64,000 nucleotides of DNA. Source: Planctomycetaceae bacterium (GTDB lineage: Bacteria; Planctomycetota; Planctomycetia; Pirellulales; Pirellulaceae). Shown here in pieces: positions 1-64,000 of this stretch. Location: contig JABJJO010000043.1 of the NCBI GenBank assembly GCA_018660825.1, positions 1-64,000 of the forward strand, written 5' to 3'. The notes below the pieces were generated by a model. That model had not been told where the DNA came from and ran no database searches. It was given only the letters and a program-made list of their open reading frames with translations. Within the stretch, counting starts at the first letter, position 1. Every line of letters starts with the position of its first letter. A program made the translations under genes and the position numbers.

Positions 1-104
1 ACCGCGAACGAGAAGGTGACCGCGAACGAGAAGGTGACCGCGAACGAGAAGGTGACCGCGAACGAGAAGGTGACCGCGAACGAGAAGGTGACCGCGAACG
101 AGAA
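1..104 (+). repeat. 18-bp in-frame minisatellite
   Basis: Five perfect copies of the 18-bp unit accgcgaacgagaaggtg run from base 1 to 90, followed by a 14-bp partial copy. The array is cut by the window edge, so total copy number is unknown. The unit is a multiple of three and encodes REREGD, so copy changes keep the frame. Confidence 0.95.
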
Positions 105-809
105 CTTCGTAACCACTATGAGCAACTGACGCACAAAATGGAAGATGCGAAAAAAATCTATCGCCGGGCTCAAGAAGAAGGTAATGAGGGACAGGCGCGT
201 GAAGTCGGCCAGTATCTAGAAAAATTGAACCGTGAAATGCAAGAGATAAGACAACATTTTAGTAGGGAGCGTGAAGGAAACTATGACGGTCGCGAGCAAA
301 ATCAACAACGCGATGGTAACCGCGAACAAGAACTTCGCACTCACTATGAGCAGCTATTGCACAAAATGGAGGATGTGAAGAATGTCTATCGCAAGGCTCA
401 AGAAGACGGTAATGAGGGACAGGCTCTTAGAGCCGGTCAGTATCTAGAAAAATTGACCGCGGAATTGCACGAGATAAGACAACATTTTAGTAGGGAGCGT
501 GAGGGAAACGATGACGGTCGCGAAAACCGGTCGGATCATGACAATGGAGGCGAGTCCGGCGAGCGGGTGAGACATCTGCAGGCTGCATTGGAACATCTAC
601 ATGCTGGCGGGTTTGGGGATTTAGCCCAAATGATTGAGCGGAAAGTAGATGAAATGCACCGGCAAGATGATAGGCCACGACCTGACCAAGACGATCGTCC
701 CTCTCGTGATGAGTTGGAAAATGTTGTAGAAGAATTAGGGCAGCAGTTAGAGAATCTTGGACGAGAATTACAGCGCGTCCGACGCGCACTGGAAGAATCA
801 AACCGGTAG
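1..809 (+). CDS. Repeat-rich, charged coiled-coil protein (5' partial)
   Basis: The reading frame is open from the left edge (codon phase starts at base 3), so the N-terminus is outside the window. It opens with a hexapeptide REREGD repeated in tandem, followed by two copies of a roughly 76-residue block (HYEQL-HKMED-GNEGQA-GQYLEKL-EIRQHFSREREGN) encoded by a 228-bp direct repeat. A third, divergent segment (VRHLQAALEHLHAGGFGDLA) resembles an alpha-helical motif common in planctomycete hypothetical proteins. The C-terminus (ELENVVEELGQQLENLGREL) is a clear coiled coil. It is extremely rich in E, R, Q and D and has no visible enzyme motif. A structural or scaffold role is inference only. The stop is a TAG at 807-809. 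Confidence 0.75.
   Translation, partial: REREGDREREGDREREGDREREGDREREGDRERELRNHYEQLTHKMEDAKKIYRRAQEEGNEGQAREVGQYLEKLNREMQEIRQHFSREREGNYDGREQNQQRDGNREQELRTHYEQLLHKMEDVKNVYRKAQEDGNEGQALRAGQYLEKLTAELHEIRQHFSREREGNDDGRENRSDHDNGGESGERVRHLQAALEHLHAGGFGDLAQMIERKVDEMHRQDDRPRPDQDDRPSRDELENVVEELGQQLENLGRELQRVRRALEESNR
93..548 (+). repeat. 228-bp direct repeat, two copies
   Basis: Bases about 93-320 and 321-548 are near-identical in many stretches, for example gagataagacaacatttta at 243 and again at 471. The offset is 228 bp, or 76 codons. Divergence is mostly synonymous or conservative, indicating an older internal duplication than the 18-bp array. Confidence 0.85.
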
Positions 810-922
810 AGACGCTGTTGGAATCGCTATTTAGTGAATAAACGCATTTGTTTACACTTAGCATTGCTTATTATTGTAAGGTTTGAAATAAAACTACAGG
901 GGGCGAAGCAAGGAGGCAGTTA

Positions 923-1975
923 ATGACTGTCTATAGTGCGGTCTCTCTAAGAATTAACATCTTTAAAAGATGTTCTCGGAACTTTCTTCCGCTATTGTTG
1001 TTGTTACTGGTTACATCTTTTGCAGTGGCTCAGGATCCGGTAAAGGACGCTGAGCTTTTAGAGCCGTTTATTGTACGGATGAGTTGGATTTCTTTTGATG
1101 TCATCAATGGTCGTATAGCCAGTAGATATATTCGCCGGATGCAAAGCCGTAGTCTGTCGCTTCATCACGCAACCCTTGACGCTGACGAACATGCCGTTGT
1201 GCGGGTACGTGGGAGCGAGTTTTCATTAAAGTATGAGTTGACGTCGCCGCGGCAATCGTTGCAACTCCACTATGATACGAGTGGCGTGTTTCAATTCGAC
1301 TATCAGCGTTTCGATAGTAAAGATGGCTTGGGCGATTCATATCGAGTCAACCTGCGTCAAAATCATTCACGCCCGCTGGAAATAGAAATCACTAGGCTCA
1401 AGCAAACGGAGACCTATCAGTCCAGTCAAATATGGTTAGCCATGTTTGCGATGCCAGTTAAAGATCGTCAGTGTCTCACTGATTTTTTAGCACGTCTGAG
1501 TCCACGTTTGGACTTAGAGTTGCGTTATAACGAAGTTCTAGGAAAACTTAGCCGAGTAGCCTTGTACCCAGGGGGAGGTGATTACGGTGCCGTACGATCA
1601 TTGATTAAACAATTAAATTCACCGACATTTGCGGAGCGTCAAGTTGCTGATCGACAGTTGCGGATGTATGGCAGGCCGTTGATAGGTTTTCTGGCTGGAA
1701 TTGACCAAAGCACACTGTCAACGGAACAGCGAGCTCGCTTGCGGCGGATATCGCAAAGCTTGATTTCGTGGGATTCAGATACGGTGGAGCAAGTCGTGAC
1801 GAGCTTGCGACTGAATCCGATAACGTGGCTTGCCTTGGCAAACCGTGGTGACTTGCTACTACAACGCGGGGCACTCGCTCAAATTGAAAAGCTCAAAGGG
1901 CTGCCACCAGGCGTATTGAATTTGCAGTCCTTACCGCGGTTGATCGCTGACGACGTAAAAATTCAATTGCGTTAG
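923..1975 (+). CDS. Secreted HEAT-like hypothetical protein
   Basis: A 350-residue protein. The start is supported by a perfect Shine-Dalgarno AGGAGG at 911-916, 6 bases before the ATG. An N-terminal signal peptide (hydrophobic LLPLLLLLLVTSFAVA type, cleavage near AVAQ) indicates export. The C-terminal third has the pattern SPTFAERQVADRQLRMYGRPLIGFL, typical of HEAT-like helical segments in planctomycete secreted proteins. No catalytic motif is visible. The gene ends tail-to-tail with the ApbE gene on the other strand, the two stop codons overlapping by three bases. The function is unknown. Confidence 0.8.
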   Translation: MTVYSAVSLRINIFKRCSRNFLPLLLLLLVTSFAVAQDPVKDAELLEPFIVRMSWISFDVINGRIASRYIRRMQSRSLSLHHATLDADEHAVVRVRGSEFSLKYELTSPRQSLQLHYDTSGVFQFDYQRFDSKDGLGDSYRVNLRQNHSRPLEIEITRLKQTETYQSSQIWLAMFAMPVKDRQCLTDFLARLSPRLDLELRYNEVLGKLSRVALYPGGGDYGAVRSLIKQLNSPTFAERQVADRQLRMYGRPLIGFLAGIDQSTLSTEQRARLRRISQSLISWDSDTVEQVVTSLRLNPITWLALANRGDLLLQRGALAQIEKLKGLPPGVLNLQSLPRLIADDVKIQLR

Positions 1976-2985
1976 CATTCGATCAGTTCAACGTTGTCGG
2001 CGGTGACTTCCAAATTTTCTTTCCGAATTCCAAATATGTGTAACTCGATAATCCGATTGCGATTACCGGGTGTGGCAATGATGAAGGATGTGCCTGGATG
2101 TTGCCGGCAATATCGCGTTGCATTTTCAGGACCAATCACAAAGAAAGCAGTGGCTAGTGCATCCGCTGCCGCGGCGCTGTGAGTAATGACGGTTGACGAC
2201 AGGGTATGTTGTACCGGCCAACCGCTACGAGGGTCGATTACGTGTCCATAGCGTTTTCCCTGATGATAGAAAAACTGATTGGCATCTCCTGAAGTTCCAA
2301 TTGCTTGATCTTGTAGCCAAATATTTGCAAGTTGGCGTTGAGGGATTAGTGGATGCCGCAGTGCGATTTGCCATCCCTTGTTTTCCGCGGTCGAATTCTT
2401 GCGGTTACCGTGAGCCAATATGGAACTGTGTCCGGCATGTAACAGATAGTTTTCGATCTGTTGAGACACAAAATGTTGACGACAACAGTCTAAAGCGTAA
2501 CCTTTACCAATACCACCAAGGTTGATTTCTAGTTGCGGATGATCGAATGAGACAGTGTTGTTTTTTATCTGCAGAAATTGACAGCCGACGGTTTGTTTGG
2601 CGGTCGCGATGTCCTGGGGGAGTGGAAAAGTGCTTTGGCGAGCATGAAATCCCCAGACTTTCGACAGCGGTGTCGACGTGATATCGAAGGCGCCATTGGT
2701 TTCTTGCCAAATTTCTTTTGCCAAGGCTAATAACTGGAATACGTCAGGGGATACCGACGCTGGGTTCTCAGCGGCAAGTCGATTAACTCGCGAGATTTGT
2801 GACTCACAGCGAAAGATGGACAGTTGTTCTTCGAGTTCTTCGACTAGGTCAAGTGCTTGCACTGCTGTTTCAGCGGCTGAGTGTTGTTCATCAGCATTTA
2901 ACAAAATCTGAAATTGGCAGGCCATAGCGCGGCGGGAGATATCAAGCAGATATGTTTTTTCGCCAGAGTCGGGAGAGTTTTGCAT
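1972..2985 (-). CDS. apbE: FAD:protein FMN transferase (ApbE family)
   Basis: ApbE enzymes move FMN from FAD onto Thr/Ser of target flavoproteins such as Rnf/Nqr subunits, or act in flavin/iron-sulphur metabolism. Family motifs are visible in order: the central NLGGIGKGYALD, IGTSGD, the YGHVIDPRSGWP block and, near the C-terminus, HSAAAADALATAFFVIG. The open frame reaches a TTG at 3003, but the first ATG at 2985 gives a usual-length protein of about 337 residues. No clear signal peptide or lipobox is seen, unlike many ApbE proteins, so it may act in the cytoplasm. No Rnf/Nqr genes are in the window, so its target is unknown. Confidence 0.88.
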   Translation of the reverse strand: MQNSPDSGEKTYLLDISRRAMACQFQILLNADEQHSAAETAVQALDLVEELEEQLSIFRCESQISRVNRLAAENPASVSPDVFQLLALAKEIWQETNGAFDITSTPLSKVWGFHARQSTFPLPQDIATAKQTVGCQFLQIKNNTVSFDHPQLEINLGGIGKGYALDCCRQHFVSQQIENYLLHAGHSSILAHGNRKNSTAENKGWQIALRHPLIPQRQLANIWLQDQAIGTSGDANQFFYHQGKRYGHVIDPRSGWPVQHTLSSTVITHSAAAADALATAFFVIGPENATRYCRQHPGTSFIIATPGNRNRIIELHIFGIRKENLEVTADNVELIEC

Positions 2986-3159
2986 TGTTTGATTGCGATT
3001 CAATGGGTTGATTTTTTACATCAAACGAACGGTTGCCTTTTTGAATGCCGAGAATAATAATATAGAGTAATAAGAGTTGCTTATAAACGTACTGTGACGA
3101 GAACGACTGATAACTTTAGACATCACGGAAACTACGATAGTTGCGAAAGCTTTAAAATT

Positions 3160-4119
3160 ATGAAATCTACTATGCGACGACACATCCTGATGATTGGCCT
3201 GATAATGGTTGTGTGTCCAGTTCTGTTTGTGCTTGGCCAAAGCAAGCCAAAGCCGAAGCGAGTTAAATTTCCAGAATTCAAGGATGATGCCCGCATCAAG
3301 ACTGTTTTCTTCAGCAAAGCGTTAGAAAAACTAGCAGGCCCTCGGCAAATCAATACCGCGCCGATGGCTGGTGTTGGTAATACAGGTGCCGGAGGTTCGG
3401 AACCAGAGACTGGTGGCATGACTGGAAAGTGGGCCGAGTTGATCTCAGCACCGACGATTGAAGATGAGGTGAAGGCGATTAAGTTAGCGGTTGATACTGG
3501 AGTTGATAAACCGTCCCAATTTTCTGGTGGTGGATATCAAAATGCCCGTTACCAATTCTCAGTGGCGGCAGCGATGTTTGGCATTATCGCTGAGTTTGAT
3601 GGCGACGTCCGTTGGAAATCTCAAGCACTGGGGATACGAGATGTGTTTGCTCGCACGGCGGGAAATTGTAAGGTTGGTAGTACACAAGCCTATAACGAAG
3701 CTAAGCTGCGAAAAGCTGATTTGCAGGATCTGTTAGGTGGTGCAACGGTTGATGCCAAAGCTAATGCCGAGGATTTCAATTGGTCGCGAGTTGTAGATCG
3801 CGCTCCGTTGATGCAGCGGCTTGAAGTTGCGTTGGACGAGCGTTTGTCACCAATGACGTCGAGCGCTGATGAGTTTGAATCCAACAAGGAGACAATCTTG
3901 CATGAGGCTGAAATTGTAGCTGCGATGGCACACATTTTCACTCGGCCGCAAATGGAAGATGGCGACGACGAAGATTACGCAGGGTATGCGAAAAAAATGA
4001 AGTCTGGTGCTCTGGATCTACTAGACGCAGTCAAACTTAACGATCCAAATCGCGCCGCCAGTGCCGTGGGCGTGATGACTCAATCGTGTACTGAATGCCA
4101 CGAGCTCTACCGGTCGTAA
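3160..4119 (+). CDS. Periplasmic cytochrome c'-like haem protein
   Basis: The frame is open from 3094, but the ATG at 3160 (or 3172) places a normal signal peptide (RRHILMIGLIMVVCPVLFVL-GQ) at the N-terminus. The mature part is helical and charged and ends in SCTECHELYR, a CxxCH haem-binding motif at 4087-4101. That extreme C-terminal placement matches cytochrome c'/c556 four-helix proteins, which bind one haem near the C-terminus. The protein is longer than classical cytochrome c' (about 320 against 130 residues), with extra N-terminal helical sequence. The role is probably electron transfer or small-ligand binding in the periplasm (inference). Confidence 0.75.
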   Translation: MKSTMRRHILMIGLIMVVCPVLFVLGQSKPKPKRVKFPEFKDDARIKTVFFSKALEKLAGPRQINTAPMAGVGNTGAGGSEPETGGMTGKWAELISAPTIEDEVKAIKLAVDTGVDKPSQFSGGGYQNARYQFSVAAAMFGIIAEFDGDVRWKSQALGIRDVFARTAGNCKVGSTQAYNEAKLRKADLQDLLGGATVDAKANAEDFNWSRVVDRAPLMQRLEVALDERLSPMTSSADEFESNKETILHEAEIVAAMAHIFTRPQMEDGDDEDYAGYAKKMKSGALDLLDAVKLNDPNRAASAVGVMTQSCTECHELYRS

Positions 4120-4439
4120 TCTTGCCCCGCTATTTGACACGAAGGTGATAATTGGGAAATCGATGTTTTTTAAGCGGCATACAGCTTGTACGTAGAAACT
4201 TTGGATAGTAAGCGGCCCTCTTAAATATCTTCGATATTGTGCCAATAGTGGTTATTTGCGACTCTTTGGACACGTTAAATCCGAAAAAACCGTACCAACT
4301 GTTAAAAGAACAAAAAACGGCGCCTTTTTACTGCAAGATTTTGGTTCTGTGATTATCCTGAACCAACACGGTTTGTCGAAAATAACTGTATGATTCTACA
4401 CCCATATCGGTGGTAGCCGGTTTGTCCTTTTCAAGTGAA
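4120..4439. other. Intergenic region before the giant secreted protein
   Basis: About 320 bp without a convincing gene. It contains a TTGACA at 4134-4139 without a good -10 partner, an A/T-rich palindromic stretch near 4314-4329, and the perfect inverted repeat listed separately. Presumably it holds the promoter of the downstream gene. Confidence 0.5.
4341..4366. promoter_or_regulatory. Inverted repeat, operator-like
   Basis: TTGGTTC (4341-4347) and GAACCAA (4360-4366) are perfect 7-bp arms with a 12-bp spacer, about 75-100 bp before the ATG at 4440. No T-tract follows, so it is not a terminator. It could be a regulator-binding site or an mRNA hairpin; no regulator is identified. Confidence 0.3.
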
Positions 4440-7400
4440 ATGACTTCTATGAATTCCAGCAATAACATACGCAACCGCATAAACAAGCGTCGTCGCAGTA
4501 ACTTCCTCGCTGCACTAAGCGTGGAATACCTCGAAGCACGACAAATGCTTTATGGTGTTACGGATACTCCGCATGGGTCTGGGCCTTCTCACGAATTGGG
4601 CGACACTATTTCTGCGGAAGTATTTATGTACGTCAACGGCGGATTAGTTGATCTACCAGCAAATCTGGGTGTGACCGGTGGCACTAATACATCCTTTGTC
4701 CATACGTCGGCTGCGGGATCAACGATTAGCATTTCACCGGCGGATATCGATGGTGACACGGTGATCGATACGCCCACTTCCTATACTTCGCTGGACGATG
4801 TTTTTTCAACTTGGCGGAACAACGCGGGTGACGCAGGCAATAACACGTCCGCTACGTTTAGTGAATCCGAGTTGCTGGGAAATGTTACGGATGCTACCAA
4901 TACTGTGCGTATGTACGTCAATGGTACGCCAGTGCATTCCTACGAAGGTTATGAGATCCACAATAACGATCGTATCGTATTGGATTTTGGATCCGCTTCA
5001 ATCGTGGGATTGGACACAGTCCAAGGTACGATGCTATTGGAAATGTTGCCCAACGTTGCTCCCAGTTCAGTAACGAACTTCTTGAATTATGTTTCCGACG
5101 GTGACTACAACAGTTCTATTATCCATCGTTCGATTCCAAATTTTATTGTGCAAGGTGGTGGCTTTGCAACTCCCAGTACAACTTTGAATAGTGTGAATGA
5201 TTTAACTTCGATCCCGACAGACGCAGCTGTCGTTAATGAATTCAGTGTTTCCAATACTCGGGGTACCGTTGCAATGGCTAAGCTCAGCGGTGACCCGAAT
5301 AGTGCAACGAGCCAATGGTTTGTAAACCTAGTTGATAACTCGAGTAACTTGGATAACCAAAACGGCGGTTTTACAGTTTTTGCTCAGGTGCTTGATATGT
5401 CGGTGCCGGATGCGATTGCAGCTGTCGCTCGCCAGAATCTAGGGGGTGCGTTCACGGATTTACCCGTTGCTCCTGGAAACCAATTAGTTGTTATTGGCGA
5501 GGCATTTGGCGATGGTGTGGTCAGTGGTCGAGTCTATGTAGATGAAGAACTAAATGGCATATTTGATGCTGGCGAACAGACCTTGCAAGGTGTGACGGTT
5601 TATAGTGATACAGATGGCGATGATGTTTTGGATGTCGATGAGTTTTCAGTGCTGACTGCTGCCGACGGGACGTATTTATTCCATCTGCCAAATGGGTCAC
5701 ATCAGCTAAAGCAAATTGTTGCAGCTCCTTTTATACAGACAACACCAGCGGCAAATGCTGCGATTTCCTTGGACCTCGCCGTCGGACAGACTGTGGCCGA
5801 TCAACTCTTCATTAACCGTATCGTTGAGCCTCCTGTTTCGATTGATTTAGCTGCCGTATCAGATTCAGGTGTTGTCGACGATGATAATTTAACGGCCAAC
5901 AATAATAGTTCACTAGCAACAAATCTATCATTTGATGTGGCAGGCGTTGAAGATGGTGCCTTGGTTCGGTTATTTGCGGGCACTCAGGAAATAGCATCGG
6001 GCGTGGCCACCGGGAACTCAGTCAATATCACCACAGCTGGTAATCTAGTGCTGGCCGATGGACCAATCTCAATAACCGCGACTCAAATATTCGAAGGTGT
6101 TGAGAGCTTAGCTTCAGTTGCTCTGGACATTACGATCGATTCAGCCGTAGGCGTGTTTGAATCTGCATTCCCTGCGACTTTACCTTTAGCTACCAATTTC
6201 TCATTCGATGTTGATAATACTGAAGAAGCTAGCACTGGGTTTAGTTATTCGTTGGCCGTTTCAGTAAGTGGAATGAGCATCAATGCAACCTCGGGGCAAT
6301 TCACATGGCGGCCCATTGCAAACCAGTTAGGCGTCAACAGTTTTACCGTTCGCGCGACAGATGCAGCGGGTAATACGCGAGATTTGGTTTCGACCATGAC
6401 TGTAACGGGTGAAGCTTCGGTTCAATATTCGGTGGAAGCGACGGACTTGCAGGGCAATTCTATTACCGAATTAACCGTGGGCGACTCGTTTATCTTACGA
6501 CTATTAACTGCGGATGTGCGTGCAACCCCTCGGGGCGTGTTCTCAGGTTATGCGGATATCGTGTGGCAAGATGAACTAGTGACAGCCGTTGGGCCGCTGA
6601 CTTATGGTTCTCAATATCCAAACGTACACACCGGTGATTTCAGCAACGTAAATTTGATTGACGAAGCGGGTGCGACCGCCGGTTTCACGGAATTGGGTGG
6701 CGGACAATTCCTTATATTTAGTTTGCCAATGACCGCCAGCAATGCGGGAACCCTAACACTCAGTGTAGATCCGGCTGATAACTCTCCGCATACAGACACG
6801 TTACTCTTTGGCATTAATGAGTCAATCAATCCCGAACAGATTATTTATGATTCGCTGCAATTGCAGATCAATCTTGGATTTAGCCCCGGAGATGACATCT
6901 TCAATTTTGATGAGGATTCTACGAATGTCAGTTTGAATGTACTGACCAATGATGGCGATACAGATCCAGCGACCTTGATTATCTCTGATGTTAGCACACC
7001 TTCTCAAAGTGGTACTGTAACGATTGCAGCCGACGGGAAATCGTTGATCTATTCGCCCGCCGCTGATTTTTTTGGTGAAGAGGTGTTTACTTATACGGCC
7101 GGTAACAACACGGGAGATGCATCGGCGACTGTGACGATTCAGGTGTTCCCCATTCAGGATTTGCCGACCGCGAATGATGACGTTATTACCACCGTCACGG
7201 AAGATTCCAGTAACGTGGCCCTGGACTTGCTAATTAACGATACGATTGCGCCAGACGCAAATGAATCATTGAGCATAGTATTTATAACTCAAGGCACTCA
7301 GGGCGGCACGGTCGCTGTGTCTGATAGCGGAGAATTTGTGTTGTATACTCCGGCAGTCAATTTTGATGGTACTGATACTTTTACGTATACAATCCGAGAC

Positions 7401-9341
7401 AGCAACGGGGGCGAGGACACAGCAACGGTTACCGTGGATTTACAAGCAGCGGCTGATGTGCCCACGGCTGGTGATGACGCATTTCCTGTGGATGAAGATG
7501 TAGTTGATTTTCCGCTAGACGTGCTTGACAATGATTCGAGCAATGCCGTTGGCGGTGGCGCTGTGACAGTCGTTGCTGTTGGCACGCCTGACCAAGGTGG
7601 TGTTGTCTCGATTGCTGCTGATGGATTAAACGTTTTGTATTCACCGGCACCGGATTTTTTCGGTACAGAAACGTTTAGTTATACAGTCAACGATGAGGGC
7701 GGTTTGTCAGCCCAAGCGACGGTTACGGTGACCGTTGGAAACATCGCTGATTCACCGCAAGCGAATGATGACGCCTTTACGGTTGTGATTGATTCGCCCG
7801 GCGATGAGCTTGATGTGCTAGACAATGACACACATTTACCGGACCCTACTGAATTGTTGACGATTACGTCGGTTACGACTTCGTCAGAAGGTGGAACGAT
7901 AAATATTATCAATAGTGGAAGCAGTTTAACTTACGCTCCGCCAACGGGATTTTCTGGTCAAGATGCGTTTAGTTACACGATTACCGATGAAGATGGTTTG
8001 ACCGACGAAGCTGTCGTTACAATTTCGATATTTGACTACATTCCCGGTGGTTTAGCGGGACTGGTTTATATTGACGCCGATGGTGATGGCGTGCAGGATG
8101 CTAACGAGTTAGTCCTTGGTGGAATAAAAATCCACTTGACCGGCACAACCAGTGGTGGCGAGAGTATCGATCTAGAGATGTTAACGTCAGAACAAGGGCT
8201 CTATGAGTTCACTGACTTGGAATCAGGTTCCTATACCGTGACGCAAACACAACCAAGTTTTTTGGTAGACGGTGGTTTCCAAGGTGCAGCCCCGAACATT
8301 ACGTTTAGCTCCAATTCATATTCTGTCGAGCTTGCCGAAGGGCAGGAGATATCCGACGGCGACTTTACCGAAAAGGGACGCGAAGCGAGCACACTGACGT
8401 TGTTTGACTTCTTTAATCGTCCAGCGCCGCCGACACTAATCGGTTCATTTGGCGATACCGTCGAAGATCAGTGGATTGCAGCACATCCTGCTTGGGTTGC
8501 TTTTCAAGACACTTCAGTAGTATGGGATGGTGGTAGTCATACATTGGTCGTGGACGTTGTGCGTGATGATTCATCCACGGATTACGGCGTCCTAAGCCCC
8601 GAAGCTGGCGATGGAATTCGTCAAGTGACCGATGAAGCTGACACGGCTGTTATTTTCGTGACAGGGCTTCCTGATACATATGGTATCGAGTCACAAGGGT
8701 CGGATGATGGTGGTGATGGAGTCCCCGAATCCGAAAAGGTTCCTGACTTCAGCCTGGAAGATGTGAATACAACGTCGTCACTGCTTGGCACAGATGTGTC
8801 GCCGCGAGATTATGATGGCAACGTGACAGCGTTTTATTTTGGGCTGGCAACGTGTAGTTATTGTACCACTCAATTTGGCCACCTAAACACGATGCAAAAT
8901 GATTTCGACAGTAATGACCCTGACCTGGGTATTGAAATAGTTGGAATCAATCTCGCTGGACGTGAGTCGGGCAATGCGTCGATCACCGCTGGTAATGATA
9001 TTCCGTGGTTACAGGATGTAGATTTAGATGAGAATGGTGAAGCGGATGCGTGGGAAGATTGGGGAGCCCAGCTTCGCGATGTGATTATCGTAGACGCTCA
9101 GAACCGACAAGTTTCTAAGATCAATCTAACGCCGAATGATTTGGGTGACACGGCAATCTATACGCTGGTGCGAACAATGATCACCGATGCCATAGCGGCG
9201 GAGTCAGAGGCGGAAGCGGAATTGCCTGAAGCATCTGTAACAGCCGTGCAGGACACAATTGACACGATCGCAGAAGCTCGCAATTCACAGCTTGCTGAAA
9301 CCGTAACCGCTCATGATTTGGCACTGTCAAGTTGGTTCTAG
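4440..9341 (+). CDS. Giant secreted cyclophilin / cadherin-like / thioredoxin-like fusion protein
   Basis: About 1,633 residues from the ATG at 4440 (an in-frame GTG lies at 4410). The N-terminus RNRINKRRR...VEYLEARQML is the planctomycete extracellular-protein motif. Domains in order: cyclophilin-type PPIase at about 193-345 (FIVQGGGF and SQWFVNL motifs); SdrD-B-like module at about 360-435 (VYVDEELNGIFDAGEQ); Ig/cadherin-like region; four tandem cadherin-like repeats (ANDD...LDLLINDT) at about 817-1200; second SdrD-B-like module at 1201-1293 (VYIDADGDGVQDANE); and a C-terminal AhpC/TlpA-like thioredoxin fold from about 1434 with CSYC at residues 1472-1475. DxDGD patterns suggest Ca2+ binding. 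It has two protein-folding activities on one adhesin-like stalk. Activity is inferred from motifs. Confidence 0.82.
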   Translation: MTSMNSSNNIRNRINKRRRSNFLAALSVEYLEARQMLYGVTDTPHGSGPSHELGDTISAEVFMYVNGGLVDLPANLGVTGGTNTSFVHTSAAGSTISISPADIDGDTVIDTPTSYTSLDDVFSTWRNNAGDAGNNTSATFSESELLGNVTDATNTVRMYVNGTPVHSYEGYEIHNNDRIVLDFGSASIVGLDTVQGTMLLEMLPNVAPSSVTNFLNYVSDGDYNSSIIHRSIPNFIVQGGGFATPSTTLNSVNDLTSIPTDAAVVNEFSVSNTRGTVAMAKLSGDPNSATSQWFVNLVDNSSNLDNQNGGFTVFAQVLDMSVPDAIAAVARQNLGGAFTDLPVAPGNQLVVIGEAFGDGVVSGRVYVDEELNGIFDAGEQTLQGVTVYSDTDGDDVLDVDEFSVLTAADGTYLFHLPNGSHQLKQIVAAPFIQTTPAANAAISLDLAVGQTVADQLFINRIVEPPVSIDLAAVSDSGVVDDDNLTANNNSSLATNLSFDVAGVEDGALVRLFAGTQEIASGVATGNSVNITTAGNLVLADGPISITATQIFEGVESLASVALDITIDSAVGVFESAFPATLPLATNFSFDVDNTEEASTGFSYSLAVSVSGMSINATSGQFTWRPIANQLGVNSFTVRATDAAGNTRDLVSTMTVTGEASVQYSVEATDLQGNSITELTVGDSFILRLLTADVRATPRGVFSGYADIVWQDELVTAVGPLTYGSQYPNVHTGDFSNVNLIDEAGATAGFTELGGGQFLIFSLPMTASNAGTLTLSVDPADNSPHTDTLLFGINESINPEQIIYDSLQLQINLGFSPGDDIFNFDEDSTNVSLNVLTNDGDTDPATLIISDVSTPSQSGTVTIAADGKSLIYSPAADFFGEEVFTYTAGNNTGDASATVTIQVFPIQDLPTANDDVITTVTEDSSNVALDLLINDTIAPDANESLSIVFITQGTQGGTVAVSDSGEFVLYTPAVNFDGTDTFTYTIRDSNGGEDTATVTVDLQAAADVPTAGDDAFPVDEDVVDFPLDVLDNDSSNAVGGGAVTVVAVGTPDQGGVVSIAADGLNVLYSPAPDFFGTETFSYTVNDEGGLSAQATVTVTVGNIADSPQANDDAFTVVIDSPGDELDVLDNDTHLPDPTELLTITSVTTSSEGGTINIINSGSSLTYAPPTGFSGQDAFSYTITDEDGLTDEAVVTISIFDYIPGGLAGLVYIDADGDGVQDANELVLGGIKIHLTGTTSGGESIDLEMLTSEQGLYEFTDLESGSYTVTQTQPSFLVDGGFQGAAPNITFSSNSYSVELAEGQEISDGDFTEKGREASTLTLFDFFNRPAPPTLIGSFGDTVEDQWIAAHPAWVAFQDTSVVWDGGSHTLVVDVVRDDSSTDYGVLSPEAGDGIRQVTDEADTAVIFVTGLPDTYGIESQGSDDGGDGVPESEKVPDFSLEDVNTTSSLLGTDVSPRDYDGNVTAFYFGLATCSYCTTQFGHLNTMQNDFDSNDPDLGIEIVGINLAGRESGNASITAGNDIPWLQDVDLDENGEADAWEDWGAQLRDVIIVDAQNRQVSKINLTPNDLGDTAIYTLVRTMITDAIAAESEAEAELPEASVTAVQDTIDTIAEARNSQLAETVTAHDLALSSWF

Positions 9342-9428
9342 ATAACTACATAGCACGAATTAACGTTCGTCCACGTCATGATGTGCATTCCTAGTGGATG
9401 AGGCGTCTGTGGTCGCTGACGGTGGCTG

Positions 9429-10829
9429 TTAATATCGTAGCGTGATGCCCATGCTTAGCGATTGGGTCCAGTAGTGGTCGATGGTGAAGGGCATCGTGGG
9501 TTGCCCCGAGTTACCCGTTGAATCGACATTAAGATCAATCTGATTGCCGGGTTGTACTGCGTGCCCCCAGTATAAGAGCGAATAGCCGACTGAGAAATCC
9601 AAAGCGTCGTTGAGGTGATGTGTATAACGAGCGCTGAATTCAGGAACGGTAGTGAACCGAGATTGCTCAAATGTGCCTTGGTTTGATGCGGCCACCAGCA
9701 AACCGTCCGTGGTACTAGTTCCACCGCTTGGATCGGTGATTGTGGTCGAGCCTGTCGTACTGATGCGGTGTGTGACTCCACCAATCCCGACTTTAGCAAG
9801 GAATGAGAGAGTATAGTTGCCACCATCGATTTCCGACGTCAGGCCGACTAGCCAACCATGAAACTCGTTGCTAGTGCGAAATGCATCTCGAACTTCTAAT
9901 TGAGTTCCGATTGGAATTCCATTGCGACCATCTAGATTAGTGGAAATGCTGTGAATGGAAATGCTTTCGCTAAATCGACTGAATTGGTATCCCGTCATAA
10001 AGTTGATTCGTGCTCTGCCAGTAGATTTCCAAGGGCGCATGATATATACGTCGGAGCCGAACATTTCGGATGCGGAATCGAGCGTCAAAATCCCTGATTC
10101 ACTACTGGGATAGTTCACGGGCAGCGATTGTTGTTCACCAGCATCCACGTTGAAAAAGGGGCGAGTGACAATTGCGTCGGTGAACGTCAAACGTGACCCA
10201 GCGTCGGCTAGACCGTAGAAACGAGCTCCGATGGCGGTTTCAGTGCCGGGAATCCAGCGTCCGAAATCAATGCGGCCTCCGGGTTGAGTACTGTCGTTAA
10301 GTTCATTCGTACCGAGCAAGGACGAAGTGGTGGAAATTCCCAATACGCCGGCGTCCTCAAGTGATGTCCCCGCGGAACTAGTTGTGGCTAAGGCGGGGAT
10401 ACGTGTGCCGCGGCGCCAGGAGATCAAGTAATCAAGTCGCACCCAGCGACCAACCTGGTCACTGTTACCTGGGCGGAAGCCGTCGAATAACTTTATATCG
10501 CGTTCGTATAAGTCTAAGTTGATTCGCGGCAAAAATCCTAATCGACTTGATTTGGGTTTAGCAACATTACTATCGAAGACTGTATTGTTGTCGTCACTGT
10601 TTTGCGTGTCGTCAGTTGTTTCATCGCCGGTGGTAGTCGTTTCCAGCAGCGGTTCTTCTGCGTCGATGATCACTCCTGTAGCTTCTTGCAGCACCACTTC
10701 CGACTCAGCGGTGAGGATAGGCAGTGGATCAGCATTGGATTGAGGAAACAAACTTGCTGGGGTTGATGTGCCTTGGGCAAAACATAAACTGCTCGACAAA
10801 GCGAGAAATGTCGTAATAAAGTATTTCAC
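9429..10829 (-). CDS. BBP7 (DUF1551) family outer-membrane beta-barrel protein
   Basis: A 466-residue protein starting at GTG, with signal peptide KYFITTFLALSSSLCFAQG. After a low-complexity linker rich in T, D and E comes WVRLDYLISWRRGTRIPAL, the entry motif of the planctomycete BBP7 family. This is followed by GGRIDFGRWIPGTETAIGARFYGL, alternating beta strands and a C-terminal LSMGITLRY ending in an aromatic residue as in outer-membrane barrels. It probably acts as a barrel in the outer membrane, substrate unknown. It is convergent with the giant fusion gene and divergent from the hendecad-repeat gene. Confidence 0.8.
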   Translation of the reverse strand: MKYFITTFLALSSSLCFAQGTSTPASLFPQSNADPLPILTAESEVVLQEATGVIIDAEEPLLETTTTGDETTDDTQNSDDNNTVFDSNVAKPKSSRLGFLPRINLDLYERDIKLFDGFRPGNSDQVGRWVRLDYLISWRRGTRIPALATTSSAGTSLEDAGVLGISTTSSLLGTNELNDSTQPGGRIDFGRWIPGTETAIGARFYGLADAGSRLTFTDAIVTRPFFNVDAGEQQSLPVNYPSSESGILTLDSASEMFGSDVYIMRPWKSTGRARINFMTGYQFSRFSESISIHSISTNLDGRNGIPIGTQLEVRDAFRTSNEFHGWLVGLTSEIDGGNYTLSFLAKVGIGGVTHRISTTGSTTITDPSGGTSTTDGLLVAASNQGTFEQSRFTTVPEFSARYTHHLNDALDFSVGYSLLYWGHAVQPGNQIDLNVDSTGNSGQPTMPFTIDHYWTQSLSMGITLRY

Positions 10830-10977
10830 GATGGAGTTCTTACTTATGCATAAAGGGACTGTTAGTCGTCAATTCGAGGTGCAATAGTAACGATTAATCT
10901 ACTTGGATGGAATACGGATTACGATTTTGATGTGGCGCTAAATGCAGCCAATTTAACTGGGATTTATCAAAAATCTA

Positions 10978-11007
10978 TTTACATAAAATACTGTGGGGTG
11001 GTAAAAT
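10978..11007 (+). promoter_or_regulatory. Sigma-70-type promoter for the hendecad-repeat gene
   Basis: TTTACA at 10978-10983 and TAAAAT at 11002-11007 are separated by 18 bp, each matching 5 of 6 consensus bases. The predicted start near 11014 gives a leader of about 97 nt before the ATG at 11111. Confidence 0.5.
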
Positions 11008-11110
11008 AAATAAACGAGGTAAAAAATTAGGTTTTGCCGTGAACAGTATATAGACTCTAGGTTGTTGTTGCCGATTCTATAAGAGACACAATTTGTTGGA
11101 GGTAGGTAAA

Positions 11111-11986
11111 ATGAAGAAGATATTACTTGGGTTACTCATTACAACGGCGTTTGCTTTGCCATCGGTGGAAACCGTGATGGCTCGCGAAGCGGGTGAACCG
11201 TTAATTAAACAACCACTATTGTTTCGCAAAGCCAAGGCATATCGCCGCGAAGTGCTTAAGCAAGAGCTAAAAACGGAGCTCTACGGCGAACTTGGAACGA
11301 AGCTAGATAAAGATGTTGCCGTTGCAGCTAATGAAATTCGGACAGCTCTGCAAACGCAAGTTGCTCAAGAAAGTAAGAAGCTTCAAAACCAAGCAGCGGG
11401 TCATGCTAAAAAGCTGACAGCTGGTAACAGTGCTTTCCAAGCCAAACTGACAGCTGGTAACAGTGCTTTCCAAGCCAAACTGACGGCTGGTAACAATGCT
11501 TTCCAAGCCAAGCTGACAGCCGACAACAGCACGTTTCAAGGGGAAATGGTGGCTGGTGCTAATAAATTCAAAGAAGAATTGAATAGTAGCAATGGTGCGT
11601 TCCAGCAGAAGTTGACGAAGGCTAATCAGCAGCTGCGAAAACGTTTTGTTGCCGCCTATAAAAGCGCAAACGAAGAATTAGCTGCGACTAACAAAGCTCA
11701 AGCAGATGCCAACGCCAAACTCATCGATGAGTTATCGACTGCGACTGGGGATGTGCTTGCAAAGAAGATCGTCGCGCTTGGCAATCAACTTGCCGCTGAC
11801 AATCAAGCCGCAGTGGCGAAGGAAGTAAAAGCACTTGTTGTCAAAATCGACAAAGAGTTGGTACTTGCTGTAGCTAAAACACAGCAATCGCAACCTGCGC
11901 CGGAGCCAGCACCAGAGCCGGTTCCAGAACAGCAAAATGCTGTGGGAGCAGAGCCAACCGTGGTTAAGGACGACGACACCGAATAG
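11111..11986 (+). CDS. Secreted hendecad-repeat coiled-coil protein
   Basis: About 291 residues. The start at 11111 is chosen because GGAGGT at 11098-11103 sits 7 bases upstream and MKKILLGLLITTAFALPSVETVMA is a normal signal peptide; an ATG or other start at 11093 would lie on the Shine-Dalgarno. The mature protein is helical, with seven 11-residue repeats of the form KLTAGNSAFQA at 11411-11641, then more A/N/K-rich helix, then a proline-glutamate tail (APEPAPEPVPE) and an acidic end. The 11-residue periodicity predicts a right-handed hendecad coiled coil. The gene has its own promoter and a strong terminator, so it is probably a monocistronic, well-expressed envelope or structural protein (inference). 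Confidence 0.78.
   Translation: MKKILLGLLITTAFALPSVETVMAREAGEPLIKQPLLFRKAKAYRREVLKQELKTELYGELGTKLDKDVAVAANEIRTALQTQVAQESKKLQNQAAGHAKKLTAGNSAFQAKLTAGNSAFQAKLTAGNNAFQAKLTADNSTFQGEMVAGANKFKEELNSSNGAFQQKLTKANQQLRKRFVAAYKSANEELAATNKAQADANAKLIDELSTATGDVLAKKIVALGNQLAADNQAAVAKEVKALVVKIDKELVLAVAKTQQSQPAPEPAPEPVPEQQNAVGAEPTVVKDDDTE
11411..11641 (+). repeat. 33-bp tandem repeats encoding 11-residue units
   Basis: Units start at 11411, 11444, 11477 and 11510, and then continue as degenerate units to 11641. The first three are nearly identical in DNA and encode KLTAGNSAFQA, KLTAGNSAFQA and KLTAGNNAFQA; the last four diverge (KLTADNSTFQG, EMVAGANKFKE, ELNSSNGAFQQ, KLTKANQQLRK). The gradient from identical to divergent points to recent amplification of the first units. 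Confidence 0.85.
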
Positions 11987-12021
11987 TTTACATCGGTTAA
12001 GCGAAAAGTTTGACATACATT

Positions 12022-12061
12022 AGCCCCTTGATTCGAAACAGCTCGGATCAAGGGGCTTTTT
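12022..12061 (+). terminator. Rho-independent terminator
   Basis: Arms AGCCCCTTGAT (12022-12032) and ATCAAGGGGCT (12047-12057) are perfectly complementary over 11 bp with a 14-nt loop. They are followed by a T tract at 12057-12061. It lies 35 bp after the stop of the hendecad-repeat gene. Confidence 0.9.
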
Positions 12062-12249
12062 CATTTCGTACGCGAGCTAAAATTAATTATGCGTTTTCGC
12101 CTGCATATCACTTACGGTAAGAAACTGGAATTTTTCTCCTGCTGATGTTGAGAAAGCTGAGGTCGCTTGCGATAATGGATTAATCGCTCTCCAAATCTAA
12201 ATCCCCTACATTCCCACCGAACCTTCCTTCCCCTGAATGAAAGTAGATC

Positions 12250-14709
12250 ATGACCTTTGATCACAATCTCCGTTGGGCGTTGCCCCTCGCAATACTTTTA
12301 ATTTCTACTAACATCCGAGCTGAGCTTGAGGTATTCCCTAAATCGATCGATTTGCGATACCAAACTGGCGAACAACGGTTGGTTGTGTTACAGCGCAGTG
12401 GAGACGATATTCGTGAGGTTACAGCCGAAGCAAGTTTCCGAACGGAAAAGTCCAACATCGTTGCTGTTTCAGCCACTGGTGTTGTTTCGACGGTGGGCAA
12501 CGGCAGTACCGAAATTCGAATACGCTTCGATAAACAAACCGTTTTGATTCCGGTAACCGTAACGGCCGTAGCACAGCACGCTCCAGTTTCATTTAATTTA
12601 CATGTACAGCCGATTTTAGCGGCACGTGGGTGTAGTACCGGCGCTTGTCACGGTAAAGCTCGTGGTCAAAACGGTTTTCAACTGTCATTGTTGGGATTTG
12701 ATTCCCAATTTGATTTTGATGCATTAACGCGGGAAGCCCGGGGGCGTCGGGTCTTCCCAGCTTCGCCGACTGAGAGCCTCGTGCTGCGAAAAGGATCCGG
12801 CCAAGTTCCCCATGGCGGTGGAGTGCGTTTGCCGAATGACAGTGATGACTATGCTACGCTCTTAAGATGGATCAACGATGGCACACCGCGGACAATCGAA
12901 AATGAGCCAACGCTTGTTAGTGTGGGAGTTTTTCCACAGCAGCGCAGTATGAAACCAAGCGAACAGCAACAGTTGGTTGTGATGGCTGAGTATTCCGACG
13001 GAAGCCGACATGATGTAACGGGACAATCGGCATTTCAGTCGAACGAGAATACGATTGTGGAGGTGAATGAACAGGGCCAAATTACTGCGGGGCCGATCCC
13101 AGGGGAGTCGACCATCATGGTACGATTCATGGGAACGTTTGCCACTAGTCGCATCTTAATACCGTTACTCGGTGACGTCGCTCCAGAATATTACAGCGGA
13201 TTACAGCGAAATAATTTTATCGACCCGTTGGTCTACGATAAACTGCAATTGTTGGGAATTACTTTATCAGAGACATCTGCAGATCAGACGTATGCGCGTC
13301 GTGTGTTTATTGACTTGATTGGGCGACTCCCAAGTCCAGTTGAAACAGAACAATTCTTAGCGAACCAAGATGAATCTAAACGCGGGGACCTTGTTGACTG
13401 GCTATTGGAGCAACCCGAGTATGTAGATCATTGGGCAAATAAGTGGGTTGACCTACTGCGTCCGAATCCATATCGAGTTGGCATTAAAGCGGTTTTGAAT
13501 TACGACAATTGGATACGTCAAGCATTTCGAGAAAACCGGCCGTACGATGAATTCGTACGTGGACTGGTTACTGCTGAGGGTAGTACTTACCGGAACGGCG
13601 CTGCTACCTTGTTTCGTGATCGCCGATCGCCGGACGAAATTGCTACCCTGATCAGTCAATTATTTCTTGGCATTCGTTTGGAGTGTGCCAAGTGCCATCA
13701 CCATCCATTTGAGCGTTGGAGTCAGGAAGATTTCTATTCGTTTGCGGCCTATTTTTCGCGTGTCGGACGTAAGGGCACGGGTTTGTCACCGCCAATTTCT
13801 GGTAGCGAAGAAGTAGTCTTGGGCGCGAAGTCTGGCAGTGTTAAACATCCGCGAACCAACGAAATTTTAAACCCCCGCCCGCTATTCGGTGAAAACAATC
13901 TTTCCGCTGAAGATATGTTGGATGACTATACCCTTCGGCATAAATTAGTCGATTGGATGGTCACCAAAGACAATGAATTCTTTGCCGGCGTGATGGTAAA
14001 CCGGATTTGGGCAGATCTGATGGGTCGCGGTTTGTTTGAACCAGTTGATGACTTGCGAGCGACAAATCCGGCAACAAATGAACCCTTACTGAAGAGTCTA
14101 GGAAAATATTTTTCAGAAAATAACTATGACATCAAAAAGCTGATTGCAGCGATAGCAAAATCGCATGTCTACGAACTCAGTTCGACAGCTACCGATAGAA
14201 ATATCGCGGATACTCAGAATTATTCGCGTCACTATCGCCAGCGTTTGCGTGCCGAAGTGTTGCTTGATGCGGTAGCGGATATTACCCAAATCCCTAATAA
14301 ATTTGCAGCAATGCCTGCGGGATCCCGATCCAACCAAATTTGGACACACCGTGTCAGTAGTTTGTTTTTAGATACGTTTGGCCGACCAGACCCGAACCAA
14401 GACCCACCTTGTGAACGAACGACGGATTCAACGGTGACCCAGGCATTACACATGATGAATGCTCCGCAAATCCATGCAAATATCACCAGTGACAAGGGGA
14501 GACTGGCAGCGTTAGCGGCTCGAGAAGAAGTGACGAGTGCCGAGATTGTCGCCCAATTATATTTGTTGGCGTACAGTCGGCGGCCGACAGATAAAGAGCT
14601 AGGGATTTGTCAGGATATTTTTTCCCAAGAGGGAATGAGTCGACGCCAAGCAGCGGAAACGATCCTGTGGGCTTTAATGAACACTCCTGAGTTTATAATC
14701 AAGGACTAA
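12250..14709 (+). CDS. Ig-like (Big_2) / DUF1549 / DUF1553 secreted protein
   Basis: An 819-residue planctomycete-type protein. Signal peptide at 1-24 (LPLAILLISTNIRA). A bacterial Ig-like (Big_2) domain spans about 28-108. A haem-like GCSTGACHG motif lies at 127-135 (C128, C133, H134: CX4CH rather than CXXCH). A second Ig-like domain spans about 225-305, DUF1549 about 330-530 (including CAKCHHHPFE) and DUF1553 about 565-800. The family is abundant in Planctomycetes, and its biochemical role is not established. The next gene starts three bases after the stop, so the two are one operon. Unlike the other DUF1549/DUF1553 genes here, it has no DUF1501 partner. Confidence 0.87.
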   Translation: MTFDHNLRWALPLAILLISTNIRAELEVFPKSIDLRYQTGEQRLVVLQRSGDDIREVTAEASFRTEKSNIVAVSATGVVSTVGNGSTEIRIRFDKQTVLIPVTVTAVAQHAPVSFNLHVQPILAARGCSTGACHGKARGQNGFQLSLLGFDSQFDFDALTREARGRRVFPASPTESLVLRKGSGQVPHGGGVRLPNDSDDYATLLRWINDGTPRTIENEPTLVSVGVFPQQRSMKPSEQQQLVVMAEYSDGSRHDVTGQSAFQSNENTIVEVNEQGQITAGPIPGESTIMVRFMGTFATSRILIPLLGDVAPEYYSGLQRNNFIDPLVYDKLQLLGITLSETSADQTYARRVFIDLIGRLPSPVETEQFLANQDESKRGDLVDWLLEQPEYVDHWANKWVDLLRPNPYRVGIKAVLNYDNWIRQAFRENRPYDEFVRGLVTAEGSTYRNGAATLFRDRRSPDEIATLISQLFLGIRLECAKCHHHPFERWSQEDFYSFAAYFSRVGRKGTGLSPPISGSEEVVLGAKSGSVKHPRTNEILNPRPLFGENNLSAEDMLDDYTLRHKLVDWMVTKDNEFFAGVMVNRIWADLMGRGLFEPVDDLRATNPATNEPLLKSLGKYFSENNYDIKKLIAAIAKSHVYELSSTATDRNIADTQNYSRHYRQRLRAEVLLDAVADITQIPNKFAAMPAGSRSNQIWTHRVSSLFLDTFGRPDPNQDPPCERTTDSTVTQALHMMNAPQIHANITSDKGRLAALAAREEVTSAEIVAQLYLLAYSRRPTDKELGICQDIFSQEGMSRRQAAETILWALMNTPEFIIKD

Positions 14710-14712
14710 TTA

Positions 14713-16356
14713 ATGATACGGTTAACTCAATGTGGTTGGTTAGCGAATCGCATAACAACAGCTATGGCAATCGGGTTCTTTGCCATTGGGCTGGTTTCCA
14801 CTGCGTTGCAAGCCGCGGCGCCAACAGTCACACATCTATACCCTTGGGGCTTGCAACAGGGCACGACGGAGGAAATATCCGTTAAGGGAAGTTGGACTAA
14901 GTGGCCACTTGAGGTGGCAGGCGAGTTCCCCGCTGGGTTGAAAATAAAATCACTGGAAACGGCAGGCCAGCTGTCGGTTGAAACCTCCACTGAGGTTCGT
15001 GCGGGCGTGTACCATTTTCGTCTTTTTGATGGTGAAGGAGCAACTAAGGTAATTCCGTTGATCGTAGGCGCTGTTCCCGAGTTTCGTGAAAAGGAACCTA
15101 ATGGTAAACCGGGTGAGGGTAACAAAATTGCTTTGCCGGCAGTTATTAACGGGCAGTTAAAAGAGTCAGCGGATGTTGATATTTTTCTAGTCGATTTGGC
15201 CGAGGGTGAAACCTTATCGTTATTGTTCGTTGCAAACAATATTCTCGGCGTAGCAATGGATGCAATTATTCAAGTGTGTGATAGCCGAGGATTTGTCCTC
15301 GCTCAAAATGATGATGAACGGGGTTTAGATCCACAGTTATCCTATACAGCTAAGCGTACTAGCATGGTACAAGTAAGAATATTTGCCTTTCCCGAGGCGA
15401 CTAACTCATCGATCGCTTTTTCATCGAACGCGGATTACATATATCGCTTGACTGCCACAACCAAACGATTGCTTGACTTTTGTTTGCCACTTTCCGTTTC
15501 AGCGGAGTCCATGGATTTACAGTTACAAGGGGCTGGGTTTACTAACGAGTCGCTGCAATGGACAGGTACCGTGGAGATGCCTTACGTGTCGTTTGCTGGC
15601 GTTCCTGGCACTGTCTACGTACCGCTGACTGTTGGGAAGGTGGTGGTTGCCACACGGCAATCCAGTATTGAATCTCCGCAGGTTGTCGTTTTACCCGCTA
15701 GTATTAGCGGTGTTATTGAACAACGCGAAGACCAGGATGTGTTCCTGCTTGAAAGCCTGCAGAAAGGCGAGTCATTGGTTGTTAGCTTATTTGCACGTTC
15801 GCTAGGTTTTCCAACCGACCCTTTAATTGAAATCTACGATAACACGGGGAAACTGCTGTCGACTCAAGACGACAAAGATCGTGCAACTCGTGATCCCGCG
15901 TTTACGTATAAGATTCCAGCGGACGGCGCGTATCAAATTCGAATTAGGGATTTACATCGTGTGGGCGGTCCTCGCTACGCCTACCGTATGGAAGTTGCCA
16001 AACTGCAACCCGATGTGAAATTGACACTAGGGTCTGGCGAATTTGTTAAATCAGGAGAGAAGTTAGAGATTGAGGTAGCAATTTCACGCTTAGGTGGGTT
16101 TGCTGATGAACTGATGATTGACATTGATGGACTGCCTGAGGGAGTAGGTATTGAAGCAGTGAAGTCTGAAGGTAGCGGTGATAGCTCAAAAAAGGTGAAG
16201 CTTGTTTTGATAGGTAAGTGGCCATTGTTTTCTGTTCCCATCCGGATCATTGGTACTTGGAACGAAGGACAATCTCAAGTGCTTGCTGAGTATGCGGTGG
16301 CCAAGTCAATAATCGCTCGCACGGATCCGTGGCTGACTTCTGTACCGGCTAAATAG
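14713..16356 (+). CDS. PPC-domain (pre-peptidase C-terminal) secreted protein
   Basis: A 547-residue protein with an N-terminal signal peptide (IGFFAIGLVSTALQAAA). It has two PPC-like beta-sandwich domains, marked by EKEPNG...ADVDIFLVDLAEGETLSLLF near residues 125-180 and EQREDQDVFLLESLQKGESLVVSLFARS near 335-370, with DPLIEIYDNTGKLLSTQDD. No protease domain is attached. It sits three bases behind the DUF1549/DUF1553 gene, a pairing seen repeatedly in Planctomycetes, so it probably works in the same extracytoplasmic complex, perhaps as a binding module (inference). Confidence 0.82.
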   Translation: MIRLTQCGWLANRITTAMAIGFFAIGLVSTALQAAAPTVTHLYPWGLQQGTTEEISVKGSWTKWPLEVAGEFPAGLKIKSLETAGQLSVETSTEVRAGVYHFRLFDGEGATKVIPLIVGAVPEFREKEPNGKPGEGNKIALPAVINGQLKESADVDIFLVDLAEGETLSLLFVANNILGVAMDAIIQVCDSRGFVLAQNDDERGLDPQLSYTAKRTSMVQVRIFAFPEATNSSIAFSSNADYIYRLTATTKRLLDFCLPLSVSAESMDLQLQGAGFTNESLQWTGTVEMPYVSFAGVPGTVYVPLTVGKVVVATRQSSIESPQVVVLPASISGVIEQREDQDVFLLESLQKGESLVVSLFARSLGFPTDPLIEIYDNTGKLLSTQDDKDRATRDPAFTYKIPADGAYQIRIRDLHRVGGPRYAYRMEVAKLQPDVKLTLGSGEFVKSGEKLEIEVAISRLGGFADELMIDIDGLPEGVGIEAVKSEGSGDSSKKVKLVLIGKWPLFSVPIRIIGTWNEGQSQVLAEYAVAKSIIARTDPWLTSVPAK

Positions 16357-16376
16357 AACTGTTCCTGCGGGTTCCG

Positions 16377-17225
16377 CTAGCTGTGCATAATGATGCCGCC
16401 GTCAACATTGATGGTTTGCCCAGTGATGTTAGCCGCACCGGTGGAGGCGAGGAACAGGGCGGTGGCCGCAATTTCTGCGGGTGTTTGCCAGCGTGCTAAT
16501 GGACAGATATTTTTCAGCTTATCTTGGCCCCATTGCTCGTAATCAATTTTGTCATGTTCAGCTTGTTGGTCATTCCAAGCTTGCCAGACACTGCGATTTA
16601 GCGAGGTTTGAATCATGCCAGGTGAGATGGCATTTGCGCGAATTCCAAAGGGTGCTAAGTCTTTGGCGACGACTTGCATGAAGTTAATCAAACCCGCCTT
16701 AGCGGCACTATAGGGCGGATCGGTTTGGGAACCCATTTGCCCAGCGATTGACGCGATGAAAAGCAGTGTCGAATCGACTGCTTTGGCAGAGTTTACACTT
16801 AGGTTAGCTCTGAGTACCTCAGAAAACGCGTGGGCGACGTTGACAGCTCCCATTAAATTAACGTCGAACACACGTTTCCAATCATCGGGATGCATATTCC
16901 AAAAGGGAAAACCGAATTTTCCGGAACCCGCACCAGCAGAGTAAACCACATGTTGGAGATTTTGCTGTGTATCCGGAAGGAATTCGTTAATATTCTCGGC
17001 GAGTTGCTCGACAGCTCGTAGATCAGTTGCATCCAAGACCAGCGCGGCTAGCGAAGCTTGTGGTAAATCCGCCCTGATTTGTTGTACCGTATCGTAAACC
17101 GATTCGCTTAAATCGGCGAGGATTACATGGTAGTGGTCTGCGGCGAATGTGCGGGCGATTGCTTGTCCAATGCCTTGAGCAGCACCAATGATGAGGATGG
17201 ATGCCTGTGAATTGTCTGTAGTCAT
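16377..17225 (-). CDS. Short-chain dehydrogenase/reductase
   Basis: A 282-residue classical SDR. The Rossmann glycine motif GAAQGIGQAIA is at about 13-23, the NAG-equivalent YSAGAGS near 94, the catalytic YSAAK (Tyr-x-x-x-Lys) in DPPYSAAKAGLINFMQ, and the C-terminal ITGQTINVDGGI typical of FabG-like members. The substrate is unknown. It is the last gene of a four-gene minus-strand operon (PDZ/LRR, Tat-cupin, VOC, SDR) with gaps of 24-48 bp, suggesting a shared small-molecule pathway (inference). Confidence 0.9.
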   Translation of the reverse strand: MTTDNSQASILIIGAAQGIGQAIARTFAADHYHVILADLSESVYDTVQQIRADLPQASLAALVLDATDLRAVEQLAENINEFLPDTQQNLQHVVYSAGAGSGKFGFPFWNMHPDDWKRVFDVNLMGAVNVAHAFSEVLRANLSVNSAKAVDSTLLFIASIAGQMGSQTDPPYSAAKAGLINFMQVVAKDLAPFGIRANAISPGMIQTSLNRSVWQAWNDQQAEHDKIDYEQWGQDKLKNICPLARWQTPAEIAATALFLASTGAANITGQTINVDGGIIMHS

Positions 17226-17249
17226 CGTAGTACGTATCCAGCTGCTGTG

Positions 17250-17621
17250 TTATTGAGGGGGTGCTGTGCAGAGTTCGATTGCATGTCCATCAGGGTCGTG
17301 CAAAAATAGCTGTTCTGCGCCGTCAGGGCGAGTGCGGCGAGGATAAGTTTTGACATTGAGTTTGTTCAGATGTTGTTCCCAAGCGTCCATGTCATCAATC
17401 ATCAGGGCGTAGTGGTTTCCACGAGGCGCCGCGATTACCTCGTCTTGTCGATCACCGATAATATGCAGTTCTTGTCCTGGGCCGAGTCGAAACCATGCGC
17501 CTGGAAAGTCAAATGCTGGCCGCGCGAGTTGTTCAAGTTGCATGATGTTGGCATAAAAATCGCAAGTCCGCTCAACATCCTCGACACTAATGGCGACGTG
17601 ATTTATTTCAAGTGTTTTCAT
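17250..17621 (-). CDS. VOC (glyoxalase/dioxygenase superfamily) protein
   Basis: A 123-residue single-domain vicinal-oxygen-chelate protein. It starts INHVAISVEDVERTCDFY and ends FLHDPDGHAIELC. Candidate metal ligands are the His in NHVAI, the His in GNHYALMI and the Glu in AIEL. The two beta-alpha-beta halves are of normal length. The specific reaction (glyoxalase, dioxygenase or epimerase type) cannot be read from sequence. It is 24 bp upstream of the SDR gene in the same operon. Confidence 0.85.
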   Translation of the reverse strand: MKTLEINHVAISVEDVERTCDFYANIMQLEQLARPAFDFPGAWFRLGPGQELHIIGDRQDEVIAAPRGNHYALMIDDMDAWEQHLNKLNVKTYPRRTRPDGAEQLFLHDPDGHAIELCTAPPQ

Positions 17622-17656
17622 TTGAATATTCGTTCTTTAAGACGGAGTGAAAAAGC

Positions 17657-18406
17657 TTAACCATATAATTTGGTAGATTCCGCTGCGGAAATTTTACGAG
17701 CCCGAATTGTACCATCATTTAATGATTCACCGTTGGGGTCAATGTAAACTCGACCACTGTTACCATCCTGGAGATTAAGCACGTGAATATTGAAAATATA
17801 TCCTTGCTCAGCGGTGGCTTTAAACCAATGAACATTATCATGTTGATCAGTAATAGATGAAACATCACCTCGTTTAAAAGTACTGTCGATTGTTGGTTTG
17901 ATGATCATATGTGATTGAGTATCTTCGAGGCGGTCATAATGGCGACCATGAAAAGAGCCTTGTAGCACCAAGAAGGCTGTGGCCATATTGTCGTGTCCGT
18001 GAGGTGTAACACTTTGACCTTGTTTGAGTTTAAAGATCTGATGACCAAAAATTAGATTCGTCGGTAATCCTTCCACTTCAGGAAATCGAAATTGTATAGC
18101 ACGTTCTCCTTTTTCGCGGAATGGAGTTTGCGAAATCCTGCCGTCAAAATCTATAAATTCCAATAGATCTCGTAAATTGACTTGATTGAACAGTCGCTCA
18201 CACTGAGTTTTCCATTGCGTCTGAGTGAGTTTAGTCCCCTTTAGATCCTGAGCGATAGTGTTGAGTTCTTTAAGCCATTGCGCCGTCACTGGTCGAATGT
18301 CTTTCGCAAACAGTTCCGCCCCAAAGAGAGTTTCAAGCAGGGAAAAGGTGAGTAGCGATTGCATCGCAGTCCCTTGGAATTGTCGCCTCGTTATTTGTGA
18401 TGGCAT
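17657..18406 (-). CDS. Tat-exported cupin-fold protein
   Basis: The start at 18406 is chosen because AAGGAGAA precedes it closely (reverse complement of 18411-18418) and it places a twin-arginine signal ITRRQFQGTAM at the N-terminus; the frame is open to 18448. The roughly 249-residue product has a cupin signature TPHGHDNMATAFLVLQGSFHG with likely metal ligands His-x-His. A later HDNVHWFKA could supply another ligand. The Tat signal fits export of a folded, metal-loaded enzyme. The substrate is unknown. The context is the operon with VOC and SDR genes. Confidence 0.7.
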   Translation of the reverse strand: MPSQITRRQFQGTAMQSLLTFSLLETLFGAELFAKDIRPVTAQWLKELNTIAQDLKGTKLTQTQWKTQCERLFNQVNLRDLLEFIDFDGRISQTPFREKGERAIQFRFPEVEGLPTNLIFGHQIFKLKQGQSVTPHGHDNMATAFLVLQGSFHGRHYDRLEDTQSHMIIKPTIDSTFKRGDVSSITDQHDNVHWFKATAEQGYIFNIHVLNLQDGNSGRVYIDPNGESLNDGTIRARKISAAESTKLYG

Positions 18407-18454
18407 ATCGTTCTCCTTTTGAAGTAAAATGTTTCTGATAACGGGCAAGTCGGA

Positions 18455-19855
18455 TTACTCCCACTCTCCAAATTCGACTGAAATTTCCAGCTTCTTCGAC
18501 ATCAAGTAATAGACCATTTGCACGGGGCCTTTTTCCGCCAATTTATATTGATCAAGAAGTTCCTTGGGAGTATGGATTTCAGCCAGATTCATATTACCGA
18601 CGATATGTCCTTTTCGCAGACCAGCGATATACAGAGGGCAGGTCGTTTTAATGTCCGTCACTAGTACTCCGCCCGTGTGTTCAGCGAAAGAAACTTGCAG
18701 TTCAGCTTGATCGACTTTGTTGATCTTTGAGGTGTGGGGTGTTCCTAGCCTCAGGATATGTACGACGGATTTATCGCCCGCCGCGTAATCACTTATGATT
18801 TTGCGAAGGTCAAGGAAAGACTCAACTTTACGATCGTCGAAGCCCGTGACGATATCGCCGACAAGCAGACCACCTTTGTCGGCCGCTGTACCGTCTTGTA
18901 CACTCTCGATATAGCAGGGGCCTGGTGGTTGTCGGCAGCCAACACCGAGGAAAGCGCCCTGGCGATAATCTACATCAGCTTGAGCGCCTTGTCGAATAGA
19001 TTCGGCAACAGCTTTTGTTCCTAATGTGCCGTACAGCTTGACGTACAGCAGTTGCGTCATAGATGTTATGTGTTGCAGACCCGTATCTGTGATGGGGCAA
19101 TATCGCAGGTCCAGATTAGTAAGTTGTTTGAGGTGGCGGACTTCGGAGAACAGTTGATCTTGCAGTTTGCAGCGTTTGAGCACCAAGGATTCAAGGTTCC
19201 GCATTTTGCCGATGATGGGCATCCAATTGCCGGAAAGATCAATGCCTTCGATGAGTAGTTCTTGGGCGGTGGTGATCCAAGTTAACAAGTATAAATCTTC
19301 CTCTGTACCACGCCATGAGGTGTTTAGATACATACGGATGACGTACTTTGAGTTAGGGCCAATGCGAGTGTAAACGCGTTCAATCCAGCCTCCGAGTTTA
19401 CGGAATTCGGCCAACGCTTCTTCTTCACGGATTTTGTTGAGTCGAGTGAGGGCGGTGGCGGCTCGGCGAGCGATGCGGTTATCAGTGGATTGCGCCAGTA
19501 CGTCTAACGCTTGCTTGGCGCCGTTGCCGGACCCAAACTGAGCGGTTTTTACTTGCAACGACAACTGGACTAAGACATGAATTGAACGCGTGATCCCTTC
19601 GTAGTTTTGTTGCGGGATGTTCTTTTCAAGCAATGGAATTATAGATGTGCCGCGGTCGATTAACTCCAAGGTCGCTGTCTCGCGTTGGATGAATTTGCGA
19701 GCGGAGAGTGCGTTGATAAGCTGTTGCACAGTGGTAGAGTCATCAGCGGAAACTGGAGGTGCAAAGAAACTCACTAGCATGAAAGCCGCTGTGATGCTTA
19801 GTATTGTGCGAGTTGTAACGGTTTGGTTTTTCACGGATTGGATAGCAATGAACAA
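18455..19855 (-). CDS. Secreted LRR / double-PDZ protein
   Basis: Up to 466 residues. The longest frame starts at a TTG at 19855; a GTG at 19834 gives a more compact signal peptide (TILSITAAFMLVSFFAPPVSA), so the start is uncertain. Residues about 40-150 are helical and HEAT-like. Residues 195-285 contain leucine-rich repeats (LESLVLKRCKL, LTNLDLRYCPITDTGL). A clear PDZ domain spans about 300-372 (GAFLGVGCRQP...GLLVGDIVTGFDDRKV), and a second PDZ-like domain 392-455. It probably acts as a periplasmic scaffold. It is the first gene of the minus-strand operon. Confidence 0.75.
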   Translation of the reverse strand: MFIAIQSVKNQTVTTRTILSITAAFMLVSFFAPPVSADDSTTVQQLINALSARKFIQRETATLELIDRGTSIIPLLEKNIPQQNYEGITRSIHVLVQLSLQVKTAQFGSGNGAKQALDVLAQSTDNRIARRAATALTRLNKIREEEALAEFRKLGGWIERVYTRIGPNSKYVIRMYLNTSWRGTEEDLYLLTWITTAQELLIEGIDLSGNWMPIIGKMRNLESLVLKRCKLQDQLFSEVRHLKQLTNLDLRYCPITDTGLQHITSMTQLLYVKLYGTLGTKAVAESIRQGAQADVDYRQGAFLGVGCRQPPGPCYIESVQDGTAADKGGLLVGDIVTGFDDRKVESFLDLRKIISDYAAGDKSVVHILRLGTPHTSKINKVDQAELQVSFAEHTGGVLVTDIKTTCPLYIAGLRKGHIVGNMNLAEIHTPKELLDQYKLAEKGPVQMVYYLMSKKLEISVEFGEWE

Positions 19856-20080
19856 GTGGTTTTATCTGTCTATATTAACAGATAACGCAAAGTTGTGGGC
19901 CCACCTGCGATACGCTTTTCGCCGGAGGTTTACAAAACTTAGACTATGAATTCCCATGAATGTGCAAAAATAAGTGGGCTGCGATAATTTTCAAGTGCCG
20001 TGAAGGACTCGGATGGCATAAGATGGAAGCTGTGGACAATTGTGAGCGTCGGGAGCTTTACTAGGAATGGATTGTGGTTG

Positions 20081-21214
20081 ATGACTGCTATTAGGTGTAG
20101 AAGTTGGGTGAAGCGACTATTGGTGTTATTGTTGTTTTCCGCATTGTTTGGTTGCCTTGGGTCAATTGAAACAGCCAGTGGTGATCAAGCACTACTGACG
20201 TTACGGCAACAAACCATCATGCAATACACTCGGCAAGGGCGTTTGGATTCGGTTACACGCGAGAAAATATTTGCCGCTGCAGATGCCACCGCATTGCAAG
20301 CATTAATTTCCAAATTAGACGATGCGCATCTTAATACCCTTCCAGTTGATGGCCGAGTCTGTATGGAAAAATTAAAGGAAATGGTTGCCCTAGGGAAACG
20401 CTTTAGCGGTTCCCCAGGGATGGATCAGCAACGCAAGATGTTGATGAAATATTTCAAAGGTTTGGGGGCGACGGTTGTGCAACAGTCATTTAACGCTAGA
20501 AACCCACTGACTAGGCAACCTGTTGAGTCTGTGAAGATGACAAACCTGATTGTGCAATGGCATCCGGAAAGGCAAAATCGGGTATTGATTTGTGCACATT
20601 ACGATACTCGGCCATTTCCGGATAATGATCCGCTCGTTGCCAATCGAAAAGGGTTGTTTGTGGGAGCGAACGATGGTGCAAGTGGAGTGGCTGTGTTGTG
20701 TGGGTTGGCACCGCACATGGGCAAATTAGAAGGTAAATTCGGAGTTGATTTTGTGTTGTTTGATGGAGAAGAGCTCGTGTATGACAATGACCGCGACCCA
20801 TTTTTTTTAGGATCAACACATTTCGCTCGAGAATACGCGTCGCTGCCACCGACGTATCGGTATTCAGCAGGAATTTTGTTGGACATGGTCGGCGATGCAA
20901 ACTTGCAAATTTATCAAGAAATGAATAGCAGGCGTTTTGCGCCGAAGTTAATTCAACAGTTTTGGGCAATCGCGCGCCGTATAAATGTCAAAGAATTCCA
21001 TGCTCAAATTCGGCATGAAGTACGTGATGATCATTTGCCATTAAATAAAATCGCGAAAATTCCGACGATTGACATTATCGATTTTGATTATCCTAGCCCG
21101 CGACATCGAAAAACGTATTGGCATACGACAGAGGACACCGTGGATAAATGCTCTGCTGTTTCATTAGCGCATGTTGGTTGCGTGACATTGGCCTGGTTAA
21201 AAAGTATCCAGTAG
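20081..21214 (+). CDS. M28-family zinc hydrolase, glutaminyl-cyclase-like
   Basis: The frame is open from a GTG at 20000, but the ATG at 20081 gives a normal export signal (RLLVLLLFSALFGC), possibly a lipoprotein at FGC. M28 motifs are ordered: ICAHYDTRP, GANDGASGVAVL, VLFDGEE, LLDMVGD, DDHLPLN and YWHTTEDT, giving a His/Asp/Glu zinc site. GANDGASG, DDHLPLN and the FDYP-HTTEDT end match glutaminyl-peptide cyclotransferases more than aminopeptidases. The predicted reaction is N-terminal pyroglutamate formation on exported peptides (inference from family). Confidence 0.82.
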   Translation: MTAIRCRSWVKRLLVLLLFSALFGCLGSIETASGDQALLTLRQQTIMQYTRQGRLDSVTREKIFAAADATALQALISKLDDAHLNTLPVDGRVCMEKLKEMVALGKRFSGSPGMDQQRKMLMKYFKGLGATVVQQSFNARNPLTRQPVESVKMTNLIVQWHPERQNRVLICAHYDTRPFPDNDPLVANRKGLFVGANDGASGVAVLCGLAPHMGKLEGKFGVDFVLFDGEELVYDNDRDPFFLGSTHFAREYASLPPTYRYSAGILLDMVGDANLQIYQEMNSRRFAPKLIQQFWAIARRINVKEFHAQIRHEVRDDHLPLNKIAKIPTIDIIDFDYPSPRHRKTYWHTTEDTVDKCSAVSLAHVGCVTLAWLKSIQ

Positions 21215-21289
21215 CATGGATGACTGGTTTGGTTAAAGCCCGCTCGACGGCTCGTGTTATAAAAAAAATATGGAATTGGAAGCAACGCG

Positions 21290-22342
21290 ATGAAGTTCAA
21301 AATTGCACTCTATCCAGGTGATGGAATCGGCCCCGATGTTTTAACACAGGCCGAGCGGGTGATGTATCGAGTTGGTGAATTACAGGGCATCGCCTTTGAT
21401 TGTACAACATTCAATTGGGGGATGGATCATTGGTCCAAACATGGGCAACTAGTACCTGCCGATTTTTTAGCACAACTAAAAGGCATGGACGCAATTCTAC
21501 TGGGAGCGGTTGGGTGGCCAGATATTCTGCCTGACCACGAGACGCTGGCCCCTTTGGTGGAGATACGCCAATCGTTTGACCAATACGCGTGCGTCAGGCC
21601 GGCGCGCTTATGTCGAGGGTTAGACAGTGTGCTTGCTGGTCGCAGTCACAACGATATTGATTTTGTCGTGGTCCGTGAAAATTCAGAAGGTGAATATATT
21701 GATAATGGCGGACGATTCAAGCAGGGCAGTGATGACGAAGTGGCAGTACAAACAGCAGTGCACACCCGTAAAGGCGTGGAGCGGATTCTGCGGTACGCAT
21801 TTGAGTTATCCGAGCAACGACGTGGACGTTTAACGATGGTTACTAAGTCGAATGCTTTAAAATACTCATATGTAATGTGGGATGATGTTCTAGCGGATAT
21901 CCGTGGTGATTACCCCGATGTAAAGGAAGTCTCTAAAATGCATTGTGATGCGGCTGTCATGAATTTTGTTCGGCACCCAAATGAATTTGATGTCGTAGTG
22001 GCTTCCAATCTGTTTGGAGATTTATTGACGGATCTCGGCGGCATACTTGGCGGTGGATTGGGGTTGGCACCCAGTTGTAACGTGAACCCAACTAACGAAT
22101 TTCCTTCAATGTTCGAGCCGGTTCACGGTTCGGCACCGGATATCGCGGGACAAGGCATCGCGAATCCAATTGCATGTGTCTTAAGCCTAGCAATGATGCT
22201 TGATCATCTGCAATGTGGCGTCGCCTCTGAGAGTATCCGTCACGCCGTTGAAACAGCGTTGCTCAATGGCAGCAAAACGCCCGACCTGGGAGGGGATTTG
22301 ACTACTGAGCAAATGGGGGACGCGGTTTTGGCGCAGTTATAG
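21290..22342 (+). CDS. Isocitrate/isopropylmalate dehydrogenase family, tartrate/D-malate dehydrogenase type
   Basis: A 350-residue NAD-dependent beta-decarboxylating dehydrogenase. It has the N-terminal YPGDGIGPDV, DFVVVRENSEGEYIDNGGR, VTKSNALKYS, the metal-binding VASNLFGDLLTDLGG and FEPVHGSAPDIAGQGIANP. The segments AILLGAVGWPDILPDHETL and FDQYACVRPARL are characteristic of tartrate dehydrogenase/D-malate dehydrogenase rather than LeuB. It would act on D-malate, tartrate or a similar 2-hydroxyacid. A leucine-biosynthesis role is less likely because no leu genes are nearby. Confidence 0.87.
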   Translation: MKFKIALYPGDGIGPDVLTQAERVMYRVGELQGIAFDCTTFNWGMDHWSKHGQLVPADFLAQLKGMDAILLGAVGWPDILPDHETLAPLVEIRQSFDQYACVRPARLCRGLDSVLAGRSHNDIDFVVVRENSEGEYIDNGGRFKQGSDDEVAVQTAVHTRKGVERILRYAFELSEQRRGRLTMVTKSNALKYSYVMWDDVLADIRGDYPDVKEVSKMHCDAAVMNFVRHPNEFDVVVASNLFGDLLTDLGGILGGGLGLAPSCNVNPTNEFPSMFEPVHGSAPDIAGQGIANPIACVLSLAMMLDHLQCGVASESIRHAVETALLNGSKTPDLGGDLTTEQMGDAVLAQL

Positions 22343-22505
22343 AAGGGGCTGCGATTCGGTACAAATAGACAGTTGTCCCCGCTGAACTTTCTGTGTTAAA
22401 CTTTGCAGATTTTATCGATTGTAGGCCCTCCAACCTCCGATGTTTTTAATAGCTATGCTCGTTCTGAGGGTAGCAATAACGATTGAATGCTGCAGGGGGA
22501 ATTGG

Positions 22506-22916
22506 ATGTGTTCTGGAAAAATAGTTAAACCATGGTTACTTATGGTAATGGCCATGCCATTAATCTCTGCTGTGGGTTGTGCGGGATCTTGTGGGTGCTT
22601 GCGCAGCGGAATCTCAGGTCGTTTGTCGCGTCCAGTGGTTTTGGAAGAGACTCTTGTCGATAACGAGTTACCCCAGTCCGAAGCTATGTTATTAGCGGTA
22701 GCTGATGAGCCCAAAATCCTGTCCGCATTATTTGCTGCTCGTAGTAGCATTGAGCAACAAGGGCATAAAATTGGCCAAGGTATTGCGGATCGGCGATTGC
22801 AATTGCGTGAGCGCATTGAAGCCCGCGGTCGCCAAAACGGATGTGGTGAGTTCTTTTGGAATTCATGGCACAACGATCCACCGGCGTTGGCAGATTACGC
22901 GACGCCAGTTGAGTAA
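22506..22916 (+). CDS. Small predicted lipoprotein
   Basis: The frame is open from 22440. The ATG at 22506, preceded by GGGGGAATTGG, gives MCSGKIVKPWLLMVMAMPLISAVGC with a lipobox-like AVGC, followed by a Cys-rich GSCGCLR. The mature part of about 110 residues is charged, with LAVADEPKILSALFAARSSIEQQG, and has no recognised domain. It lies between a dehydrogenase gene and a convergent M16 gene. The function is unknown. Confidence 0.6.
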   Translation: MCSGKIVKPWLLMVMAMPLISAVGCAGSCGCLRSGISGRLSRPVVLEETLVDNELPQSEAMLLAVADEPKILSALFAARSSIEQQGHKIGQGIADRRLQLRERIEARGRQNGCGEFFWNSWHNDPPALADYATPVE

Positions 22917-22942
22917 TCGTCGTTGGGTATAACTGGCGAGGG

Positions 22943-25675
22943 TTATTTCGCTTCAAAGTCTCCGGCTGTAATCACAATCAGCTTCTCAGGCAGCATGTAC
23001 TTGCGAGCTGCTGCATTAACTTGTTCCACGCTCAATGCTTGAATGGCAATTTCCAGATCTTTGGTAGTTTGGATGTCGCGTTGTTGCACTACCAGTGAAT
23101 TAAGCAGTCCGAGCATCCCACCATCGGTTGCCCGAGATACTGCATTGCTCTGCATGATCGCGTCTTTTGCTTTCTTGAGTTCAGTTGCCGTAATTCCATC
23201 TTTGCGTAACAAATCAACTTCTTCGCGTATTGCAGCAACCACCTTATCCGAGTTAGCTGGATTGGAGATTGCATACATCATGAAACGCCCGAGATCCTTA
23301 AACGTGTAGGTGCGGTACATGGATGCGACACCATAGGAAAGGCCATCCTTTTGTCGCACTCGGTCAGCCAATCGCGATGACAAACTGCCGCCACCAAGTA
23401 TCTGATTGGCTACCAGCAGTGCTGGATAATCCTTATTCATTCGACCGACAGGCACTTGATGGGCTGCGAGGTAGAAAGCATTCTTCTTTCCGGGCGTGAG
23501 GATGGTTTCATGGCGTCCGATGACATCAGGAAACGCGGAGGAGTCAATTCGAACATACTCCACCTTCGTTGCAAAATTTCCGATAGCGTTTGTCACCGCG
23601 GGCAACAATTCGGCAGTTGCAAAATCTCCCACGACAACGAGTTCACCGGAACCATTGCCAATTTGAGTTGCGTAAAGTTCCTTGATGTCATCAAGCTTTA
23701 CCGATTTAAGCAGAACGATTTGTTCTTCGATCGTATGTGACGCTCGAATATCGGTTTTAGCATACGGCGTCATTGTTCGCGCTAGTAAATTCATGGCAAG
23801 TGCTTGTGGATCGGATTTGGACGCTTCCAAGCCGGTAATCGATTGTTGTCGGATGACCTCAAACTCATCTTCCGGAAATGAAGGTGTTTGTAGTACTTGA
23901 GTCATGATTGCCAATATTGCGGGTAGTGTTTCCCGTTTCGCTGTTATCGAGATATCTAGTGACCCCGAGGATCCGCCGAAGGAAAGCGACGCGCCGAGTT
24001 GATCTAAAGCATCTTGAATCTGTTGATGATTCAGAGATTCCGTACCTCGCATCATCATCGTTCCCAAAAAATTTGCGGCGCTATCATACTTCAATAGACT
24101 TTCCGCGTTACCGTAATTAAGACTTAGACTTAGCACAACTTGTTCACCGCGACTTTTCTTGGAGAGCAAGGCGGTTTGAATACCGGAAGGTAATTCGTCT
24201 CGCTTCGTTCGTTTATCGATGTTATCTAACGAGGTTTCGAACTTTTCGCCTTGGGCGATCGATTTGCGACCTTGATAATCTTTTACCATCGCTGCAATAT
24301 CGGGTGTACTAGGAATCGTTACATGCTGTGGTGCTGTTGTAGGAATAAATAATCCAGTCGTGCGGTTGTTGGCACCCATGTAGAGTTTTGCAACTCGTTG
24401 CACATCTGCGGCCGTCACGTTTTCCACTCGATCTCGATATAGAAAGAACAGTCGCCAGTCACCCTGAGCTGCCCAGTTACTAAGTCGAACTGCGACACGC
24501 GCTGTATTATTGAGAGATTGTTCACGTTGTTTCTTGATTTGCTGAACAACTCGCTGGACTTCTTCGTCGGAAACGCCGTTCTCAGCAATCTTGTCGATTT
24601 CAGTGATCATGGTAGATTGAACTGCCTCGACGTTATCTTTATCGGCAGCCTGAGAGTAGAAGACCATGATGCCGGGATCTCGTTGAGCAAAGGTACCACC
24701 GACGATGCTGCTAGCAATCTTAGTTTCCACGAGTGCTTTGTACAGGCGGCCTGCTGGTTCAGTTGACAGGATGTAACTCAACACATCGACTGCGGCGAAG
24801 TCTTCATGAGCAGAGGCAGGGACGTGATACACGACACCGGCGATAGCGACTTCACCAGTACGGCGCAATGTCACACTGCGTTCGCCGTCTTGCGGCGGTT
24901 CGATTGTATAGGTCTTGTCGAGTTTCCGTGTTGGTGTTGGAATAGCCCCGAAATGTTGCTTGGTAAAATCGAGTGCTTTTGCTTTGTCAAACTGACCAGC
25001 GATGATCAGCAAAGCGTTATCAGGTTGATAGTACTTGCGATAAAAAGAGCGCAGATTTGGTAGTGGTACGAGTTCAATATCGCTCTTGTTTCCGATAGTC
25101 GATTTTCCATAATTGTGCCAATCAAACGCCGCGGATGTCATGCGTTGCATCAAAATACGACTGGGACTATTTTCCCCGCGTTCGAATTCGTTGCGTACAA
25201 CTGAGAATTCAGACTGGAGATCTGACCCTTTGATGTAACTATTGATCATGCGATCTGCTTCGAGCCTAATCGCAAACTCTAGGTTTTCATTACCCGCGGG
25301 GAGTGTTTCGTAGTAATTGGTTCGGTCTAGGGAAGTGGTGCCGTTGAAGCGAGCGCCTTTTTCAGTGAGCAGACCTGGGATGTCACCATGGGTAGGCGTT
25401 CCCTTAAATACCATGTGTTCGAGCAGATGAGCCATGCCTGTTTCACCATAACCCTCATGGCGAGAACCGACAAAAACGGTCAGATTTACGGTTACCGTGG
25501 GGGCAGAATCATCAGGATACAACAGGATTTGTAGGCCATTATCAAGTTGGTACTGCGTTATACCTTCAATCGTGACAAGTTCCTCGACTTCTGCGGCGAA
25601 AGATCGGTCGACACTGGATACCTGCAATGTCAGGCCAACAAGGAATAGAGCGACAAATTTAGCGAAACGTTTCAT
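22943..25675 (-). CDS. M16-family zinc peptidase (two-half, secreted)
   Basis: About 910 residues. The frame extends to 25840, but the ATG at 25675 follows AGGATAAT and begins a signal peptide (RFAKFVALFLVGLTLQVSSV). The inverted zinc motif HLLEH is at 83-87 in GMAHLLEHMVFKG, with NEFERGE downstream as the probable third-ligand region. The second M16 half (from about 480) lacks the zinc motif, as is usual for tandem M16 proteins. FYRKYYQPDNALLIIAGQFD and the C-terminal GGGSLSSRLADRVRQKDGLSYG are family hallmarks. It is probably periplasmic and degrades peptides. Confidence 0.9.
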   Translation of the reverse strand: MKRFAKFVALFLVGLTLQVSSVDRSFAAEVEELVTIEGITQYQLDNGLQILLYPDDSAPTVTVNLTVFVGSRHEGYGETGMAHLLEHMVFKGTPTHGDIPGLLTEKGARFNGTTSLDRTNYYETLPAGNENLEFAIRLEADRMINSYIKGSDLQSEFSVVRNEFERGENSPSRILMQRMTSAAFDWHNYGKSTIGNKSDIELVPLPNLRSFYRKYYQPDNALLIIAGQFDKAKALDFTKQHFGAIPTPTRKLDKTYTIEPPQDGERSVTLRRTGEVAIAGVVYHVPASAHEDFAAVDVLSYILSTEPAGRLYKALVETKIASSIVGGTFAQRDPGIMVFYSQAADKDNVEAVQSTMITEIDKIAENGVSDEEVQRVVQQIKKQREQSLNNTARVAVRLSNWAAQGDWRLFFLYRDRVENVTAADVQRVAKLYMGANNRTTGLFIPTTAPQHVTIPSTPDIAAMVKDYQGRKSIAQGEKFETSLDNIDKRTKRDELPSGIQTALLSKKSRGEQVVLSLSLNYGNAESLLKYDSAANFLGTMMMRGTESLNHQQIQDALDQLGASLSFGGSSGSLDISITAKRETLPAILAIMTQVLQTPSFPEDEFEVIRQQSITGLEASKSDPQALAMNLLARTMTPYAKTDIRASHTIEEQIVLLKSVKLDDIKELYATQIGNGSGELVVVGDFATAELLPAVTNAIGNFATKVEYVRIDSSAFPDVIGRHETILTPGKKNAFYLAAHQVPVGRMNKDYPALLVANQILGGGSLSSRLADRVRQKDGLSYGVASMYRTYTFKDLGRFMMYAISNPANSDKVVAAIREEVDLLRKDGITATELKKAKDAIMQSNAVSRATDGGMLGLLNSLVVQQRDIQTTKDLEIAIQALSVEQVNAAARKYMLPEKLIVITAGDFEAK

Positions 25676-25858
25676 GATTGAATTATCCTGTGTTGGTTTT
25701 GGTTCATTTGTATGTTGATGAATCACTACTCGGGTGTAGTTGGAAACTGTTTTGTGTATTTTAAACCGTAGACATATTGTACTGAATCTATGAGTGATGT
25801 TAACCCATAAGTGAGCCGGTGTGTAAGGAACGCGATTCACAATTATTAGAGAAATGGT

Positions 25859-26380
25859 TCAGAGATCTATCCAGAAAAAAAACTCGCTGTAGGGTTGGAT
25901 GCCATCGTCCATTTTGCGAGCGTCATTTTTCGTTAGAAATCCCGCTTTGAGGAAAAATTTGTGGGCTCTTTCAAAGCGGGTATCGGACCAGAATTCGACT
26001 CGCTGAAACCCTTGGGAGCGTGCCCACTTGAGCGCCCATTGCATCAGGGCTTGTCCTAACCCCATGCCGCGCAATGATTGGTGTAAATAGAGTCTTCTGA
26101 AAGTACACGAACGAGGTTGTTGATCGAGTGGAACGACAGCATGGCAACCGACAATGGTCTGTTGTTGGTCCTCCACAATAATGAATTCACCACCGCGTCC
26201 GCGATAGTTGCCTTCCAAATTGAGCAAATCTGAGTCGTCTCCATTGAGAATGACCTGATCCCCATACTCTTGATAACAAGATTCAATCAACGACACGACC
26301 CGATCCTTATCTGCATTCTGAGCGCTGTAGACCGTGAAGTCGATGAATCCTTTTAACGGAGATAGTGGGAGTGATGGCAT
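25859..26380 (-). CDS. GNAT-family N-acetyltransferase
   Basis: A 173-residue single-domain GNAT. The acetyl-CoA pyrophosphate loop is LRGMGLGQALMQWAL, preceded by the beta4 strand RRLYLHQS and followed by FWSDTRFERAHKFFLKAGF. The substrate cannot be told from sequence. It lies downstream of the M16 gene's promoter region but is transcribed separately on the same strand. Confidence 0.87.
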   Translation of the reverse strand: MPSLPLSPLKGFIDFTVYSAQNADKDRVVSLIESCYQEYGDQVILNGDDSDLLNLEGNYRGRGGEFIIVEDQQQTIVGCHAVVPLDQQPRSCTFRRLYLHQSLRGMGLGQALMQWALKWARSQGFQRVEFWSDTRFERAHKFFLKAGFLTKNDARKMDDGIQPYSEFFFWIDL

Positions 26381-26462
26381 GCAAACAATCTTCGTTAGAG
26401 ATCAGGGGAAACGAAAGAATCGCGAGTAGAATAAAAAGGGTCTACGAAGGGCAATGTTGGGT

Positions 26463-27893
26463 TTACCCGAGCAGTTTCAACATCGGTGAACCTTCGTTAA
26501 GCGTAGGGCGTTCTGGGCGGCCTTGGTGTGAGTACATCAATTTCATATTATCCAGACCGAGCAGGTAGAGAATCGTAGCATGGATGTCTTTAATATGCAT
26601 GCGATCGTCTACAGCGTGCAGGCCAAGTTCATCGGTCGTGCCGATAACTTGTCCGCCTTTAACTCCGCCGCCTGCCATGAACATCGTGAAACCGTAGGGG
26701 TTGTGGTCTCTACCGGTTCCTTTTTCACTCATTGGAGTACGGCCAAACTCTCCACCCCAAATGACGAGTGTTTCTTCAAGCAGTCCTCGTTGCTTGAGAT
26801 CTTTCAACAGACCAGCGACTGGTTTATCGGAGGCGCCGCAGTTATCAGTGTGATTGGTTTCGATATTTGTATGTGCATCCCATTTACTGCCGCAGCCGTG
26901 ATAAAGTTGTACAAAGCGAACTCCTCGCTCGACAAGCCGTCGCGCGAGTAAACAGTTTGTCCCAAATGCCTCGGTCTTCTTGTCATCCATGCCATACAGT
27001 ACTTTGGTGGCAGCCGTTTCACGTGATAAATCAACGGCCTCAGGGGCAGTTTGTTGCATCAAATACGCGAGTTCGAAGCTGCGGATACGAGCTTCCAGTT
27101 CACTTTGATCTTGCGCAAGTGGCCTGGCGTGTTGTTTGTTTAATTGTGCCAGCAAGGAATTCTTGCGGACTTGCCTTGGTGTATCAATGGATTTGTCAGG
27201 TACAAGATTTTGAATTGGCGGGTTGTTACCCGACAATGCGGTACCTTGGTAGGTCGCAGGCATAAAACCAGTACCCCAATTTCGCGCACGGTTAAAGACC
27301 TTGTTGGGGACGTCTTCAATAACGACAAAGGTAGGCAGGTTGTTGTTTTCTGTGCCGAGTCCATAGCTAACCCAACTACCCAACGATGGCCGACCGCCAC
27401 GGATGGAACACGTATTCATTTGGCAAACACCGTTGGAGTGGTTTAGTCCATTGCCGTGGCAAGATCGAATAACGGCAATGTCATCCACGCAAGTTGCAAT
27501 GTTGGGCAGCCAATCGGATACCCATGTACCGGCTTCGCCATGTTGTTTCCATTTGCGTTTGTCCGCCAACAATGGTGCATTGTATTCACCCATAGGGGTA
27601 ATGATTGGACCATAAGTGTCAGGCAGCGGTTGCCCCGCGAGTTCTCTAAGCTTGGGTTTTGGGTCGAATAGATCGAGGTGACTTGGTCCGCCTTCCATGA
27701 AAAGAAAGATGACTTGTTTAGCGCGAGCAAGGTGATGACTGACTGCGGCAGAACCAGTCGGTATTGTTTCCGACCTCACTGCTTGTTGACTCAGCATTCC
27801 TGTTAACGCGATACTACCAAACCCTAGGCCTGCTTGGGCTAACATCTCACGTCGGGAGGATCGACCGTCAAATATGCGTGGGGGTGTGTTCAT
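26463..27893 (-). CDS. DUF1501 protein, Tat-exported
   Basis: A 476-residue protein with the twin-arginine signal SSRREMLAQAGLGFGSIALTG. DUF1501 hallmarks include FLFMEGGPSHLDLFDPKP, HSNGVCQMNT, GRPSLGSWVSYGLGTENNNLP, VIWGGEFGRTPMSEKGTGRDHNPYGF and DIHATILYLLGLD. The family is related to alkaline phosphatase/sulfatase-fold proteins, but its reaction is not established. It follows the PSCyt1-DUF1549-DUF1553 gene by 37 bp, the standard planctomycete pairing, and is presumably co-expressed with it. Confidence 0.9.
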   Translation of the reverse strand: MNTPPRIFDGRSSRREMLAQAGLGFGSIALTGMLSQQAVRSETIPTGSAAVSHHLARAKQVIFLFMEGGPSHLDLFDPKPKLRELAGQPLPDTYGPIITPMGEYNAPLLADKRKWKQHGEAGTWVSDWLPNIATCVDDIAVIRSCHGNGLNHSNGVCQMNTCSIRGGRPSLGSWVSYGLGTENNNLPTFVVIEDVPNKVFNRARNWGTGFMPATYQGTALSGNNPPIQNLVPDKSIDTPRQVRKNSLLAQLNKQHARPLAQDQSELEARIRSFELAYLMQQTAPEAVDLSRETAATKVLYGMDDKKTEAFGTNCLLARRLVERGVRFVQLYHGCGSKWDAHTNIETNHTDNCGASDKPVAGLLKDLKQRGLLEETLVIWGGEFGRTPMSEKGTGRDHNPYGFTMFMAGGGVKGGQVIGTTDELGLHAVDDRMHIKDIHATILYLLGLDNMKLMYSHQGRPERPTLNEGSPMLKLLG

Positions 27894-27930
27894 GGTTGGC
27901 AGAAGGTGAATTACGTATTGAGAGGTTGGA

Positions 27931-30372
27931 TTATTGACTATATAGGAATTCGTTTGACGCTAGCAATACATGACAATAATCGGTCCAAGCCTCCTCTGGT
28001 GACTCAGCGTTACTGAAAAAATCGCGGGCAACTTGTTTCTCGTTGTTCGTGGCAGGCCGGCTGTATAGCTTCCAATGTATCAGATCAATGTTCTTTTCAC
28101 AGTTTTTTATGTCCGGAGGCAATGTAAGCTTGCTCAGGGCCGCGGCACGCGCAAGAACCCAAACGTTGTTCATGATCAGGAGTGTTTGCGTTGGAGTGGT
28201 GGTGGTGTTACGTTCCGGTGAACTTAGGATGCCGTCGGTTCCATCGAAGGCTAACAGAAAAGGGTGCGGGTGATTACGCATCATTTTTAGAAATGCCGAC
28301 CGACGTGGTGAGTCGACGCCTTGGCCTTCGCCGCCTAGTTGCAGATCTAATTCACCACTGACTTTGAGGATGTTGTCGCGAATTTGTTCGGCGTCAAGTC
28401 GCCGAATATTTGCCCGCCAGAGAAATTGATTGCCGACATCGAGTTGCCGCATTTCGGCTGCGTTTGGGTGGATTGCGGATTGTCGGTAGGCTTGGGATGT
28501 CACAATGAATCGATGAATCTCCTTTATGTCCCAGTTGCTTTCAATAAATGAGGCGGCTAAGAAATCGAGGAGTTCCGGATGCGTAGGACGCGTACCGAGT
28601 GTGCCGAAGTCGCTTGGCGTATCTACGATGCCATGGCCGAAGTGGTACTGCCAAATTCGATTGACCATCACACGACTGGTCAGCGGATGCCGTGGATCAG
28701 TTAGCCACTTAGCGAGCGCCGTTCGTCGTCCGGTCGTGCCAGGTTTCTCTGGAGATACGATTGCTGTTGCCGTCGGGTCGAGTAAGCTCAGTCCCCCCGG
28801 TTGCAGAGAATTACTAGTGTTGGGGATCAACGTTGGGGGAGCTGTCGTGTCAACGTCGGTAACTGAGGCGATGATTCCGAGGGGTGCTGGCATAAGGCTA
28901 TCGAAGGACTTCAAAATTTCAGTTAGTTGGTTCCATTTTTCGAGGTCGGTTTCCTTGAAATGCTTTGACCAGTCCACATCATCGACTTTCTTTTGAACTT
29001 GGCGAAATGCCAAGTACGCGATTTGTTTCTCGTAGGGCGTCCGTTCGCCATCTTCCTTGTAAAGTGTCGGGCGCACATCCAAGGGGAACATTTCTATCTG
29101 TGCTGTGGTTAGTTTTTTAATATGCTTCGCTTGCATAGAGTCGATTTGTTTACGGACGTCGGATGTCGCTTGTCGCCACTTTTCGAACTTAGTTCGATAA
29201 GCCGCCCGTTGGGAGGAGGTGCCTGCTAATTGTTCATCGAGTGGCAGTAGAGGCGCAAAAAATGCTCGCAGGCGAAAATAATCGTCTTGCAGAATCGGAT
29301 CAAATTTGTGATCGTGGCAGCGCGCACAACTCATGCCCAACCCTAAAAACGCGTCTCCGGTGACGTCGGTGATGTCGTTAAGAATAATATCCCATTGGGA
29401 TTTTGCGTCACGTTGATTGAATTCGTAAATCCAGTGTCGCAAAAAACCTGTGGCTATTTGAGCTTGTTGGTTCATCGGTTCTAACTCGTCACCAGCAAGT
29501 TGTTGTTGGATAAATTGGTCATAGGGGCGATTATGGTTGAACGAGTCAATGACATAATCGCGATATCGCCATGCTTCGTCTCTATAAGAATCAGCACTGT
29601 ACCCATCGGAATCAGCATACCGCACTAAATCAAGCCAGAACTTGGCCCAGCGGACTCCATGTTGCTCATCGTCTAAGAGTTGGTCAACGATTTGACGGTA
29701 ATGTTGGTCACTAGGATTGGCACTAAAATTTTTGACAACTTCAGGAGGCGGGATTAAACCGGTGAGGTCCAAATAAAGCCGGCGGATTAATCGGTTTGGC
29801 TGCGCAGGCGGGGCCATGTTTAAGCCGCGGTCGCGAAGAGTCGCCATGACAAATCGGTCAATGGGATGGCGGTTTTTGCCACGAACGCGGGGTAGTCTAG
29901 GTTTAATGATTTCTTGAAAAGACCAAAATTCATGGTCTTCGTCGGTAAAACGTAAAGCCAGATCTCGCGCCGGGTCGAGTTTCGTTGTTGGCCATTTAGC
30001 ACCATCACTAATCCAGTGCCGAATGTCGTCGACGATTTGTTTGGACAGCGTCATTGAGGGAGGCATTTCCAACCCGTTGTATTCAATCGCTTTGATGAGC
30101 AAGCTTTCATCGGGTTTGCCGAGGTTGATTGCAGGGCCTGAGTCGCCGCCGGTCAGGAGTGCTGCGATTGAATCGACTCGTAAGCCGCTTTCTTGCTTCT
30201 CCGAACCATGGCAAGCGTAGCAATGCCGGACTAACATCGGACGAATGTTCTCTTCGAAAAATATCGTTTGTTGGGCCGTGATTGGTGCGTCGGTTGCTTG
30301 CAACGATACTGTCGTTGACAGGGTGAACAGAGAACAAAGAATTAGAGCGAGATGAAGAGTCCGGTGGATCAT
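27931..30372 (-). CDS. PSCyt1 - DUF1549 - DUF1553 secreted cytochrome-like protein
   Basis: About 813 residues. The frame extends to 30441; the ATG at 30372 begins a signal peptide (HLALILCSLFTLSTTVSLQA). A PSCyt1 domain holds the haem motif HCYACHGSEKQESGLRVD, then DUF1549 ([47 protein letters not shown] with a second CxxCH) and DUF1553 (HPLTSRVMVNRIWQYHFG, DFGTLGTRPTHPELLD). It is predicted to be periplasmic or outer-membrane-associated. It is the first gene of a pair with DUF1501. Confidence 0.9.
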   Translation of the reverse strand: MIHRTLHLALILCSLFTLSTTVSLQATDAPITAQQTIFFEENIRPMLVRHCYACHGSEKQESGLRVDSIAALLTGGDSGPAINLGKPDESLLIKAIEYNGLEMPPSMTLSKQIVDDIRHWISDGAKWPTTKLDPARDLALRFTDEDHEFWSFQEIIKPRLPRVRGKNRHPIDRFVMATLRDRGLNMAPPAQPNRLIRRLYLDLTGLIPPPEVVKNFSANPSDQHYRQIVDQLLDDEQHGVRWAKFWLDLVRYADSDGYSADSYRDEAWRYRDYVIDSFNHNRPYDQFIQQQLAGDELEPMNQQAQIATGFLRHWIYEFNQRDAKSQWDIILNDITDVTGDAFLGLGMSCARCHDHKFDPILQDDYFRLRAFFAPLLPLDEQLAGTSSQRAAYRTKFEKWRQATSDVRKQIDSMQAKHIKKLTTAQIEMFPLDVRPTLYKEDGERTPYEKQIAYLAFRQVQKKVDDVDWSKHFKETDLEKWNQLTEILKSFDSLMPAPLGIIASVTDVDTTAPPTLIPNTSNSLQPGGLSLLDPTATAIVSPEKPGTTGRRTALAKWLTDPRHPLTSRVMVNRIWQYHFGHGIVDTPSDFGTLGTRPTHPELLDFLAASFIESNWDIKEIHRFIVTSQAYRQSAIHPNAAEMRQLDVGNQFLWRANIRRLDAEQIRDNILKVSGELDLQLGGEGQGVDSPRRSAFLKMMRNHPHPFLLAFDGTDGILSSPERNTTTTPTQTLLIMNNVWVLARAAALSKLTLPPDIKNCEKNIDLIHWKLYSRPATNNEKQVARDFFSNAESPEEAWTDYCHVLLASNEFLYSQ

Positions 30373-30608
30373 TGTTCGCGGTGGGTGGAAATAATTGAGC
30401 AAGTGAAGTTTATCTGCATATAGTATGACATATGAACGCAAACGAGGTGTACCAGCTGGTTTTATATATTGGATGATATCGGTGGCGAATTAGAGATTGG
30501 CGGCTCTCCGTTTTCGATTTGTTGATCCCTCGGTTCGATCTGACAATGCGCTGTCACAGGTAATCATTGACGCCTTGGCCGCTGACGGGTCGCGTATATC
30601 AGATGGGG

Positions 30609-32354
30609 TTATGGATCCGCACTGATTTCAGGTTTATCAGAATCGAATGACAAATTGTCTTCGGGAATTACGCCATCTCCCAGATAGATGCGAGATTCAG
30701 GATGTTCTGCGAGCCATTTTCCCCAAGTGGTGATGATATATGGGTAGTCGCGAAGGGGAGCATTCTTTGAAGAATGAGAAAACCGGATGTTGTCATAATA
30801 GAAGAACATTTCTTTTTCCATCCACCCACCGAGTCCAACGGTAAGGTAATCGCCTCGTTCCGTCGAAGTAAAGACTCGAGCACGTTCATGAATATCACAA
30901 TACGTCACGGTGATCGGTATTTCGTTGATTAAGTCATTGATCACTTTCTGTCCCAATGGTGCGAATGCGTGTACGATGTACGCACGATGCTCGTCACCTA
31001 TGCTAATTCCAATCACTTGCTCAGTTTCGGTAACGTGCGCGTCTTTAGCGGTTAATGTTACTGGAGCGATCATGCCAGGAAGCATAAATGGCGTATCGTT
31101 GGGCGCTTTTTTTCCGTTAATCAACTGGTTGCGACGTTCCATTTCCGGAATGACAATTGCAACTCGGGGCTTTTCCATAAAGAGAAACTTGCCGAGTAGG
31201 ATAACGCCGGTAACAATGATAATTATGAAGAAGCCCGCAAAATACCATGCAATGCGAGACTCAGGTTCATCGGATTCGGCAAAATTGTAATTATCATCAT
31301 CGTCGTCGTCTGAAAAAAGAGGGTTGATCTTCTTGCTAACTTCTACATCAGGCGGTGCCGGCGATGTGGAATATTCATTTGCCGTATCGAGTTCGGATTG
31401 AATCTCATTGTTTGAATTGTCAGAGGTGTCCATCTTACCTGAGGGGATCTGAAATATCGCTTCTTGCATTTCGTGAGCGGATTGAAAGCGATCTTCCTTT
31501 TTGGATTTGAGGGCCTTGCCAAGCATGGGCTTAATTTCTGGAGGTACCGAATCCAAATCAATCACACGTGGTGATTCTCCGGTGAGCATCTGATAAAACG
31601 TCGCAGCTAGGCTCCAGAGGTCACTGCGGTGATCGGTAAGTTCCGCTGCCTGCCGTTGTTCCGGCGGCATAAAGTCCAGCGTCCCGATCACTGCTCCCTC
31701 CATCGTCATGCCTGTATCCGTGTTGTCGTCCTTAGCTAATCCAAAATCTGTGAGTTTTGGTATGCCATCTCCGGTCATTAAGACATTGGCTGGCTTAATA
31801 TCACGGTGAATAATACCTGCGGCGTGTGCTTGCGCAAGTCCATCACAAAGTTGGTTGAAGATGTTAACGGCTTCGTCTAGCTCGATAGGGCCTGCTTTAC
31901 ATTTTTCCAGCAAGCTACCGCCTTGAACACATTCCATGATCAGAAAGGGGCCGTCTGTGGCGTGGCCATAGTCGTAGATCTGGACAATGTTGTTGTGATT
32001 CAACGCTGCGATTGACTTGGCCTCGGTTAGAAATCTGGCTACCGCAGTCTTGCTGCGAGTCGCCTTACCTAGAATGCGTTTAATAGCGACCTTGCGTCCA
32101 AGGCGGGTATCCGTAGCGAGGATAACCTCACCAAATCCACCTTTACCAAGCACGCCTTCTTCGGTGTAACGTTCAGAAAGATCCTCTAATTTGATTTCGT
32201 CATCAAACAGGTCGTCGAGGCTGTTGGCCGCAGAATCGCCCCCGATAGTTTCGCCGCCGCCGAGGCTCAATTCACTTGGGTTTTGTCGGGATTCGTTTTC
32301 GGGATTATCGTCGTCAAGCGTTTCATCGCCGAGGCTATCGTTAGAATCAGGCAT
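30609..32354 (-). CDS. Transmembrane Hanks-type Ser/Thr kinase with DUF3179-like extracytoplasmic domain
   Basis: A 581-residue protein. Residues 1-62 are acidic. The kinase domain spans about 64-303 with glycine loop GKGGFGEV (70-77), catalytic Lys92 (VAIK), HRDIKPAN (Asp185) and DFG (203-205), so it is predicted active. An acidic linker (DDDDD) leads to one membrane segment at about 368-393. The remaining 190 residues match the DUF3179 pattern: VIGISIGDEHRAYIVHAF, VINDLINEIPITVTYC, YLTVGLGGWMEKEMFFYYD and ITTWGKWLAEHPES. This places DUF3179 outside as the presumed sensor. It is the last gene of the five-gene FG-GAP/TPR cluster, 113 bp from the previous gene. Confidence 0.88.
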   Translation of the reverse strand: MPDSNDSLGDETLDDDNPENESRQNPSELSLGGGETIGGDSAANSLDDLFDDEIKLEDLSERYTEEGVLGKGGFGEVILATDTRLGRKVAIKRILGKATRSKTAVARFLTEAKSIAALNHNNIVQIYDYGHATDGPFLIMECVQGGSLLEKCKAGPIELDEAVNIFNQLCDGLAQAHAAGIIHRDIKPANVLMTGDGIPKLTDFGLAKDDNTDTGMTMEGAVIGTLDFMPPEQRQAAELTDHRSDLWSLAATFYQMLTGESPRVIDLDSVPPEIKPMLGKALKSKKEDRFQSAHEMQEAIFQIPSGKMDTSDNSNNEIQSELDTANEYSTSPAPPDVEVSKKINPLFSDDDDDDNYNFAESDEPESRIAWYFAGFFIIIIVTGVILLGKFLFMEKPRVAIVIPEMERRNQLINGKKAPNDTPFMLPGMIAPVTLTAKDAHVTETEQVIGISIGDEHRAYIVHAFAPLGQKVINDLINEIPITVTYCDIHERARVFTSTERGDYLTVGLGGWMEKEMFFYYDNIRFSHSSKNAPLRDYPYIITTWGKWLAEHPESRIYLGDGVIPEDNLSFDSDKPEISADP

Positions 32355-32467
32355 GGAATGTAGTCTATTTAGGTAGAAGGTTATTGGGGAAGTTTGTCAT
32401 ATTGTCAAACGAATTGAGGCTGGAAGATATTTGCTACATGACTCCGAGACAGTGGCTTCACCCGGAG

Positions 32468-34021
32468 TTATTGATTTGGTTGGTTTGCGGGGGTCGTTGT
32501 TGGATTTTGCAAAGTAGACGTTGGTGCAAAAGGGACGGTAGCGGTATTCGCGCGCGTCATTTCAACAATGATTCGTTCTAATTCGAACAGCGCCTTTTGG
32601 TTTTGAGAATCAATCGTCAGAATAGCTTGGTACCAAATAACAGCTAACTCAGGTTTACCGATCTCCTCAGCTAATTTTGCAAGTTCTAATCGCATGGCGA
32701 TGTTTGTTGGTTCACCAATAATGTCAATATTAAGTTTTGAGAATCGTTCACGTTTTGTTCTCAGTATTGTTGATCGGATGGCCAGTTCCTCGGCTTTGGC
32801 TTCATCGCCAAGGCCGCGATAAGCTTCAGACAATTTGTACATGAGTACATCGTCACTTGGGTAATAACGGAGGCCGCTGACAAATGTATCGACCGCTGTT
32901 GCGTAGGATCGATCTTGGATTTCGATTGTTCCCTTAAGCAAAATTGCTTCGTGTTGGGCGGGGTCACGAGTCAAGGCGTCGTTGAGTGCATTAAGCGCAT
33001 CTTGAACGTCACCGAGGTTGTAATGACAAGAGGCTCGTAGAGCATAGATGCGTGGTGTTACAAGAACTTGGTTTAGTTGGTCGAGTGCTTGGTTAAATTG
33101 GCGAAGTTTAATGTGAACTTCTGCCATGCTGATGATGACGGTTTCACGGAGATCACCAAAGGGATCGAGTTCTAAGTAACGCTGATAGGCGATCAGGGAA
33201 TCTTGCCATTGTTCATAATCTTGCTGCACCATGCCGATGAAGCGTAAAATTCGAGCATTGTTTGGATCGAGATCGGAAACGATTGTCGCTGAATCCATCG
33301 CTTGTTGCATATTTCCAATGTCATAATAAATGGACGCCATCAGTTGATAGGCAGGCACCAATTTGCGATTAGCTTGATCACTCACTTTGATAGCGGCATC
33401 CAAAGCTTGCAGCGATCCGCCGTATTGTTTCTGTTTAAACTGAAGTTCACCGACGATGTAATAATGGTAGGTTTTGATCAATGGATCATCGGAATCTTGC
33501 AGTGTTTTTAGGTGGTTTGCTGCAGCAGTCAGGTCCTCAACTGTTAACGCGATAAACGCGTTGAGGACAGCGACCCGATCGTCCTGTTGGGGTAACATGA
33601 GTAGGGCATTACGGTGGGTGATGACATCCGGTGTATGCCGTTGATGCAAGGCATCGAGTGCTGCCAGAAAGTGTTGTTCCGAAGTTAATTCGCGAGCACT
33701 GTAAAACGTCATTCCTTGCGTACGACGGTCCAACGTCATGACACTTAAAAAGATGGCGCCGATGATGATAATAACGAGAGCAAAAACTGTTTTTTTACCC
33801 GCGATGCCTCCAGAGGTAACCGTTGGTTCCGTTTTTGATGCTTCGTCAGTGGGAGGCGAATCGAGGATCCGTTGGTCCCTATCCTGCCGCAGCGAAGTGA
33901 AGGCTGAGGTTGCCGAGGTATCAGAAGATATGTCGGAAAACAGAGAATCCACTGATTCCACGGTATTTTCAGTGTTATCGTTATTTTCGATTTCGTCGTT
34001 TTCGTGTTGTTGAGACATCAT
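32468..34021 (-). CDS. Single-pass membrane TPR protein
   Basis: A 517-residue protein. The N-terminal 75 residues are acidic and Ser/Thr-rich (DSLFSDISSDTSATSAF), which could make a kinase target (inference). One membrane segment follows (KTVFALVIIIIGAIFLSVM, about 76-94). The rest is at least six tetratricopeptide repeats, for example YYIVGELQFKQKQYGGSLQALDAAI and FIGMVQQDYEQWQDSLIAYQRYLELDP. With no cleavable signal, the TPR domain is predicted to face the periplasm. It lies between the CRTAC1 lipoprotein and the kinase. Confidence 0.83.
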   Translation of the reverse strand: MMSQQHENDEIENNDNTENTVESVDSLFSDISSDTSATSAFTSLRQDRDQRILDSPPTDEASKTEPTVTSGGIAGKKTVFALVIIIIGAIFLSVMTLDRRTQGMTFYSARELTSEQHFLAALDALHQRHTPDVITHRNALLMLPQQDDRVAVLNAFIALTVEDLTAAANHLKTLQDSDDPLIKTYHYYIVGELQFKQKQYGGSLQALDAAIKVSDQANRKLVPAYQLMASIYYDIGNMQQAMDSATIVSDLDPNNARILRFIGMVQQDYEQWQDSLIAYQRYLELDPFGDLRETVIISMAEVHIKLRQFNQALDQLNQVLVTPRIYALRASCHYNLGDVQDALNALNDALTRDPAQHEAILLKGTIEIQDRSYATAVDTFVSGLRYYPSDDVLMYKLSEAYRGLGDEAKAEELAIRSTILRTKRERFSKLNIDIIGEPTNIAMRLELAKLAEEIGKPELAVIWYQAILTIDSQNQKALFELERIIVEMTRANTATVPFAPTSTLQNPTTTPANQPNQ

Positions 34022-34083
34022 TGGTTAATGGGGTAAAGGATAAGTTAAATGATTTGTCGCGAAATAATAAAAACTGCTGTTGT

Positions 34084-35892
34084 TCATTGAGTCGTCGTGA
34101 CAACGGTAGTGATGGGAGTTGGTTGAATAACGACGAGAGGTTTATCGGTGGGTACATCCGTGATTTCTTGGATATGCCCATTTGGCCATTTGATACTTAG
34201 ATGATCAATCGTGGCGTCACTTGGCAATGCCCAATGCAAGCATTTGTCATTTTGTGATAAATAACTTGCTCCACCTTTGGTTACCCGTAGAAGTTTTCCA
34301 ATGGAGCAATGCAAAGTTATACTGCAACCGATGGCATCTCGATTGTTTTGTGTGCCGATCAGTTTGACGCGGATGTTGTTACCTGTTTGCTCGGTTTGAT
34401 TTTCAATAATCGCCGCTGGTTCAACGTTATTGGAAAACACAATGTCAGCATCTCCGTCACCATCGAGATCTCCCATGGCAAGTCCACGCCCTGAGTGTTG
34501 TGTATCCATATAACCATGGTTGTCGAATCGTTTGCGAACGAATTTGCGGTAGTTGGATGGTTTGTTGATTTCGTTCATCAATAACAGAGGCATTTGTAAC
34601 AACCGTCCAGAACGTGGATAGTTGATGACGTGCCCATTTGACACAATTAAGTCTTCGTCGCCGTCATAATCAAAATCGTAAAACGAAGTACCAAAACCGA
34701 CGAATAAACCGCCTAGTGATGTAACTCCAGTGCGGTCTGAGACGTAGGTGAACAGGGTTCCACCATCATTGCGGTACAGGGCAAAAGCTTCTTGTTCGAA
34801 GTTGGCCACCCAAATATCCGGTCGGCCATCAAGGTTGTAGTCGCCGACATCAATTCCCATACTGCCATTGGAATTACCTATCCCGTCAAAAGCGACGCTC
34901 GAAAGAGTTGCTAGTTCTTTGAATTCACCATTGCCTTGATTGACATACAGGAAATTTGCAACGGTGTCGTTTGCGACATAAATGTCAAGATCACCATCGA
35001 GATCAAAATCGACGGACATGACGCCGAGTCCCTTGCCTTTGTCGGTTAAACCCGCTTCGGTCGTGGCGTCATGAAATGTGCCATCTCCGTTGCTGTAGTA
35101 GATGATATCTGGTAGCGGTTCATATAGTTTAGGCGGACAAATTTCCCGTTGTCCAGGATTGGGCCCGTCGCAAAATGGATGATTGGCAAATGACCAATTA
35201 ACATAATTGCAAACATACAAATCGAGATTTCCATCGCCGTTGTAGTCTCCCCAGGCCGCACTACTACTCCATTTGTTGTTGTCCAACCCAGCGGGTTCGT
35301 GGATTTCTAAAAACGTACCATCACCCTGGTTATGAAAGAGTTTTAGGCTATTCCACCCGGTGAGGACGAAATCGGGAAAGCCGTCGTTATCAAAGTCAGC
35401 GACTTGGCAGCCATGAGTATATAGGGAAGCATCGTTTGTAAAAGCCTCAGCGGTAATCGCCGTGAACTGTGCCATTCCATTGTTGCTGTATAACATTCCC
35501 GGATGACCTGTGATGACCTGCTTCTGGTATTTGCCACCACCAGGGAAGAAAATGTCAACGGTACCATTCATGTCATAGTCCAGCATGCCCACTCCGCCAC
35601 CGAGCGATTCGAGAATGGAATTGTTTCCAGCTTCATGCCCATTTTGGTATGTGAAATCGACACCCGCTTCGTTGGTAATGTCCAGCAATACCACATTTTT
35701 TCCAACGTCACGTGAACCTAATTGCACATCTTCACTTAATTCGGTCAAGGAATTAGTGGATCCAGGGTCATCGATTGTGATGTCATCCAAGTTCGATAAT
35801 TGATCCAGCGGATTGTCGTCCGGGCATCCGGTGAGGCTCAGCGTCAGGACGGCGGCGGCTGCAAAAAAATAGTTTGTGAATTTGTGTTTCAT
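34084..35892 (-). CDS. CRTAC1-type FG-GAP (VCBS) lipoprotein with ASPIC/UnbV domain
   Basis: A 602-residue protein. Lipobox LTGC at 20-23 after a short signal peptide predicts a lipoprotein. FG-GAP/VCBS repeats with Ca2+-binding DxDxDGxxD loops recur: DYDMNGTVDIFFPG, DFDNDGFPDFVL, DYNGDGNLDLYVC, DFDLDGDLDIYVA and DLDGDGDADIVFS, consistent with a beta-propeller. The C-terminal ASPIC/UnbV domain begins near 515 (NNIRVKLIGTQNNRDAIGCSI) and ends in LSIKWPNGHIQEI. It is probably surface or periplasmic. It is 62 bp upstream of one TPR gene and 45 bp downstream of another. Confidence 0.87.
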   Translation of the reverse strand: MKHKFTNYFFAAAAVLTLSLTGCPDDNPLDQLSNLDDITIDDPGSTNSLTELSEDVQLGSRDVGKNVVLLDITNEAGVDFTYQNGHEAGNNSILESLGGGVGMLDYDMNGTVDIFFPGGGKYQKQVITGHPGMLYSNNGMAQFTAITAEAFTNDASLYTHGCQVADFDNDGFPDFVLTGWNSLKLFHNQGDGTFLEIHEPAGLDNNKWSSSAAWGDYNGDGNLDLYVCNYVNWSFANHPFCDGPNPGQREICPPKLYEPLPDIIYYSNGDGTFHDATTEAGLTDKGKGLGVMSVDFDLDGDLDIYVANDTVANFLYVNQGNGEFKELATLSSVAFDGIGNSNGSMGIDVGDYNLDGRPDIWVANFEQEAFALYRNDGGTLFTYVSDRTGVTSLGGLFVGFGTSFYDFDYDGDEDLIVSNGHVINYPRSGRLLQMPLLLMNEINKPSNYRKFVRKRFDNHGYMDTQHSGRGLAMGDLDGDGDADIVFSNNVEPAAIIENQTEQTGNNIRVKLIGTQNNRDAIGCSITLHCSIGKLLRVTKGGASYLSQNDKCLHWALPSDATIDHLSIKWPNGHIQEITDVPTDKPLVVIQPTPITTVVTTTQ

Positions 35893-35937
35893 GGCGTTGT
35901 TTGGTTGGTAGAGAAGGCTAGTGTATGCTCGGCGAAA

Positions 35938-37416
35938 TTAGTTAGTGGATGGTGCCGAGGCAGTGTTTTGAGGTTGGTTCTGTTGTGGTAGAATTGGATT
36001 CTTGGAAGTGGAAGGAGTGCCAGTTGTTGCAGTGCCATCGTCTGCTGATTTACTAGCTTGTGCTTTGACGAAAGCGATTTCACGCTCAAATTTTACAATT
36101 TGGCTTTGCAGTGCGGGGTTTGCTTCGACTTTCTCTCGATAGTACTTCAGCATGAATTCTAATGTCGGCAAGTACTTTGAATTGAGTAGGTAAGCCGTCC
36201 TCATCCAAACCATAGCGTCTTGTTCGGATCCGTATCTCCAGAAAATCCGTGCAACCGTCAAGCGATCGTTAATGCTTTCGGGTCCACTACCAATGGTTTC
36301 AACGATTTGATTGGCTGTGGCAAGATTGTTTTTAATATCTTCAACCGCATCAAAATGCGCTTGTGCTTCTTCAAGTCGCCCTTCGCCTCGTAGAGCCATA
36401 GCGAGAGATTGGCGTGGGTCTGTTAATAGCCCGTCGTTGTCTACAATTGGTTGCAATAGTGGAATAGCTTCTGCGTACCGTCTGTCAACTACAAGAATCC
36501 GACCTAGTTCGTTAGAGGCAGCATAATGTTTGGGCGTATCTTGCAACACGATACGTAGAATTTTTTCTGCTTTGTTGGGTTGACCGAGCATGCGATAGCA
36601 ATGTGCTTGGGCAACGTAGGAATCAATCATTAGCAACGGGTCTTCCTCTGCAAGCTTTAAATATTTCAGAGCTCGTTCTGTATTTTTAAGGTCGAGTAGG
36701 ACGTCCGCAATCTCCATGGCCGCGGCGTAGTATTTGGGATCGACCTTTAGGGCGTTTAGATAGCATTGTTCGGCTTTCTTGTTAACGTTCATTGATTTGT
36801 GAATAATGCCTTCTAAATAGTGAGGCCGTGCATCGCCGGGAAAATCCTGTTGCCAGGCGCGAACGAGCTGTATTGCCGAATCGTTTAATTGAAATTGGAT
36901 AAACCCGATAATATAGGCCTCGCAGATTTCACGTTCGTCGCCACGAGGGTCTGCTAAAAGTTTGGAAAGATGCGGTCGTGCCTTATCAAGATCAGCGGAT
37001 TGTGCGGATGCCAAGATGCGTTCGCGTGCGATCATCTCGGGATCGTAACCCGCGTCTTGGGCACGGTCTAAATACTCGCTCATCTGACGGTAATTACCTT
37101 TGCGACGTTCAAGGCGAGCCGTCATAAAGTGAATTTCACTCTTTTTGATAAAGGGGATTTTTTGTGCAAATGTAATCCACTCTTGAGCGAGTTCAAGTTT
37201 GTGTTCCAGTAGATTCGCTTTTGCTTTAGTTAGGGGAACTGTTGTGGCATAGTATGATCCTCCCACCAATAGAGCGGCTAACGCCACGGCAATCGTAACT
37301 AAGCGTGTCGCTGGTTTTGTGTTGACCGTAGGTGCTGAAGTGTTTGTAGCAGCGGTTGTTTGTTGGTCATTGCTCGATGAAACATCGGCCTGATCGTGCG
37401 GGGTTTCAGAACCCAT
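35938..37416 (-). CDS. Single-pass membrane TPR protein
   Basis: The open frame reaches a TTG at 37452, but the ATG at 37416 is preferred, giving about 492 residues. The N-terminal 35 residues are polar and Ser/Thr-rich. A membrane segment follows (RLVTIAVALAALLVGGSYYA), then extended TPR/helical-hairpin repeats (EQCYLNALKVDPKYYAAAMEIADVLLDLKNTERAL, HYAASNELGRILVVDRRYAEAI), and a Thr/Pro/Gln-rich tail. The architecture is the same as the other TPR protein in the cluster, but the sequence is clearly divergent. Confidence 0.8.
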   Translation of the reverse strand: MGSETPHDQADVSSSNDQQTTAATNTSAPTVNTKPATRLVTIAVALAALLVGGSYYATTVPLTKAKANLLEHKLELAQEWITFAQKIPFIKKSEIHFMTARLERRKGNYRQMSEYLDRAQDAGYDPEMIARERILASAQSADLDKARPHLSKLLADPRGDEREICEAYIIGFIQFQLNDSAIQLVRAWQQDFPGDARPHYLEGIIHKSMNVNKKAEQCYLNALKVDPKYYAAAMEIADVLLDLKNTERALKYLKLAEEDPLLMIDSYVAQAHCYRMLGQPNKAEKILRIVLQDTPKHYAASNELGRILVVDRRYAEAIPLLQPIVDNDGLLTDPRQSLAMALRGEGRLEEAQAHFDAVEDIKNNLATANQIVETIGSGPESINDRLTVARIFWRYGSEQDAMVWMRTAYLLNSKYLPTLEFMLKYYREKVEANPALQSQIVKFEREIAFVKAQASKSADDGTATTGTPSTSKNPILPQQNQPQNTASAPSTN

Positions 37417-37661
37417 TGATTTATTCCGACTTGAGTAAAGGTTGTGTGACAAAGATGTTCGTTTAAATGAATGTCACGGATGTGAACGGTTGATCGAGTT
37501 CACTTAAAACAAGTGTGGACATTCAATTCTATGAGAGAGTTTTCTTGCGTCTTTGTAAGTGGGGAACCCCAGCGCAAGAAGCATAGTCTCATATCAATAA
37601 TACGCTATCTATAAGAGTAGATACGAATGTGATTGTGATTTTGGTCGATTGCAAGTGTCGA

Positions 37662-39332
37662 TTAGGGATGATTAATCGAATTATTCCACCAAATCGATAC
37701 ATCTGTACGAGGCGTAACGAATTTATCAGCAAATTGACCGGTGGCAATGTCGATATCACCATCACCATCAAAGTCGCCAACGGTAACGGTTGTATGCTGT
37801 GCGTTGTCCATTTCCAGTGATCGTGCTGTGAATTCTCCTGTTTTGGTTTGTTCTAGCCAAATCAAAGAGTCCCGACTTTGTTGGACGCCAGTTTCCAGTA
37901 TCTCAGAGCTAATCAAGCTGCAGCAGACGATATCATCGTCACCATCGTTATCAAAATCGGCGGCGACAGCGCGATGAATACCTGGCATCGCGCGTAAAAC
38001 ATGCGGACTCCACTCTCCCTCACCCTGGTTTTCAATCCAATGCGCTCCTTGATAGGGGACGATGTAAAAACTGTCGAATACGTCTCCATTGGTGAATAGA
38101 ATATCAAGGTCGCCATCGTGGTCGAGGTCATGTAGGTCGATTCCCGTTGATCCCCAGACGGGGTTATCGGCAGAGAAAATTTTCTGACGACGAAAAGTAC
38201 CATCACCTCGATTAAGGAATAGTTCTATCGACTCGTGCTCTTGACTAATCAACGATGCGAAATCCAAGTGGCCATCGCCATTGAAATCTGCGATTGGAAT
38301 ATGAATAACGCCATGACGATCGTCGATGATTATCTTTTCGTATTGGGGGATTCCGTTCTCAATGCCAGTGTGCAAAAGTAGCCAGACATGGCCCGACAGT
38401 CGCCAACCAAATTCGGCAACCAATAAGTCTTGTTGACCGTCTTGGTTAAAATCGCCAGCTTGAACGTCTGTTACGCGACCCAGTCCGCCCATCAATACGG
38501 TTGTCTCAAACTTATCATTGGAATCCGGAGATTCACGTAGCCAAATAACTTGGCCGTTAGTGTGATCTTCCGGTAGGAAACTTCCCAGGTCAGCCACTAA
38601 GTAATCGGCAACGCCATCATTGTCTAAGTCTGTCAATGTGGTATTGCTGGGGTTGGGAACTAGAGCGCGTCGGTCAAATACCATTGTTTGACCATCAAAA
38701 TGAGCTTCTTGAACAATGCCCACTCGCATATCACAGAGCATTAGTGTGGAACGATTTAATAGATGAGTGTTGGCTTGATCGTACCATTGAACGTTGGCAG
38801 TGCCAGAAGGGACATGATGTGGTTGGCCCGGGGAGATTGCGGCCATTGCATGATGCGTTGGTTTGAATTCAATGGGGCTAGGATCATTTTCTGTGGCCAG
38901 CGGCGGCGGTGGAATTGACTTTGGTGCATGTCGTCGATAGTAGTCGATGACTTCACTGCGTCTTGGAAGCGTCAGGTCAGTGCGACCGGATTCTTCGTAG
39001 AGTTTAAAGCCCAGCTCAACTTCGGCGAACCAACCTTCGCGGGGGATGGCTGCGGGAGGAGGCGTTGCGTGACAGTCACCACAGAAATGGTCAATCTCTG
39101 CGAGAACTCGAGCGTCAGTGTTTGCGGGATTGTTGTTGAGTTGATTGTTTGCTGATTGATCATCGGTTATTTGATCGATGCCGCTTTTTTCATCATTGCA
39201 GCCGGTGATTGTTGCGAGGGTAATGATCAGTAACGATGCGGTGGCAATTGTCTTCACGGAGAGCGACTTGTTGGCGACCAATCGCAGTTGCGGGGTTGTG
39301 TGGAATCTCTTGGTGTTTGCGGAGCGAGACAT
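37662..39332 (-). CDS. FG-GAP lipoprotein with N-terminal CxxCH haem motif
   Basis: A 556-residue protein. A long basic N-terminus precedes a hydrophobic stretch and lipobox ITGC (Cys45), so a lipoprotein is predicted; an internal alternative start would shorten the n-region. A mono-haem motif HFCGDCHA lies at about 83-89 (Cys84, Cys87, His88), followed by PPPAAIPREGW. The rest is FG-GAP/VCBS repeats with Ca2+ loops (DLDNDGVADYLVA, DFNGDGHLDFASL, DLDHDGDLDILFT, DFDGDGDIDIATG). It is the first gene of the cluster. Fusing a haem module to a propeller suggests electron transfer or a redox-sensing surface protein (inference). Confidence 0.85.
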   Translation of the reverse strand: MSRSANTKRFHTTPQLRLVANKSLSVKTIATASLLIITLATITGCNDEKSGIDQITDDQSANNQLNNNPANTDARVLAEIDHFCGDCHATPPPAAIPREGWFAEVELGFKLYEESGRTDLTLPRRSEVIDYYRRHAPKSIPPPPLATENDPSPIEFKPTHHAMAAISPGQPHHVPSGTANVQWYDQANTHLLNRSTLMLCDMRVGIVQEAHFDGQTMVFDRRALVPNPSNTTLTDLDNDGVADYLVADLGSFLPEDHTNGQVIWLRESPDSNDKFETTVLMGGLGRVTDVQAGDFNQDGQQDLLVAEFGWRLSGHVWLLLHTGIENGIPQYEKIIIDDRHGVIHIPIADFNGDGHLDFASLISQEHESIELFLNRGDGTFRRQKIFSADNPVWGSTGIDLHDLDHDGDLDILFTNGDVFDSFYIVPYQGAHWIENQGEGEWSPHVLRAMPGIHRAVAADFDNDGDDDIVCCSLISSEILETGVQQSRDSLIWLEQTKTGEFTARSLEMDNAQHTTVTVGDFDGDGDIDIATGQFADKFVTPRTDVSIWWNNSINHP

Positions 39333-39416
39333 AGGGAACGTCGGGTTTATAGTTTGATAGTTTTTGGTGAATCGTCAGAACAGATGATATGTTTTAGCGT
39401 ATCAGTAAGGGTATGT

Positions 39417-39439
39417 TATTGGGCGTTGATGACCCAATA
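39417..39439. promoter_or_regulatory. Inverted repeat, operator-like
   Basis: TATTGGG (39417-39423) and CCCAATA (39433-39439) are perfect arms around a 9-bp spacer. It lies 85-107 bp upstream of the first FG-GAP gene of the cluster and has no T-tract. It could be a dimer-binding operator or a leader hairpin. Confidence 0.35.
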
Positions 39440-39531
39440 CCATTTTAAGCGAGGACGGATTTTGCATTGAATGCAGATACATTGGCATACGATTTAAAGT
39501 GGGTAATGTTCTGTTACAAATACGCACTTGC

Positions 39532-39569
39532 AAAAAAAAAACCTCTCGAACCAAAGTTGGCTCGAGAGG
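39532..39569 (-). terminator. Strong minus-strand intrinsic terminator
   Basis: Arms 39542-39553 and 39558-39569 form a 12-bp stem with one G-U pair and a 4-nt loop. On the minus strand it is followed by ten consecutive T (39541-39532). The plus strand has no T-run after the stem, so orientation is clear. No coding gene lies upstream on the minus strand within this gap. Confidence 0.88.
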
Positions 39570-39612
39570 CGCAATTACTCTTGCCCTAAAAAAATTAGGA
39601 AACAATAGCTCT
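39532..39612 (-). ncRNA. Candidate small RNA or attenuated leader RNA (about 80 nt)
   Basis: The predicted transcript starts near 39612 from the promoter at 39619-39646 and ends in the T-tract at 39532-39541. In RNA sense it holds a small hairpin with arms CCUAA/UUAGG around U5, a possible GCAA/UUGC hairpin, then the 12-bp terminator stem. No start codon with a ribosome site is seen. It may be a free sRNA, or the leader of the minus-strand cluster beginning at 39332, 200 bp further on. No known RNA family was recognised. Confidence 0.5.
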
Positions 39613-39618
39613 GCCTTT

Positions 39619-39646
39619 AATATATATCTAAATAGGTTGATGTCAA
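39619..39646 (-). promoter_or_regulatory. Consensus-like sigma-70 promoter, minus strand
   Basis: TTGACA (39646 to 39641, perfect) and TATATT (39624 to 39619, 5 of 6) are separated by 16 bp on the minus strand. It is among the best promoter matches I saw in the window, and it points at the terminator 50-80 bp away. Confidence 0.6.
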
Positions 39647-39894
39647 CGCACTTGTTAATTAATTGGTAAGCATCGCGTTGCGAAAATAGCGTTTTTTCGT
39701 TTTTCAACGGATTTATTTACGACAAAAATAGACTGGTTGGACCGATCTTAGGTGTTATGCTTTGACAGAAGCCTGTCGGAGGTGTTTGGTGTTAAACATT
39801 AAGTGGGTTCGTTATGTGTGCCGCCCCAAGCGTAGCAAATGATATTGTTGTCATTTAAAGAATTCAGATTTAACTGTTTTGTGAGAAAAAAACG

Positions 39895-40725
39895 ATGAAA
39901 ACGAATGTTTTAGTTTGTTTGTTACTGATTATTTTTAATGTTAGCCTGGCTGCGCAAGATCAATCCCCGGTAGCGACTTGGAAATATCCCATTAGTGTTG
40001 CGTCGAGTGCCGATGCAATCTACGTTGCCGACCGCCAACTTCCAGGAATATGGTTGGTGAAAGACGGTAAAGCGGAGGTGTTCTTTCAGGCAGACAAAAA
40101 ATTTGGTTCCGCCTTAAATGCGATTCGTTGCTTAGCATTTGACCAGTCTGGACACTTAGTTGTTGGCGACAGTGCGACTCGTGATGTTTATCGGTTCGAC
40201 GAGCAACGAGTGCCTCACGCATTGACTGGTGGCAAGATTGGGATCCCCATGGGCATTGCGGTTGCCAAAGATGGTTCGCTGTTTGTTTCAGATTTAGAGT
40301 TGAAGCAAATTGTACGAATACTTGTAGATTCCAAGAACGTTGAAGTCGTCGCTACTGTGGCGGCGCCGACTGGTTTGGCGTTAGCAGCAAATGGAGACGT
40401 ATTGGTGGTTTGTCGCGCTAAAGATCCGGTGCGTCGAGTGACCGCTGCGGGTGAAGTTTCCGTGGTTGTGTCTGGAACGCCGTTTGGATTCGCCCAAGAT
40501 ATTGCCGTCGACGGTGAGGGAAAAATTTTTATCACTGACGGTTATGCCAAAGCAATTTTCAGCGTAACGTCAGGTGGGGCTCTGACAAAAATACTCGCGG
40601 GCGATCCCTTAGTTCATCCCGTGGGCATATGTCGTAGCGGCGATGTAATGTTGGTGGTAGACCCACGAGCGAAGAAGTTGTTTCGTTTGGCAGACGGTGG
40701 CCTTGAATCGATGCTCACCGAGTAG
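39895..40725 (+). CDS. Secreted NHL / SMP-30-like beta-propeller protein
   Basis: A 276-residue protein with signal peptide VLVCLLLIIFNVSLAAQ. Repeats such as IYVADRQLPGIWLV, CLAFDQSGHLVVGDSATRDVYRF, GIAVAKDGSLFVSDLELKQIVRI, DIAVDGEGKIFITDGYAKAIF and GICRSGDVMLVVDPRAKKLFRL are about 40 residues apart and form a six-bladed NHL/SMP-30/gluconolactonase-like propeller. The metal ligands of true gluconolactonases are not evident, so a binding role is as likely as enzymatic activity. Confidence 0.8.
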   Translation: MKTNVLVCLLLIIFNVSLAAQDQSPVATWKYPISVASSADAIYVADRQLPGIWLVKDGKAEVFFQADKKFGSALNAIRCLAFDQSGHLVVGDSATRDVYRFDEQRVPHALTGGKIGIPMGIAVAKDGSLFVSDLELKQIVRILVDSKNVEVVATVAAPTGLALAANGDVLVVCRAKDPVRRVTAAGEVSVVVSGTPFGFAQDIAVDGEGKIFITDGYAKAIFSVTSGGALTKILAGDPLVHPVGICRSGDVMLVVDPRAKKLFRLADGGLESMLTE

Positions 40726-40796
40726 TTGGAGGGTTTTTGTGTTTGTCAGCTCATGCTGAGGCGTTTACGCTCAGCCACGAATGCAAATAATTGGCC

Positions 40797-41519
40797 TCAA
40801 TCGTGAAATGCCGGGATCTCCGCTATTTCGGTTCCGTCGAGCATGCCCTGGACAAAGTTGGCCACATTCTTCACGGTTAAATCAATGAGTGCTTGTCCGT
40901 TTTCGGCGTTGGCAGCTAGCGGTTCTTGATCCGCTTGGTCATTCATTGCATCGTGTCGTACGTTTTCGGGGAAGGCAGCAAGCGCAAAGGCGGTTTCAAA
41001 TTCTTGTGCATGACCGGGACAACGCCCCGTTTTCAGGAATGGGTTCGTTTCAGCAGGCGTCAGGAAATCCCAGTACGACTTGAACTGAAGGTTTATTTCA
41101 AGTCGTTGTAGAAATTGTCCCCAGATACCCACGCACGGCGCGATGTTACCACCATGCCCGTTTAGCACTAAGATATTCTCAAACCCTGCGCTTTGCATGC
41201 TGCGAATTGCATCGAACAGCACCGCTAAGAAACTGCCGGGCATGGCCGTCAACGTTCCCGGGTGTCGCATGTGATGCTCACTGATTCCGATATTCATCAC
41301 AGGCGCAACGATAACATGAGGGTCCAATTGCTCGGCGACTGCTGTACTGACATGCATGATACTTGCGTTGTCATGTTCCATCGCTAAATGTTCGAGATGT
41401 TGTTCTGTGGCTGCAATCGGAATAATACACGCTTGTAATTCCCCGGCAGACATCCGCTGACGGAATTCCCGCCGAGTGTGTTTTCCTAGGAGTACTTTGT
41501 AGGGGAGTTCAAGAGTCAT
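40797..41519 (-). CDS. Creatininase-family amidohydrolase
   Basis: A 240-residue member of the creatinine amidohydrolase family. Metal-site motifs are present: ATEQHLEHLAMEHDN (Glu-x-His...Asp), GISEHHMRHPGTLT, VLNGHGGN and GHAQEFETA. The family hydrolyses cyclic amides such as creatinine and pterin or mycofactocin-related intermediates; the substrate here is unknown. Its ATG overlaps the TGA of the upstream small membrane protein gene (ATGA), indicating translational coupling. Confidence 0.9.
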   Translation of the reverse strand: MTLELPYKVLLGKHTRREFRQRMSAGELQACIIPIAATEQHLEHLAMEHDNASIMHVSTAVAEQLDPHVIVAPVMNIGISEHHMRHPGTLTAMPGSFLAVLFDAIRSMQSAGFENILVLNGHGGNIAPCVGIWGQFLQRLEINLQFKSYWDFLTPAETNPFLKTGRCPGHAQEFETAFALAAFPENVRHDAMNDQADQEPLAANAENGQALIDLTVKNVANFVQGMLDGTEIAEIPAFHD

Positions 41520-41797
41520 TGTTTATTTCCAGAAGGGTTGGATTTTCTGCGTTGTACGATTGATATGACGAGATCGTAGATTTTCCATTCGATTATTAAT
41601 AGTACTAATGGTGAGGCGAACAAAATTGCTTGTTTTAGCTTTGGAGAGTCATCAAGTTGAGAGAACGATTGACTAAGCCCTTCGTAGAATGCGACGATAA
41701 AGGCGCTGTTGAAAACTAGCAGCAGGCAAGTAAATGCACAGATAGCTATGAGTAGGCTGAGCCCACGTCGAGATTGCAATGGCGGTGATTTTGTCAT
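41516..41797 (-). CDS. Small two-helix membrane protein
   Basis: A 93-residue protein with two predicted membrane helices (LSLLIAICAFTCLLLVFNSAFIVAFY and KQAILFASPLVLLIIEWKIYDLVIS) and a basic C-terminus. It has no recognised family. A four-base overlap with the creatininase gene suggests the two are co-translated. Confidence 0.65.
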   Translation of the reverse strand: MTKSPPLQSRRGLSLLIAICAFTCLLLVFNSAFIVAFYEGLSQSFSQLDDSPKLKQAILFASPLVLLIIEWKIYDLVISIVQRRKSNPSGNKQ

Positions 41798-41999
41798 AAT
41801 ACAGCTTGGTGTTTTGCAATGTTTATGGTGCTGGGCTTAATTGTACTACTTTCAACTACGAATTGACACGAATTCAACCTAATTAACGCCATGAATTGAG
41901 ACTGAGTTGCCGGTAGTATGCTTGTTGCCGTTGATGCAGTATTATAATTTGTCTAAAGGTTGTAATCGTTTTTGCGTAAAAAAATAGGAATTGCAAGCA

Positions 42000-43424
42000 A
42001 TGTCAGAAATGAGAACAGAGCGGGATTCAATGGGGGATGTTGAGGTTCCTGCGGACGCTTACTATGGAGCGCAAACACAACGTGCCGTTGATAATTTCCC
42101 AATTTCTAATTGGGCGTTGCCCGACGCGTTAATTCGAGCAATGGGGCTTGTGAAGTACGCTTGCGCGATAGCAAATCGTGATCTCGGTAAACTAACCGCT
42201 ACCGGAAAAACGCCTTTGGAAGCAGAACAAGTAGACGCTCTGTTAACGGCATGTCAAGAAGTTGCGGCTGGCAAATTTGATAGCCAATTTCCGGTGGACG
42301 TGTTTCAGACTGGTTCTGGCACTTCAAGCAATATGAACGTCAACGAAGTCATTTCTAATCGTGCGATTGAGATCAATGGGGGCGATCGATTTGCTTCTGA
42401 CAAAACAATTCATCCCAACGATCATGTCAACATGGGGCAAAGTACGAACGATACGTTTCCCACGGCCATCCACGTTGCTGTCGGCATGACGATTGAGAAA
42501 AAACTAATTCCAGCTCTGCAGAAGTTTGCGGAGACATTGCGATCAAAATCCGAACAATGGGATCAATTGATCAAGATTGGTCGGACTCATTTGATGGATG
42601 CAACTCCGCTGCGTTTGGGGCAAGAATTTGGCGCCTTTGCGCGCCAAATCGAATTGTCCATCGAACGCGCTCAATCCGCTCAGAAGGCAATCCTGGAACT
42701 GCCGGTGGGCGGAACGGCGGTTGGTTCGGGCATAAACACGCATCCAGAATTTGGTAGTCGAGTGTCGGCTTGTTTAGCAGAGCAAACGAAGATTGCATTC
42801 ATTGAAGCGGTCGATCATTTCGAGGCCAACGCTCAGCGTGATGGATTAGTGCAGTGTCACGGCGGGTTGAAAACAATTGCTAATACATTATTCAACGTGG
42901 CCAATAATATTCGTTGGTTGGGGGCCGGCCCTCGTTGTGGATTCGGCGAAATTCAATTACCGACTCGACAGCCGGGTAGTTCGATTATGCCAGGCAAGGT
43001 TAATCCAGTGATGTGTGAAAGCATGATGCAAGTGGCAGCTCGAGTAATCGGCAACGATCAAACGGTTACCTTGTGTGGCACAGCTGGGGGTAACTTTCAA
43101 TTGAATATTATGATGCCGGTCATGGGTCACACGACGCTCGAGAGTATTGCATTGTTGAGTTCCGTCGTGAACGCTTTTGTGGATCTTTGTGCTGAGGATA
43201 TTGAGGCGAACGAAGATGCCTGTGAAGCAGCTGTTGAACAAAGTTTGTCGATGGTGACGAGCTTAAATCCGTATGTCGGTTATGAGAAAGCTTGCAAGTT
43301 AGCAAAAGAAGCACTGGCAAGTGGAGCGACGATTCGAGAGCTGTGTGAGCATGAGCAAATACTTTCAGAAGCAGACCTCAAGCATGCACTTGACCCAATG
43401 CGGATGACCGAACCGCAAGAGTAG
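42000..43424 (+). CDS. fumC: Class II fumarate hydratase
   Basis: A 474-residue FumC. The ATG at 42000 is preferred over the TTG at 41991 because TAGGAA (41985-41990) lies nine bases upstream. Signature blocks are present: GDVEVPADAYYGAQTQRAV, TGSGTSSNMNVNEV, NDHVNMGQSTNDTFPTAIH, GRTHLMDATPL and the fumarase/aspartase signature GSSIMPGKVNP. It interconverts fumarate and malate in the TCA cycle and is iron-independent. Confidence 0.96.
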   Translation: MSEMRTERDSMGDVEVPADAYYGAQTQRAVDNFPISNWALPDALIRAMGLVKYACAIANRDLGKLTATGKTPLEAEQVDALLTACQEVAAGKFDSQFPVDVFQTGSGTSSNMNVNEVISNRAIEINGGDRFASDKTIHPNDHVNMGQSTNDTFPTAIHVAVGMTIEKKLIPALQKFAETLRSKSEQWDQLIKIGRTHLMDATPLRLGQEFGAFARQIELSIERAQSAQKAILELPVGGTAVGSGINTHPEFGSRVSACLAEQTKIAFIEAVDHFEANAQRDGLVQCHGGLKTIANTLFNVANNIRWLGAGPRCGFGEIQLPTRQPGSSIMPGKVNPVMCESMMQVAARVIGNDQTVTLCGTAGGNFQLNIMMPVMGHTTLESIALLSSVVNAFVDLCAEDIEANEDACEAAVEQSLSMVTSLNPYVGYEKACKLAKEALASGATIRELCEHEQILSEADLKHALDPMRMTEPQE

Positions 43425-43762
43425 AGCAGTTGGTGTAGCTGCAAAGTGTCTATCAATTGATGCTGCATTAATCGAGAACGCGGACACAACAGGAACCTTG
43501 GTTTTCACGGTGGACTGGCAAACACCCCGACACGGATTTGGTCCTGTGTGGAGTGATTTTAGTGTTGTATGGTTTTGGCGTATTTTTGCTCAGGAGCATC
43601 AAATTGACCTTACGCCAAACCTGATTTGCTTTATCATTACCAAATTACAAGGATATCTTCTATCCAGGAGGTTTTGCCTCTTAGATACAGAGAATTTCAA
43701 ACACACAATCACCATAGACAACCTTTTTGGTAAATCTTTTTATTTGGGGCTAGATACAGCAA
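43425..43762. other. fusA leader / intergenic region
   Basis: 338 bp between fumC and fusA with no supported gene. It contains small hairpins (GGATA/TATCC near 43651 and AGGAGG/CCTCTT near 43666) and A/T-rich sequence just before fusA. It presumably holds the fusA promoter and a long leader; no promoter with good spacing was found. Confidence 0.4.
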
Positions 43763-45850
43763 ATGGCGCTGGAAAATATTAGAAACATTGGCATCTCGGC
43801 ACATATTGACTCGGGTAAAACAACCCTTAGCGAACGTATTTTGTTTTACTGTGGTCGCATTCACAAGGTTCAGGAAGTACGCGGCGAAGGAACTGGCGCG
43901 ACGATGGACCATATGGAATTAGAAAAAGAACGTGGGATTACAATCACCAGTGCTGCCACAACGGTTCAGTGGGAGGATTTCACGGTAAATTTGATTGATA
44001 CTCCAGGTCACGTTGACTTTACGGTCGAAGTAGAACGTAGTTTACGAGTTCTCGACGGGGCAATTCTTGTCTTGTGTGCAGTTGGTGGTGTCCAAAGTCA
44101 ATCAATGACCGTTGACCGCCAAATGAAACGCTACAAAGTACCCCGCCTCGCATTTATCAATAAGATGGACCGTACGGGTGCTGAACCGCATCGCGTCTGT
44201 TCGGAAATTGCGGAAAAACTAGGCGATTCTCCAATCCTAATGCAATTACCCATCGGCGAAGGTGAAACATTTGAAGCTGTTATTGACCTCATTACGATGA
44301 AGGCATTGTATTTCGATGGCGTACACGGTGAAAACGTACGCGAAGACGATATTCCGGAAAATATGCAAGCCGACGCTGAAAAATATCGCGCGATCATGTT
44401 GGATGCCTTGTGTGTGTTCAACGATGACTTGATGGAAATTCTAATGAACGAAGAGCAGCCTTCTGAAGAACTGATTCACACGACACTATGTGATGTGGTT
44501 CACCAACGAGGAGCGACTCCTGTTTATCTTGGTTCCGCCTTTAAGAATAAAGGTGTTCAACCTCTGTTAAACGCAATTACTCGATATCTACCGTCACCGC
44601 TCGGTAAAGAAATTGAAGCGAACGAAATTGATGGCGAAGAAAAAATGACACTAACGCCTGACTTTGACGAGCCATTCGTAGGTATGGCCTTCAAAATTGT
44701 TGAAGACACCTTTGGCCAACTGACGTTTATGCGAGTTTATCAGGGGCGGATCAAAAAAGGCGAAACTTACTACAATCAACGAAATAAACGTAAAGAGCGT
44801 TTTTCGCGTATCGTTCGAATGCACTCGGATAAACGAGAGGAAATCGACGAAGCGACCGCTGGCGATATTGTCGCTGTGATGGGAATTGACTGTGCCAGTG
44901 GTGACACTTACAGCGACAAAACAAATTACTGTTCGCTGGAAAATATTTATGTTGCTGATCCTGTTATCACGATGGCAGTCGTCGCGGCGAATCGCAGTGA
45001 GTCAGACAAGCTTGGAAAAGCTCTTCAGCGATTCCGCAAGGAAGACCCAACTTTTCATGTTCGTACCGACGAAGAAACTGCCGAGACGTTGATTGCTGGA
45101 ATGGGGGAATTACACTTAGAAGTTTATCTTGAGCGAATTCGTCGTGAGTACGGTGTAGAAGTAGAGGTAGGTGCGCCCAAGGTAAGTTATCGTGAAGCCC
45201 CAACGGTTAGTGCGTCGTTTAATTACAAACACAAGAAGCAAACTGGTGGTTCTGGTCAGTTTGCGCATATTGTCGGATCCATTGAGCCGATTGATGTCGA
45301 AGGCGACGACACATTTGAATTTGAAGAAAAGATTGTCGGCGGACGTATTCCTAAGCAATACATCCCTTCGGTTGAAAAGGGTTTCCGGCTTTCCTGTGAA
45401 CGGGGTCCTTTGGCTCGCTACCCGGTAGTGGGCGTGAAGGTCATTTTGAACGACGGATCTTATCACGAAGTTGATAGTTCTGACAAAGCGTTCCAGACAG
45501 CGGCTGGCGGTTGTTTCCGACAACTATTCCCGGAAACGAAACCGGCAATTTTAGAACCGTTGATGTTGATGGAAATTGAATGCCCAGAAGATTACCAAGG
45601 ATCGGTGACCGGTGACATCATTAGTCGCCGAGGCATTGTTGCTTCTTCAGATGCCCGAGATGGCATCACACAGATTAACGTTGAAGTACCTTTGGTCGAA
45701 ACGTTTGGATATGCAACAGATCTGCGTTCGATGACTAAAGGTCAAGGAACTTTCCAAATGGAACTTGCTCGCTATGGCAAGGTCCCTCGAAGTATCCAAG
45801 AAGATATTATTAAGATCCGTGCCGCAGAGTACGCTGAAATGAAGAAGTAA
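43763..45850 (+). CDS. fusA: Elongation factor G, spdEFG1/mitochondrial EF-G1-like
   Basis: A 695-residue translational GTPase with P-loop AHIDSGKTT, G3 DTPGH and G4 NKMD. The P-loop Ser instead of Ala (AHIDAGKT), the block ATMDHMELEKERGITITSAAT and VLDGAILVLCAVGGVQSQSMTVDRQMKRYKVP follow mitochondrial EF-G1 and the spirochaete-planctomycete spdEFG1 type rather than canonical bacterial EF-G. It should catalyse ribosome translocation; in organisms with spdEFG1 and spdEFG2 the recycling role is split off. No ribosomal protein or tuf genes are adjacent, so it is outside a classical str operon. Confidence 0.95.
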   Translation: MALENIRNIGISAHIDSGKTTLSERILFYCGRIHKVQEVRGEGTGATMDHMELEKERGITITSAATTVQWEDFTVNLIDTPGHVDFTVEVERSLRVLDGAILVLCAVGGVQSQSMTVDRQMKRYKVPRLAFINKMDRTGAEPHRVCSEIAEKLGDSPILMQLPIGEGETFEAVIDLITMKALYFDGVHGENVREDDIPENMQADAEKYRAIMLDALCVFNDDLMEILMNEEQPSEELIHTTLCDVVHQRGATPVYLGSAFKNKGVQPLLNAITRYLPSPLGKEIEANEIDGEEKMTLTPDFDEPFVGMAFKIVEDTFGQLTFMRVYQGRIKKGETYYNQRNKRKERFSRIVRMHSDKREEIDEATAGDIVAVMGIDCASGDTYSDKTNYCSLENIYVADPVITMAVVAANRSESDKLGKALQRFRKEDPTFHVRTDEETAETLIAGMGELHLEVYLERIRREYGVEVEVGAPKVSYREAPTVSASFNYKHKKQTGGSGQFAHIVGSIEPIDVEGDDTFEFEEKIVGGRIPKQYIPSVEKGFRLSCERGPLARYPVVGVKVILNDGSYHEVDSSDKAFQTAAGGCFRQLFPETKPAILEPLMLMEIECPEDYQGSVTGDIISRRGIVASSDARDGITQINVEVPLVETFGYATDLRSMTKGQGTFQMELARYGKVPRSIQEDIIKIRAAEYAEMKK

Positions 45851-45955
45851 TATCGGCCAGGGTATTTCGTATGCAATCCAACCACCGAGAGTCACCTAGA
45901 CTTACGGCGGTTTTTTCCGCGTTAGTGGTACGTCTTACGCATTAGGTAGCAGACG

Positions 45956-47245
45956 TTACATATCAAATACAGATTCGACGTTGCCTCGTAGAATTGTCGA
46001 GCCAAACTCGATCGCGCGTTGTTCGGACCAATTTCGGTCGATGACATAACGCTCGGCAAGTACCTTAGAAAGGATACGCTTGTACATGCGGAACTTCGGC
46101 AGTGCGAACTCGAGTTTGTACATATCGCTGTAATACCCAATTTGTTTGGTTTGGGGGACGGCTTCGAGACGAGCGGCTGTATCGTGTTCGATAAATGTTG
46201 GCGTATTGCTGTACCACCAGTGCCCATGGGTAACGATGTTAGGGAATATCCAAGCGTAACTGGCGAGTTCTTGATTGGTAACACTTGCGAGCACTGATAT
46301 TGGAAAGGTGACGGCAGGAAACGCATTGAACAGTTCTTCGTATTGGATGAGTGAAACACGACTGTCATACAGATCTTGTCCCTGAAATACGCCTGTGGGG
46401 TAAACTCGACGGTTGACTCCGATCATTAGATCAAACGGTAAATTATGGGTTTCACATTGCTGGGTGATTGTCCAGAACATCCAGCGAGCCAACGTTTCAA
46501 TGTGGCTAGCATTGGCTTGAGTTCCTTTAGCCAATATTTCTTCTAGTGCGTTCTTGGCTTGACCATCGGAGATTGCCGACGGGCTAAAACTGGGGGGTAG
46601 TGAGATCGCACATGCTTTGGCGTTGTTGTTTTTGAAACGCTGAAACAGAGTGGCGACAGCTTGTCGCAAATCCGCAATTGATTCCAAGGATGTGTCGGTG
46701 GAAACTTCGAGTCGGTCACGCACATCTTGATTGGCTAAATGAAAAACTAAGTCATCGGTCCGCAAGCAGGGAATGTAGACATTAGTGTCAAAGCCTTGTA
46801 ATGAGTCATCGAAATCGTTGGTCAGGAAAACCGCCTCGATCCCGGATTTTTTCAAAACTCGATCTGCCCAATTGTCAGCATCCATTTGTGTCTGGGCAGC
46901 GTTATAGATCGATTCCCAATTCGATTCGTCGACAAGGGTGCCTTCCAAGCCAAAGAATTCTTGGCACATTTCAATGAACCAACTGTATTGAATCGTGTTT
47001 TGTATGGGTTCTAGATTTGAAAGTAACAGTTGGACCTTGTCACGATCAGTAATATTGGGGGCTTCAATTAGTGATTTATCGAGGCCAGCGGAATGTGCAA
47101 GTTCGGTGTAATAGTGATAGCCGAGAATATCGGCGAGGCTGTCGGAAGCGGGATTGAGAGCATCAATGTGGGTATGCGGGTCAATGAGCACGATGCTGTT
47201 TAATTCGTTATAAATATTCGTTCGTAATTGTTCGGACATGGCCAT
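45956..47245 (-). CDS. Uronate isomerase-like amidohydrolase-superfamily protein
   Basis: A 429-residue protein. DPHTHIDAL near the N-terminus is the His-x-His metal motif. LTNDFDD, GHWWYSNTP and GYYSDMYKLEFALPKFRMYKR are placed as in glucuronate isomerase (UxaC) relatives, but similarity to the classical enzyme is distant. Uronate isomerases convert glucuronate to fructuronate; no other uronate-pathway gene is here, so the true substrate is uncertain. It may alternatively be a hydrolase of the same superfamily. It is convergent with fusA, with 105 bp between them. Confidence 0.7.
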   Translation of the reverse strand: MAMSEQLRTNIYNELNSIVLIDPHTHIDALNPASDSLADILGYHYYTELAHSAGLDKSLIEAPNITDRDKVQLLLSNLEPIQNTIQYSWFIEMCQEFFGLEGTLVDESNWESIYNAAQTQMDADNWADRVLKKSGIEAVFLTNDFDDSLQGFDTNVYIPCLRTDDLVFHLANQDVRDRLEVSTDTSLESIADLRQAVATLFQRFKNNNAKACAISLPPSFSPSAISDGQAKNALEEILAKGTQANASHIETLARWMFWTITQQCETHNLPFDLMIGVNRRVYPTGVFQGQDLYDSRVSLIQYEELFNAFPAVTFPISVLASVTNQELASYAWIFPNIVTHGHWWYSNTPTFIEHDTAARLEAVPQTKQIGYYSDMYKLEFALPKFRMYKRILSKVLAERYVIDRNWSEQRAIEFGSTILRGNVESVFDM

Positions 47246-47436
47246 TGGCTTTCATCTGACAGGGCGCAAAGGTGGTGCATTGGATTTAATTTACCTTAGG
47301 ACGCGTTTGTGCAGTAGGTCCTGTCCGCAGAAACGAAGTGTTGCCGGAGCGGGTGAACTCTAGCCACGAATTGTTACCGACTGTAAATCTAGGCATCCGC
47401 ACTTTATCTAACCCGTCGGGTTGCTACGTCAGTTGT

Positions 47437-47465
47437 TTGACTTTTGGTTTCAATAAAGGGACAAT
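47437..47465 (+). promoter_or_regulatory. Putative promoter of the PSCyt1 gene
   Basis: TTGACT at 47437-47442 (5 of 6) and GACAAT at 47460-47465 (4 of 6) have a 17-bp spacer. The start would be near 47473, about 60 bases before the preferred ATG at 47534. Confidence 0.35.
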
Positions 47466-47533
47466 CGGGGTTGTTTTAAATGTTTGCGAGCGCAAAATCG
47501 GGATATTGTTGGTTTTGGAATTTGGATACATCG

Positions 47534-50500
47534 ATGAATAAGCGACATTGTTTGTTAACGGGAATCATCATTGGGTTTACAGCAACATTAAATGTTTTGG
47601 CTGCTTCACACGAGGATGAGGACCAAGTTGATTTTGTAGATTCGATACAGCCTATTCTAAAAAGAAGTTGTTATTCTTGTCATGCCGCAGATAAGCAAGA
47701 AGGTGGATTGCGTCTTGATCATCGCGACAGCGCGATGATCGGTGGTGACAGTGGCCCGATTGTTGTTAAACAACGTCCCGCGGACAGTTTGATGCTACAG
47801 TTGATTGCTGGCTTGGACGACGATCGCGGGCGAATGCCGCCGGAAGGCGAGGGTACTCCACTTACCAAACAGCAAATTGACCTTTTTAGACAATGGATTC
47901 AACAGGGGGCTAACTGGCCGGAAACTACTGACGTTGTCCTTCCATCGTCGCATTGGTCTTTTCAACCGATTCAATTACCCGAGTTACCGACGGTTAAAAA
48001 CAAGCGTTGGGGACGTACAGCAATTGATCGATTCGTATTAGCAGGCCTCGAAGAACGAGGGGTTGCACCGTCGCCCGAGGCGAATCGTGGTACTCTGTTG
48101 CGTCGACTTTATCTCGATGTGTTGGGATTACTTCCGCCCCCCAATGTGGCGCGGGAGTTCCTCGCAAACACTCGCGAGGATGCCTATCGAATTGCTGTGG
48201 AACGTGTACTTGCTTCAAACCACTACGGCGAACGTTGGGGACGGCACTGGTTAGACTTAGCGAGGTATGCCGATAGTGATGGATATGAAAAGGATCGTCC
48301 TCGGCCTCATGCTTGGCGATATCGCGATTGGGTAATCAATGCACTCAATGCTGATATGCCATTTGACCAGTTCACAGTTGAGCAATTAGCCGGCGATTTG
48401 TTGCCCGATGCGTCGGTCGAAATGAAGGTCGCGACTGGTTTTCATCGCAATACGTTGCACAACACTGAGGGGGGTACGGACAAGGAAGAAGATCGAGTGA
48501 AGAAAACAGTGGATCGTACCAATACGTTTGGGTCGATTTGGATGGGTTTAACGGTCGGGTGTTCTCAGTGTCATAGCCACAAATATGATCCGATTTCGCA
48601 TCGTGAATATTATCAATTGTATTCATTCTTCAACGATATTAGCGAACAAGATATTGCGGCGCCGACTGTAACGGAGCAATTGGAATTTGCTGAAACGGAA
48701 AAAGAATTTCAACAAAGCCACCAACCGTTCGTGGTAGCCGTACAACAGTATACGGCCAATGTATTACCCATGGCATTGGAAAATTGGTTGACTACTGAGA
48801 GGGCATCGCGGCACACGTGGGTCGTACCTCCTAGCGTTGCTGTTTCTAGTAAGCATGGCACAACATTTAAAAAGCTTGCAGATGCTTCGTGGTTGGCCGA
48901 GGGACCGAATGAGAGTTCCGAGATCTACACCATCACTGTGGACATGCCAAGCATTTCAGGTTTTCGCTTAGAAGTCTTGCCGGATGATTCGCTTCCCGTA
49001 AAAGGACCTGGCCGAGCCGACAATGGAAATTTTGTGCTGACAATGGTCACGGCGGAAGTTCGCCGAGCTGGGACAGAGGATGAATTTCAAAAAGTTTTGA
49101 TCGCACGCACTCAGGCTGATTTTTCACAACAAAACTGGCAGGTGGAAAAATCAGTTAACACGAACGTGGATGATGGATGGGCGGTCAGCCCTCAATTTGG
49201 AAAATCACATCAAGCGTTGTTTCAATTTGCAAACGGGATCCAGTTTGCCGAGGGCGTTGAATTGCGAATTCAATTAGAGCAGAAGTATGCATCCGGTCGC
49301 GCGCACAATATTGGTCGTTTCCGCATTTCTACCTCGGAAAATGACGGTGAATTAACACTGCAAGGAACCCCTGCGAATGTTGGGTCCGCACTTGCTATCC
49401 AGTCGAGTGAGCGCAACGCAAAACAGCAACAAGTAATTATGGAATATTTTAAGACACACAATACAGAATACCTCGCGGTGGTTAAAGCAGAGCGAGAGCA
49501 CGCGGCGCAAGCGCCGAAGGCACCAGCTACAAAAGCTCAAAGTGTCGTGGAAATCAGTACTCCGCGTCAGGGTTATATCCATTTACGAGGAAATTTTTTA
49601 ACGCCTGGCTCAGCGGTTGAGACGTCAGGGTTCATGGTTTTGCCTCCGGTTAAACCTCGTGAGGAACAAGTTGATCGTCTTGATTTAGCGCAATGGACGG
49701 TTTCGGAGGACAATCCACTTACAGCACGCGTCACCATCAACCGTATTTGGCAGCGTTATTTCGGAGTGGGATTGGTGGCGACGAGTGATGATTTTGGAAA
49801 ACAAGGCGAGCTCCCATCGCATTCAGACTTATTAGATTGGTTAGCCCACGAATTCCGTAGTCAAGGTTGGAGTCTCAAACATATTCACCGGCTAATTTTG
49901 ACGAGTAGTGTTTATCGACAAGCATCTGCGACGCGCAGCGAACTAACTGAAAGTGATCCCGATAACCGTTGGTTGGCACGACAACACCGCGCGCGGGTGG
50001 AGGCTGAGATAGTACGAGATTTAGCTTTGGATGCGAGTGCATTGCTAAGTCATCGAGTTGGCGGCCCGAGTGTTAAGCCTCCACAACCAAGCGAATACGC
50101 CTCGCTGACGTATGCAAACAGCGCCCAATGGAGTACGAGTTCCGGAGACGACAAATACCGGCGAGGCCTGTATACGTTCTTTCAGAGGACCTCGCCGTAT
50201 CCGATGCTGATGGCGTTTGACTCCCCAGATTCAACGCAATGCGTGACCCAGCGTTCGCATAGCAATACACCGTTGCAGGCGCTTACGCTTTGGAATGACC
50301 GGGTGTTTCACGAGTGTGCTCAACGCTTGGCTCTGCGCGTACTAACGGAGGTGCCCTCGGACAATAGTTCGGAAAAAGGTAACGAAGTACTACGACGGAC
50401 TAGGATCAAATATTTGTTTTTGACATGCCTGTCTCGTTATCCGACCGATTCAGAATATCTATCGGTGGTCAAATATTTAGATAGTCAGTTGTCTCAGCTA

Positions 50501-50638
50501 ACGGAAAATCCAAAAAATGCGGAGACGATTATTGGTGAGCGGCCATTTCCTCAGGTTGTAGCGACACCCACTGCGGCTGCTTGGGTAGCGTTGGGCAGAG
50601 TTGTTTTGAATCTGGATGAATTTATTACTAAGGAATAG
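47534..50638 (+). CDS. PSCyt1 - DUF1549 - DUF1553 secreted cytochrome-like protein
   Basis: About 1,034 residues. The frame is open from 47480, but the ATG at 47534 starts a normal signal peptide ([19 protein letters not shown]). The PSCyt1 haem motif is [21 protein letters not shown]1549 follows ([49 protein letters not shown] with a second CxxCH). Between DUF1549 and DUF1553 is an extra beta-rich insert of about 200 residues ([25 protein letters not shown]), absent from the 27931-30372 homologue. DUF1553 ([18 protein letters not shown]) is C-terminal. It pairs with the following DUF1501 gene. Confidence 0.9.
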
Positions 50639-50724
50639 CGGCGCGTCAGCGTAAAATCGGTAACCAACGGTGAAAGTATAGTTTACCGTTGGGGATGAGA
50701 GTTAGAAAAGTGTGGAGTGGAAAA

Positions 50725-52212
50725 ATGCAACAAATACAAACGATGAAAGTACGAGCGGCAATAGAATCGCAAACGCGGCGGGAATTTTTTACCTCCGCAG
50801 CAAGTGGGCTAGGAGGCTTGGCTTTATCCCAATTATTTGCAGATGAAGGAGCAGGGGCCCAGTCACGCGGAGCTTTGGCACTGGCACCGTCTCATTTTGC
50901 GCCCACCGCCAAACGCTGCATTTTTATTTTCTTGGCGGGTGCTCCGAGTCACGTAGATTTGTATGATCCTAAACCGATCTTGGTAGAAAAAAACGGGGAG
51001 AGTCTTCCGCAGGAATTGACGGACAAAGTTCGATTTGCGTTCATCAAAAAAGAAAGCGCAATTTTGATGGGGAGCAAGAGGAAGTTTCATCGATATGGTG
51101 AGTGCCAAATGGAGTTGTGCGATTTACTGCCTCACATCGGATCTTGTGCTGATGATATTGCTTTGGTGCGGTCGATGCATACCGATGCATTTAATCACCA
51201 TCCCGCTCAACTCATGATGACGACAGGTGTGCCTCGTTTCGGTCGACCAAGTTTGGGTTCGTGGTTGACTTATGGATTGGGTAGTGAAACGAATGAGTTG
51301 CCTTCCTATGTTGTGTTGTCGGCAGGCCGCGGTAGCTCCGGCGGTGTTTCCAATTGGACGAGCGGGTTTCTGCCGTCGACCTATGAAGGCGTTGTTTTCC
51401 GTGGTGAAGGTGAGCCTGTGCTGAACCTTAACAATCCGCTGGGATACGATCAACGAATGCAAAAGGATTCTCTAGATTTAATCAATCAACTTAATCGCGA
51501 GCGGCTTGAAAAACAAAACGATACTGAAATCGCTAGCAGAATCAATGCCTATGAACTGGCTTTCAGGATGCAGCAGGCCGCGCCGGAGTTGACAGATTTG
51601 AGTAGCGAGACATCTGCCACTTTGGATTTGTATGGCGTCACCCGATCCGAGCCGAAGAAAAATAGCTTTCGTGGTGGTGGGGCGAATGTGTACCAACAGT
51701 TTTCCAAGAATTGCCTGCTCGCTAGGCGTTTGGTTGAACGGGGCGTGCGCTGTGTTACGTTGATGCATGCTTCGTGGGATCACCATAGTAATCTCGACGC
51801 AGAGATTTCCTACAATGCGAGGATGCTTGATCAACCAGCCGCTGCACTTGTCACGGACTTGAAGCAACGAGGTCTGCTAGATGAAACGTTGGTTATCTGT
51901 GCTGGCGAATTTGGACGCACGCCGCTAGGTGAAAACCGCGGCGGTAATAAACAGAACACCGGCCGAGACCATCACCCCTATGCATATAGTTTGTGGATGG
52001 CCGGAGGAGGCATTCGAGGTGGCCAAGTTGTGGGGAAAACGGACGACATTGGGTGGGCACCTGTTGAGGATGCTGTTCACGTAAACGATTTTCACGCGAC
52101 GATTCTTCACTTGTTTGGCTTTGATCATCATCGCCTAGTGCACCCATTCAAAGGCTTGGATGTGAGGCTTACAGATCAAGGTGGCAAAGTAGTCGAGAAG
52201 TTGATTGGATAA
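50725..52212 (+). CDS. DUF1501 protein, Tat-exported
   Basis: About 495 residues. The ATG at 50725 lies behind GGAGTGG; upstream in-frame TTG and ATG codons at 50689 and 50695 are possible but lack a better ribosome site. Twin-arginine signal TRREFFTSAASGLGGLALS. Family motifs are FIFLAGAPSHVDLYDPKP, GRPSLGSWLTYGLGSETNELP, CAGEFGRTPLGENRGG and NTGRDHHPYAYSLWMAGGGI. It is 87 bp behind its PSCyt1 partner and ends convergently against the next gene. Confidence 0.9.
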   Translation: MQQIQTMKVRAAIESQTRREFFTSAASGLGGLALSQLFADEGAGAQSRGALALAPSHFAPTAKRCIFIFLAGAPSHVDLYDPKPILVEKNGESLPQELTDKVRFAFIKKESAILMGSKRKFHRYGECQMELCDLLPHIGSCADDIALVRSMHTDAFNHHPAQLMMTTGVPRFGRPSLGSWLTYGLGSETNELPSYVVLSAGRGSSGGVSNWTSGFLPSTYEGVVFRGEGEPVLNLNNPLGYDQRMQKDSLDLINQLNRERLEKQNDTEIASRINAYELAFRMQQAAPELTDLSSETSATLDLYGVTRSEPKKNSFRGGGANVYQQFSKNCLLARRLVERGVRCVTLMHASWDHHSNLDAEISYNARMLDQPAAALVTDLKQRGLLDETLVICAGEFGRTPLGENRGGNKQNTGRDHHPYAYSLWMAGGGIRGGQVVGKTDDIGWAPVEDAVHVNDFHATILHLFGFDHHRLVHPFKGLDVRLTDQGGKVVEKLIG

Positions 52213-52238
52213 ACCTCGGTCACTAATGACTTCAATGT

Positions 52239-52952
52239 CTAGGTTGTGAGAGGTAATGGCGAGTTTGCCAAGCTAGCAATGAGTTCGCTAGCGGCGTCTT
52301 GAGTCAGGAGGTCGCTGCACCACCATCCTTGGATTCGGGCGCGATGGATTACACCTTTTTCTAATTTTTGATCGAGTAGCAGGAATTCCCAGCGAGTTGA
52401 TGGACCATTGCAATTGAGCGTGAACCCGTGGGCATCCATCGGATGTGGAATCTCTAGATAGCTAGTTCCGTTGCTAAAGTGACACAAGATGGCGTTCGCA
52501 TTGGCTGTTGGTGCGTTTGTTTCGCTATCGAGCCAAGTACCTTTAGGCGAATATATGGAAATGTTGCCGGACGTAAAGCTGGTCTGTGAAGTGAGTGTGG
52601 CAGGTTGAAAAAGTTCGTCAGTTTGCAAAGTGGCAATGACTTCAACGCCTACTCTAGATTGCGTTTCGTTGGTGGAAGTCATGTATCGCCACATGATCTC
52701 CGCATGATTTGCTTGATTTGATTGCTTGCCATACGTCGCAATCAAATCACGTTGGCGGGTATAGGCGGTTAGTTGTTTTTCAGATTCGTCGGTAGGTGGT
52801 TCGTTGAGTTGCACGGCGAGTGTATGTGTGAGCGGTAGCTGGTTCGAGTTTAGGTTTACATCAAATAAACCTCGATTTGGAAATGCGAGATCGATTTTGG
52901 CTGTTAGATTGGCGTTTTGAAGATGCGCTGTTGTTGATTGGATAGTCCACAT
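52239..52952 (-). CDS. Hypothetical protein, beta-rich
   Basis: The frame is open to 53054, but that longer form would run across a strong intrinsic terminator, so the ATG at 52952 (237 residues, MWTIQSTTAHL) is preferred. It has no signal peptide, no membrane segment and no recognised domain; alternating polar/hydrophobic patterns suggest beta structure. Its ATG has no Shine-Dalgarno and lies only about 35 nt after the T-tract of the terminator, so expression may depend on read-through or a leaderless message. Confidence 0.55.
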   Translation of the reverse strand: MWTIQSTTAHLQNANLTAKIDLAFPNRGLFDVNLNSNQLPLTHTLAVQLNEPPTDESEKQLTAYTRQRDLIATYGKQSNQANHAEIMWRYMTSTNETQSRVGVEVIATLQTDELFQPATLTSQTSFTSGNISIYSPKGTWLDSETNAPTANANAILCHFSNGTSYLEIPHPMDAHGFTLNCNGPSTRWEFLLLDQKLEKGVIHRARIQGWWCSDLLTQDAASELIASLANSPLPLTT

Positions 52953-52985
52953 GTAATAAATAAAAATAGAGATTTGAGTAGTGGG

Positions 52986-53026
52986 AAAAAAAGACCCCGC
53001 CGTGACACCAAAGTGACTCGACGGGG
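52986..53026 (-). terminator. Strong minus-strand intrinsic terminator before an orphan ORF
   Basis: Arms 52995-53008 and 53013-53026 form a 14-bp stem with two mismatches and one G-T pair, closed by a 4-nt loop. On the minus strand a T-rich tail follows (TCTTTTTTT, 52994 to 52986). Its loop region shares ACCAAAGT and CTCGA (plus-strand reading) with the terminator at 39542-39569. Confidence 0.8.
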
Positions 53027-53073
53027 CCGGAACAGAGAAGAGGCCAATTGCCACTGTGACTTAACAGCGGAAG
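52986..53073 (-). ncRNA. Second candidate small RNA / attenuator leader (about 88 nt)
   Basis: A minus-strand unit running from a weak promoter (-10 at 53085-53080, -35 at 53108-53103) to the terminator. The transcript would start near 53073. It leads directly into the ORF starting at 52952. It is either a free RNA or an attenuated leader; no coding signal is seen within it. Confidence 0.35.
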
Positions 53074-53079
53074 CCAAGA

Positions 53080-53108
53080 ATTTTAAAGATAAAAACAATG
53101 GCTGGGAA
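53080..53108 (-). promoter_or_regulatory. Weak sigma-70-like promoter, minus strand
   Basis: On the minus strand TTCCCA (53108 to 53103, 4 of 6) and TAAAAT (53085 to 53080, 5 of 6) are 17 bp apart. The terminator follows about 50-85 bp downstream. Confidence 0.3.
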
Positions 53109-53527
53109 CACCGCAGCCTCAAAAAAGAGGCGTCGTGTGGCAATGGAATCTACTTTGATAATACCAAACAGTCTGCCGAAGTCTAGTTTTAACATTACAA
53201 AAAACTGCGAATGTTACCTACGGTTGTTGATATCGACCGCAAAACAAAGGTCCAGAACAGTCATGCATCGCGGTAAAAATATTGTTTTTAGGGGCGGAAA
53301 GCGGAACGACTCGCGGATGATTATTTATGGCTAGGATTTTGACTTTTTGGCATTTCGGCTAGGACAGGCCGTTGCGGTAGAATTTAACCGCTGCTGGTCA
53401 CCTATCCCCCCCAAATTATCGTTGATGGTTTAGGTAACCTCTATAATCTGAACCAATTAGTTTTCCTAGGCTTGTATATGCATAACTAGTCCTGAAATAC
53501 ATTGAAAACAGCCTGCCGGGCGATAGA
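53109..53527. other. Intergenic region before the giant gene pair
   Basis: About 420 bp with no supported gene. It holds the putative promoter of the downstream operon near 53422-53447 and a C-run at 53406-53412. A short plus-strand frame at 53098-53334 lacks a ribosome site and homologous motifs. Confidence 0.4.
53422..53447 (+). promoter_or_regulatory. Putative promoter of the giant gene pair
   Basis: A perfect TATAAT at 53442-53447, about 80 bp before the ATG at 53528. The nearest -35-like TTGATG (53422-53427) has a short 14-bp spacer, so the -35 is uncertain. Confidence 0.35.
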
Positions 53528-56500
53528 ATGAAGAGAGCTCGTTCGAGCTGGAACCATTCTATTTATTCCCTTGATCGTTTACCCATGTTGCCCAAATCGA
53601 GTTCATTACGATCGCTAATTGCGACTGTGTTACTCATTCTGTCTTGCGTCGCGTTTGACACGGTGCGTGGTCAGGATGAAGAACCCGCCGGCGTCGAGAC
53701 GCCGAGCCTAGGAGGAGCGGTACGCAAAGCGCCAACGGAAATCTTTTTATTGAAGGACAAAAACGGAAAATTTGTTAAGGTTGCGACAAACTTAATGCTT
53801 GAAGAGTATTTGCGGATGTACAATCAGCAGAATCAGATTGACACTCCCAACACTCCACCACCCTATACGATTGAAGAAACCACTTTCAGTGGCCGCGCCA
53901 CACAAACACACGCTTTGTTAGCGGTTGCCTATCGTATCCGAATTGTTCGAGAGGTTAGTGGTCAATGGACTCGAGTGCCATTACGTTTGAGTCAGAGTGT
54001 AATGCGGACGGCACCTCACTACGCAGGTAACGGTTCATTCTTTGTTACGTGGGACGAGCAAGACGGACATGTTGGCTGGATTCGAGGGGCTGCTGACAGT
54101 GTTCACACACTTACCCTCGATATCATTCGCCCGCTGCGTAAGGCTGGGCAAATCACTCAATTACAGTTAGACACTCCATTAGCACGAGGTCATTTTAATT
54201 CACTCGTGGTGCCGTTGTCCAAGGCTCAGTTCTCCCCTCCGGAAATCGCAGTACAAACGAAGCCCGGACTGGGGAATACCACCGAATTTGCCTTTGATTT
54301 TCAAGGTGGGGATTTGCAAATCAGTTGGAGTGCGAATAATCAGGTAAACAGTCCTGTTACGACTCGGTATCAGGCAACAGTGGCTACTCGATATAATGTC
54401 TTAGGAAGAAAAAACATGTCTGCCGAAGTGGACATTAGCATCGATGGGTTGGGTGCGGATGTAACGAGCTTTGAAGTGTTGTTGCCGCCGTCGATGCAGT
54501 GGGTGAACACCCCAACAGGAGAATACCGCATTACCGTATCAGGCAGTCAGGTGTCACCAACAGGCGACCCGCTGGGGGCACGACAGCGACTGTTAGTGGT
54601 GATGAATAAGCCGGTTGCTCAAACAACCATTGCGTTGCAAGCTATTTATCAACCGACTGCCTCGGCGGTCAACTCAGACCCCTCGATTGGCCCGGTTTTT
54701 GGAGATGCCAACGAAAGCATGGTGACGTTCACCGGTTTTGAAGTACTTGATACCGTTAAACAATCTGGGTCTGTGTTAATTTCAAGCGATGTTAATTGGG
54801 CGTTATGGTGGCACATAAGCGGCGATGTGCGGCGCAAAAATCCTGCTGCTCAAGATATTCCGATGGGTATTGGCAGTCGTTCAAATATCGCATTTTTTGA
54901 GTACTACAATCTTTCATATACAGTGGTAGGCACTGTTCGACCTCAGGTCACACAATTGCAGATCGAGCCACAATATTATTTCAAAGTGGCAGCCACGGAG
55001 GTTCGATTAGAAATTGAATTGCATTGCCAGTATGTCGGTAACGGCGAATATGATTTAGCAATTGAACTTCCGGATTGGGAGTTTGACCAAGTATTTCAGC
55101 GCCAAGGTGAGTCTTCCACGTTAGTAGATTTTCAAGCCAGCGATGGTCAAGTTGGTTTTTCAGTGTCAACATTGGGGGATGATGCGGTTGGCGAGTTGGT
55201 TGTTGTAATTCGGGCGCGGCGTTTGACAGACGATGCAGTACAAGAACAAGATGTTCCCATTACGCTGACCACGCCAAAGATTAAGGCAATGGGCGGTGCA
55301 TCGGCGACCATTAAGCGTTCCTTAGCGATAGTTGCTGTGCAGGCAGCGGATAATGTCGAGATGACCCCTCAACTTCCTAAAATGAGGGGGTTAGTGATTG
55401 GAACGCGTCAAGATTTAGAGGCCTTTGAGAACATTGATAGTGGCCAAACCCCCTTGGTATATCATGCATCCCCAGAACATGCCGTACAAGATTCACTAGA
55501 GTTTCGTGGTTCTATGCGAATTCGGCAGCGAAGTTTGCTGGTGTCTTCGCGTAGCGTCATTCACTTAGACGACCAATTTGCGAGTTTTCAGCAGACTTTA
55601 GATTATCAAGTTGACTATGAAGGGATCCGTCAGATTGTGCTGCAGGTTCCTGAGATTGTTCGCACTAACAAGACACTGCGTGTTTTTATGGAGACAACGG
55701 CAGTGGATTCCGAGGGAAAAACGACAGTAAGTCAAAAAGCTTTGCCGTGGTCAGTCATTACGGATTCTATGGGTTTAGGAAGTGATACAGGCGAACTGCA
55801 GGAATCGGGAGTAGCAGTTGATTTACAATCGGACCATCGAGGGCAGGTTCGAATTGTTTTACATTATCGGCAAGAGTTGCCTCAATTGTTGAGTGATGAA
55901 TCTCAGACGGTCAACTTCCAGTTAATCATGCCTGTGCAGCAAGCAACGACTCAATTGGTACGTAATTCTGTGACCGTTGAGACCCAAGATATATTTCACT
56001 GTCAGCGTGTGGGCAAAGATTGGCAACTCGATAGGGAATCACAATCGGGTAGCGCGGCTGATCGGCTAAATCTTTTTGCGACCGTTGAAACAGCTAAAGT
56101 ACCAATTGCGATGCGTTTGCGACGCGATGCAGCGCTCAATACAACAGAATTGCAACGATATTGGGCTCAATCCATTTTGACCGAGCAAGGGTGTCGCGAG
56201 CGAATTGCGATGGTCATCCGCACGAATGATGTGTTTGTACGAATCCAATTTCCCCGGGACAAGTTTCTGTTCGATTCGCAGAGTTTGGTCATGGCCGTTA
56301 ATGGCCAGCGGGTCCCTTTTGACCAAATTGTATTGAACCCTAACCATCAATTACTACTGCGACTGGCCCCGGAACGACGCGAAGCGGAATATCGGATTGA
56401 AGCTTGGTATACACGTCCTCAAACATCACATCACCTGCGGATCGCATTGCCGAAAGTGATTGGTGCGCGCAACAGTGGTCGAACCTACTGGCAGATCATG

Positions 56501-57148
56501 ATGGCCGCTGACCGTCATCTGTTTAGATCTCCGGCCATGATGACCGCTGAACATGTCTGGCAATGGACCGGATTGTGGTGGAGTCGTGAAGCGGCGTTAA
56601 ATCAACAATCTCTAGAGCAGTGGATCGGTGTTGAACAACAGAGGACGACAACCGGCAGTGTCAATCAATACCTGTTTTCATCGGTTGGTACCGTACCGAC
56701 CTTTTCGATCACGAGCTTTCAACGGGGAACTTTATTGTTGCTCGTTTCGGCGATTGTGTTGGTGGTGGGCATGGTGGTTATGTTTGTGGGGTGGTTGCAT
56801 CACCCAGCAACGTTAATGATCCTCGGCGGCGTTCTGACAACAGCAGCGGTTTGGATTCCAGAACTGGTGGTGCTGATTATTCAAGCATCTTTGGGAGGCT
56901 TTCTCTTAATTGGATTGGCTAAATTGTTGCATGTGGTGTTGCGTGCCCCAAATTTATCACCACCCGTAATGAGTGCTGGTGGAATTCAGCCTTTCGAAAC
57001 ACAGTCGGCAGTCCTCTCACTCTTAGAAATACCGCATTCAGCGATTGACCCTAGTAGTCACGCATTACATGTTCCAGCAGAGTTGGATGCGGAGCAGAGT
57101 GACGCTAAACTGGCAAGTCAGAACCGTTCGTCAGAAAAGCAGGCATGA
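53528..57148 (+). CDS. Large secreted/membrane beta-sandwich protein, C-terminal membrane helices
   Basis: A 1,206-residue protein. A signal peptide begins after a basic N-terminus (SLIATVLLILSCVAFDTVRG); an alternative start is the ATG at 53585. The long middle part (about 50-1,060) is beta-rich with no recognised catalytic motif and is probably extracytoplasmic. Residues about 1,067-1,138 form three or so membrane helices (TLLLLVSAIVLVVGMVVMFV...LMILGGVLTTAAVWIPELVV). A short polar tail follows. Its TGA overlaps the ATG of the next gene (ATGA), so the two are translationally coupled and probably form one complex. The function is unknown. Confidence 0.78.
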   Translation: MKRARSSWNHSIYSLDRLPMLPKSSSLRSLIATVLLILSCVAFDTVRGQDEEPAGVETPSLGGAVRKAPTEIFLLKDKNGKFVKVATNLMLEEYLRMYNQQNQIDTPNTPPPYTIEETTFSGRATQTHALLAVAYRIRIVREVSGQWTRVPLRLSQSVMRTAPHYAGNGSFFVTWDEQDGHVGWIRGAADSVHTLTLDIIRPLRKAGQITQLQLDTPLARGHFNSLVVPLSKAQFSPPEIAVQTKPGLGNTTEFAFDFQGGDLQISWSANNQVNSPVTTRYQATVATRYNVLGRKNMSAEVDISIDGLGADVTSFEVLLPPSMQWVNTPTGEYRITVSGSQVSPTGDPLGARQRLLVVMNKPVAQTTIALQAIYQPTASAVNSDPSIGPVFGDANESMVTFTGFEVLDTVKQSGSVLISSDVNWALWWHISGDVRRKNPAAQDIPMGIGSRSNIAFFEYYNLSYTVVGTVRPQVTQLQIEPQYYFKVAATEVRLEIELHCQYVGNGEYDLAIELPDWEFDQVFQRQGESSTLVDFQASDGQVGFSVSTLGDDAVGELVVVIRARRLTDDAVQEQDVPITLTTPKIKAMGGASATIKRSLAIVAVQAADNVEMTPQLPKMRGLVIGTRQDLEAFENIDSGQTPLVYHASPEHAVQDSLEFRGSMRIRQRSLLVSSRSVIHLDDQFASFQQTLDYQVDYEGIRQIVLQVPEIVRTNKTLRVFMETTAVDSEGKTTVSQKALPWSVITDSMGLGSDTGELQESGVAVDLQSDHRGQVRIVLHYRQELPQLLSDESQTVNFQLIMPVQQATTQLVRNSVTVETQDIFHCQRVGKDWQLDRESQSGSAADRLNLFATVETAKVPIAMRLRRDAALNTTELQRYWAQSILTEQGCRERIAMVIRTNDVFVRIQFPRDKFLFDSQSLVMAVNGQRVPFDQIVLNPNHQLLLRLAPERREAEYRIEAWYTRPQTSHHLRIALPKVIGARNSGRTYWQIMMAADRHLFRSPAMMTAEHVWQWTGLWWSREAALNQQSLEQWIGVEQQRTTTGSVNQYLFSSVGTVPTFSITSFQRGTLLLLVSAIVLVVGMVVMFVGWLHHPATLMILGGVLTTAAVWIPELVVLIIQASLGGFLLIGLAKLLHVVLRAPNLSPPVMSAGGIQPFETQSAVLSLLEIPHSAIDPSSHALHVPAELDAEQSDAKLASQNRSSEKQA

Positions 57149-60100
57149 TGATGGATCTAGGTTCTCTAACGTTTACTAGGCGACGTCGTGGATACAGTTG
57201 CGCCATACGTAGGTTTGTCGTCAGTACAATGGCATTGGCGAGCTTGGTCCTCGCTGGTCAGGCATCAGCGCAGCGGGCAACGCCACTTGCAGCCAATGAT
57301 ACTAAGGGAGCAGGTGGGGAGTTTTCGGCGAGTGATTTGTTTTATCGCGCTGTGCGAGTCAACCATGATGATTTAGATGACGTTTTACAGGGGTATTTGC
57401 CCGTCAAACGTCTTTCGTTCAAGGATATGATTGATGCTATAAACGCGGCAGACCTCGAGCAGCGCGCTGCTCGGGATGGCGGATCTGGTGCGTTTATTGT
57501 TCGACGTTCTATTTATTATGTGAAACAGCAGAGTGACCAATTGACCGCTGGTAAAGCTTGGTTGGTTATTGAGTCGATGTTATCTGGATCAGGGCGAATG
57601 TCATTAAGTGAATCGTCACTGGCTATTAATTCACCGCGCTGGTTGGCAAATACCGCAAGTCAAAATGGCAATGAACCAGCCGTTGAAAACCTAGCGGCTA
57701 CGACCGGAGTGACGCCTGTGGGTTTGCCAGTTTTGGTCGTACCAAAATCGGGGACGCTGCAGTTCGACTGGACGTTGCGAGGTCGTACTTTGTCCGGTGG
57801 AGTTCATCGATTTGATCTAGCAGTTCCCACGGCAGGGTCTTCGATTTTTGTGATAGACGTTCCTGTTGGCTTGTTACTCAAGTCTTCGACTGGTCTGTTA
57901 TGGACCAATTCAACCACAGAACGGTCGGGATCTGACGCACAATCAAGGCCCGTGGAAACGTCGGTAATGTTAGACATGCTGGACATGCCCAGTTTTGTCT
58001 CCTTGCCACCCTTAGCTGATGGGTTTCAACGTTGGTTAGTACAAATTGGAAGTCGTACTACAGCGACATTGACGATCGATAAATCTCCCCAGACAGGCGC
58101 CGATCCGACGATAAATTTTTATACAAGCCAGGTCGACTATACAATTGGTAAAACGGGGATCGATGTTGTCTCGACGATTCAATTAGATACACGACAACAA
58201 GATGAGGGGAGCATTTCAATAGAATTGGATCCTTCGTTACGTTTGACTTCTGTTGGTAGTGGAAATCAAAAATTATCGATTCAGCCTGACCCAAACAAAG
58301 CAAATCGCTATGACATTGCCTTGGCCTCGGTGGCGGTTGATGCTGAATTGGAAATACGAGCAGTCGCGTCATTTGTACTCGGACAGGCAATCCGCCTGCC
58401 CATAATTCGGGTTCGTAATATGGTTTGGCGTCAAGGGCAGATGAGTATCGGTGTACGTGATGGGCTCCAGTTGCAACAATTAGTGCCGGAAGGAGCGGTC
58501 GAGCGTGACTTGAATATGGAACACGGAGATGTCGTTCGGATGCTGGAGATGTTCGAGCCCAATCCAAATATTCTGGTAACCGCTGGTTTCGCTCCGATTG
58601 TTCTACATGCCACTCAAGTGTCGCGATATGAAGCATCTACTAAGCTGCTAAAGTTGGCAACAGAAATCCACATCACGTCAGGAAATTCAACGGTTCATGA
58701 ATTGCGTATGTCGGTGAAGTCTCCTTGGCAAGTAATATCCGTAAACACAGAACCGGAGGGCTTAGTAGGTCAATTTCAAGTGTCCACGGTGACAGTTGCT
58801 GGAGTCAAACAGCGAGTGTTGGAGTTGGTGTTTAATAATGGGATTGGTCGAGACCAACCGGTGACTTTGAAATTACAGTTACAGTGTGCTATCGAGTCCG
58901 GGGAATTTTCGGGTAACCAGTTAGCTTGTCTTGGGTTTGAACCACCAGCACCGGACAATCGGCAAATGTACCAAGTCGTCGAACAACAACATTTTATTGG
59001 TGTGGTTGCTGAGCAACCTGCGGTATTACGAGTCTCGAATGTTGCGGCTTTGCTTCCGTTTCGCTTGAATTCTCAATCTCAAGAATTGGCGGAAATCGAG
59101 ATGTTACAGGATGTGGGGTTCATTTACCGCCACGACCCAGCGGTCGCGCAAGCGCAGTTTGCAGTTTCTCGCCGCCAGCAGACGTTTGATGTAGATCTAT
59201 ATAGTGTCTTGGAGGTTCAAGGTGAAGAGGTGCACGAGATTGTGAAATTAACCATTCTTCCAGATGCTACGCAGGTAAACCGTTTGCAGGTTACGTCCGC
59301 TGAACGCCAAAGTGGGCAAATGCAATGGAGTTGGTATCCATTGGGCGAGGAGGGAAGCCAATCGCTGCCCCTTAACTTAGTTGGTGCTACGAGGACAAAC
59401 TTACAAGTCACAGAAAGCGTTCTCCCAGGGAAACATATATGGGAATTTGTATTACCAGACCCACAGGGTACTCCGTTTGTTCTAATCGGGCAACGAACCT
59501 TAGGTTTGAAGGTCTTTTCAGACTTGCCGCTGTATCAGGTGTCTGCAGCGAACGAATTTTTAGGTCGAGTCGACGTGCGGTGGGGTACGGAACATCAAGT
59601 GGCATTTTTAGGGGGTACGATTAATCGTTCCCTGCCAGAACTTACCGAGGGATCCGCTAGCTTTCGTCAAGGTTTTGTTTATTCTCAGCCCTTAGGTTCT
59701 TCACCTCAAGTTTCCGCTGTTCGTAAATCTGGAAAACAGAAACATTGGGTTTGGATGGCACATGTTCAATCGCGCCATTTGACACATGGGCGTAGTTTAC
59801 ATGAAGTACGTTATGTCGTTGAAAATCGTGGGGAACCTTTTTTGTTGTTGCAATTGCCCACGGCTGTTGAACTGCAGAGCATCACCGTTGACGATGAACG
59901 CGTCTATTTGGACTTAGAAGAGAAGCCGGCATCTAGGCGACGGTACCAGATTCCGTTAAATCAGCAACAACAGCTATCCTATGTCACGATTCGGTTCAAT
60001 GCTCACCGCCAACCACTTGGATTTGTACAACAACTTGAGGGGTTTCTTCCAAAGTTAGAGTGCCAAGTCTTAAACACCATTTGGTCAGTGTCTATTCCAC

Positions 60101-63100
60101 CTGGTTATGAACTGGTGCGTGAACGGCAGAATCCACCTACAATCATGCGGCGGCTCTTCGGTCCATGGCTAGGTTCGTCGGAAAATATTGATGCCGTTAA
60201 GGTGCATTTTGACCAATCCAGCGGTTTACGATCGGAGGTTGTAAAAAGAAACATGCAACAACGAGTTTCCAGAGCCTTGGTTCGTGCAGCTGGACTTGAG
60301 AAAGTGACCGCCGGATTGAATTGGGCGATGTGGTTGCATAACTACCGTGAATTTAGACGAAATGACCCCAGTTTGCCCGATATTGTGGTAGACGTGCTAG
60401 CACTTCAATTTGCCGAGGTGTCGCCGAGTTCGCTGTGTGAACCGGTAACGGTCTCCGATGGATCCAATCAATATCAATCGTCTTTGTCGTGGCTAGAAAA
60501 TAAACACTTGTTATTTTTAATGTTAGGTGATCGCTTGGTGCTCACGTCGGATCAATGGTTCAACGATGGTGGATCCACAATACCGGCAGTTAAGTCAACC
60601 TCCGTTCACCAACAACGGTTGGTAGATATGTACGACATGGCAATTGGTAGTTTTGTTCCGCTGGATGCTTGGATGATAGGTAAGTATCAACAGCCAGTTA
60701 GTGATTTTCAAGTGGCGGCGTCGTATCGAGCGACTTTGCAACAAGACCAATTGTGGGTAGTCGCTACTGGTGCATTAGGGCAAGACGAGCAAATGACTTT
60801 TACAACATTTCGTACGACCACGATGCGTGCAATGTCGTGGGCCAGCTTTGTTGGTTGGTTGGGTTTGTTTTTTGTTCTAGTACGACAGCGTTGGCACCTC
60901 AGCTTTATTATTCCTCCAGTCGTGGGTTCGATTTGCTTGTTCCTACCAATCACGGTACTTGAATTTGGCTCGCAAGCGTTTTTTGCATCACTGGTGACGT
61001 GGTTTGTCGTGTTTGTAGTTCGTACGCGGAAGCAGGAAGAAGGTTCTCATTTAGCGGAATCCGCGGATTTGAGGTTTGACGTAAATTTAAGACCTCAAAT
61101 CTTATCCTGTGGCTTGCTGTTTGTTTTATGCTTGTTGGGGAGTGAGATGGCTCGAGCTTTCCAAAATCCGACTCCGTCGCCCATCACCGAAGCCGTAAGT
61201 TCCGATGAGGCAGAGACGCCTATTGTTTTTGATGTGTTTATGCCTGTGAATGATCAAAGGGAACCTTACGGTGAATATGTCTATTTGCCGGAAGAGTTTT
61301 ACCAGAGAATGCGAAACCGTTATTCACAGCTACAAACTGGTAGCCGTGATTGGCTGTTGACGTCCGCAAACTATGAGTTGACATGGAATGAGGACGTGGC
61401 GGCAGAGACCGCGATCACTCCGATGATTACATCGGTTATTGAAATAAGTACGACTGACACAGTAGTTGATGTTGTCCTACCGTTTAGGCAGTCCGAATGT
61501 AAATCGGTACGCGTGTTGCAACAGGGACAGGAAATCCGTACGCAGTGGCATGAAAGTCAACAAGGCCTGCAATTTCAGCTTGCCAATGCCGGCGTCCATG
61601 AGCTGACAATTTTGATCGAACCGTTATCGGCAAGAGAGGAATCGCAGCGGTTTTCGTTGCATATTCCGAAGGTGGTTGACGCGAAACTAATCACAAATCA
61701 CATCGAAAGTGGGCAGCATGTAGTTGTGCGAGGTCATGCTGGCGCGACGACGGTTGATTTAGCTGCGCGGCAAACTTCGGTACAGCTTGGTCGTACCGGT
61801 TTGTTTGAAGTGCTGTGGTCCAGCGACGAGGCGGAATTGTTGACATCGGCCATATTGGAGGTAGATCAATATCAGTGGTTACATGTTGCACCGCATTCAG
61901 TTACCGTGGATGTTCGTTTGCAATTTGACGTGCTCGCCGGCTATGCACAACAATTTAGTTTGCAGGTTGATTCACGGTTAAAACTATTGCCTATTCAAGC
62001 GGGTCAGTTGATTTCAGAATCTCCTCTTATTCAAAAAGGAGAGCAGACCACGATTCATTTTACACTGGAGCAACCAACTTCAGAGGGTTTTGAGGTTTTG
62101 CTACAGTTTTATATAGATGGAGCATCGGGTATAGGGAATATTGCAGTACCGCGTATACACACCATGGTGCAACGCCAAAACGACCATTGGATGGCGTTTT
62201 CAGTCCATGACGAGTTGACCTGGCAAAGTAATGTTGGCGTGACGACGTCACAAGCAAATTACGAAAAACTGCAGCGGGTCTTTAATGCCGCAGATGCTTT
62301 TAGTGGCGTGTTTGACATTCAAGAGAACGATATTCCGACGATCACCACTACACCTCGAGTCACGACAACGCTGGTGGAGCAGCATTGCGATGTTACGATT
62401 GACGCAGAAAAGGTCGTCGTGCGATATTTTGCCGACATTGAAGTTGCGAATAGTTCTGTCATGCAACATCGTTTTAAGATTCCGCAGCGTTTTCAACTTG
62501 AGTCGTTGTCAATGTTTCAAAACGGCATCCCTTTAGAAGCACAAATGCATGTAGCTCAAGAGGGGTATTTATCAGTGTTTTTTAATCAGGGACTCACTGG
62601 AACCCACAGTTTCGAATTGCGAGGATTCGTGCAGTTAACGGACCAGGCAATACAAGTTCCCGTCGTGTCGTTAGAACAGGCATCGGTACGTAGTGAACAT
62701 GTGCGTGTGTATACGACCGATAGTGTATTGGCTCGGATTCTGGCACCAAGTGATATCATTTTCCCGACCATTGAGCGTCGGTTTGATGCATCACATCGAG
62801 GACGCCTACTGGCGGTATTTCCTTCCGCTGCGGATGCTCTTAGGTGTGAGATTCGAGCGACACAGAATTCGACGAGTTTCAGTGGAGTGATTGCGACAAG
62901 TATGCATGATATTGACGGTGACTGGATAGCGCGTATCCGATCACAATTACAATTAGTTCAAGGGGAGTTGTCGACGTTGAGGATTGCGGTGCGGAATGTT
63001 GATGTCCAAACACTTACCGTGTCGCCGAATTTTCAATACGAGTTGATTGATGGTGATCGTGGTGAACAGTGGATCGTGCTACGTCCCGATGATCCCACTC

Positions 63101-64000
63101 AAACCTACTATGAATGGATGGTTGAGTTCAAACTGGCACAAGATGGGGGCGCTGTCCAAGTTCCTAACGTTAGAATTGTTGACTTAGGTAATAACAAAAT
63201 ACAAAGTTATGTTTATGTACCTCAGTTTGATCGACTGGGAAAAAAGATCCAATGGGATTCCAATAACGCAAAACCGTTGAGTCGTTGGTCCAATGCAATT
63301 ATCCCCTCTGAGGTTACGCCCGAAAGCCACTATGTCTTTCCCTTGTCGGTGAATTCAGATATTCATTTGCACGCCAGTGTTGACGCTCAAAATCAAGGAG
63401 TGGTAACGTTGGCTGATTACGAAGTGACGCTGACTAACTCGCAGCAATTGTTTGCGATCGCCAAATATTACCTAGTTCCGATGACGGGCGATGAATTTGT
63501 TTTGTCATGGCCGGAGTCGTTGGAATTGGTCGGCGTGAGTGTACATGGCGTTCCGTTACCGGTACGTCAAGGAGTCACGAAGTCGTTGCGTATTCCGATA
63601 CAGTCCAACACAGATTTCCATGAAATTGAAGTTGTCTTTACGAGTAAGTTTGCACGCGTAGTAGGGAAGAACGCGTTGCCGCTAGTATTTCCTGTGCCTG
63701 AGCACGTGGTTGTTCAAAAGAGCGTCTTGACAGTGCATGCGGAGCAAAGCATTCTGCAGAGTTTACAGTTGGACACGTTGGTCGACGCGCCAATTGTTGA
63801 GATTTCTAATGAGCAATTGCGAGCACGAATTCGACTATGGGAGTCCGTTGGGAGAGTTTCAAGAAGTCATGAAAATAGTTTTTGGAAAACGCAATTCCGC
63901 GAACTTAGCAGTCAGTTTGCGGGATTACAAGGCATGGTATCGATCGAGTCGTTCCAAGGTCTTGTGGATACGGACATGCAACAAGACCTTGCTCGGATAC
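57145..64000 (+). CDS. Giant envelope protein, at least 2,285 residues (3' partial)
   Basis: I read this frame codon by codon from the ATG at 57145 to base 64000 and found no stop, so it continues past the window. The N-terminus has a run of arginines and a signal peptide ending ALASLVLAGQASAQ. Residues about 30-1,225 are beta-rich and extracytoplasmic. Membrane helices cluster at about 1,230-1,248, 1,254-1,274, 1,279-1,292 and 1,319-1,332. Beyond these a second large beta-rich domain runs to the edge. The start overlaps the stop of the preceding gene. There is no recognised catalytic motif. The shared design with its neighbour (exported beta-rich region, then a helix cluster) suggests a two-part envelope assembly (inference). 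Confidence 0.85.
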   Translation, partial: MMMDLGSLTFTRRRRGYSCAIRRFVVSTMALASLVLAGQASAQRATPLAANDTKGAGGEFSASDLFYRAVRVNHDDLDDVLQGYLPVKRLSFKDMIDAINAADLEQRAARDGGSGAFIVRRSIYYVKQQSDQLTAGKAWLVIESMLSGSGRMSLSESSLAINSPRWLANTASQNGNEPAVENLAATTGVTPVGLPVLVVPKSGTLQFDWTLRGRTLSGGVHRFDLAVPTAGSSIFVIDVPVGLLLKSSTGLLWTNSTTERSGSDAQSRPVETSVMLDMLDMPSFVSLPPLADGFQRWLVQIGSRTTATLTIDKSPQTGADPTINFYTSQVDYTIGKTGIDVVSTIQLDTRQQDEGSISIELDPSLRLTSVGSGNQKLSIQPDPNKANRYDIALASVAVDAELEIRAVASFVLGQAIRLPIIRVRNMVWRQGQMSIGVRDGLQLQQLVPEGAVERDLNMEHGDVVRMLEMFEPNPNILVTAGFAPIVLHATQVSRYEASTKLLKLATEIHITSGNSTVHELRMSVKSPWQVISVNTEPEGLVGQFQVSTVTVAGVKQRVLELVFNNGIGRDQPVTLKLQLQCAIESGEFSGNQLACLGFEPPAPDNRQMYQVVEQQHFIGVVAEQPAVLRVSNVAALLPFRLNSQSQELAEIEMLQDVGFIYRHDPAVAQAQFAVSRRQQTFDVDLYSVLEVQGEEVHEIVKLTILPDATQVNRLQVTSAERQSGQMQWSWYPLGEEGSQSLPLNLVGATRTNLQVTESVLPGKHIWEFVLPDPQGTPFVLIGQRTLGLKVFSDLPLYQVSAANEFLGRVDVRWGTEHQVAFLGGTINRSLPELTEGSASFRQGFVYSQPLGSSPQVSAVRKSGKQKHWVWMAHVQSRHLTHGRSLHEVRYVVENRGEPFLLLQLPTAVELQSITVDDERVYLDLEEKPASRRRYQIPLNQQQQLSYVTIRFNAHRQPLGFVQQLEGFLPKLECQVLNTIWSVSIPPGYELVRERQNPPTIMRRLFGPWLGSSENIDAVKVHFDQSSGLRSEVVKRNMQQRVSRALVRAAGLEKVTAGLNWAMWLHNYREFRRNDPSLPDIVVDVLALQFAEVSPSSLCEPVTVSDGSNQYQSSLSWLENKHLLFLMLGDRLVLTSDQWFNDGGSTIPAVKSTSVHQQRLVDMYDMAIGSFVPLDAWMIGKYQQPVSDFQVAASYRATLQQDQLWVVATGALGQDEQMTFTTFRTTTMRAMSWASFVGWLGLFFVLVRQRWHLSFIIPPVVGSICLFLPITVLEFGSQAFFASLVTWFVVFVVRTRKQEEGSHLAESADLRFDVNLRPQILSCGLLFVLCLLGSEMARAFQNPTPSPITEAVSSDEAETPIVFDVFMPVNDQREPYGEYVYLPEEFYQRMRNRYSQLQTGSRDWLLTSANYELTWNEDVAAETAITPMITSVIEISTTDTVVDVVLPFRQSECKSVRVLQQGQEIRTQWHESQQGLQFQLANAGVHELTILIEPLSAREESQRFSLHIPKVVDAKLITNHIESGQHVVVRGHAGATTVDLAARQTSVQLGRTGLFEVLWSSDEAELLTSAILEVDQYQWLHVAPHSVTVDVRLQFDVLAGYAQQFSLQVDSRLKLLPIQAGQLISESPLIQKGEQTTIHFTLEQPTSEGFEVLLQFYIDGASGIGNIAVPRIHTMVQRQNDHWMAFSVHDELTWQSNVGVTTSQANYEKLQRVFNAADAFSGVFDIQENDIPTITTTPRVTTTLVEQHCDVTIDAEKVVVRYFADIEVANSSVMQHRFKIPQRFQLESLSMFQNGIPLEAQMHVAQEGYLSVFFNQGLTGTHSFELRGFVQLTDQAIQVPVVSLEQASVRSEHVRVYTTDSVLARILAPSDIIFPTIERRFDASHRGRLLAVFPSAADALRCEIRATQNSTSFSGVIATSMHDIDGDWIARIRSQLQLVQGELSTLRIAVRNVDVQTLTVSPNFQYELIDGDRGEQWIVLRPDDPTQTYYEWMVEFKLAQDGGAVQVPNVRIVDLGNNKIQSYVYVPQFDRLGKKIQWDSNNAKPLSRWSNAIIPSEVTPESHYVFPLSVNSDIHLHASVDAQNQGVVTLADYEVTLTNSQQLFAIAKYYLVPMTGDEFVLSWPESLELVGVSVHGVPLPVRQGVTKSLRIPIQSNTDFHEIEVVFTSKFARVVGKNALPLVFPVPEHVVVQKSVLTVHAEQSILQSLQLDTLVDAPIVEISNEQLRARIRLWESVGRVSRSHENSFWKTQFRELSSQFAGLQGMVSIESFQGLVDTDMQQDLARI

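Follow-up and report, generated by a model that had tools for sequence, protein, structure and literature searches.

The five genes at 30609-39332 of the window (the whole 64,000-nucleotide stretch analysed) are best read, with a probability of about 0.7, as an old envelope operon, possibly a redox one, that has served as the base for a new transmembrane kinase. The set A-B-C-D-E', in which the fifth gene encodes a DUF3179 protein, is a conserved planctomycete cell-envelope gene group. Judged against its relatives, the kinase in the fifth gene of the window (E) is a newcomer that was inserted in the lineage of the genome under study (G000, one MAG) and is not an ancestral part of the operon. 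All five open reading frames lie on the minus strand, in the order given by an earlier note on this DNA, and the locus is laid out as follows.

37662..39332, minus strand: A, FG-GAP beta-propeller lipoprotein with a single CxxCH (CGDCH, aa 84-88) (Pfam, homologues, fold model)
39069..39083, minus strand: CGDCH haem-c attachment motif of A (sequence, conserved)
35938..37452, minus strand: B, membrane-anchored TPR protein of the type found upstream of CRTAC1 genes (Pfam, other genera)
34084..35892, minus strand: C, CRTAC1/ASPIC-UnbV FG-GAP propeller lipoprotein (Pfam, match to 9etn)
32468..34021, minus strand: D, membrane-anchored TPR protein of the type found downstream of CRTAC1 genes (Pfam, other genera)
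30609..32354, minus strand: E, chimeric gene, Ser/Thr kinase + TM + DUF3179 (Pfam, orthologues, hydropathy)
31426..32463, minus strand: inserted segment, 1,038 bp long, made up of the kinase codons and the 5' region of the kinase (alignment of G000 with G007)
32355..32463, minus strand: 5' region accompanying the kinase, resembling the C9 upstream region over its full length and several other copies partly
30687..31079, minus strand: DUF3179 domain of E (aa 426-556), which contains an invariant TYC whose C is aa 486 (Pfam, alignment)
27931..30441, minus strand: F, PSCyt1-PSCyt2-PSD1 protein, next in the conserved neighbourhood (Pfam, relatives)
26463..27893, minus strand: G, DUF1501 protein, next in the conserved neighbourhood (Pfam, relatives)
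39541..39570, minus strand: terminator-like hairpin, lying between A and a promoter-like site at 39619-39646; G007 retains it with a paired change

The spacing likewise agrees with the earlier note, which gave gaps of 113 bp or less except for one of about 245 bp: the gaps measure 45 bp (B-C), 62 bp (C-D) and 113 bp (D-E), and that between A and B is 209 bp, or 245 bp when B starts at an internal ATG. Pfam recognizes FG-GAP in A, TPR in B and D, FG-GAP with UnbV_ASPIC in C, and Pkinase with DUF3179 in E. A single hydropathy peak each was found in B (from aa 51), D (79), E (375) and the signal region of A (24), with no peak above 1.6 in C, whose lipobox was identified by eye.

Alignment of G000 with the genome of a sister species (G007) shows that the 1,038 bp segment replaces 70 bp at the D-E' junction and the start of the DUF3179 gene. 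These comparisons show that in G000 a kinase from an amplified Ser/Thr-kinase family is joined, together with its own 5' region, in frame to the DUF3179 start, and that relatives lack it there. In all nine other complete orthologues (seven in the genus, one in G012, from another genus, and one G012-like record) the fifth gene encodes a TM-DUF3179 protein of 269-308 aa with no kinase. The kinase had been taken for a dedicated sensor of the operon, which this absence and the lineage-specific insertion contradict. The Ser/Thr-rich N-termini of the TPR proteins, proposed as plausible kinase targets, are also present in G007, which has no kinase at the locus, and so are not indicative of such targets.

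The kinase itself carries the motifs GKGGFGEV (70), AIKR (90), HRDIKPANV (183) and DFGLAK (203) of a Hanks-type Ser/Thr kinase and scores 154.6 bits with Pkinase (cut-off 31.7). Against the PASTA/PknB receptor kinase model (NF033483) it reaches 248 bits, below the cut-off of 450, the best stretch covering profile positions 5-207 of 563. It belongs to a G000 family with the head MPDHEDSLGGETLDG found at 15 places in the genome, and shares that head and 72-82% identity with the nine closest other places. No match to this family at E <= 1e-55 was obtained in the eight other genomes of the genus; related kinases do occur in other genera of the family. A tree of 12 own copies joined nine, including E and C9, in one clade (100/100) and three, including C68, in a second. 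A Pfam DZR (double zinc ribbon) domain follows the kinase in C13, C68 and C162b and is absent in C9 and E; a zinc-ribbon-like stretch was recognized by eye in most of the kinases from other genera. E and C9 have the head MP[DN]SNDSLG and more of the upstream sequence in common, but they are not joined in the trees. Both stand at a dS of at least 1.05, or beyond measure, from every compared kinase copy; none of the nine own copies compared with E is close at silent sites, and we therefore name no donor.

Sequence comparison also indicates that the same kind of fusion arose separately at two other genes, one encoding a DUF5989 protein and one a membrane protein of 169 aa. At C9, about 1.2 kb entered at one point relative to the empty site in G007, fusing a kinase in frame to the start of the DUF5989 gene. 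At C68, about 1.4 kb stands in place of 10 bp spanning the start codon in G007, with the kinase fused in frame to the gene for the 169-aa protein. Empty sites are thus present in G007 for all three in-frame fusions. The left ends of the insertion differ between E, C9 and C68; the targets at C9 and C68 appear membrane-like by eye, and that of E has a hydropathy TM peak. C13 was left out of the empty-site cases. In its 353-aa tail it carries the resident gene C56 a second time (84% identity; dS 0.38), with homologues in all eight relatives searched (58-83% identity; open frames of 501-675 aa vs 1,493 in C13). The C13-type sequence in G007 is partial. The tail of C57a, examined as a captured resident gene, matched only C57 itself, in one of the nine genomes searched. 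We tentatively suggest repeated insertion of a kinase segment, together with its own 5' region, at the starts of resident membrane-protein genes, which may so become transmembrane sensor kinases in one step.

An unlikely alternative, which nevertheless deserves weight, is that the fusions are neutral by-products of kinase amplification, in which the kinase gained a membrane anchor but no sensing through the resident protein, and left the work of the operon unchanged or damaged. The family is amplified, and a stop interrupts one copy, C162a. However, both halves of E are open, and the kinase half has a dN/dS of 0.08-0.15, far below 1, in comparisons with seven of nine copies, those for which dS is defined. 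The DUF3179 half differs from G007 mainly by silent changes (dS 0.50, dN 0.10), and three in-frame fusions at gene starts would be hard to obtain without selection.

The remainder of the locus is old. The genes are conserved neighbours: the order A-B-C-D is kept in all eight other genomes of the genus and in G012; in one member of the genus (G003) the set is split across two contigs with B in two frames. The ancestral order was A-B-C-D-E', usually followed by the PSCyt/PSD1 and DUF1501 genes. Apart from the genus itself, only G012 and one further G012-like record showed the complete set with DUF3179, and partial sets of these genes occur in other genera. A same-strand TPR neighbour was found for 28 of 45 CRTAC1-type genes (50 minus 5 same-genus genes) as against 11 of 292 control genes at the same loci (Fisher p = 1.6e-20, the paralogues in the sample being non-independent). 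The two propeller genes are not strictly coupled, since A has a match (E <= 1e-20) in 28 of 80 relatives and C (E <= 1e-60) in 50 of 80, and for seven of 19 A homologues the neighbours include no TPR and no CRTAC1 gene.

These neighbourhoods bear on the reading with which the locus was first described, that of a five-gene signalling assembly made of duplicated propeller and TPR modules with a dedicated sensor kinase, which is now very unlikely. The five genes are indeed adjacent and in the same orientation, and the two TPR proteins, like the two propellers, are alike at the repeat level. But the kinase is missing from every other complete orthologue, and in other genera B-type TPR genes keep to the upstream side of C and D-type genes to the downstream side, the two types being separate in the TPR tree. 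In other genera A may precede B, follow D or lie next to C on the opposite strand, and its similarity to C is of the generic FG-GAP kind: in a search with C, A scored 21 bits as against 215-477 for the genome's own three CRTAC1 paralogues. The descent of A-B and C-D from one ancestral pair, and with it the suggested ancient module duplication, is therefore rejected on gene order elsewhere, on the TPR tree and on these scores. Of the surface-binding and signalling assembly proposed earlier, the surface part remains plausible, given the TPR-propeller adjacency, natural TPR-CRTAC1 fusion proteins (TPRs were present in both long CRTAC1 proteins scanned) and a DUF3179 gene beside C in G045, from another genus; the dedicated kinase does not.

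The fold model of A (mean pLDDT 65) has aldos-2-ulose dehydratase (4a7k; PF22301) as its best Foldseek match (E 8.2e-12, TM 0.51), the Pfam match being below threshold (19.4 vs 27 bits). Unlike that enzyme, A has a haem-c motif and no Pfam cupin match, and a sequence profile ranks human CRTAC1 ahead of it. The CxxCH is present in the window copy and in all 19 homologues. C matches human CRTAC1 (9etn) over residues 249-575 (E 2.2e-16) and combines FG-GAP repeats with a C-terminal UnbV_ASPIC domain (48.3 bits, cut-off 23.4). It differs from the human protein in being bacterial, in its lipobox and in the position of its gene beside TPR genes, some relatives carrying TPRs in the same chain.

The DUF3179 domain (PF11376) of E scores 47.3 bits (cut-off 27). 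No structure in the PDB matched its AlphaFold model (mean pLDDT 67) at E <= 0.001. A weak match (prob 0.35) to 3c0d, a putative nitrite reductase small subunit which we take to be Rieske-like, was not counted as evidence. DUF3179 is among the selenoprotein families with a UxxC/T motif in the accessible portions of PMC9312934 and PMC13188914, and the first cysteine of the motif in E (TYC), invariant in 10 of 10 aligned rows, may be read as the Cys/Sec site. The CxxC/T redox motif is absent from the window protein, which has CDIH with His in the second position; among the 10 rows, Thr in that position (CxxT) occurs only in L081 of G045. As far as those portions describe the listed family, the window protein also differs in being membrane-anchored and kinase-fused. 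TPR+cytochrome c proteins adjoin A in the three loci scanned, and a TPR+multihaem protein follows E' in G007. The operon is old and possibly has a redox role, which we leave as an inference because the second DUF3179 redox position is lost in the window.

Misassembly or a binning chimera joining kinase copies to unrelated genes is very improbable: the genome is a MAG and five of the 15 kinase places extend to the edge of a contig, but E, C9 and C68 lie inside contigs with both flanks matching G007, and every join is in frame. That the kinase-DUF3179 gene is ancestral and lost its kinase in all relatives is scarcely credible, as this needs clean, start-codon-restoring losses in nine genomes, including two from outside the genus group, and the same at C9 and C68, where the G007 junctions are intact, even though related kinases exist in other genera and the copies are more diverged at silent sites than G000 is from G007 (orthologue dS 0.30-0.60).

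The preferred reading of an old operon with a newly built kinase can then be put in mechanistic terms. The ancestral A-B-C-D-E' operon would encode a pair of propeller lipoproteins, of which one has a haem-c motif, together with two membrane-anchored TPR proteins and a membrane-anchored DUF3179 protein. The genes of the TPR proteins lie on either side of the CRTAC1 propeller gene; these proteins may dock the propellers, and haem groups and the DUF3179 cysteine could form a redox assembly at the cell surface. The product of E would be a transmembrane kinase with the resident DUF3179 protein as its outside part, making the state of that protein readable in the cytoplasm.

A literature search by title and abstract start, with most subscription journals outside it, showed no description of an FG-GAP/TPR/DUF3179 operon among the papers listed. 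Lineage-specific Ser/Thr kinase expansions are known in Planctomycetota from 'Ca. Uabimicrobium amorphum' (PMC11032199), which, in the accessible part of that paper, resembles G000 in its many species-specific kinase copies, varied accessory domains and many membrane proteins. As described there, that expansion was inferred from kinase-domain trees, whereas the G000 insertions are seen singly against sister empty sites and, unlike those of 'Ca. Uabimicrobium amorphum', have resident genes as partners (DUF3179, DUF5989 and the 169-aa protein).

The finding corrects a natural misreading of the kinase as part of the operon, and defines a conserved FG-GAP/TPR/DUF3179 envelope operon as an experimental target. 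Most often, the origin of the outside domains of bacterial receptor kinases has to be deduced from old proteins. For three fusions in G000, the sister genome offers the unfused genes for comparison, so that the use of a resident protein as a sensor becomes testable. If repeated insertion is the true explanation, G000 would catch such receptors as they arise, G007 still having the empty sites.

All five genes of the cluster were found on the minus strand in the order that the earlier note had given: an FG-GAP lipoprotein with a CxxCH motif (A), a membrane TPR protein (B), a CRTAC1/UnbV propeller lipoprotein (C), a second membrane TPR protein (D) and a kinase-TM-DUF3179 chimera (E, 30609-32354). 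The gaps are 209 bp for A-B (or 245 bp with B starting at an internal ATG), 45 bp for B-C, 62 bp for C-D and 113 bp for D-E. The contig is 69,845 bases long, in an assembly (G000) of 4.94 Mb and 221 contigs. One further feature lies about 210 bp upstream of A:

39541-39646, minus strand: promoter-like site (TTGACA-16-TATATT) with a strong terminator-like hairpin directly after it

The hairpin is retained in the sister genome G007, where its stem shows a paired change, and a simple T-run search of five further genomes in the genus revealed no counterpart; it is possibly an attenuator or small RNA. The very start of the contig (window 1-108, plus strand) matches the Bag-1 IRES family of Rfam (RF00222; 53.5 bits, gathering 37), which is odd in a bacterium and possibly reflects chance or a foreign contig end.

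Conservation of the neighbourhood held for A-B-C-D, mostly followed by a kinase-free DUF3179 gene (E'), in the genus and the group of G012, a genome of another genus, but other genera showed partial sets and the kinase is absent from the orthologues. All eight further genomes of the genus retain A-B-C-D, as does G012; in G003 the genes are divided between two contigs and B occupies two frames. Downstream of D, E' is present in all these loci except that of G002, where the contig ends after D, and genes for PSCyt/PSD1 (F) and DUF1501 (G) proteins come next in seven of the eight loci reaching further (G001, G003, G004, G005, G006, G008 and G012). The exception is G007: directly after E' it has a 679-aa protein (L054 10370-12409) matching TPR and multihaem cytochrome, instead of the PSCyt/PSD1 protein. 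A scan of named genomes gave 11 loci. Nine had A-B-C-D-E' (in one of these A is truncated and B split between two frames), a tenth is truncated within E', and the eleventh is arranged as B-[DUF1559]-[210 aa]-DUF3179-C-D. Only locus L188, close to G012, adds a complete case beyond the genomes already compared, and no full set was observed outside the genus and the G012 group. Partial sets in other genera were B-C-D-A (G023), C-D-A (G038) and B..DUF3179-C-D (G045). Named records with this locus come from MAGs under the labels Planctomycetaceae, Pirellulaceae, Pirellulales or Rhodopirellula sp., and appear to be mostly marine, judging from isolate names such as ALOHA.

The kinase had been regarded as a dedicated part of the operon, a view contradicted by nine kinase-free orthologues of the fifth gene: 269-308 aa proteins with a transmembrane segment and DUF3179 in G001, G003, G004, G005, G006, G007, G008 and G012, and the ninth in L188. 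The DNA of G000 and G007 matches until four bases past the stop codon of D and again from within the first DUF3179 codons, 70 bp of G007 being replaced by 1,038 bp in G000. The kinase start is preceded by about 110 bp similar to the region upstream of C9, another kinase-family copy in G000, and partly to those of several other copies, so the kinase came with its own 5' region. The fusion is in frame with intact kinase motifs, and dN/dS of the kinase half is 0.08-0.15.

Two further insertions were distinguished, all empty-site junctions being comparisons with G007 only. At C9, about 1.2 kb is inserted upstream of DUF5989, both flanks meeting at one G007 position, and the product is a Pkinase-DUF5989 fusion; the gene on the other side is presumably SxtJ-like. 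DUF5989-like sequence in open frames of 71-108 aa occurs in seven of the nine relatives searched, and none was found in G003 and G004. At C68, about 1.4 kb has replaced 10 bp that include the start codon of the gene for a 169-aa protein, which is stand-alone in G007 (78% identity). More diverged homologues (open frames of 181-206 aa) occur in five further of the eight relatives searched, with no match in G001 and G002. All three fusions are in frame. Literature searches brought up no account of the A-B-C-D-E' operon or of fusions between a kinase and DUF3179 or DUF5989.

The kinase family occupies 15 places in G000 including E, the other 14 at 52-82% identity; five run to a contig end and one has an internal stop (C162, L136 5628-9140, between HRD and DFG). 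Another member, C13 (L139 4403-8884, minus), ends in 353 aa that duplicate the resident gene C56 (84% identity). Among the matches listed, eight relatives (seven of the genus and G012) gave kinase matches of at most 46% identity, and 10-24 matches at E <= 1e-20 versus 40 in G000. Scoring up to nine candidates per genome gave matches at E <= 1e-55 in 25 of 241 family genomes, G000 included, and in none of eight same-genus genomes. A draw of 392 genomes across the phylum contained 13 with a match at E <= 1e-60, G000 included, the other twelve at 38-44% identity. Expansion as such is not new, since species-specific kinase expansions in Planctomycetota are already described (PMC11032199).

A tree was built from 12 of the 15 places and 21 sequences of other genera, without fragments and the most diverged sequences. 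Nine of the G000 copies, E and C9 among them, formed one clade (support 100/100), and C68, C57b and C214 a second. dS between G000 and G007 was 0.30-0.60 (nine comparisons), and that of E and C9 against each of nine compared kinase copies at least 1.05 or beyond measure. The fusions are taken to postdate the G000-G007 split, but the inserted copies stem from older lineages within the family. Any one of three causes would account for old copies in young fusions: loss of the direct sources, missing contigs, or acquisition from a relative outside the sampled genomes.

The proposed duplication of a propeller-plus-TPR module was not supported, given the distinct TPR types flanking C and the variable position of A across genera. 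The neighbour upstream of the 22 highest-scoring C genes was B-type in 11 cases and D-type in none, and downstream D-type in eight and B-type in none, the rest being another gene, none, or on the other strand. B-type and D-type proteins also fell apart in a tree from a repeat alignment with several long branches. A same-strand TPR neighbour within 400 bp (at least 20 bits with a B or D profile built in this analysis) accompanied 33 of 50 CRTAC1-type genes (500-720 aa, HMM score at least 250); after removal of five genes from the same genus, the figure was 28 of 45 versus 11 of 292 control genes from the same loci. TPR and FG-GAP/UnbV share one chain in two long CRTAC1 relatives scanned. The core is B-C-D, with A and DUF3179 as partners. 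The real duplication here is that of C-D: G000 has a second such pair (C11, L048 3237-6378; CRTAC1 at 48% identity and a D-type TPR), present in every one of the six genomes of the genus for which the second locus was retrieved.

Within the genus A precedes B; in G023 and G038 it follows D, and in G015 it is a neighbour of C on the opposite strand. A was found in 28 and C in 50 of 80 relatives at the cut-offs used, which speaks against strict partnership. Strand disregarded, twelve of 19 A homologues adjoin a gene for a TPR or CRTAC1 protein, and in three such loci scanned the neighbour was a TPR plus cytochrome c protein. A fold model of A (mean pLDDT 65, 9 sequences) was nearest to the aldos-2-ulose dehydratase propeller; sequence profiles ranked human CRTAC1 first (E 2.8e-5) and aldos-2-ulose dehydratase second (E 0.02).

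The Ser/Thr-rich N-termini of B and D, once suggested as kinase targets, also occur in G007, kinase-free at this locus, and so are no evidence for substrates. Hydropathy shows in E a membrane segment by which the kinase would be anchored, and such a segment is read by eye in the C9 and C68 fusions; the kinase of E would lie in the cytoplasm and DUF3179 outside, and the two parts would be coupled. TYC is invariant among the DUF3179 sequences compared, and the second position of the UxxC/T motif, reported for the domain (PMC9312934, PMC13188914), is His in the window and Thr in the G045 relative. Together with the CxxCH of A (19/19 homologues), the PSCyt1 match of F and the cytochrome partners of A elsewhere, the motif suggests that the operon may play a redox role.
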